From: a virus
Direction: 5' to 3' (one strand)
IMG/VR virus record: IMGVR_UViG_3300021083_000095
Coordinates: 1-27,867 of that record
Length of the DNA stretch: 27,867 nucleotides
The position numbers and the translations under genes are program-made. Of this stretch, positions 1 through 27,867 are shown one piece after another; position 1 is the stretch's first letter; each line of letters begins with the position of its first letter. Under the pieces are notes generated by a model. That model was not told the DNA's origin. It did no database searches and saw only the letters and a program-made list of their open reading frames with translations.

Positions 1-2
1 GA

Positions 3-671
3 CTCGATACAGTCCTCGCTGATCTTGCCGAGATGGGGTTCGATGCGGAATGGGGCGTTATTTCTGCGGCCGACTGCGATGCTCCCCATTTACGAGAACG
101 AATCTGGATTGTGGCAAACGCCCGTTGCGGACGATTCGGTGAATCGGGCGAATGGCAAGATCAACAGCAGGGGCGAGCCGAAGCTATCAGCACAGGTGAG
201 ATTCCCGACTCCGAATACGATTGGATTTCGCAGCGACGGGGAACTGAAATTGCTGGCGTCGGCGTCGGCGTCGGCGTCGGAATACCTTGCCATGAGCCAC
301 AGAGCTTGCAAGTCGAAACAGATCAAGCATTATCCAACGCCGCGAACCAACGATGCGGAGAAGAGGGGCAACTTCGATGTGACGAATCCGCGCAATGGAT
401 TAGCGGCGTCAGTCAAGTCCTATCCGACTCCGAGCGCGAGCGCGAGCAAGGGATCGTCGCCGGCGAGCTTGGTTCGCAAGAATGGGAAAAGTCGAGAGAA
501 CGACCGGCTGGATCACGCAATTATGGCTTCGGACGGTGGCCAGTTGAACCCGGATTGGGAAGAGTGGTTAATGGGATGGCCAATCGGGCAGACCGCGTTA
601 AAGCCCTTGGAAACGGCCAGGTTCCAAGAGTGGTTGCAACAGCATTCGCCATCTTATCAAAGCGCTTCTGA
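3..671 (+). CDS. DNA cytosine-C5 methyltransferase, C-terminal part (cut by window start)
   Basis: The reading frame enters from the left edge, so the catalytic N-terminal motifs lie outside the window. What remains has the family's motif VIII-like segment CDAPHLRERIWIVA near the start. A variable target-recognition stretch follows, with recurring short segments such as VANARCG, IPDSEYD, LSNAANQRCG and LSDSERE. The end has the motif X signature VKALGNGQVPRVVATAF. Such enzymes methylate cytosine C5 in double-stranded DNA and in phages usually protect against host restriction. The stop overlaps the start of ninG (TGATG), so the two are probably translationally coupled. Four perfect tandem copies of GGCGTC at 255-278 encode a Gly-Val run. 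The same DNA in another forward frame also reads like a known protein family (see the next entry). The family call is firm; the recognition sequence cannot be read. Confidence 0.85.
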   Translation, partial: LDTVLADLAEMGFDAEWGVISAADCDAPHLRERIWIVANARCGRFGESGEWQDQQQGRAEAISTGEIPDSEYDWISQRRGTEIAGVGVGVGVGIPCHEPQSLQVETDQALSNAANQRCGEEGQLRCDESAQWISGVSQVLSDSEREREQGIVAGELGSQEWEKSRERPAGSRNYGFGRWPVEPGLGRVVNGMANRADRVKALGNGQVPRVVATAFAILSKRF

Positions 672-681
672 TGCTGCGTAA
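25..681 (+). CDS. Second open frame over the methyltransferase tail, itself family-like
   Basis: A 218-codon frame (TTG at 25, or ATG at 43) overlaps the methyltransferase tail in a different forward frame. It is not a random shadow. It has repeated LWQTP, FPTP, YPTPRTND and YPTPSASAS segments and ends with GGQLNPDWEEWLMGWPIG. I recognise this pattern from C-terminal regions of phage DNA methyltransferase proteins. It lacks the ALGNG motif X, which lies in the other frame over the same bases. Possibilities are real overprinting, a programmed or accidental frameshift linking two tail versions, or a database family that arose from annotating the wrong frame. No clear ribosome-binding site supports an independent start. 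I list it because both frames carry family signatures; whether it is expressed is unknown. Confidence 0.35.
   Translation: MPRWGSMRNGALFLRPTAMLPIYENESGLWQTPVADDSVNRANGKINSRGEPKLSAQVRFPTPNTIGFRSDGELKLLASASASASEYLAMSHRACKSKQIKHYPTPRTNDAEKRGNFDVTNPRNGLAASVKSYPTPSASASKGSSPASLVRKNGKSRENDRLDHAIMASDGGQLNPDWEEWLMGWPIGQTALKPLETARFQEWLQQHSPSYQSASDAA
255..278 (+). repeat. Hexamer tandem repeat (GGCGTC x4)
   Basis: Four perfect copies of GGCGTC lie inside the methyltransferase target-recognition region. They encode Gly-Val repeats in the methyltransferase frame and Ala-Ser repeats in the overlapping frame. A change in copy number would keep both frames open. A shorter GAGCGC repeat occurs near 434-449. 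Confidence 0.85.
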
Positions 682-1297
682 ATCACCTCTCCGCGCAAAG
701 ACCGCTGATACCTTAACGGTGAAGGTGCGCAAACCAAAGTGTAAAGGCTGCGGAGAGCGAAAAGAGCCATTTCGCCCATTTGCCGAGGTCTGCTCTCCCG
801 GATGCGCAGAAACGTATGTTCGACTGACCCGCGAGAAGGAAGCGCGGGCAGCGGCAAAGCGGGTACGGGCAGAGGATCGGGAGCGGAAGGAAAAAATAAA
901 GTCGCGCTCGGAACACATTGCCGAGCTACAGGTGATATTCAACCGATTTATCCGTGCGCGAGATATCGCAGCCGGCCATAACTGCATCGACTGTGACAAG
1001 CCGTTTGAACCGGATAAGCCGGGTGGATCTATCGATGCCGGGCATTATCTGGCCCGCAGTGTCGCCCCGCATCTCCGCTTTGACGAGCGCAATGTATTCG
1101 CCCAGCGGAAAAATTGCAACATGCCAGGCGGAACGACCAGGGCCGCTTTTCGCGCCGGGGTGGAGAGGCGTATCGGCACCGAGGCATTAGAGGCGCTGGA
1201 AGCCGATCAGGAACCGCGCAAGTGGACTATTCCCGAGCTAGTGGCAATGAAAGTGCTGTATCGGGCGAAATTGAAGGAATCGAAGCAATGCGCATGA
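671..1297 (+). CDS. ninG: NinG/Rap-like recombination protein
   Basis: This 208-residue protein matches the lambda NinG (Rap) family, structure-specific endonucleases that act on branched recombination intermediates. Visible features are an N-terminal Cys cluster (C24, C27, C41, C45), a basic helical stretch at about 50-80, the segment FNRFIRARD at 90-98, CIDC at 105-108, and DAGHYLARS followed by PHLRF at 122-137, which is the HNH-like metal-binding core. C149 sits where the last core cysteine is expected. Its length is close to lambda NinG. The start overlaps the methyltransferase stop as TGATG. The stop overlaps the next gene, so it is part of one early operon. The family assignment is strong; activity is inferred from the family. 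Confidence 0.9.
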   Translation: MLRKSPLRAKTADTLTVKVRKPKCKGCGERKEPFRPFAEVCSPGCAETYVRLTREKEARAAAKRVRAEDRERKEKIKSRSEHIAELQVIFNRFIRARDIAAGHNCIDCDKPFEPDKPGGSIDAGHYLARSVAPHLRFDERNVFAQRKNCNMPGGTTRAAFRAGVERRIGTEALEALEADQEPRKWTIPELVAMKVLYRAKLKESKQCA

Positions 1298-1734
1298 AAA
1301 CCGTCACTCGCTACAACTGCGACTTCTGCAACAAGCGCGGTTTCTCGGCCTCACATATGACAAAGCACGAGCGACATTGCACTCTCAATCCGAACAGAGA
1401 TTGCCGCGTCTGCGCGCTACTGGAAAACGGATGGGATGCTGATTTCGAGCGCAAAACGCTGCCTGAACTGATCGCCATGCTGCCAGATCCAGGCCAGATG
1501 CTGGCCGTTGACTGCTGCGACACCAACAACGAATACCGCAAGATGACTGAGGCACTGGAAGCCGTCTTGCCAGCCTTCCGGGATGCTACTGGCGGTTGCC
1601 CCGCATGCATGATGGCGGCGCTGCGCCAGGCGAAGATTCCCGTCCCGATGATGGAGGGATTCGATTTCAAGCAGGAGATGCAAAACATCATGGATTCGAT
1701 CAACGAAGCGCGCGAAGAAAATAGGTACTACTGA
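1288..1734 (+). CDS. Phage zinc-finger protein of unknown function
   Basis: A 148-residue protein starts with a Cys2-His-type finger: C11 and C14, then H23, H27, H30 and C31. Two more CxxC pairs follow at C39/C42 and C104/C107, so it probably binds more than one zinc. The start at 1288 has a GAAGGA ribosome-binding site about nine bases upstream; an ATG two codons later (1294) overlaps the ninG stop as ATGA and is possible. Similar small zinc-finger proteins are common beside ninG in phage early operons, but I know of no assigned function. DNA or RNA binding is an inference from the finger alone. Confidence 0.75.
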   Translation: MRMKTVTRYNCDFCNKRGFSASHMTKHERHCTLNPNRDCRVCALLENGWDADFERKTLPELIAMLPDPGQMLAVDCCDTNNEYRKMTEALEAVLPAFRDATGGCPACMMAALRQAKIPVPMMEGFDFKQEMQNIMDSINEAREENRYY

Positions 1735-1735
1735 C

Positions 1736-1894
1736 ATGAAATACAAAGGCCGAGAACTGGCGCATCCGGTGGCCATCATTCGGCGAACGATCGCCTTCGT
1801 GTTTTTGCACATATTGCGCGTCGCATTCTGTTCTGTGATGTGGTTTGGATGGGGCTATTCCGAGGCTAAGCGTTCATGGGACGAGATGCTATGA
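1736..1894 (+). CDS. Small single-pass membrane protein
   Basis: A 52-residue open frame starts one base after the zinc-finger stop. Residues about 18-40 are hydrophobic (IAFVFLHILRVAF then a Trp/Gly-rich stretch) and can form one membrane helix. Arg and Lys residues before it suggest the N-terminus stays inside. The C-terminus is short and charged. It overlaps the next frame by four bases (ATGA). The tight packing on both sides supports a real gene. No function is recognised. Confidence 0.5.
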   Translation: MKYKGRELAHPVAIIRRTIAFVFLHILRVAFCSVMWFGWGYSEAKRSWDEML

Positions 1895-2049
1895 GGTACA
1901 AATCGATCGATTCTGGAAATGATTTGTTTGCTCAAGTGAAAAATTTTATCGCGCCTGAAATCACGCAGCAAGTTCCGGCAGGTGAGCATAGCACTGGATT
2001 TGGCGCGAGTCGGTTCGGTGGCGAACCAAATTTGATGGAGTCGCGGTAA
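1891..2049 (+). CDS. Small hypothetical protein
   Basis: A 52-residue frame starts inside the previous stop (ATGA) and ends sharing one base with the next start (TAATG). This gap-free chain of starts and stops is the main evidence for translation. The product is soluble-looking, with a Gly/Ser-rich C-terminal half (GFGASRFGGEPN). No family is recognised. Confidence 0.5.
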   Translation: MRYKSIDSGNDLFAQVKNFIAPEITQQVPAGEHSTGFGASRFGGEPNLMESR

Positions 2050-2759
2050 TGCATTATTACAATCGAAATATAGGCGATTACGCAAAGAAGGCCGGCAAGC
2101 TATCAATGCTTGAGCACGGAGCGTACACGCTGCTTATCGATGCGTGCTATGACCGTGAAGAGTTCCCAACCGAGGATGATGCTATCGACTGGTGTTGGGC
2201 GCGCACTGATGAAGAAACGGCTGCTGTGCGCTTCGTTTTGCGCAAGTTTTTCGTGCTTTCTGATGGTAGGTATGTGCAAAACAGAATCCAAGAGGAGTTC
2301 GATAAATACCGCGAGAAGTGCGAAAAAAACGCCGAAATAGCCACGAAACGTGAGGAAGAAAAGCGAAATAAAGCACGAGTCGTGCACGACTCGTCACCAG
2401 AGCATCACGAAACAGCACCTAACCAAGAACCAAGAACCAATAACCATAAACCAAAGAAGATCAAAGACATTGCGCCTATCGGCGATCTGCTCGCCGACAT
2501 CGATGAGCAAGTTGCCAGTGACTTCAAAGCTCTCCGCAGCAAATTGCGCGCGCCGATCACGAAAACCGCAATGGATGGTCTGCGGCGGGAAGCTGCAAAA
2601 GCCGAGCTGACGCTGGAAGCGGTTTTGCGCATTTGCTGCGAGCGTGGTTGGCGCGGATTCAAAGCATCTTGGGATCGCGGCGATGGTGCGCTTCATGCTC
2701 CGCCCGAGGCAAAGTTCGATCCTGTCGCCCATGTCAATCGCAACCGAGTCCAATCATGA
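2049..2759 (+). CDS. DUF1376 (YdaU-like) protein, probable replication initiator
   Basis: The N-terminal 90 residues match the DUF1376 family: HYYNRNIGDYAKKAGKLSML, then EHGAYTLLIDACYDRE, then a segment ending in KFFVLSDGRYVQNR. This winged-helix-like domain occurs in phage genes that take the place of lambda O, next to a helicase loader, as here. A charged linker follows, where the DNA holds a 20-bp palindrome and five heptamer repeats (see the origin entry), then a C-terminal helical domain from about residue 145. A DnaB-loader-like gene starts in the stop codon. By analogy with lambda O it may bind the repeats inside its own gene and recruit the loader and host helicase. The domain is recognised; the initiator role is inferred from context. 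Confidence 0.8.
   Translation: MHYYNRNIGDYAKKAGKLSMLEHGAYTLLIDACYDREEFPTEDDAIDWCWARTDEETAAVRFVLRKFFVLSDGRYVQNRIQEEFDKYREKCEKNAEIATKREEEKRNKARVVHDSSPEHHETAPNQEPRTNNHKPKKIKDIAPIGDLLADIDEQVASDFKALRSKLRAPITKTAMDGLRREAAKAELTLEAVLRICCERGWRGFKASWDRGDGALHAPPEAKFDPVAHVNRNRVQS
2375..2455. other. Candidate replication origin inside the DUF1376 gene
   Basis: A perfect 20-bp palindrome, ACGAGTCGTGCACGACTCGT, lies at 2375-2394. Twenty-six bases further on are five tandem heptamers at 2421-2455: AACCAAG, AACCAAG, AACCAAT, AACCATA, AACCAAA. Lambda carries its origin as iterons inside gene O, just before P. Here the repeats lie inside a DUF1376 gene just before a P-like gene. The heptamers encode Asn-Gln-Glu-Pro and Asn-His-Lys-Pro-like repeats in the linker between the two protein domains, the place expected if DNA function constrains the coding. 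No experiment supports this; it rests on repeat structure and position. Confidence 0.6.
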
Positions 2760-3505
2760 ATGCACCATTGCCAGCCGTTTCAACACAACCATTTTCAAAG
2801 TGGTTCCAGGTTCATCCGAGCCTTGGAATCTCGATGATGGATCACCTTTTCAACCGACTGGATGGCGCCTATCCGCACAAGTGGCGCTCGAACTTTCCGA
2901 ATCAGCAAGCGATCGACAATTGGTCCGAGAGCTGGGCGGAGGAGTTTGAGGATTCCGGAATCACGCCGAACGATATCAAAGCTGGGATCAAGGCATGCAG
3001 AACACGCTACGACTGGCCGCCAAGCTGTGCGGAGTTCATCAGGGCTTGCAAGCCTTCAGTGGACCATCTTGTGGCGTATTACGAGGCTGTAGCGGGCGTG
3101 CAGGCGCGCCAGACGGGGCAGATGGGTGTCTGGTCGCACCGAGCGATATTCTGGGCTGCAATGCCGCTTTCCTTTGATTTGGGGAGCCAAACCTATTCGC
3201 AGATCAAGGTCCGATGGGAGCGTGCGCTGGCAGAGCAGATGGATCGCGGCGAATGGCCTCCGATACCGCAGCCGATGATTGCATTGCCTGAGCCTGGCAA
3301 GACGCAGCTATCACGGGCGAAGGCTGCTGAGATGATTCAGGAAATTGGCGCAGGCAACGTCGTCAAGACATACGACGATCAGATGGATCACAAGTTGTGG
3401 GCCAAGCGGATTATGGAGCGCGATAAGGCCGGTGACAAGACGTTGAGCGCTTTGCAAGTGCGCTTTGCAAGAGATGCGCTGGAGACTAAGCAATGTCGGA
3501 CCTAA
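2756..3505 (+). CDS. Lambda P-like replication protein (probable DnaB helicase loader)
   Basis: A 249-residue protein starts at the ATG that overlaps the DUF1376 stop (ATGA). Residues about 20-100 resemble the lambda P helical core: FNRLDGAYPHKWRSNFPN, then WAEEFEDSGITPNDIKAGI, then a YDWPPSCAEF segment matching the 'WPPSxxEF' signature of phage replication P proteins. The length is near lambda P (233). Such proteins bind host DnaB and load it at the phage origin with the initiator. The order initiator-with-repeats then loader repeats the lambda O-P layout. The C-terminal third is charged and helical. The family call is good; partner proteins are inferred. Confidence 0.75.
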   Translation: MNAPLPAVSTQPFSKWFQVHPSLGISMMDHLFNRLDGAYPHKWRSNFPNQQAIDNWSESWAEEFEDSGITPNDIKAGIKACRTRYDWPPSCAEFIRACKPSVDHLVAYYEAVAGVQARQTGQMGVWSHRAIFWAAMPLSFDLGSQTYSQIKVRWERALAEQMDRGEWPPIPQPMIALPEPGKTQLSRAKAAEMIQEIGAGNVVKTYDDQMDHKLWAKRIMERDKAGDKTLSALQVRFARDALETKQCRT

Positions 3506-3531
3506 CTTTAACTGAAAAAGGGAGATTGATT

Positions 3532-4077
3532 ATGGAATTTACTGCATTTCAAAAACTTCCGCGACTGTCGCGTGAAGTGATTATTACTGAAAAAATTGAC
3601 GGAACGAATGCGTCAGTTTGCATCACAGAAGATGGACAATTCCTTGTTGGTAGCAGAACGCGGTGGATTACACCAGAGAACGATAATCATGGATTCGCTG
3701 CGTGGGCATACTCCAACAAAGAAGAATTAATGAAACTCGGAGTTGGACACCACTTCGGGGAATGGTGGGGAACGGGAATACAACGCCGGTATGGAATCGC
3801 TGATAAAAGATTCAGCCTGTTCAATACTGCTCGCTGGTCAGATCCTGAAACAAGGCCTGCATGCTGTGATGTTGTGCCAGTACTTGCTGCTGGCGTTTTT
3901 AGCTCGCCAATGATTGAGGCGCAAATCCTGAGATTACAAGCCGATGGCAGTGTTGCGGCACCTGGTTTTATGAATCCAGAGGGCATTGTTATTTATCATA
4001 CTGCGGCAGGAATATCCTTCAAAAAGACGATTGATAAAGACGAAATTCCGAAGTCTTTAGCTATCGTTGGAAAGTAA
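3532..4077 (+). CDS. Small RNA ligase-family nucleotidyltransferase
   Basis: The 181-residue protein shows the ordered motifs of the covalent nucleotidyltransferase superfamily as in RNA ligases: motif I EKIDG at 20-24 with K21 as the AMP-accepting lysine, FGEWWG at 75-80 (motif III region), EGIVIY at 150-155 (motif IV) and FKKTI at 163-167 (motif V). It has only the catalytic domain. The start at 3532 follows GGGAGA with good spacing and gives the usual family N-terminus; an upstream ATG at 3493 would add 13 residues and overlap the loader gene. Such enzymes seal RNA nicks, and phage versions can repair tRNA cut by host defences. No kinase or phosphatase partner and no tRNA is seen nearby, so its substrate is open. 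Confidence 0.85.
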   Translation: MEFTAFQKLPRLSREVIITEKIDGTNASVCITEDGQFLVGSRTRWITPENDNHGFAAWAYSNKEELMKLGVGHHFGEWWGTGIQRRYGIADKRFSLFNTARWSDPETRPACCDVVPVLAAGVFSSPMIEAQILRLQADGSVAAPGFMNPEGIVIYHTAAGISFKKTIDKDEIPKSLAIVGK

Positions 4078-4117
4078 GGCGCACCAGGTCACACCCCGTC
4101 AAAGTTTGGGAAGCATT

Positions 4118-4243
4118 ATGAATACCGAAACGCTAGGATGGATTATATTGGTGGTCTTTTGCCTGGGCCTGATTTGGCTTGGCATCAAGGAATTTGATAG
4201 ATGGTTAGATGAATTTATGGATTGGGATGAAAAATGCAAATAA
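4118..4243 (+). CDS. Small membrane protein
   Basis: A 41-residue frame has a hydrophobic helix at about residues 7-23 (GWIILVVFCLGLIWLG) followed by an acidic tail rich in Asp, Glu and Trp. It begins 40 bases after the ligase gene and overlaps the start of the GroES-like gene by ten bases. The ribosome-binding site is weak (a G-rich stretch at 4108-4113). A one-helix inner-membrane protein is likely; no function is recognised. Confidence 0.45.
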   Translation: MNTETLGWIILVVFCLGLIWLGIKEFDRWLDEFMDWDEKCK

Positions 4244-4683
4244 AACCAACGAATGACCTATTGCTGATTCGGCGAATAGTTGCGGATCAGCCGAAAACAG
4301 CATCAGGAATACTGTTGCCGCCAGTTGAGGAATCGGCTGATACGCCGTATCGAGGCGTAGTGGTAGCCGCTGGACCTGGGAAGCCAGCAAAAGCATCTCA
4401 GGCTGCACAAGAGGTAATCGATGCTTTACAGTCGCTCGTTGATGCTTATCATGGCATGCCGAACATAAACTGGCCACAGCGCGGTATCGGGTTGGCGACG
4501 TGGCAGCGCGCGATTGATGCGCTGAAATCGCACAATGCAACGTCTGCACGATTGCCGATGCAAGTCAATGTCGGCGATACCGTTGTTTTTTCAAAAAATG
4601 GTTATCAGGAATTTAAAGTCGATGGGGAAACATTGATCGCACTCGGTGAAGCTTCTTGCTTGGGCGTTGTTGAAAGTCTATAA
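4234..4683 (+). CDS. GroES-like co-chaperonin with an inserted segment
   Basis: The two ends of this 149-residue protein match Hsp10/GroES. Residues 1-50 hold the first barrel strands, a mobile-loop-like segment (KTASGILLPP at 21-30) and the GVVVAAGPGK strand at 41-50. Residues about 108-149 match the closing half, with VNVGDTVVFSKNGYQEFKVD. Between them, residues about 53-107 form an unrelated, mainly helical insert not present in the roughly 97-residue GroES. The Gly-Ile-Leu-Leu of the mobile loop is the site that contacts GroEL in known proteins such as T4 gp31, so a role in folding phage proteins with host GroEL is likely. Some phages carry such proteins to fold their coat. The effect of the insert is unknown. 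Confidence 0.85.
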   Translation: MQIKPTNDLLLIRRIVADQPKTASGILLPPVEESADTPYRGVVVAAGPGKPAKASQAAQEVIDALQSLVDAYHGMPNINWPQRGIGLATWQRAIDALKSHNATSARLPMQVNVGDTVVFSKNGYQEFKVDGETLIALGEASCLGVVESL

Positions 4684-4714
4684 TAAACCCATAGAAAAAA
4701 TCGAAGGGTATGCC

Positions 4715-4966
4715 ATGAAAATAGAAGTCGATGCGATGTATCTCGAAGCACTGGAAAACGTGGATAAGATGGTGCGTATGGCTATGTCGATACCGAATAC
4801 CGGAGAATTTCTAGTGGGCGCGATCCAGGCGATCGACACATTGCGGCGTGACTTTGATATGCCTGTGCCGGAGTCGGTAAAACCACAAGCGGAACCGGCG
4901 CCGACTCCGCATGCATCCGAGTTGGCGATGGGATTGATCAAACGGGCGATGGATATCAAGCAATGA
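4715..4966 (+). CDS. Small hypothetical protein
   Basis: An 83-residue protein with a helical N-terminal half, a proline/alanine/glutamate linker around residues 50-67 (PVPESVKPQAEPAPTP) and a short helical C-terminus. The ATG at 4715 is preceded by GAAGGG at a good distance, which selects it over upstream starts in the same frame. Its stop overlaps the next start (ATGA at 4963-4966). No family is recognised. Confidence 0.6.
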   Translation: MKIEVDAMYLEALENVDKMVRMAMSIPNTGEFLVGAIQAIDTLRRDFDMPVPESVKPQAEPAPTPHASELAMGLIKRAMDIKQ

Positions 4967-5703
4967 AAAAATCCGAAACTTTCAAATTCTCCCCTGATCT
5001 GTGGTTCGGAAATCGCTCGTTACGGGCCTGTTCGCCGGCTGCGCGTGGAATGTGGATGGACTTGCTCGCGCTATGCCACGGATCGGGCGGATACCTGCAT
5101 ATCAACGGCCAGCCGGTAGACGATACCGCTCTTGCCAGGCTTACCGGGGAGCCGATTGGAACCGTGCGCAAGCTACTGAAAGAATTGGGCGACGCAGGCA
5201 TCTACTCGGTTGACGATCGCGGCCTGTACAGCTCACGGATGCGGCGAGATGCCGGATTTGTGGAACAGGCGAAGGTTTCTGGTGCGCGTGGGCAGGTCAA
5301 TAAAAAGGCGAAGTCAAAGACGGTTCGCCAAATTGCCGATGAAATGCCAGAAACCCATCCGAATAAGGAAATTGTGGAAAAATTGGCCGTTGTCAAGGTT
5401 GCGCCAAAAATCAAGTTCCGAAAAGAATTAGAAGTCAAGACGGAAAAATCGCCGATTATTCCGGCGCAGCCAAAAAGTCGCCCGCTCGACTGGTGGAAAA
5501 CAGACGCCGGATGGATGCGCAAGGGAAACGAGCAGGCAATCAGTAAGCGACCGGATGAACATATCGACGATTTCAAGGCCAGGGTCGCGGCAAGATTCCC
5601 CCCTGGCCCGCACTTGGACGTATTGCCGGCACGGATGAAAGAGCGGATTGTCAGCAAGGCGACATCAGACGACGATTCGATGCGGAAACAGTTCGGAAAG
5701 TAG
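4963..5703 (+). CDS. Winged-helix replication-like protein (DUF1376-like N-terminus)
   Basis: Residues 6-110 of this 246-residue protein resemble the N-terminal domain of phage replication proteins of the O/DUF1376 type: FKFSPDLWFGNRSLRACSPA, ARGMWMDLLALCH, a Gly-rich turn, then LARLTGEPIGTVRKLLKELG and GLYSSRMRRD, which read as a winged helix-turn-helix. A basic, low-complexity linker follows at about 110-165. The C-terminal part has PLDWWKTDAGWMRKG. It is the second such domain in this window, after the one at 2049, and it closes the early operon. It may be an extra initiator or a regulator that uses the same fold. I cannot choose between these. Confidence 0.6.
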   Translation: MKKSETFKFSPDLWFGNRSLRACSPAARGMWMDLLALCHGSGGYLHINGQPVDDTALARLTGEPIGTVRKLLKELGDAGIYSVDDRGLYSSRMRRDAGFVEQAKVSGARGQVNKKAKSKTVRQIADEMPETHPNKEIVEKLAVVKVAPKIKFRKELEVKTEKSPIIPAQPKSRPLDWWKTDAGWMRKGNEQAISKRPDEHIDDFKARVAARFPPGPHLDVLPARMKERIVSKATSDDDSMRKQFGK

Positions 5704-5725
5704 CGCCAGGAAGGAAAACTTTCTC

Positions 5726-5753
5726 TTGACAAACATATATTAATAGATAAAAT
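5726..5753 (+). promoter_or_regulatory. Sigma70-like promoter
   Basis: A perfect -35 hexamer TTGACA at 5726-5731 is followed after 16 bases by TAAAAT at 5748-5753, in an AT-rich stretch unlike its surroundings. It lies just after the early operon ends and 45 bases before the small basic gene at 5799, so it would drive that gene and the structured region behind it. Confidence 0.7.
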
Positions 5754-5798
5754 TATAGTTGCTCAATTTTGAGTAAAACCAATCCTCGCGAGGGAAAA

Positions 5799-5960
5799 AT
5801 GAAAAAAGATACGAAAATGGCTCACAAGCAGTCGAGTGTGATTAAACCGGGAACTGGTAGCGGTTCGCGGCCGATGGGCGGCAGCACCAAAACCCCGGTG
5901 TCGGCGCCGGAAGACAAAAAGACGATGGGCCGCGTCGGCAATGCCAAGGTTTTGAAGTAA
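5799..5960 (+). CDS. Small basic, disordered protein
   Basis: A 53-residue protein rich in Lys, Gly, Ser, Thr and Pro, with no predicted hydrophobic core, contains VIKPGTGSGSRPMGG and ends in GRVGNAKVLK. The ATG at 5799 follows GCGAGGG closely; an in-frame TTG at 5769 is less likely. It sits directly behind a strong promoter and ahead of a long structured non-coding stretch. Its composition fits a nucleic-acid-binding or assembly peptide, but this is a guess. No family is recognised. Confidence 0.55.
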   Translation: MKKDTKMAHKQSSVIKPGTGSGSRPMGGSTKTPVSAPEDKKTMGRVGNAKVLK

Positions 5961-6260
5961 TCATTTCCGGTGGATCGAGAGATCTACCGTCTGCACGATA
6001 CCGGGTAACGGTCACCCCGGCAGGCCACAGCGCAATGGTCGCATCATGCAGACGATAGGATTCTCACCCAGCGGCCGTAGAAGGCGCAATAAGGGATGCC
6101 CCCCGTTAGGGGGCTGAAACAGTTGATGGTTCTGCGGCACGTAATCGGATATCCGAGGATGCTGCGATAATAACGATGTGGCAACTGGCTAGGGCCAGTG
6201 GTGCGGTCGTTATGGTACGTAAAATTGCCTGGACGCAGGATGCGAGGGACCATCATTCAT
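5961..6260 (+). ncRNA. Candidate structured non-coding RNA (about 300 nt)
   Basis: No convincing gene lies here, but the bases fold into nested helices. The 5' part has a 9-bp hairpin, 5968-5976 with 5981-5989, capped by a GAGA (GNRA) tetraloop. A stem of 8 bp, 5988-5995 with 6047-6054, encloses two hairpins (6001-6005 with 6016-6020; 6023-6027 with 6036-6040). A 6-bp GC hairpin lies at 6098-6114. The 3' domain is closed by 6124-6130 with 6249-6255. It continues with 6132-6136/6234-6238 and 6139-6143/6216-6220, and contains 6170-6176/6207-6213 around hairpin 6184-6199. Two of the helices use G-U pairs that work only in plus-strand RNA. A promoter precedes it and a terminator follows. No Rfam family is recognised from memory. 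Confidence 0.55.
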
Positions 6261-6299
6261 AAAAACGCCCCGGCAGCGTGAACTACCGAGGCGTGTTTT
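6261..6299. terminator. Bidirectional rho-independent terminator
   Basis: An inverted repeat pairs ACGCC-CGG with CCG-GGCGT around a central loop, flanked by AAAAA on the left and TTTT on the right. It can therefore stop transcription from both sides. It separates the rightward small gene and structured RNA from the leftward cassette that ends at 6312, which is where converging units need one. Confidence 0.8.
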
Positions 6300-6311
6300 A
6301 CATGTTAAAAA

Positions 6312-6512
6312 TCAAATTTCAATCGGTGGCAGATTATCCTTGAGGGTTTCATGCGTTCCGCCTGCTGACGTGTACAGATCATCCTGTAAACGTTCTGCCA
6401 GCGATTTCAGCGATTTGATGACGTTCTCCGGAGCGCCATCCTTTCGTACTGCGTCAAGCCTGAAATCGACGCACTCCTTGATTATTGCAATTTCTGCATT
6501 ACTGATTTCCAT
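6312..6512 (-). CDS. Small helical hypothetical protein
   Basis: The leftward frame gives a 66-residue, mostly helical and charged protein (MEISNAEIAIIKECVDFRL, then ENVIKSLKSLAERLQDDLY). The chosen ATG at 6512 has GGAG six bases upstream; in-frame ATGs at 6527 and 6518 are possible but lack that spacing. It overlaps the end of the Xre-type gene by 14 bases, so the two are probably coupled. It is the last gene before the bidirectional terminator. No family is recognised. As the partner of a regulator it could modulate it, but this is speculation. Confidence 0.55.
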   Translation of the reverse strand: MEISNAEIAIIKECVDFRLDAVRKDGAPENVIKSLKSLAERLQDDLYTSAGGTHETLKDNLPPIEI

Positions 6513-6765
6513 TTTCATCTCCATCATTTTCGGGATCCGCCGCACCAGTTTTAGCAAGACGCTCAATTTTGATTTTGAAAAGCTCCCACAGGCCGGGGTG
6601 CATCCGCGCCGTGCCAGCCTCCCACTCCTGCCAGCGGCGGACGCCTGAGTGTACAATAGAGGCGGCAGCGGTTTGAGTGATGCCAGCGGTCCGACGGGTT
6701 GTTCGGATATCGGCCGGGTCGGGATTTGATTGCGGCCCTCGTGGGCCACGGTTGGGGTGGTTCAT
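6499..6765 (-). CDS. Xre-type helix-turn-helix regulator
   Basis: An 88-residue protein with a helix-turn-helix at about residues 18-52: DIRTTRRTAGITQTAAASIV, then RRWQEWEAGTARMHPGLWEL. This pattern, with the conserved Trp-Glu-x-Gly after the recognition helix, is typical of phage and YdaS/Xre-like DNA-binding proteins. The first 15 residues are Pro/Asn/Gly-rich, and the DNA encoding them is duplicated near 7525-7569. The start lies two bases after the stop of the upstream gene, so it is probably translated by coupling. It likely represses or activates a promoter in this cassette. The palindrome at 7181-7195 is the obvious candidate operator, not shown. Confidence 0.75.
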   Translation of the reverse strand: MNHPNRGPRGPQSNPDPADIRTTRRTAGITQTAAASIVHSGVRRWQEWEAGTARMHPGLWELFKIKIERLAKTGAADPENDGDENGNQ

Positions 6766-6778
6766 TTTTATCTGTCCA
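6734..6778. repeat. 45-bp repeat, copy 1 (start region of the Xre-type gene)
   Basis: This copy matches 7525-7569 with only two differences, both in the loop of a hairpin. It covers the leftward start codon and first codons of the Xre-type gene plus about 13 bases before them. On the minus strand the first part forms GGCCC-ACGA-GGGCC just after the start codon. Confidence 0.85.
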
Positions 6779-7118
6779 TTATTTCATCGATGCGCTCATA
6801 GTCCCCATTTTGTACTGCTTCGGCGAGATCGGCGGGCGCTTCGTCGTCGTTAAAAAATACATGATCAATGTAATTTGGCTCTGCCGCGTCCCATGCCGCA
6901 CGCTCATCATGCAGCTTGCGCATGACGCAGTTAGCTGCGGCGCGATGAGTGCCATTTAGCAGGTTGCCGCTGCCCTCTTGACCGTCAATTAGGATCGCGG
7001 GGATCGCATCGCCACGGCGTGCGGAGCGGATCAGGGAGCGCACTTTAGACCAGTCGCGGACTTCGTGGATCGGATTAGCCCCGGCCCACGAAGGGTAAAA
7101 ATTTTGATCTAGCGCCAT
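6768..7118 (-). CDS. ParB-like small protein (tentative)
   Basis: A 116-residue leftward protein with a central PAILIDGQEGSGNLLNGTHR segment followed by AAANCVMRKLHDE. The 'NGTHRAAA' core resembles the box II region of ParB/sulfiredoxin-fold proteins (GxxRxxA), in which a nucleotide or phosphate is bound. The rest is acidic and Trp-containing. The start at 7118 has GGAG six bases upstream and lies about 60 bases behind a strong leftward promoter with a palindrome in its spacer. It is the first gene of a three-gene unit ending at 6312. The fold suggestion is moderate; no function is known to me. Confidence 0.6.
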   Translation of the reverse strand: MALDQNFYPSWAGANPIHEVRDWSKVRSLIRSARRGDAIPAILIDGQEGSGNLLNGTHRAAANCVMRKLHDERAAWDAAEPNYIDHVFFNDDEAPADLAEAVQNGDYERIDEIMDR

Positions 7119-7175
7119 GATTTTCTCCAGCCCCTGATCCCGAGGCGCGGTTGGCAGTGAGTGCCGATGAATTTC

Positions 7176-7203
7176 ATTATACGCTGATTCAGCGTGTTTG
7201 CAA
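7176..7203 (-). promoter_or_regulatory. Leftward promoter with palindromic operator in its spacer
   Basis: Read leftward, TTGCAA (7198-7203) and a perfect TATAAT (7176-7181) are 16 bases apart. The perfect inverted repeat ACGCTGAATCAGCGT (7181-7195) fills the spacer, so a bound dimer would block RNA polymerase. It would drive the ParB-like, Xre-type and small helical genes. Autoregulation by the Xre-type protein is likely but inferred. Confidence 0.75.
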
Positions 7204-7210
7204 GAAGTTT

Positions 7211-7238
7211 TTGAATTATTTTTGGAATGGTTTATAAT
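7211..7238 (+). promoter_or_regulatory. Rightward promoter facing away from the leftward promoter
   Basis: TTGAAT at 7211-7216 and a perfect TATAAT at 7233-7238 are separated by 16 bases. Its -35 is only seven bases from the -35 of the leftward promoter, giving a back-to-back pair as in a phage switch. Transcription would start near 7245, almost on the ATG at 7246, and run antisense to the gene at 7309-7500. Confidence 0.55.
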
Positions 7239-7245
7239 TTACAAC

Positions 7246-7359
7246 ATGGCAAATCTCACTCAAAAGCAAGATGCAGAGTGTGCGAAAATGAAGCCTGAGA
7301 CAGATTCTTTAAAGTTCCTCCGGGACGGTCGGCGTGATTTTGATCGTGTAGCCAAGTAA
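7246..7359 (+). CDS. Possible leaderless 37-residue protein
   Basis: A 37-codon frame (starts MANLTQKQDAECAKMK, ends DFDRVAK) begins about where transcription from the promoter at 7211-7238 should start. It would be leaderless; no ribosome-binding site is visible. Its first residues resemble the N-terminus of terminase small subunits, including the one at 7981 (LTDKQEAF), so it may be a broken copy. It overlaps the end of the leftward gene at 7309. The coding call is weak. Confidence 0.3.
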   Translation: MANLTQKQDAECAKMKPETDSLKFLRDGRRDFDRVAK

Positions 7360-7500
7360 TTTAACTATCTCGATTGCTCGGTCTGTGAAAGTCGAACCGC
7401 CGGCAAGCTCGCAAAGCCTTTTTGCCGTCTCGCAGACCGGGAACACGCGCTTGTGGCCGTATTGCGATACGATGCGGACCTGGATGGATGCTTTGGACAT
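7309..7500 (-). CDS. Small hypothetical protein
   Basis: A 63-residue leftward protein, MSKASIQVRIVSQYGHKR followed by VFPVCETAKRLCELAGG, probably mixed alpha/beta. The start has an excellent ribosome-binding site (AGGAGATCGAA then ATG). It ends opposite the possible rightward leaderless frame. No family is recognised. It lies between the duplicated 45-bp element and the divergent promoters, and probably shares a transcript with the gene at 7587. Confidence 0.6.
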   Translation of the reverse strand: MSKASIQVRIVSQYGHKRVFPVCETAKRLCELAGGSTFTDRAIEIVKLLGYTIKITPTVPEEL

Positions 7501-7517
7501 TTCGATCTCCTGTTGTT

Positions 7518-7556
7518 TTAGAATGGCCCTTGCGGGCCACGGTTGGGGTGGTTCAT
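7518..7556 (-). CDS. 12-residue mini-frame, truncated copy of the Xre gene start
   Basis: Copy 2 of the 45-bp repeat creates a leftward frame reading MNHPNRGPQGPF and then a stop. It repeats the first residues of the Xre-type protein (MNHPNRGPRGP). It sits between the genes at 7587 and 7309. It may be a leader peptide or simply a leftover of duplication. No independent evidence of translation. Confidence 0.3.
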   Translation of the reverse strand: MNHPNRGPQGPF

Positions 7557-7569
7557 TTTTATCTGTCCA
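7525..7569. repeat. 45-bp repeat, copy 2
   Basis: This is a direct copy of 6734-6778, 791 bases away. The 36-base part at 7534-7569 is identical. The two differences fall in the loop of the hairpin, whose stem is intact in both. On the minus strand the hairpin is GGCCC-GCAA-GGGCC, with a GNRA loop, directly after a start codon. Confidence 0.85.
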
Positions 7570-7586
7570 CTATTTTTATTATTTGA

Positions 7587-7865
7587 TTAAAGTGCGTGCG
7601 CAGCGATTGCACGCTTGAGGTCGATAATTCCGTATCCGAGTTGTTTTTGCGGATTTACTCCGGTTTTTGCAATGACATTCCACTCGGCGCGGCGAGCGAT
7701 CGTCACATCACGAGTCCATTCGGCTGCAAATTTTGCCTCTAGCTCTGCGCGGGTGGCGGCTAAAATTGCATCTTGTTCAGCAAGTGTCGGTTGCTTTGGA
7801 TAGCGGCGATCATAAGCAACGTAGCCACCTTCGCCTTCGTTTTGCAGAGTCTCGTATGCATTCAT
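7587..7865 (-). CDS. Small hypothetical protein
   Basis: A 92-residue leftward protein with a tyrosine-rich start (MNAYETLQNEGEGGYVAYDR) and a long central helix (AILAATRAELEAKFAAEW). The start at 7865 has CGGAG six bases upstream and follows the promoter at 7902-7929 by a short leader. It is the first gene of the leftward cassette. No family is recognised; similar small proteins are common as phage accessory genes. Confidence 0.6.
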   Translation of the reverse strand: MNAYETLQNEGEGGYVAYDRRYPKQPTLAEQDAILAATRAELEAKFAAEWTRDVTIARRAEWNVIAKTGVNPQKQLGYGIIDLKRAIAAHAL

Positions 7866-7901
7866 TTGAATCTCCGTTGGGTTTGCACTGCTGATATCTG
7901 A

Positions 7902-7929
7902 AGTATAGATGTTTCCTTGGCCTTGTCAA
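7902..7929 (-). promoter_or_regulatory. Leftward sigma70-like promoter with overlapping palindrome
   Basis: Read leftward, a perfect TTGACA (7924-7929) and TATACT (7902-7907) are 16 bases apart. The 11-bp palindrome CCTTGACAAGG (7921-7931) covers the -35 box, a likely operator site. It would drive the gene at 7587-7865 and possibly that at 7309-7500. It points away from the terminase genes. Confidence 0.7.
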
Positions 7930-7980
7930 GGACAATTGACGCACACAAGCAAATATATTTTGCGAGTGATAGAATGAATC

Positions 7981-8526
7981 ATGGGAAATACAGCACACCT
8001 CACCGATAAGCAAGAGGCTTTTTGCGTTGAATACTTGCGCAATGGCATGGACGCGAGCGCGGCCTATCGATCTGTGTACAAGTCAAAAATGAATTCCGCA
8101 TCCGTTGGTGTAAATGCATCGAAGTTACTTAATGGTACTAAAGTTGCACTAAGGATACGTGAATTGCTTGCGCCAGCGCTGAAAAAAAACGAAATCACGG
8201 TAGAGCGTATTGCAGCAGAGTATGCAAAGCTCGCTTTCCTTGACCCGCGCAAGTTTTTCGACGCGGCTGGCGCACTGATACCAGTCCACAAGCTCGATGC
8301 AGACACGGCGGCAGCTCTGGGCGGCATGGACGTGGCTATGGAGCGCGACGGAGAGGATGAGGACGGCAAGCCGCTATACTCGCCAGTGCGAAAGATCAAG
8401 ATGATCGACAAGAAGGGCGCGTTGGACAGCCTGGCGAAGTGGCAAAACATGTTTATCGAGCGCGTAGAGCATACCGGGACTGTTGAGGTGCACATTGTTG
8501 ACTACGCATCGATGCACAAAAAATAG
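7981..8526 (+). CDS. Terminase small subunit
   Basis: A 181-residue protein matching the Terminase_2 family. The N-terminal DNA-binding part reads HLTDKQEAFCVEYLRNGMD, then ASAAYRSVYKS, then a helix through about residue 60 (VALRIRELL). A central segment, EYAKLAFLDPRKFFDAAG at about 82-99, is typical of the oligomerising core. It recognises the packaging start site and hands DNA to the large subunit, whose gene follows after one small gene. Packaging sites of P22-like phages lie within the small-subunit gene, but I cannot point to one here. No clear rightward promoter is seen upstream, so late transcription may arrive by read-through. Confidence 0.9.
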   Translation: MGNTAHLTDKQEAFCVEYLRNGMDASAAYRSVYKSKMNSASVGVNASKLLNGTKVALRIRELLAPALKKNEITVERIAAEYAKLAFLDPRKFFDAAGALIPVHKLDADTAAALGGMDVAMERDGEDEDGKPLYSPVRKIKMIDKKGALDSLAKWQNMFIERVEHTGTVEVHIVDYASMHKK

Positions 8527-8532
8527 GCAATC

Positions 8533-8694
8533 ATGGCACTCTATCGGCAAGCAACTCAAAAAGAACTGCCTAAAAAAGAGGCAGTGATTAAAAAAGAGGC
8601 AGATCATGTGCCTAAAAATGAGGCAAGTATTATTGCTGACGCACTGATCGATAACACGGTTGCACTGTTCAAAAACTGGCGCAAGCCGAAATGA
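8533..8694 (+). CDS. Small Lys/Glu-rich protein between the terminase genes
   Basis: A 53-residue protein with three near-repeats of a Lys-Lys-Glu-Ala unit (PKKEAVIKKEADHVPKNEA) and a helical end (DNTVALFKNWRKPK). It starts six bases after the small-subunit stop and overlaps the large-subunit start (ATGA). In the DNA the repeats make two hairpins with the same stem: CTGCCT/AGGCAG at 8566-8584 and TGCCT/AGGCA at 8609-8625. It may be a linker protein or serve in translational coupling. Function unknown. Confidence 0.55.
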   Translation: MALYRQATQKELPKKEAVIKKEADHVPKNEASIIADALIDNTVALFKNWRKPK

Positions 8695-10025
8695 TCACGC
8701 TGCCCTACAATTTCACTCCACGCGACTACCAGATCCCTCCGCTGGCCGCGCTCGACGCAGGCATCAAGCGCGTATTAATGATCTGGCATCGCCGCGCTGG
8801 GAAAGAAAAAACCCTCATCAATCACGTCGCGAAGGAAATGCAAAAGCGCGTCGGCACGTATTTCTACCTATTCCCGACTTATGCGCAGGGAAAGAAAGCG
8901 ATATGGGACGGCAAGGATCGCGAAGGTTTTCCGTTCCGTAATCATTTCCCAAAAGAGCTTGTTGCCAAGGAAAATTCCACTGATCTTAAAATTGAGTACA
9001 AAAACGGCTCGATATTTCAGATTGTCGGCACGGATAATATTGACACGCTGATGTCAACGAATCCAATAGGGTGTGTTTTTGCGGAATATTCGCTTCAAGA
9101 TCCATCGGCATGGGAATTCATCCGACCAATCCTGCTCGAAAACGGTGGCTGGGCCGCGTTTGATTACACGCCACGCGGCAAAAATCACGGATACACGCTC
9201 TACGAAATGGCCTTGCGCAATCACGATACCTGGTTCGTGAGCCGATTGACAGTCGATGAAACAAAGCGTCCGGACGGAACGCCAGTCATCACGCCGGAGA
9301 TGATCGAGTCTGAGCGGCGCGAGGGCGTCAGCGAGGAAATGATCCAGCAGGAGTACTACTGTTCTTTCGAGGGTTGCATGGAGGGCGCGTATTACGGCAA
9401 ACAGTTGACCGCTGCGCGTGCTGATGGGCGAATTACGAAAGTGCCATTCGATCCGGCGATTGGGGTTGAGACGTATTGGGATATCGGGGTAGGTGACTCG
9501 ACGGCGATTTGGTTTGTGCAGTCCGTTCGGCGCGAAATTCGCGTAATTGATTATCTTGAGGCGTCAGGCGAGACGTTGAGCTATTACGCAAAAGAATTGC
9601 AGAAAAGGCCGTATGTCTACAGCGAGCACCACGGGCCGCACGATTTACAGGTCAAGGAGTGGGCATCTGGCGGCAAAGATGGCGAGCCGAAGACGCGCAT
9701 AGAGGTCGCAAAAAGTTTGGGAATTGCGTTCAGGATCGTACCAAACATATCGATTGATGACGGTATCAATGCGGCGCGGGATATTCTGGCGCGGTGTTGG
9801 TTCGACGAAGAGAGGTGTCAGCGCGGTCTATTGGCGCTGGCGAGCTATCATAAATCTTTTGATGAAAAGTTAAAGACTTTCCGTAGCTATCCGCAGCATG
9901 ATTGGTCGTCGCACGCCGCAGACGGATTTCGCTATCTGGCGGTTGGGCATCGCACGACACAGGCCAAGATTCCAAAAAAATCAAGCGCGGGATCAGGCAT
10001 CGGTACATCGTTTATGGCGGACTAA
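8691..10025 (+). CDS. Terminase large subunit (packaging ATPase and nuclease)
   Basis: A 444-residue motor protein. The ATPase domain has a Walker A-like WHRRAGKEKT at 32-41 and a Walker B-like GCVFAEYS at 127-134 with E132 as the likely catalytic glutamate, followed by a coupling segment ending in FDYTPRGKNHGY. The nuclease domain begins near WDIGVGDSTAIW, with the first metal-binding Asp, and ends with HDWSSHAADGFRYL, carrying a late acidic residue. It translocates DNA into the prohead through the portal and cuts it. It is somewhat shorter than P22 gp2 (499). Walker A has Glu where many relatives have Asp (RAGKD), a mild substitution. Confidence 0.93.
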   Translation: MITLPYNFTPRDYQIPPLAALDAGIKRVLMIWHRRAGKEKTLINHVAKEMQKRVGTYFYLFPTYAQGKKAIWDGKDREGFPFRNHFPKELVAKENSTDLKIEYKNGSIFQIVGTDNIDTLMSTNPIGCVFAEYSLQDPSAWEFIRPILLENGGWAAFDYTPRGKNHGYTLYEMALRNHDTWFVSRLTVDETKRPDGTPVITPEMIESERREGVSEEMIQQEYYCSFEGCMEGAYYGKQLTAARADGRITKVPFDPAIGVETYWDIGVGDSTAIWFVQSVRREIRVIDYLEASGETLSYYAKELQKRPYVYSEHHGPHDLQVKEWASGGKDGEPKTRIEVAKSLGIAFRIVPNISIDDGINAARDILARCWFDEERCQRGLLALASYHKSFDEKLKTFRSYPQHDWSSHAADGFRYLAVGHRTTQAKIPKKSSAGSGIGTSFMAD

Positions 10026-10415
10026 ATGAAAAAACAAAAAATCACAGATGTAAATGCAGCAATTCACGGCGAAGTATTGACTGATGAAGACATCCGGAAT
10101 GAATGCATCATGCATTTGATGTCCTGTTTCGATGGGCTGTCGGCTACTCCGGAGCCGTATTTGTCTGCACAGATAAGCGTAAAGAGGACAGATAAGAGTC
10201 TGCTAATATATTGGCAGCATAATAACGGTCGATCGTTTATTGATATTGACGTGCATCATTCCGCCTACCTTCTGCCGCAAGAAGAATTTTTCAATCGGCA
10301 CTTGCGATCAGCAGTGCATCATTTATTTGATGTAATTATGCGATCAAATGATCCTGATTACGCGCAGAAATGGCTTGCACATAATCCAGGTAAAACCATG
10401 CCCTGCATGATTTAG
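10026..10415 (+). CDS. Hypothetical protein
   Basis: A 129-residue protein starting immediately after the terminase stop. Residues 18-60 are helical and acidic; the segment KSLLIYWQHNNGRSFIDIDV looks like beta strands, and the C-terminal third (HLRSAVHHLFDVIMRSN) is helical with several His residues. I recognise no family. The spacing places it in the late operon between terminase and portal, where phages often carry small genes of unknown use. Confidence 0.65.
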   Translation: MKKQKITDVNAAIHGEVLTDEDIRNECIMHLMSCFDGLSATPEPYLSAQISVKRTDKSLLIYWQHNNGRSFIDIDVHHSAYLLPQEEFFNRHLRSAVHHLFDVIMRSNDPDYAQKWLAHNPGKTMPCMI

Positions 10416-10418
10416 ACC

Positions 10419-10691
10419 ATGAGCAAGCTAGACGACATCAAGGAGCAATCGCCGGAAGACATGCTTGCCGCCGGCTGGGTGCTGCTCGAATACAACCTGC
10501 AATTGCTGCTATGGGTCGGGCGCGATCAGGACGGGAACCGCTACGATATTGGAAAGATCGCCTTTGCCGAAGGACTACGATTTGACAGCGTGAACATCCA
10601 CGGCAACTCATGCCGGCGCTGCAAGCCGCAGGACTTGGTTAAATTTGGAGCGTGCGTTATTCCGCGCAGAAATATTTCTGGAAACAGATAA
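10419..10691 (+). CDS. Hypothetical protein
   Basis: A 90-residue protein: MSKLDDIKEQSPEDMLAAGW, then LLEYNLQLLLWVGRDQDG, and a C-terminal part with CRRC (residues about 70-73). It starts three bases after the previous stop, without a clear ribosome-binding site, and ends directly before the next start. No family is recognised. Confidence 0.55.
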   Translation: MSKLDDIKEQSPEDMLAAGWVLLEYNLQLLLWVGRDQDGNRYDIGKIAFAEGLRFDSVNIHGNSCRRCKPQDLVKFGACVIPRRNISGNR

Positions 10692-10901
10692 ATGCCGATC
10701 ATGACCCACTGGAACAGCCGCGAGTATTGGAGCCTGGCCCATGACGCAGACGTATCGAGGGTAAGCGGATACGATGATAGAGGTCGGGAGCATTGGCAGA
10801 TCATAATGGCCGGCAGGGGGATGAAAGCGCGTCAGGATGAGGCTATATTGCTCATCATGGATCATATTGAGCAGGGAAACGAACCGGGGGAGGTATCGTG
10901 A
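10692..10901 (+). CDS. Small hypothetical protein
   Basis: A 69-residue soluble protein with a Trp/Tyr-rich start (MTHWNSREYWSLAHDADVSR), a middle that reads as beta strand (REHWQIIMAG) and a helical acidic end. The ATG follows the previous stop with no gap; an internal ATG at 10701 is also possible. No family is recognised. Confidence 0.5.
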   Translation: MPIMTHWNSREYWSLAHDADVSRVSGYDDRGREHWQIIMAGRGMKARQDEAILLIMDHIEQGNEPGEVS

Positions 10902-11016
10902 GAAATCACATGCTATAAGCATCATTGATCACCAACCTGTAACGACCGGAAACAAACGAAATTAAAAGATTGAAATGTATGTTAATATAATCACATATAA
11001 CTTTTGGAGTAAGTTC
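10902..11016 (+). promoter_or_regulatory. AT-rich intergenic region, weak promoter candidate
   Basis: The 115 bases before the ribbon-helix-helix gene become AT-rich. A perfect TATAAT lies at 10986-10991, but the best -35 (TTAAAA at 10962-10967) is poor. A promoter dedicated to the regulator gene is plausible, not certain. I see no gene here. Confidence 0.35.
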
Positions 11017-11376
11017 ATGACACAAAATAACAATCCGTTCAGTGGTGGCCCGGATTACCCAAGATACCTAGCAAACACTTTTGGCGATAGTAAAAAGCCG
11101 CTATTTTGTCCTGCCCCAGCAAGTGGTGGGCAGCAAATATCAGTTCGCCTTAAGCCGGAAAGATTGGCTCTTATCGATGTATTGAGCGCCCAGTCTGGAT
11201 GGGGCAGGAATCAAATCATCGATGCGATATTAGATACAGGATTGCGGCCATTATTTGATTTTTTGTCCGATCAAGAAAGCGATGAAATCATGAATCACGT
11301 CGTTGCTATCGTCACGGGAAAATCTGTCTTCACTATTGAGCAGCAAGTACCCATGACCATCAAAGGCCGGGGGTAA
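11017..11376 (+). CDS. Ribbon-helix-helix-like protein
   Basis: A 119-residue protein in which residues about 40-80 (QISVRLKPERLALIDVLSAQ, then GWGRNQIIDAILDTGL) have the strand-helix-helix pattern of Arc/CopG-type DNA-binding proteins. The N-terminal 35 residues are polar and Gly/Pro-rich. The start at 11017 has TTGGAG well placed; a start at 10975 is less likely. The last seven codons lie opposite the remnant of a DNA methyltransferase gene, so the original C-terminus may have been replaced by recombination. It may regulate this or a neighbouring promoter. Confidence 0.65.
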   Translation: MTQNNNPFSGGPDYPRYLANTFGDSKKPLFCPAPASGGQQISVRLKPERLALIDVLSAQSGWGRNQIIDAILDTGLRPLFDFLSDQESDEIMNHVVAIVTGKSVFTIEQQVPMTIKGRG

Positions 11377-11547
11377 ACGCCAAACGCCACCTTTCCCTTT
11401 TGCGCGCTTGTCCAGTTCATGGACATCATATTCGCGTACACCATAGGGTGGGTCAGTGACGACCGCGTGTAAAGAATTTTCAGGGAGTCGTGATAACCAC
11501 TCTAAGCAGTCCGCATGAACGACTCGACCATGCTTGAATGCTATCTG
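11350..11547 (-). pseudogene. Remnant of an adenine/cytosine-N DNA methyltransferase
   Basis: The stretch between the ribbon-helix-helix gene and the portal holds no rightward gene. Read leftward it encodes HGRVVHADCLEWLSRLPENS, then LHAVVTDPPYGVREYD, then KGKGGVWRLPPAFDG. This matches the N-terminal part of phage DNA methyltransferases with the DPPY catalytic motif. A stop at 11548-11550 lies just before it in frame and no start codon is in place. To the left the match fades inside the ribbon-helix-helix gene. It is therefore a broken fragment of about 60 codons, left by recombination. Confidence 0.75.
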
Positions 11548-11702
11548 TCATGGGCTGGCAAATAGTGCCACAATCGGATTAGTTGCATAAACAAAACAAC
11601 AAGAATACAATAGCTTTCGTAGAGTTTCACCGTACTGCCGGGATGGCAGCACAAGACCCGAAAGGGTTCCGATTGAGGCGCAATGCCCCATGGACCGAGA
11701 AC

Positions 11703-13955
11703 ATGGCAATAGCTTCGTCTAGCAGCGACCAGAAGAGATTGAGCGCCGAGAAAGGCGTAAAGCTTCCGCGCATCACAAGCGGGATGAATCGCTTGCCGCA
11801 AATCGATCTGAAACCTGCCGACGATGATCGAAAAGAAGCAGCAGACGACAATAAAAAAAGCGAAGCAGATGACGCAAAAATCATCGGTGATGCCAAAAAG
11901 CGCTTCATTGCCGCCCGCAACGTAGAGGCAAAGAATCGCACCGAGGGAATTGAAGACCTCAAGTTTCTCAACAATGATCAGTGGAGCCAGTCGGACGCCA
12001 GCGCCAGAGCCGCAGAGGGTCGCCCATGCATCACCGAAAACAGACTGCTGACGTTCGCTAATCAAATTACGAACGATCAGCGCCAGAACCGCCCCAGCAT
12101 CAACATCTCGCCGATGGGCGACAAGGCCAGCAAGAAATCCGCAAAGATCGCCAAGGGCATGATTCGTGCCATTGAGCGCGACTCCAATGCTGACGTTGCC
12201 TATGACACAGGATTCCAAAGCGCGGTACATAATGGGTGGGGATATTGGCGCATCGCGTCCGAGTACGAGTCTGAGGATAGCTTTGATCAGGTTCTGAATA
12301 TTCTATCAGTTCCAAATCCGATGAATGTCTACATGGACCCGAATCGGACGCCATTCAAGCTCGATGCTCAATGGGCTTTCGTTACAGAAATGATGACGAA
12401 AGATGAATTCAAGCGCGAGTATCCGGATGCCTATCAAACACCGTGGGGCGAGGCCGGCGTAGGCGACTCGGACAAGGACTGGATAACGTCAGAAGAAGTT
12501 CGTGTGGCCGAATACTACTATTTCGAGCATGAAGACGCCGAGCTTGTGATGCTAAGTAACGGTCACAAAGGGTGGGAAGAAGATCTAGACGAGAGCGTTT
12601 TAGCTGACATTAAATCGGGCCGACTGGAAGTCATGTCGCGCCGCACCGTCAGCCGAAAAAAGCTGAAATGGTGCAAGATGACCGCCCTCGAAATTCTCGA
12701 TTCCAAGGACTGCGACGGCCAGTACATCCCGATTATTGAGTGCATTGGGACAATTCTCAACATCAACGGCAAGTTGACAAAGAAAGGCATCGTCCGGGAC
12801 GCAAAAGGTCCGCAGAAGATGCTCAATTATTACTCTACGCTCGAGACTGAAAATGTAGCGTTGCAGCCTAAAGCCCCTTGGATAATGGAAGAGGGTCAGA
12901 TAGAGGGTCATGAGGCAGAGTGGAAGCAATCTAATCGAAAATCCTTCGCGTATCTGACCTACAAAGGAACAACTGTTGATGGCAAACAAGCGCCTCCACC
13001 GCAACGGCAACCATTCCAAGGCCCTCCAGCAGCAATTCTTGCGGCAAAACAGGGGGCGCAGGAAGCGCTTAAAGCCGTCACCGGAATCAGATTCGACGCA
13101 ACCATGTCCGAGCGCATGCAGGACGAGTCCGGCCGAGCAATTCGAGAACTGAACCGCAACGCCAACTTAGGCGCGTATCACTTCATCGATAACTTCGGTC
13201 GCGCGCTGAAAAACACCGGCATCGTGCTGATGGATTTGATCCCATACAAGTACGATACGCGCCGAATCGTCTCGATACTTGATGAATCCGGAGAGGATGA
13301 TCGCATTGTCATCGATCCGAATCTGCAGCAAGCGCACTCGGAAGCTATAGGACGCACGCCTGAGTCCAATCAGCCAAAGAAAATCAGCCTGTTCAACCCG
13401 AAAATCGGGCGCTATCAAGTCACGGTCACTATCGGACCGAGCTACGCAACCAAGCGGATCGAAGCCGCTGAATCTCAAATAGATTTCTTGAAAGCTGTGC
13501 CGCAACTGGCTCCGGTCCTGGCCGATCTTGTTGCAAAAAACAGCGATTGGGATGGTGCAGATGAGTTCGCCGCGCGCATCGCTAAGACTCTTCCTCCGAA
13601 TCTTCTTGCGCCAAGTCGCGATGATATGTCTCCGCAAACGCAGGCGCTTGTCCAGTCGATGCAGTCGCAAATCATGCAGATGAATCAGCAGATGATGATG
13701 ATGAACAAAGAACTTGTAGATCGCCAGAAGGACCGCGATGTAATGTACACACAAATCAACAGCAAGCACGAAACAGATATGGCAAAAGTCGTGACGACTC
13801 TTGAGGCAAAAATGCAAGACGTTGCCGCAAAGAGAGATGCAACGATGCAGGGAACCATTGGACGCCAACTGGCCGAGCTTTCCAAGGCCATATCGCAGGC
13901 TGTGCAGCCACAGAATACGCAACAAAACTTACCGGCTGGTTCACAACCGGGATAA
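11703..13955 (+). CDS. P22-type portal protein
   Basis: With the start at 11703 this is 750 residues, close to P22 gp1 (725). The N-terminal part has FIAARNVEAKNRTEGIEDLK then FLNNDQWS, a pattern of the P22 portal family, followed by ENRLLTFANQITNDQRQNRP and a Gly-Trp-Gly-Tyr-Trp core (NGWGYWRI). The last 150 residues form a long helix with Gln/Met-rich MQMNQQMMMMNKEL, like the P22 portal barrel. Twelve copies of such proteins form the DNA channel at the prohead vertex. The frame stays open back to 11583 (TTG) with ATG at 11643, but neither has a ribosome-binding site and that DNA borders the methyltransferase remnant. Confidence 0.88.
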   Translation: MAIASSSSDQKRLSAEKGVKLPRITSGMNRLPQIDLKPADDDRKEAADDNKKSEADDAKIIGDAKKRFIAARNVEAKNRTEGIEDLKFLNNDQWSQSDASARAAEGRPCITENRLLTFANQITNDQRQNRPSINISPMGDKASKKSAKIAKGMIRAIERDSNADVAYDTGFQSAVHNGWGYWRIASEYESEDSFDQVLNILSVPNPMNVYMDPNRTPFKLDAQWAFVTEMMTKDEFKREYPDAYQTPWGEAGVGDSDKDWITSEEVRVAEYYYFEHEDAELVMLSNGHKGWEEDLDESVLADIKSGRLEVMSRRTVSRKKLKWCKMTALEILDSKDCDGQYIPIIECIGTILNINGKLTKKGIVRDAKGPQKMLNYYSTLETENVALQPKAPWIMEEGQIEGHEAEWKQSNRKSFAYLTYKGTTVDGKQAPPPQRQPFQGPPAAILAAKQGAQEALKAVTGIRFDATMSERMQDESGRAIRELNRNANLGAYHFIDNFGRALKNTGIVLMDLIPYKYDTRRIVSILDESGEDDRIVIDPNLQQAHSEAIGRTPESNQPKKISLFNPKIGRYQVTVTIGPSYATKRIEAAESQIDFLKAVPQLAPVLADLVAKNSDWDGADEFAARIAKTLPPNLLAPSRDDMSPQTQALVQSMQSQIMQMNQQMMMMNKELVDRQKDRDVMYTQINSKHETDMAKVVTTLEAKMQDVAAKRDATMQGTIGRQLAELSKAISQAVQPQNTQQNLPAGSQPG

Positions 13956-13970
13956 TCCTTGGAGAAAATC

Positions 13971-15071
13971 ATGGCAGTAGAAACATTATCGGCAGTCGCA
14001 GCAGTTACGCCAGAAATAGTATCGAAAGAACTATCGATGAACGAATACGCCGCCCAGCGCGAAGCTGAAATGCGTGGCGCAAAGCCGACAGCAAAACCCG
14101 CTGCAGTCGCAACCGACGAAACCACCGCCGCCGCCACGGATAAAACCGCCGCCGCCACGGAAGAGAAAATTGATGGCGAACAGACCACTGAGGATTCAGC
14201 AACCACAGAAAATGATGAAGTTGAAGTTGAGGACACGCATCCAGCCAAGAAAAGCATCAACAAGAAATTTGAAAAGCTGACCAATCGGGCCAAGGAAGCG
14301 AAGGCAGAAGCCGAGACGCAGAAGGCTGCAGCGGAAAAGGCATCGCAAGAAGTTGCTGATCTCAAAGCAGAACTCGAAAGAGCCAAGCAGGAATACGCCG
14401 ACGCAGCCAAAGCGGCGATCCCTGTCGTAAAACCTGCTGCCGATGACCCTGTTCCAGTTCGCACAGACTTCGATGATCCAGACGAATACACGGCAGCGTT
14501 GAGTTCGCATGCCGCCCGTTCGGCTATCAGAGAGTCCGCCGAAGCTGCGCTGAAAGCGGCCAAGGATCGCGAGCAGGAACTAACAAAGGCGCAGGAAACG
14601 GCGCGCCAGGCGAAGGCGCAAGAACAAGTCGCGCAGTTGCATGCGACTTTTAACGAGCGCCAAACCAAGGCTCTTGAAGAGTTTCCGGACTATCAGCAAA
14701 AGGTTCTCGAAAACGAAACATTGGTGCTTGAAATTCCGGTGTTTTTCTCGATCGAGAAAGCAGAGCTTGGCCCGCAGTTGCTCTATCACTTGGCAAGCAA
14801 TCCGGCTGAAGCCAAAAACCTCAACGATTTACACCGCGCCAATCCAGTAGACGCCTTGATTCGCATCGGCGAATTGCAGGCAGAACTGCGGCAGGCACGA
14901 AAACCCAAAGTCAGTAAAGCGGCTCCGGTCATCAAGACGGTCGGCAATCGCGCAAGCCCTGAACGCAAGAGTTTGAACGATATGTCGATGGAAGAGTACG
15001 CGACGATGCGGGAAGAACAAGACAGACAAGCGGCCATTCAACGAGCAAATCGGAGATTTGGCAAAACCTAA
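13971..15071 (+). CDS. Scaffolding protein
   Basis: A 366-residue, strongly charged and helical protein, rich in Ala, Glu, Lys and Gln, placed between portal and coat as in P22 (gp8, 303 residues). An acidic, Thr/Ala-rich N-terminus contains a duplicated TAAAT unit. The central coiled coil runs about 90-140 and again about 185-230. The C-terminus is basic (ERKSLNDMSMEEYATMREEQ, then RRFGKT), consistent with coat binding. GGAG six bases before the ATG at 13971 decides the start. It would guide coat assembly and leave before or during packaging. Confidence 0.75.
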   Translation: MAVETLSAVAAVTPEIVSKELSMNEYAAQREAEMRGAKPTAKPAAVATDETTAAATDKTAAATEEKIDGEQTTEDSATTENDEVEVEDTHPAKKSINKKFEKLTNRAKEAKAEAETQKAAAEKASQEVADLKAELERAKQEYADAAKAAIPVVKPAADDPVPVRTDFDDPDEYTAALSSHAARSAIRESAEAALKAAKDREQELTKAQETARQAKAQEQVAQLHATFNERQTKALEEFPDYQQKVLENETLVLEIPVFFSIEKAELGPQLLYHLASNPAEAKNLNDLHRANPVDALIRIGELQAELRQARKPKVSKAAPVIKTVGNRASPERKSLNDMSMEEYATMREEQDRQAAIQRANRRFGKT

Positions 15072-15075
15072 TCGA

Positions 15076-15093
15076 GCAGGGTAAAGGCCCTGC
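15076..15093 (+). promoter_or_regulatory. Hairpin between scaffold and coat genes
   Basis: GCAGGG and CCCTGC pair around the loop TAAAGG in the 43-base gap before the coat gene. There is no T-run, so a full terminator is unlikely. It could protect the 3' part of the message or partly lower read-through, setting the scaffold to coat ratio. Confidence 0.4.
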
Positions 15094-15114
15094 CATATTT
15101 ACAAGGAAATCATC

Positions 15115-16305
15115 ATGTCAAATGACGTTTTATTGACGCCGAGTGTCATCAGCATGGAATCGCTGGTTATTCTCACAAACAACCTCGTCATGGCGGGGCG
15201 CGTGAACCGGCAGTTTGAAGATCAGATGGGCGCCAAGATCGGCACCACGCTGACCATTCGCAAGCCGAACAAATTCATCGTGTCCGAAGGTGCGGGCTTG
15301 CAGGTTCAAGATATTATCGAACCTTCTACCAGCATCACCATCACCAATCAGTCGCACGTTGACTTCCAGTTCGGAACGTCGGCGCTAACCCTGGTTGTCG
15401 AAGAATTTCGCGAGCGCTATCTGAAACCGGCAATGGAAAAGCTGGCAAACCGGATCGATCGCGGCGTTCTTTTCAACATTCCGAACGTGTACAACGAAGT
15501 TGGCACGCCAGGCATCACTCCAAATGCATTCTCGTTCATTGCGAACGTCGCGCAACGCCTGGATGAAGAAGCGGCCCCTCAACAAGATCGCACCCTGGTG
15601 CTGAATCCGAAAGCTTATTGGGGCATCACGGTGGGCATTTCGACTGTGTACGTTCAGTCGGTGGCAGAACCTGGATTCAAAGGTTACATCCCAAACATCG
15701 CGAATTTCGAGATCTATCAAGATCAAAACGTTCCGACACAGACAACCGGCTCTTATGCTGGTACGCCTGTGGTTCAGGGTGCCGGGCAAACTGGATCGAT
15801 CTTGAATACAAACGGATGGACAGCAAGCATCGCCAGTTTGTTGAACGTCGGCGACGTTTTCACGATTTCCAACGTCAACGCGGTCAACCCCGAATCGCTG
15901 GCATCAACCGGATCATTGCGCAACTTCGTTGTCACTGCGGCGGCTTCTTCTAATTCTAGTGGCGCGGCTGCGTTGTCGATCTATCCGCCAATCACCACAA
16001 CCGGCGCATATCAGACAGTTGATAGTGCTCCAGTATCAGGCGCCACAATTACGGTCATTTCCGGTTCGTCCGGTCAGACCTACACGAAGAACATAGGATT
16101 CTGCAGGGACGCCTTTGGACTCGTCACGGTGCCACTGATCATGCCTGACGGCGTTGATTTCAAGGCCCAGGAAGTATTCAAAGGCGTCAGCCTCCGCGTG
16201 ATTCGCGCATACGACATCAACAACGACGTATTGCCGACTCGTATCGACGTTCTGTGGGGTACGGCAACGTACTATCCGGAATTGGCCTGCCGTCTAACGA
16301 ACTAA
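15115..16305 (+). CDS. P22-type major coat protein
   Basis: The 396-residue product matches the P22 coat (gp5) family. It starts LTPSVISMESLVILTNNLVM and continues GRVNRQFEDQMGAKIGTTLT, the N-terminal arm and first strands. Later FKGVSLRVIRAYDINND and RIDVLWGTATYYPELACRL close the fold as in P22. A variable region of about residues 215-315, rich in Ser, Thr and Ala, sits where the P22 telokin-like insertion domain is found. It is slightly shorter than P22 coat (430). A good AAGGA precedes the start. It forms the icosahedral shell with HK97 fold. Confidence 0.9.
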   Translation: MSNDVLLTPSVISMESLVILTNNLVMAGRVNRQFEDQMGAKIGTTLTIRKPNKFIVSEGAGLQVQDIIEPSTSITITNQSHVDFQFGTSALTLVVEEFRERYLKPAMEKLANRIDRGVLFNIPNVYNEVGTPGITPNAFSFIANVAQRLDEEAAPQQDRTLVLNPKAYWGITVGISTVYVQSVAEPGFKGYIPNIANFEIYQDQNVPTQTTGSYAGTPVVQGAGQTGSILNTNGWTASIASLLNVGDVFTISNVNAVNPESLASTGSLRNFVVTAAASSNSSGAAALSIYPPITTTGAYQTVDSAPVSGATITVISGSSGQTYTKNIGFCRDAFGLVTVPLIMPDGVDFKAQEVFKGVSLRVIRAYDINNDVLPTRIDVLWGTATYYPELACRLTN

Positions 16306-16315
16306 GAGATCAATC

Positions 16316-16519
16316 ATGGATGAAAACGAGATCAAGCGCGAACCACTTTATCAGGTGTGGGCAACGGAAACAAAGACCGGGCAATTAGTCCCGATGCCTA
16401 TGTTCCCGCGCGTCATGCTTGAAACGGCAGAAGAGTACGTTTCTACGGTCAAGGCAATGATTTCGACCGGCAAAGAGAAGCGATACACAGAGCCGCAGGC
16501 GTTGCGCCATCTCGGTTAA
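16316..16519 (+). CDS. Small protein between coat and decoration genes
   Basis: A 67-residue protein, MDENEIKREPLYQVWATETK then GQLVPMPMFPRVMLE and a helical end. Small proteins of this type occur right after coat genes in several phage groups. It begins ten bases after the coat stop. I know of no assigned function. Confidence 0.6.
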   Translation: MDENEIKREPLYQVWATETKTGQLVPMPMFPRVMLETAEEYVSTVKAMISTGKEKRYTEPQALRHLG

Positions 16520-16549
16520 GTCCAACTCAACCATTTGGAGAAATAAATC

Positions 16550-17929
16550 ATGGCTATTGCAACTCAACTCACCGGCACTACGACACAGTTTGCATCTGTG
16601 CGCGAGTTGTCGGATCAAAACTCACAAGGCACGGTCCTTGGCGATACCGCCTCTGACTTGATCAGTTTTTATGGCGGGCCAACTATTGCGCAACAAAACG
16701 TTGGCCCGGCAAATATACTGGCCGGCTCGGTCTATGACACCAGTCTGCTGACCAAGTATCAACTGACCAATGCAACGGTAGCGGTTGCCGCAACGACTAC
16801 CGCCGAGGTCACGACCACCGTTTGCACGGGTCTGCTGACCACTGATGTGGTTGCGGTGAACAAGCCAACAACCACATCAGGCATCGGCGTTGCCAGTTAT
16901 CGCGTGACTGCTGCCAACAAGATTGGACTCGGTTACATAAACGTCAGTTCCGGCCAGATCACCACGTCTGCAGAAACCTACGATGTCATCGGCATCAGCT
17001 CGAACTTGACTGCAACTACGGCATTGAGTCCAATCGCTTGCGCCGCAACCACGACCAACGAACAGTTTTTCAGCGTGGCTGGTGCAACCATTGGATCGCT
17101 TCCCATCGTCAATAAGCCGACTCTGCAAGCTGGTTTGGCTATCGGCAATGTGCGCGTGGCATCGGAAGGTGTTGTGGCGGTTACATTCGGCAACGTCAGT
17201 TCTGGTGCAATCACTCCGACTGCGGCTGAAACATATTCCTTCGCGTTTGTTCCGACGCTTGCGCCGGCATCGAATGCGCTGGTTTATAACATCAGCCAGG
17301 CCTCTACCGCCGTCGCCGCGTCCAGCACCGCAGAAGTTACCACTGCTGTTACTGGTCTGCTCGCCGCTGACGTGATTACCGGCGTTTCCAAGCCAAGCTA
17401 TCAAGCTGGATTGGGTGTCGCTGGGTATCGCATTTCGTCTGCTGGAAACGCGGCTGTGACGATGATGAATGTTAGTTCGGCTGTTACCAGCACGAACGAA
17501 ACATACGCGATTACGGTTGAACGCACCAACGCCAAGGCGCCGTTCGTTGTAACCACTGCCACGATCACATCAACGACCGCCGTCGCCGCATCTAGTTCGT
17601 CAGAGCAAACCTTTACGGTCAATGCCTTATTGAGCGGTTCGACTTCGGTACTGGTATCGAAGCCGTCGCACACTCCCGGCCTGATTATCGGCGGCGCGCG
17701 TGTCTCGGCCGCAAGCACGGTTGCAATCAACTTCGTCAACATCAGCGGCGCATCCATCACGCCGCCGTCCGAGGTCTACACAATCGGCTATGTTCCTTTG
17801 GTTGGCCCTGGTGCGGTTGCAACTACCGGCACATCTCAATCGATTCAAGTCGGGGTGAATGCGCTGACTAGTTCGGTGAAGGATTTGCGCAATATCCTGT
17901 TGCAACTGAACCTTAACGCAGCAACGTAA
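16550..17929 (+). CDS. Repeat-containing capsid decoration-like protein
   Basis: A 459-residue protein. The first 60 residues (QFASVRELSDQNSQGTVLGD then LISFYGGPTIAQQ) look like a phage head or decoration protein base. Residues about 75-415 form four repeats of about 80-90 residues. Each has a Thr/Ala-rich strand, a Lys-Pro pair (105-106, 189-190, 281-282, 371-372), a Gly-rich turn and an NxSS- or NISG-type segment. Beta-sandwich domains of Ig-like type are likely. The C-terminus (VKDLRNILLQLNLN) is helical. A strong terminator follows. Outer-shell exposure is inferred; a fibre or tail part remains possible. Confidence 0.65.
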   Translation: MAIATQLTGTTTQFASVRELSDQNSQGTVLGDTASDLISFYGGPTIAQQNVGPANILAGSVYDTSLLTKYQLTNATVAVAATTTAEVTTTVCTGLLTTDVVAVNKPTTTSGIGVASYRVTAANKIGLGYINVSSGQITTSAETYDVIGISSNLTATTALSPIACAATTTNEQFFSVAGATIGSLPIVNKPTLQAGLAIGNVRVASEGVVAVTFGNVSSGAITPTAAETYSFAFVPTLAPASNALVYNISQASTAVAASSTAEVTTAVTGLLAADVITGVSKPSYQAGLGVAGYRISSAGNAAVTMMNVSSAVTSTNETYAITVERTNAKAPFVVTTATITSTTAVAASSSSEQTFTVNALLSGSTSVLVSKPSHTPGLIIGGARVSAASTVAINFVNISGASITPPSEVYTIGYVPLVGPGAVATTGTSQSIQVGVNALTSSVKDLRNILLQLNLNAAT

Positions 17930-17935
17930 CAGTTG

Positions 17936-17961
17936 GGCGGGGTTTCGGCCCCGCCTTTTTT
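17936..17961 (+). terminator. Rho-independent terminator
   Basis: GGCGGGG (17936-17942) pairs perfectly with CCCCGCC (17949-17955) around the loop TTTCGG and is followed by TTTTTT. It follows the decoration gene and would lower transcription of the genes downstream relative to coat and scaffold. Confidence 0.9.
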
Positions 17962-17984
17962 AAACGTAGCAAATGGAGATCGAA

Positions 17985-18875
17985 ATGACTGAAGAAATCA
18001 AAGAAATGCACCCGGTAATTGAAAAAGGTATCGCTGATCGATTAGATCGACGCAAAGCACAAAAAGACAAGTTTCCAACCATCAAACTGATGATCGCAAC
18101 ACCGTATTACATGCAGACTGCATTCGCCAGGTATGCCGATAGCTTGATCGAGACCGCGCGGGTACTCGAAATGTCCAGCATGCCGTGGCAGAAGCATTCG
18201 ATCATGGGGGATTCCTACATTGACCGAGCCAAAAACAGCATCGTCGCTGATTTCCTTGAATCCGATTGCACGGATTTGCTGATGATCGACAGCGATATGT
18301 CATTCCACCCGCAAGCAGTAGTGCGCATGATCGGCCACCCACAGCAAATCGTTGGCGGATTTTTCCCGATGAAGGGCGCTTACGGGACATTTGCCGGCGT
18401 ACTGAAACCCGATGAAGACGACAACATTCCAGGAGTGAAGGAATGCGTAGAGCTTGAAGACGGATCGTGTCTGTTCAGGGCATTATTGATCCCTGGCGGA
18501 TTCCTGCGAATCAAGCGCGATGTATTGGAGCGCTTCGCCGATCACTATCCGGAACTGGTATATCAAGACCCTCTTGCCAATCAACTGAAGCCGGATCGGG
18601 TGTACACCAGTTTTTTCGAGTGCATGGTGCATGACCACGTTCGCTACGGTGAAGACGCTACGTTCTGCCGGCGCATGCGCGAAATGGGAGAAGACTTGTG
18701 GTGTGACCCAAACATTCATTTCGGCCACACCGGAATGAAGACCTACGAAGGTAATTTCCATCAATCTCTGCTTAAGCCGCAAGAAGAACTGGACAAGATC
18801 TACGCCGATCGACAAGCGCTCGCCGAATCTGTTAAGGCATACCGCATCGAACCGGAGGAACAATGCGCTTCCTGA
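17985..18875 (+). CDS. Glycosyltransferase-like protein (GT-A fold)
   Basis: A 296-residue protein. The segment IKLMIATPYYMQTAF begins a GT-A nucleotide-sugar fold, and LLMIDSDMSFHP contains the DxD metal-binding motif (residues about 102-104). Later HDHVRYGEDATFCRRMREMG resembles the acceptor or 'ED' region found in related enzymes. The start at 17985 has GGAG six bases upstream. It overlaps the methyltransferase gene start by 13 bases, so the two probably act together. Sugar donor and acceptor are unknown. In phages such enzymes modify host surface glycans, virion proteins or DNA. Confidence 0.75.
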   Translation: MTEEIKEMHPVIEKGIADRLDRRKAQKDKFPTIKLMIATPYYMQTAFARYADSLIETARVLEMSSMPWQKHSIMGDSYIDRAKNSIVADFLESDCTDLLMIDSDMSFHPQAVVRMIGHPQQIVGGFFPMKGAYGTFAGVLKPDEDDNIPGVKECVELEDGSCLFRALLIPGGFLRIKRDVLERFADHYPELVYQDPLANQLKPDRVYTSFFECMVHDHVRYGEDATFCRRMREMGEDLWCDPNIHFGHTGMKTYEGNFHQSLLKPQEELDKIYADRQALAESVKAYRIEPEEQCAS

Positions 18876-19456
18876 ACGTCGGCGGTGGCAGCAAACGCAT
18901 CGCAGTGCCTGCGCACTTCGCGGAGTACGAACATGTCCTGCTAGATATTGATCCATCATCCGAGGCAGACATTATCTGCGATGCTCTAGAGATCAAGGAT
19001 CGTATCGCGCAGGATGGATACGATGCCGTGTATTGCTCGCACAACCTTGAGCATTATCACCGCCACCACACGGCGAAAATACTTGATTCGTTCAAGTACA
19101 TTCTCGCCGGGGATGGTTTCGTAGAAATTCATGTGCCGAACATGCAGGACGTGGTTGATGCAATCGCTGCTGGCGCCGACATCGAAGACGTTGCCTATAT
19201 CTCCAAAGCAGGACCGATCAAGTACGTGGACATGATTTATGGCCTAAGCGCTCAGATAGAGTCCAGCGGTAACGACTTTATGTGCCACAAAAACGGCTTC
19301 ACGCCGAAATCTCTCGGAAACGCGCTGTTTTCTGCCGGATTTACCAACGTGTTCATTGGTGCCAATAAATCGGCGATGGAAATCGTCGCCTTCGCATTCA
19401 AACGCAAACCTTCCGACCGCCAAATGGAAGAACTCAAGTTAAAGGACGCAAAATGA
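18863..19456 (+). CDS. SAM-dependent methyltransferase (class I)
   Basis: A 197-residue protein. It has a motif I-like SAM loop, LNVGGGSKRI (4-13), an acidic end of strand 2 (LLDIDP at 26-31), and YDAVYCSHNLEHY (53-65), the motif IV/post-I pattern of Methyltransf_11-type small-molecule and glycan methyltransferases. It does not have DNA methyltransferase motifs. The gene overlaps the glycosyltransferase gene, so methylation of the same glycan product is a reasonable inference. The start at 18863 has a GGAGGA just upstream. Confidence 0.75.
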   Translation: MRFLNVGGGSKRIAVPAHFAEYEHVLLDIDPSSEADIICDALEIKDRIAQDGYDAVYCSHNLEHYHRHHTAKILDSFKYILAGDGFVEIHVPNMQDVVDAIAAGADIEDVAYISKAGPIKYVDMIYGLSAQIESSGNDFMCHKNGFTPKSLGNALFSAGFTNVFIGANKSAMEIVAFAFKRKPSDRQMEELKLKDAK

Positions 19457-19959
19457 GCAAGTTACAAGACATTTTTACCTCCGTTGAAAATCAATTGCAA
19501 TGGGGGCCGGCGCTGAAGCCGTTTTTTCTGGAATTGATCACAGAGATCGACGCGCTCAATGCGCAGATTGCCGGATTGGCGCCACTCAAGGCCAAATACG
19601 ACGAAAGTTTGGAATTTCAGAAAGCTTATGATGCGAATCAAGCGCAACAGATTGCTAGTATCCAACCGCTGACCTTGCAGCAAGTCGAAGCCGATCCAGA
19701 AATCAAAGCGGTCGAACAATCAGAAACTGACGATGAATCGAAAGTTTCCGCACTTTCCGCCGTCGTTTCCGCACTTGAAACAAAACTGGATGGCGCATTG
19801 CATGGCCTTGCGTCACTCGTATCATCCGAACAAGCGCAAGAAGCGCAACCAGTTGCAGCGGGGCCGGTGCAAACGCCGTCTCCTTCGGTCTCCACGGCTC
19901 AACCTGAGCCGGCACCCGCTGCACCGACTTCCGAACCTACACCTGGAGTGGTATCATGA
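19453..19959 (+). CDS. Coiled-coil protein with Pro-rich tail
   Basis: A 168-residue protein overlapping the methyltransferase stop (ATGA). Residues 1-60 are helical (FFLELITEIDALNAQIAGLA), and a second helical stretch spans about 95-125. Residues 130-168 are Pro, Ala, Ser and Thr-rich with no Lys, so probably disordered. It ends sharing four bases with the next gene. No family is recognised. An internal or structural protein is a guess. Confidence 0.55.
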   Translation: MSKLQDIFTSVENQLQWGPALKPFFLELITEIDALNAQIAGLAPLKAKYDESLEFQKAYDANQAQQIASIQPLTLQQVEADPEIKAVEQSETDDESKVSALSAVVSALETKLDGALHGLASLVSSEQAQEAQPVAAGPVQTPSPSVSTAQPEPAPAAPTSEPTPGVVS

Positions 19960-20465
19960 ACCAATTCAATGAATACCCGAAGCTGATGAAGCACCCTGGT
20001 CATCGTCCGGCGCAATGGAAGAAGCTAGAAGGAAAAGGTGTTGGCCTATTCAGTCCGGACACCGTGATGACTGCCGCCGAACTATTCGCCGACGTGACGG
20101 TTTCGACACTGGATCAGGAAAAGCAATATGCAGCACGCGGGTATCGTCCGAGCGGTATTGCTGACCCTGAACAATACGAACAGGCTTTTCTTGAATCATC
20201 TCCGAACGGATACATTTTTCAGGAATTCCCGAAAATGAAGTATCACGCTCTGCAAGCGCCGGTCATTGTGAATGACAAGCAAGAAGAAAAGGCTTTAGGT
20301 GCCGGCTGGCATGACATGCCGGTGGAAGCCACAGAGGATGACTTTATCGCCGCCGAATCTCAGAACGATGAGACAAATCAAGTGGCAGCAGAGTTGGAAT
20401 CGTCCGAAAAGCTCGATAAGAGGTCAAAAGCATATCGGAATTCTCTTAAAGCGCAACACGCATAA
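19956..20465 (+). CDS. Hypothetical protein
   Basis: A 169-residue protein. It contains EYPKLMKHPGHRPAQW, PNGYIFQEFPKMKYHA, VIVNDKQEEKALGAGWHDMP and a charged C-terminus. The segment in which a 'VNDxxEE..LGxGWH' pattern follows an 'FPKxxYH' pattern recurs in small phage proteins of unknown function, which makes it a probable structural or assembly-associated protein. It starts inside the previous stop (ATGA). I cannot assign a role. Confidence 0.6.
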   Translation: MNQFNEYPKLMKHPGHRPAQWKKLEGKGVGLFSPDTVMTAAELFADVTVSTLDQEKQYAARGYRPSGIADPEQYEQAFLESSPNGYIFQEFPKMKYHALQAPVIVNDKQEEKALGAGWHDMPVEATEDDFIAAESQNDETNQVAAELESSEKLDKRSKAYRNSLKAQHA

Positions 20466-20473
20466 GGACCATC

Positions 20474-20746
20474 ATGGACGCATCAAAACTACCAATGCCG
20501 ATTGGCGTTGACATGAAAAAAATCCTGCCAGAAGGGATTAGAGAACTTTGCACTTACGATCCTCAAAGCGATGGATTCATTGCTCGGTGGGATACGGTTA
20601 TCAATGGCAAACAGTTTCATGTAATCGAATACCAATCATCATATATTGGCGCGAATAAGATTGGTGTGGATGAATGGCTTTCACGTCTTCGTCCTGCAGC
20701 GATTGCAACACTCAAAGAAATCGAAGACCACTCGACGGCGGCATAA
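20474..20746 (+). CDS. Small hypothetical protein
   Basis: A 90-residue protein: MDASKLPMPIGVDMKKILPE, then an alternating strand-like middle (FIARWDTVINGKQFHVIEYQ) and a C-terminal helix. It starts eight bases after the previous stop with AAGGA upstream. The next gene begins with GTG directly after its stop, so they are co-translated. No family is recognised. Confidence 0.55.
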   Translation: MDASKLPMPIGVDMKKILPEGIRELCTYDPQSDGFIARWDTVINGKQFHVIEYQSSYIGANKIGVDEWLSRLRPAAIATLKEIEDHSTAA

Positions 20747-21502
20747 GTGACAACTGCACTTGACATGATGCAGGCAAGCTTGGAGCAGATTCAGGTCTAC
20801 GCTCCAGGCGTTACCATTGGCGCCGCCGACAGCTCGCGAATGCTGTGGATTTTGAATAACATGCTCGACCAGTGGTCTAACCAATCGCTGACTTGCTATG
20901 CCAATATCGAGCAAAGTTTTACGTTGGTTCCGGGGCAGAGCGCGTACACTATTGGCACATCTGGCGGCGCGAACATCGTATTGACGCGCCCGCTCAAGAT
21001 CAATACCGGTATGGGTGCCGCGTACTTGATGGACGAGAACCAAAACCGCTATCCAATCAACGTCATTGAACAAGATCAATGGAATACCATTGGTCTATTG
21101 ACTACGCAGTCGAACTTACCCGATACGTTGTTTTACGATGCGCAGTTCCCGCTCGGCATCATCAACATTTTCCCGCAGCCTGATATTGCATACACGGTCT
21201 ATTTCGATTCCAGGCTTCAACTTGTCGATTTGGTCAACACATCATCCGTGTTCAGCCTGCCTCCAGGATATCTCGAAGCCATACAAAATAACCTCAGCGT
21301 TCGTGCGTGGCAGTTCTACAAGAAGGCTCCTTTGTCACAAGCTAATCCGGATCTCATTGAGATGGCAAGAACCACGCTGGGCGATGTCAAGCGCAATAAC
21401 ATGCGAAACAGTCCAGTCGTATATGACGGCGCCGTAGTGTCGCGCGCCGCATCGAGCTATAACATCTACTCCGACACTCAGGGCAGCAGGGGCAACTCGT
21501 GA
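20747..21502 (+). CDS. P22 gp4-like tail accessory / DNA-stabilisation protein
   Basis: The 251-residue protein resembles the P22 gp4 group of head-completion proteins: MMQASLEQIQVYAPGVTIGA, then DSSRMLWILNNMLDQWSNQS, the classic start, then a Gly-rich 'TIGTSGGANI' and FPLGIINIFPQPDIAYTVYF, and a helical LPPGYLEAIQNNLSVRAWQF. P22 gp4 (166 residues) closes the portal after packaging and carries a peptidoglycan hydrolase activity. The start is GTG at 20747; ATG at 20765 is an alternative. The gene order gp4-like then gp10-like repeats P22. Confidence 0.8.
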   Translation: MTTALDMMQASLEQIQVYAPGVTIGAADSSRMLWILNNMLDQWSNQSLTCYANIEQSFTLVPGQSAYTIGTSGGANIVLTRPLKINTGMGAAYLMDENQNRYPINVIEQDQWNTIGLLTTQSNLPDTLFYDAQFPLGIINIFPQPDIAYTVYFDSRLQLVDLVNTSSVFSLPPGYLEAIQNNLSVRAWQFYKKAPLSQANPDLIEMARTTLGDVKRNNMRNSPVVYDGAVVSRAASSYNIYSDTQGSRGNS

Positions 21503-22971
21503 ACAGCCCTATATTCGAGTCGTTTTTTCAGAACAGGGCAAAATCTGGAAACAATGATCTCTGCATCAATCTGTACGCGGAACATACTGACGGAGCGAAA
21601 GGACCGGAAATCGGTCTGCTTATTGACCGTGGCGGTTTGGTTCTGCTTACGACAGTTGGCACTGGCCCTATACGCGGCGAGTACGTCGCGAATGACGGAA
21701 ATCTGTACCTTGTAAGCGGAAATGGATTCTATCAGGTAACGTCGTCCTATTCAGCAACGCTATTGGGATATGTGGCATCGTCATCCGGTCCGGTGAGCAT
21801 GATCGACAGCCCAACGCAAGTATTGGTTGTTGATGGAATGGGTGGCTGGTGTTATGAATTAGGAACTGAATCGTACACTCAGGTCATTCCCAACTCGACA
21901 ACAAGCGATACAGGCCCGAACGTGGCGGTTTATCAGGATGGATTCGGGATAGTCAATAGCGCGAACTCGAATATCATCTACCAGTCGAATTACAATGATC
22001 TGTCAACGTTCGCAACATTGAACGGTCCAGGATTGGGTTCCACAGCAAACGATGCGTATATACAGCAGAATCCACAGAACGTGGTGACTATGTACGATCT
22101 CAAGGAGGAAGTGTGGATCTTCAAGCAAAAAAGTATAGAGGTCTGGATCAATGAAGGAAACCCTGGATTCGCATTTCAGCAGTTGCAGGGCGTTTCGATA
22201 CCGATCGGGTGCTGTGCGCCGGCATCGGTGTGCAAATTAGGGTCAAGCCTGGTATGGATGGGTTCGGATGAACAGGGTGACGGCGTTGTTTATATGTCCA
22301 ATGGCTACAACGCCGTTCCAATAAGCACACACTCCCTGTCAGCGATTTTCCAGTCGGGAAATTTTGTTTTGTCTGACGCCATCGCGTATTCGTACCAACG
22401 CGACATGCACTATTTTTACGTGCTGACATTCCCGACACAAAACATCACCTATGTCTACGACCTGTCAACAAAAAAATGGCACCAGCGCGCGTCTTTCTTA
22501 AACGGACAATTCAATAGGGAGTTACCGAACTGCCATGCACTTTTCAATAGTCAGAATGTGGTTGGAGACTATCAAAATGGTAATCTTTATGCTTTGGTTG
22601 ACGGTGTATATACAGACAATGGCGCTCCTAGAAAGTGGCTAAGGACGTGGGACGCACTTCCGCCTGAGGCACCTGAAAACATTCCAATGTCGTGGAACTC
22701 GCTGCAAGTCTTCATGCAAACCGGTATCAATGTGCCATCTGGGACAAATCCGCAGGTTATGCTTCGCTGGTCTGATGACGGCGGATACACATGGACCGGA
22801 TACTTTCAAATGTCAGCCGGCCAAATCGGACAAACCGCATGGCGCGTCATTCAGAATAGGTTAGGATCTACAAAAATCGGAACCGGCCTTGATCGGGTGT
22901 GGGAGATATCCGGAACTGATCCGATTCCGGTACAGATTACTTCGGCATCTGCCGATGGCGGTCCGTCATGA
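21499..22971 (+). CDS. P22 gp10-like packaged-DNA stabilisation protein
   Basis: The 490-residue protein matches the gp10 family by opening with FESFFQNRAKSGNNDLCINL and YAEHTDGAKGPEIGLLIDRG and by a beta-rich propeller-like body with repeated short Gly/Ser turns. Near the end it has QVMLRWSDDGGYTWTGYFQM, typical of the family. P22 gp10 is 472 residues and forms the tail hub that binds the tail needle and tailspikes. GTG start overlaps the gp4-like stop (GTGA). The assignment is strong by sequence and order. Confidence 0.85.
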   Translation: MNSPIFESFFQNRAKSGNNDLCINLYAEHTDGAKGPEIGLLIDRGGLVLLTTVGTGPIRGEYVANDGNLYLVSGNGFYQVTSSYSATLLGYVASSSGPVSMIDSPTQVLVVDGMGGWCYELGTESYTQVIPNSTTSDTGPNVAVYQDGFGIVNSANSNIIYQSNYNDLSTFATLNGPGLGSTANDAYIQQNPQNVVTMYDLKEEVWIFKQKSIEVWINEGNPGFAFQQLQGVSIPIGCCAPASVCKLGSSLVWMGSDEQGDGVVYMSNGYNAVPISTHSLSAIFQSGNFVLSDAIAYSYQRDMHYFYVLTFPTQNITYVYDLSTKKWHQRASFLNGQFNRELPNCHALFNSQNVVGDYQNGNLYALVDGVYTDNGAPRKWLRTWDALPPEAPENIPMSWNSLQVFMQTGINVPSGTNPQVMLRWSDDGGYTWTGYFQMSAGQIGQTAWRVIQNRLGSTKIGTGLDRVWEISGTDPIPVQITSASADGGPS

Positions 22972-23879
22972 CACAAACTATCCGATTAAACGTCTCGACG
23001 CCGTTTCTACAAGACGTTCCGAATAGTCTTATCTCAAAGGACTGGTATCGATTTTTGCGACAAATCGTTGTGATATTGGGTAACGGTAGCGATGTCGTGG
23101 ATTTGGGAGACTTTGAAGAGGAAGTTTATACGGAACGCGCACCGGTAGATTATAGCGGTAGCATTCAATCACTTTCAGACAGCATCAATCTGCTTAGGGC
23201 GGCGCAAAGTATCAATGCGCAATTGTCGGCAAGAGTTTCGTTATTAGAGTCTCAATTATCAATCCAATCCAAGACCGCGAGTTCTGCAAATACGCTGGCA
23301 ATTTCTGACAACGCGACCTATGCTGGTTCCTCCTACCCGATATGGGCCAAGGGTAAAGGAAACCAGATTGGATACACAACCGAGGGGAAATTTTTCTTTA
23401 ATCCATCCACGGGGACATTAACATCGACTCAATTTTCTGTGGGAGGCGGCAGTGCGGCGATTGTCTCCAATGGAATGTTTGGGGTTCCTGGCACAAGCCT
23501 GAACTTCGCCATAGCTGGAACTCAATATGTTAGCTTTACGTCTGGCGGAGTTTATTCTTCGGCATTCAACAATGTCACTGTGACCGAACCAGCGACAGCA
23601 AGCACATTTACTTTGGTCGATGGCAAGACATTCACCGTGGACAATACGATTACCTTGACGGCCACTGACGGGGCCACGCTGGCCATAGGAACAGGAGGAA
23701 CACTTGGGAGTGCGGCATATACTGCATCAAGCGCTTATGTCCCTTCTGAGACTCCTGTGGCATCAGGAGGTGCAGCGACAGCAGCGGGCGCACTCTATTC
23801 ACAAACGCAAGTACAGAGTATAGTTACGCTAGCAAACAACATTCTCACTGCCTTGCAAGGCAATGGCGTTATGACCTAA
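22968..23879 (+). CDS. Tail needle or tail fibre-like protein
   Basis: A 303-residue protein in the slot of the P22 tail needle gene gp26. Residues 1-45 include PFLQDVPNSLISKDWYRFLR, an attachment-like segment seen at the start of phage fibre proteins. Residues about 60-95 form a coiled coil (INLLRAAQSINAQLSARVSL). The middle is Gly/Ser/Thr/Ala-rich beta, with low-complexity, fibre-type repeats such as TLAIGTGGTLGSAAY. The end, YSQTQVQSIVTLANNILTAL then QGNGVMT, is common in fibres. It probably forms a trimer at the tail tip, or is a host-binding fibre. Confidence 0.65.
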   Translation: MTQTIRLNVSTPFLQDVPNSLISKDWYRFLRQIVVILGNGSDVVDLGDFEEEVYTERAPVDYSGSIQSLSDSINLLRAAQSINAQLSARVSLLESQLSIQSKTASSANTLAISDNATYAGSSYPIWAKGKGNQIGYTTEGKFFFNPSTGTLTSTQFSVGGGSAAIVSNGMFGVPGTSLNFAIAGTQYVSFTSGGVYSSAFNNVTVTEPATASTFTLVDGKTFTVDNTITLTATDGATLAIGTGGTLGSAAYTASSAYVPSETPVASGGAATAAGALYSQTQVQSIVTLANNILTALQGNGVMT

Positions 23880-23926
23880 AAATTACGGACAGCCGGGATG
23901 GCTGACCAGTCCTACAAGGGAAAGAT

Positions 23927-24268
23927 ATGGCTCTTCAATTCTTGAAGATGTTTCAACCTGTTCAGCTAGGAACATCGGCGGCGGCGATTTATACAGTTCC
24001 GACATCGCCGACTACCACGTTATTGCAAAATGGCCGGGTACAGTTGACCAATACAACCAGTAGTTCGGCTACGGCAACGCTATATGCAGTCCCCGCTGCT
24101 GGAGCGGATTCCGCTACAAACGAATTTTTCCCAGGTCAAAGCATCGGCCCGAATAGTTTCGTACAGGTTGACGTTCCTCAACTTGCGGCCGGCGATGCGA
24201 TATGGGCTTCTGCTGGCACCGCGTCAGCGATCAACATTCAAGCAATCAGTGGAGTTTTGCAATCGTGA
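23927..24268 (+). CDS. Small beta-rich structural protein
   Basis: A 113-residue protein, MALQFLKMFQPVQLGTSAAA followed by alternating strands with many Thr, Ser and Ala, and the segment FFPGQSIGPNSFVQVDVPQL. This composition fits a small capsid or tail-attachment protein. A ribosome-binding site (AAGGGAAAG) lies upstream. It overlaps the next gene (GTGA). A five-base-pair hairpin at 23890-23904 lies in the gap before it. No family is firmly recognised. Confidence 0.6.
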   Translation: MALQFLKMFQPVQLGTSAAAIYTVPTSPTTTLLQNGRVQLTNTTSSSATATLYAVPAAGADSATNEFFPGQSIGPNSFVQVDVPQLAAGDAIWASAGTASAINIQAISGVLQS

Positions 24269-24759
24269 TCGACTTTATGGTCATCGCCGCCCCTCGCTCC
24301 GCTACCGCATGGTGTGCGAACTGGCTGACCACAGATGATAGTTTGTGCCTGCACTGCCTGAGCGCCGAAAAGCACTATACTGCGTGGGATGAAATTACTG
24401 GCGAAAACGGGAAAATGATAGGTGTTTCAGACACATTTATCGGGCGTTTCCCGAGTTGGCTTAACTCGCACTCGTCCAGAAAAGTCATCGTGCATCGCGA
24501 CGTTCGAGACATATCAAAATCTCTCGATATGGACGTTTCATCGATCGATTTTGGACTTGACAAAATAAAAGGAATGCACGTTCAGTATTCCGATCTATTT
24601 GACTCGCCACAACCAATTTACGAATACCTTTTGCAAAAAGTATTCGACAAGCACCGCCATGATCTGCTTCGGTCATTGCAGGTCAACGTCATGGCAGAAA
24701 AAATCAAGATCGACAAGTCTGCGTTTTACCGGTTAATCGGGGAGTTAAGTCATGCATGA
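24265..24759 (+). CDS. Sulfotransferase-like P-loop protein
   Basis: With the GTG start at 24265, 164 residues. MIDFMVIAAPRSATAWCANW contains APRSATAW, which fits the 5'-phosphosulfate-binding loop of sulfotransferases (usually PxSGTTW). Later VIVHRDVRDISKSLDMD fits the 3'-phosphate-binding segment (RDVRDxxxS). The domain is shorter than typical enzymes and lacks much of the C-terminal half, so it may be a minimal or altered member. The alternative start ATG is 24277. Transfer of sulfate from PAPS to a glycan or protein is inferred from family only. A kinase-like use of the same loop is possible. Confidence 0.65.
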   Translation: MIDFMVIAAPRSATAWCANWLTTDDSLCLHCLSAEKHYTAWDEITGENGKMIGVSDTFIGRFPSWLNSHSSRKVIVHRDVRDISKSLDMDVSSIDFGLDKIKGMHVQYSDLFDSPQPIYEYLLQKVFDKHRHDLLRSLQVNVMAEKIKIDKSAFYRLIGELSHA

Positions 24760-25204
24760 AATTACTTATATTGACGGAATAGTTAGCAAGGAGCGCATGC
24801 ACCAATTTCAAGAATTTGGCGCGACATTGCCGCAACTTGAATTGCCGACAGAGCATTATTTTTCCGGCGGGATGTATTGCAGGAAAATGCGACTGCCGGC
24901 TGGTACTTACATCGTCGGAAAAGAACACAAGCATGCGCATTTTTTCATTTTGTGCAGCGGGGAAATGATCGTATGGACATCTGACACGGATAGAAGGACT
25001 TTGTTCGGCGGGGATGTGGTCGAAGCCAATGAGGGGGTAAAGCGAATTATTTTGACGGTCACCGAGTGCGTCGGGATTAACGTTCACAAGACAGATAAGA
25101 CGGATTTAGAAGAAATCGAAAAAGAGTTGATAGAGATTGATGATACCGCATTGTTCGATTACGCCAACCGCCTAAAGTCAAAATATATTGGAATGGAGAA
25201 ATAA
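24752..25204 (+). CDS. Cupin-domain protein
   Basis: A 150-residue protein overlapping the sulfotransferase-like stop by eight bases. Residues about 36-112 form a cupin: HYFSGGMYCRKMRLPAGT, then IVGKEHKHAHFFILCSGEM, with H59, H61 and H63 as likely metal ligands, and later GVKRIILTVTECVGINVHK. Such single-domain cupins are seen in phage tail regions and may act as small-molecule enzymes or binding proteins. The C-terminus is acidic and helical. Overlap with its neighbour suggests joint function. Substrate unknown. Confidence 0.75.
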   Translation: MHEITYIDGIVSKERMHQFQEFGATLPQLELPTEHYFSGGMYCRKMRLPAGTYIVGKEHKHAHFFILCSGEMIVWTSDTDRRTLFGGDVVEANEGVKRIILTVTECVGINVHKTDKTDLEEIEKELIEIDDTALFDYANRLKSKYIGMEK

Positions 25205-25205
25205 G

Positions 25206-26015
25206 ATGTTTCTGGCGATCATAGGAGCGGCTGGGTCTATAGCCGGCGGATTAATTTCTGCCAATGGCGCCCAAAGTGCCGCGCAGACGCAAGCGAATGC
25301 CGCAAATCAGGCGTCGCAAGTGCAGCAGAACATGTTCAACACGACACAGCAAAACGCCGCGCCGTGGATACAAGCTGGACAGGGTGCTCTTTCGCAATTG
25401 ACTGCTGGAACACAACCTGGCGGCGCTTTGACGCAACAGGCATACACACCATTTACTACGCAGCAGTTCCAGCAAGATCCAGGCTATCAATTCCAGTTGC
25501 AGCAAGGTGAAAATGCTTTGACCAATGGTGCGTCAATCAGCGGTGGCATGAACAGCAATAACCTGAAAGGGTTGATAGGCTATTCGCAGGGGTTAGCGAA
25601 CACGGATTATCAAACCGCACTCGGTAACTACATGAACCAATACCAACTTGGCAATCAGGCCGCGCAGCAGAACTTTACTAACTTGTCGAACCTTTCGCAG
25701 ACTGGAGCGAATGCTGGGCAAGGTCTTGGATCACAAAGCGCGAATGTCGGAAGCACGATTGGACAGAATATTATTGGCGCCGGAAATGCTCAGGCATCAG
25801 GAACGGTTGGTGCTGCAAACGCAGCGCAAAGCGGGATTAATGGGGCATACAATAGCTATCTGCAAAGCCAATACTTGAATAATTATCAGAATGGCGCTGG
25901 CATTGGTAACACATGGTCGAATGCTGTTCAAAACGGGTATGGATCGGCATTGTCGCCGTGGTATTCTCCGCAGCCGACAGGCGACGCGAGCGGCAGTTAT
26001 TGGGGGATTGAATAA
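25206..26015 (+). CDS. Ejection protein, P22 gp7-like position and composition
   Basis: A 269-residue protein, extremely rich in Gln, Asn, Gly, Ala and Ser. The N-terminus MFLAIIGAAGSIAGGLISAN is a hydrophobic Gly-rich helix like that of phage DNA-transfer proteins. The rest consists of short Gln/Asn-rich repeats (NAANQASQVQQNMFNTTQQN). It stands where P22 has gp7 (229 residues), just before two larger ejection genes. Such proteins leave the virion with DNA and form a channel across the envelope. Assigned by position, start and composition, not by a clear motif. Confidence 0.65.
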   Translation: MFLAIIGAAGSIAGGLISANGAQSAAQTQANAANQASQVQQNMFNTTQQNAAPWIQAGQGALSQLTAGTQPGGALTQQAYTPFTTQQFQQDPGYQFQLQQGENALTNGASISGGMNSNNLKGLIGYSQGLANTDYQTALGNYMNQYQLGNQAAQQNFTNLSNLSQTGANAGQGLGSQSANVGSTIGQNIIGAGNAQASGTVGAANAAQSGINGAYNSYLQSQYLNNYQNGAGIGNTWSNAVQNGYGSALSPWYSPQPTGDASGSYWGIE

Positions 26016-27541
26016 TGTCAGAAGTCAACGCGTCAATCCCACTCAGCGCGGGACAAGGCGTAACGCCGATAATGTCGCCATTTCAGGCGGCACAAGGTGC
26101 GATGACGTTGCAACAATTGATGCAGCAGTCACAACTCGGCCAGCAGAAATTGCAACAGAATCAATCGAACCTTGCTTTGCAGGCGAACCTCGCTCGGCTC
26201 GCCGGAACTCCCGGCATGATCGACCCCGAAACACGCTTGCCATCGCCGCAAATGATCGGCGAAATCATGAAAATAAATCCCGATGCAGGAGAAAAGTTGA
26301 ATCAAATTCGATTGCAAGGTTTATCGACCAAGGCAGAAGCAGATTTGCGAAAGTCAGAAACCGCGCAAAAGTCAAACGCCTTGAAGCAGCAGACCATGCT
26401 CGATATCCGGGAGGAAACGCTATCGCAGTATGAGGAAGATATAAAAAACGGAATCGACCCAAAAGCTGCGCTGAATAACTACATGACGCACCAAGGAGAG
26501 TTGATAAAAAAAGCTAAGGAAACCGGATCGGGCGGAATCACCAGTAATGACAATATCCCTCTGCTAGATCCTGTGGCGGCGAGAACGAAGGTCCTTGGTT
26601 ACAAGGGTGCGCAGGATGAAGAAAACAAGAAAAAAGCGCAAGAGACAGCAGATTCCACGCCGATCATGAAAGAGGCTGCGGCATTGTATGGAAAAGATTC
26701 ACAGCAGTACCGAGATCTTTTGAAAAAGGACTTGGAGCAGAAAACATCCGGTGACGACAGCAAGAAAGCGCCATCTGGATTCAGATACATGGCAGATGGC
26801 AATCTTGAGTTCATTCCCGGCGGGCCTGCCGATCCGGCAAAAAAAGAAGGCAAGCTCGGTGCGCGAGAATCTGTTTTCATCAATCGCACGATGCTATCGG
26901 CGAACGAAGCGGCCAAGGATCTGGAAAATGTCGTCAAGCTTCCGCTTGCTTCAAGCACAGGCTGGATGGGGGGGCGCCAGCAAAGCACGTCTATTTTCGG
27001 TGCCACCAAGGAAGTTCTGGCAAATAAATTGACGCCGCAGGAAGTGCAGAGTTATAACACGCTATCGGCCGGATTCCAGAGGTCATTAGCTGCTATCGAG
27101 GCCGCTGGCCTGGCACCGTCCGGAACTTTGTCACATCAAATGGATTCGGTTATCTTCAAAGAGGGCGATACGAATCTTACGAAGCTGCAAAAGCTCGCGC
27201 AGACGCGCCAAATCATTGAAGCCGGCCTTGAGACCACGCTTGCCAATCCACGCCTTCCCGATGCCGGTCGAGACCATATCGACAGCATATTGAAATCGAT
27301 CAAGAAATCCGTCCCGTTTTCGCAGTCAGATTTGATCGACTTGGAAAACAGACAAAGCGAAAATCCTGACGTGACATTGCAGGATGTCATAAAGGAAAAA
27401 GCGAAGGCTATCGAAAAGGAAAAACCGGCTGTGAAGTCCCTACAAGGTAACGACGCAGCGAACAAGATCAAAGCCGACTACCAATCCGGAAAACTCACAC
27501 GCGATCAAGCCAAGGCTGAACTTGCCAAATTGAGTCAATAA
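26015..27541 (+). CDS. Ejection protein, P22 gp20-like position
   Basis: A 508-residue protein with start sharing the previous stop (TAATG) and stop sharing the next start. It is long, charged and helical. Gln-rich repeats open it (LQQLMQQSQLGQQKLQQNQS), a coiled coil lies at about 100-150, and a KxxG-containing C-terminal part from about 280 ends in a Lys/Ala-rich helix. It has no catalytic motif I recognise. Its slot between the gp7-like and lytic protein genes and similar length (P22 gp20 is 471) suggest an internal ejection protein. Confidence 0.6.
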   Translation: MSEVNASIPLSAGQGVTPIMSPFQAAQGAMTLQQLMQQSQLGQQKLQQNQSNLALQANLARLAGTPGMIDPETRLPSPQMIGEIMKINPDAGEKLNQIRLQGLSTKAEADLRKSETAQKSNALKQQTMLDIREETLSQYEEDIKNGIDPKAALNNYMTHQGELIKKAKETGSGGITSNDNIPLLDPVAARTKVLGYKGAQDEENKKKAQETADSTPIMKEAAALYGKDSQQYRDLLKKDLEQKTSGDDSKKAPSGFRYMADGNLEFIPGGPADPAKKEGKLGARESVFINRTMLSANEAAKDLENVVKLPLASSTGWMGGRQQSTSIFGATKEVLANKLTPQEVQSYNTLSAGFQRSLAAIEAAGLAPSGTLSHQMDSVIFKEGDTNLTKLQKLAQTRQIIEAGLETTLANPRLPDAGRDHIDSILKSIKKSVPFSQSDLIDLENRQSENPDVTLQDVIKEKAKAIEKEKPAVKSLQGNDAANKIKADYQSGKLTRDQAKAELAKLSQ

Positions 27542-27867
27542 TGGACGATATAGATTCATTCCTTGGAACCGCCAACCCGGAGGACTTCGCGAAAGTCTAC
27601 GGCCCTGCAGCAGCTCGTGCCGGGGAAAAGATTGGCGTCGATCCAAAGATCATCCTTGCGCAATGGGGGCATGAGACAGGATGGGGGAAGTCTATCATTC
27701 CCGGCACAAACAACCTCGGCAACATCAAAGACACGTCCGGTAGCGGAGTATCGGCAAAGGATAATGCAACGGGTTCGGCCGATAAATACCAGAAATTCAA
27801 GACGCCTGACGATTTTGCCGACCACTATGCGGACCTGGTGAATAGAAAATATCCATATGCAAAAGAT
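27541..27867 (+). CDS. Peptidoglycan-degrading ejection protein, N-terminal part (cut by window end)
   Basis: The frame has 109 codons and runs off the right edge without a stop. It starts with TAATG overlap. Residues 32-62 hold a glucosaminidase/lysozyme-like core of the FlgJ type: VDPKIILAQWGHETGWGKS with E45 as the likely catalytic acid, then NNLGNIKDT. Placement after gp7-like and gp20-like genes matches P22 gp16, the third ejection protein. A lytic domain at the N-terminus would open the cell wall during DNA entry. What follows the domain cannot be seen here. Confidence 0.75.
   Translation, partial: MDDIDSFLGTANPEDFAKVYGPAAARAGEKIGVDPKIILAQWGHETGWGKSIIPGTNNLGNIKDTSGSGVSAKDNATGSADKYQKFKTPDDFADHYADLVNRKYPYAKD

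Follow-up and report, generated by a model that had tools for sequence, protein, structure and literature searches.

A stretch of about 300 bases in a phage genome (positions 5961-6260) raises the question of whether the DNA between a small gene and a terminator-like stem specifies a conserved RNA, how much of the stretch belongs to it, and what such an RNA might do. The DNA analysed, called the window below, is the whole source record, 27,867 bases of phage DNA. The window phage encodes P22-type portal and coat proteins, as well as NinG and a lambda P-like replication protein, and its terminase genes start at 7981 and 8691. A preliminary description had seen in the stretch a possible new phage non-coding RNA, built of nested stems and framed by a promoter at 5726 and a terminator at 6261. 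The transcription unit is laid out as follows.

5726-5753, plus strand: sigma-70-like promoter (TTGACA-16-TAAAAT, 11/12 by consensus scan), ahead of both the small ORF and the RNA.
5799-5960, plus strand: small ORF of 53 amino acids, used as the locus marker in related phages.
5961-6260: RNA-bearing stretch, between the small ORF and the terminator stem.
6265-6294, no strand assigned: bidirectional terminator stem, which separates the plus-strand unit from the minus-strand genes at 6312-7118.

The promoter was found where it had been placed, and in L002, L003, L005, L007 and L094 a TTGACx-type -35 box can be seen by eye in the corresponding position ahead of the small ORF. As to the terminator, the stem is present and the related phage L006 has a related stem with a plus-strand GTTTTT tail, but the scan scored the window stem as a terminator on the minus strand only, because its plus-strand tail reads GTTTTA. 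Seven further IMG/VR contigs carry relatives of the small ORF, six of them at 54-68% identity; the ORF had no match in Pfam or PHROG, and none in the genome contigs and phage sequences searched. Elsewhere in the window we noted a phage-encoded GroES-like co-chaperonin (4234-4683, plus strand; Cpn10, PF00166, E 1.1e-15), a small protein (6499-6765, minus strand) that weakly resembles the MqsA antitoxin and HTH_31, both below cut-off, and a direct repeat of ∼40 bases around GGGCCACGGTTGGGGTGGTTCATTTTTATCTGTCCATTATTT (6741-6790 and 7534-7580), identified from the sequence and the terminator scan. An RNA ligase (3493-4077, plus strand; PF09414) was considered as a partner gene and rejected, being present in the window alone among 27 related records.

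Within 5961-6260, all of the stems previously described could be read directly from the sequence, and the view that the region holds no credible gene was borne out, the longest ORF inside it being 70 codons long and on the minus strand. The stretch was without an Rfam match at the gathering threshold, in keeping with the earlier statement that no RNA class was known to match; permissive Rfam scans of the region returned nothing significant, no tRNA or tmRNA was recognised in it by ARAGORN or Rfam (RF00005), and phage and plasmid sequences gave no blastn match to it. The folding energy of the stretch was moderately above chance on the plus strand (z -2.47, with 2 of 200 shuffles as good). The minus strand was as extreme or more so (z -3.56), and values near -4 were reached at several other sites in a scan of the window by 740 segments of 150 nt. 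Since the minus strand and other sites fold equally well, energy by itself shows neither an RNA nor its strand.

Homologues were more informative. L094, the seventh of the small-ORF relatives, carries a clear three-way-junction homologue after the ORF, in which the TAACGGTCAC loop and the CGATAG tail recur, and in the other six relatives nothing after the ORF resembled the window RNA, either by sequence or with covariance model R2. A pattern drawn from the window and L094 returned 58 stretches, and filtering these for stems left one further sequence, common to L103, L114, L146 and L152. These phages are of the same coat family (62% identical), and their copy of the RNA, which precedes the scaffold gene, begins ∼12 nt after a TATAAT box and is followed by a terminator-like stem. 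The family thus comprises three distinct sequences (window, L094, and the one shared by L103/L114/L146/L152). The L152 and L094 copies gave no blastn match among phages, and no family of Rfam 15 reached its gathering threshold on the L152 copy.

When the three sequences were aligned (A5), 96.7% of the cells paired, falling to 32-45% when the partner was slid by 1-3 columns, and 15 of the 31 pairs changed on both sides, compared with a mean of 5.3 in shuffled alignments (0 of 500 as high) and 0-2 in slid ones. A5 was fitted by hand, because MAFFT misaligned L152; it shortens L152 in P1 and P2, and leans towards the structure. As an independent check, a MAFFT alignment of the window and L094 gave 97.2% paired, against 28-44% when slid, and contained six double changes, an excess that is modest (21-29 of 500 shuffles as high) because the alignment has two rows. 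Model R2, which was trained on the shortened form of L152, found the native L152 sequence with 46 bits (E 6.6e-9 in 790 kb), and R1, built without L152, scored it at 20.7 bits (E 0.04). Compensatory changes, which the preliminary description had proposed to look for in homologues, are therefore present in 5980-6062, where they keep the fold across the three distinct sequences as in a conserved structured RNA. Judged from the alignments and from model R2, the homology of this core is clearly beyond chance. The proposal of a new phage non-coding RNA is supported by these changes and by the lack of a catalogued family, and on comparative grounds the case is made for roughly one third of the stretch, 5980-6062, the remainder being unproven.

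The alignment also bears on the strand. Across the three homologues, the plus strand contains 15 G.U against 2 A.C cells (5 A.C if the mismatch site described below is counted), and this excess appears to favour a plus-strand RNA. G-U pairs had previously been used to argue for the same strand; that argument does not hold for the window alone, where the minus strand folds equally well, but it does hold across the three homologues.

The core has the following parts.

5980-6062, plus strand: conserved RNA core, consisting of P1, a three-way junction, P2 and P3 (from homologues, covariation and model R2).
5980-5986/6056-6062 and 5988-5999/6043-6054, plus strand: outer and inner parts of P1.
5987, plus strand: C of a C.A mismatch inside P1 (partner A6055), invariant in all three distinct sequences.
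6001-6020, plus strand: P2 hairpin, with stem 6001-6005/6016-6020 and loop UAACGGUCAC at 6006-6015.
6023-6040, plus strand: P3 hairpin, with stem 6023-6027/6036-6040 and GCGCA within the loop.

P1 is ∼20 bp long in all homologues, and its inner part 12-13 bp. The three-way junction had been described as closed by 5988-5995/6047-6054; this stem is present, but the conserved RNA is wider, since P1 continues past the C5987.A6055 mismatch. The 10-nt loop of P2 is invariant across homologues and GCGCA in the P3 loop is common to all of them. The P2 loop resembles, minus one base, what we take to be a stretch of 16S rRNA helix 11; the chance rate of such a likeness was estimated to be of order 0.1, and it was not used. 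Because fold and loops are kept while the paired letters change in two other lineages, it seems to be the RNA itself that is preserved.

Outside the core, the stretch contains three further elements.

5968-5989, plus strand: GNRA hairpin (5968-5976/5981-5989, 9 bp with one G.U, loop GAGA), from sequence and fold.
6098-6114, plus strand: GC hairpin, from sequence and fold only.
6124-6255, plus strand: 3' domain, with closing stem 6124-6133/6246-6255 and nested stems inside.

The 9-bp GNRA hairpin is thus present as first described, but neither it nor 6098-6255 had a homologue among 489 loci (4.2 Mb). The segment 6121-6258 folds with z -3.93 on the plus strand and -4.31 on the minus strand, and identity of the 3' domain with the conserved element of L002-L004 was rejected, no match being found by the R3 model. 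What speaks for the 5' hairpin and for 6098-6255 is folding energy, and as RNA elements they are unproven. Bases 5980-5989 belong both to the GNRA hairpin (its 3' strand) and to outer P1 (its 5' strand), so only one of the two structures can form at a time, which may reflect a switch, or a weak outer stem in the window. A strong hairpin of unrelated sequence (L094:3177-3210) stands directly 5' of the L094 core, at the position of the window GNRA hairpin, and other hairpins lie 3' of the core in L152, suggesting that variable flanking hairpins may be typical.

The family appears to be rare. With R2, no further member was found in 48 TerL-related or known records, in 77 coat-related records, or, under strict filters, in ∼1,100 bacterial genomes (399 from the order of the Herbaspirillum G049, 398 from the phylum of G051 and 311 from the order of G052), once one coding-region match had been rejected (L488, 38.6 bits, inside a long ORF). 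Two further viral patterns yielded no new members, for one of them among the matches listed, and a genome pattern scan gave chance matches only, again among the matches listed. Two other candidates were set aside, L288 as a plain hairpin, and L275, from a further viral pattern, as it looks coding. This rarity is provisional, as many virus records are fragments, the genome scans were strictly filtered and two of the pattern scans refer to the matches listed.

The reading we prefer, to which we give a probability of roughly 0.45, is that the RNA is a self-contained, moron-like cargo acting in trans through its invariant loops. The unit would be carried as an independent transcription unit, with its own promoter and terminator and with variable neighbours; the helices would serve as a replaceable scaffold on which the UAACGGUCAC and GCGCA loops are displayed together with the C.A mismatch. 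Through these sites the phage RNA might modify or decoy a conserved partner in the host, whether RNA polymerase, an RNA-binding protein or a host RNA, the partner and the trans step being guesses. This is consistent with a fixed fold that covaries around invariant loops, with the recovery of native L152 by R2, and with the plus-strand G.U bias. The RNA also appears to have moved between sites: it follows the small ORF in the window and in L094, and precedes the scaffold gene in L114 and L152. In both the window and L152 a promoter precedes it and a terminator-like stem follows, and in L006, which would represent the RNA-less state of a moron locus, only ∼38 nt and no RNA separate the small ORF from the window-related terminator. 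The loop might instead have been antisense to the phage's own mRNA, but this was rejected, as no 10-nt antisense site for the P2 loop was found on the mRNA strand of its own phages, making a host partner likelier than a phage mRNA. Against the cargo reading, the family has three distinct sequences only, the L094 RNA has no promoter of its own directly before it and no terminator after it and lies ∼20 nt upstream of the next gene, and in the window the stable GNRA hairpin competes with outer P1.

The main rival, although an unlikely one, is antitermination in cis. The put RNAs suppress termination and pausing in cis through RNA polymerase, and by analogy the nascent RNA would bind the polymerase and cause read-through of the following terminator. 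The position fits in L152, where the RNA starts ∼12 nt after the TATAAT box and precedes the terminator-like stem and the scaffold and coat genes, and the window RNA also lies between promoter and terminator, much as the put RNAs, ∼70 nt long and phage-borne, are found directly behind early promoters (PMC9378689). The architecture does not fit: putL of HK022 forms a V of two stem-loops (PMC9378689), whereas the conserved fold, a three-way junction on a 20-bp stem, lacks the put layout of tandem stem-loops with no junction. Moreover, a polymerase reading through in the window would transcribe 6312-7118 in antisense, and the terminase genes are already preceded by a TATAAT promoter at 7211-7238. 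That the RNA is instead a self-cleaving ribozyme or another processing signal, trimming phage transcripts, we regard as improbable. Ribozymes typically keep unpaired letters invariant while their helices vary, and a hammerhead-like motif occurs at the same locus in L002, but there was no Rfam ribozyme match, no known catalytic core was recognised, and the hammerhead core CUGAUGA is absent from 5961-6260.

The remaining explanations involve the genes nearby or the DNA itself. A cis-regulatory leader, acting on the following gene by autoregulation or ligand sensing, might be expected from L094, where the RNA ends ∼20 nt before an ORF, and from its place upstream of the scaffold gene in L152, but it is quite improbable given that the window has no plus-strand gene before the terminator and that the following genes differ in the three phages. 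There is even less to suggest a pRNA- or pac-like genome-packaging element: the RNA has terminase genes nearby in the window, and scaffold and coat genes nearby in L152, but most close relatives that share the capsid genes lack it, many of those records being fragments. Least probable of all is a DNA-level element, such as a mobile palindrome or recombination site, which would explain why related phages carry a long inverted repeat at two genomic positions, but not the one-strand G.U bias of the pairing, the shared orientation behind promoters or the single copy per record.

In related phages, the site after the small ORF holds other structured elements. tRNA-Met (CAT) genes are located there in L004 (2576-2652) and L005 (672-745), and at a comparable position in L012 (119-192), and L003:2105-2181, inspected by eye, looks like a degenerate tRNA whose anticodon loop is of the Gly(TCC) type; neither ARAGORN nor Rfam recognised it. 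The hammerhead-like motif of L002 (5219-5264; core CUGAUGA, GAAA, GUC) matched HH9 with 32.9 bits (E 2e-4), which is under the gathering score of 52. L002 (5332-5410), L003 (2185-2314) and L004 (2663-2758) also share a hypervariable element with a 5-bp base, a G.G mismatch, and a replaced helix and apex, whose apical part (63-114 nt) is 40-46% identical while the adjoining 85 nt are 85-91% identical. Judged from a handful of phages, the site looks like one that gains, swaps and diversifies structured RNAs. A bolder and rather doubtful extension is that it is a hypervariable RNA cargo locus, at which related phages swap the three-way-junction RNA, tRNAs, the hammerhead-like motif and mismatch-bearing hairpins with replaced apices in an arms race with hosts or rival phages that is fought at the level of RNA.

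Like the HK022 put RNAs (putL and putR), the window RNA is a compact structured RNA, phage-borne, behind a promoter and ahead of terminators, but it forms a three-way junction on a long mismatched stem, and its loops are unrelated to theirs. GOLLD and ROOL are likewise ornate phage-associated RNAs, and tRNA genes occur at this locus in relatives; both are far larger, however, and they are in Rfam, which has no match to the window RNA. Phage and prophage small RNAs such as 24B_1 and PreS are also small, phage-encoded and may act on the host, but they do so by mRNA pairing (PMC12197685), whereas the window RNA has invariant exposed loops and no phage antisense site was found. Phage hammerhead ribozymes are structured elements of phage intergenic regions (PMC3088659), and one resembling them lies at this locus in L002, but their core is absent from the window RNA. 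The pid moron in the late region of P22 (PMC3573128) is an extra unit of a P22-type phage that varies between relatives, as here, but it is a protein gene, whereas the window unit carries a structured RNA.

The comparative evidence suggests a phage RNA family that is real and uncatalogued, new as a family but within a known kind of phage structured RNA. To our knowledge, few phage non-coding RNAs with complex folds have been described, and fewer still for which there are signs that the fold is under selection. Exposed loops that stay invariant while the helices change, as here, are what a conserved partner would be expected to leave, and seeking that partner is therefore a direct experiment. 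The locus also points to a little-explored class of phage cargo in which structured RNA takes the place of protein, and which annotation centred on genes overlooks.
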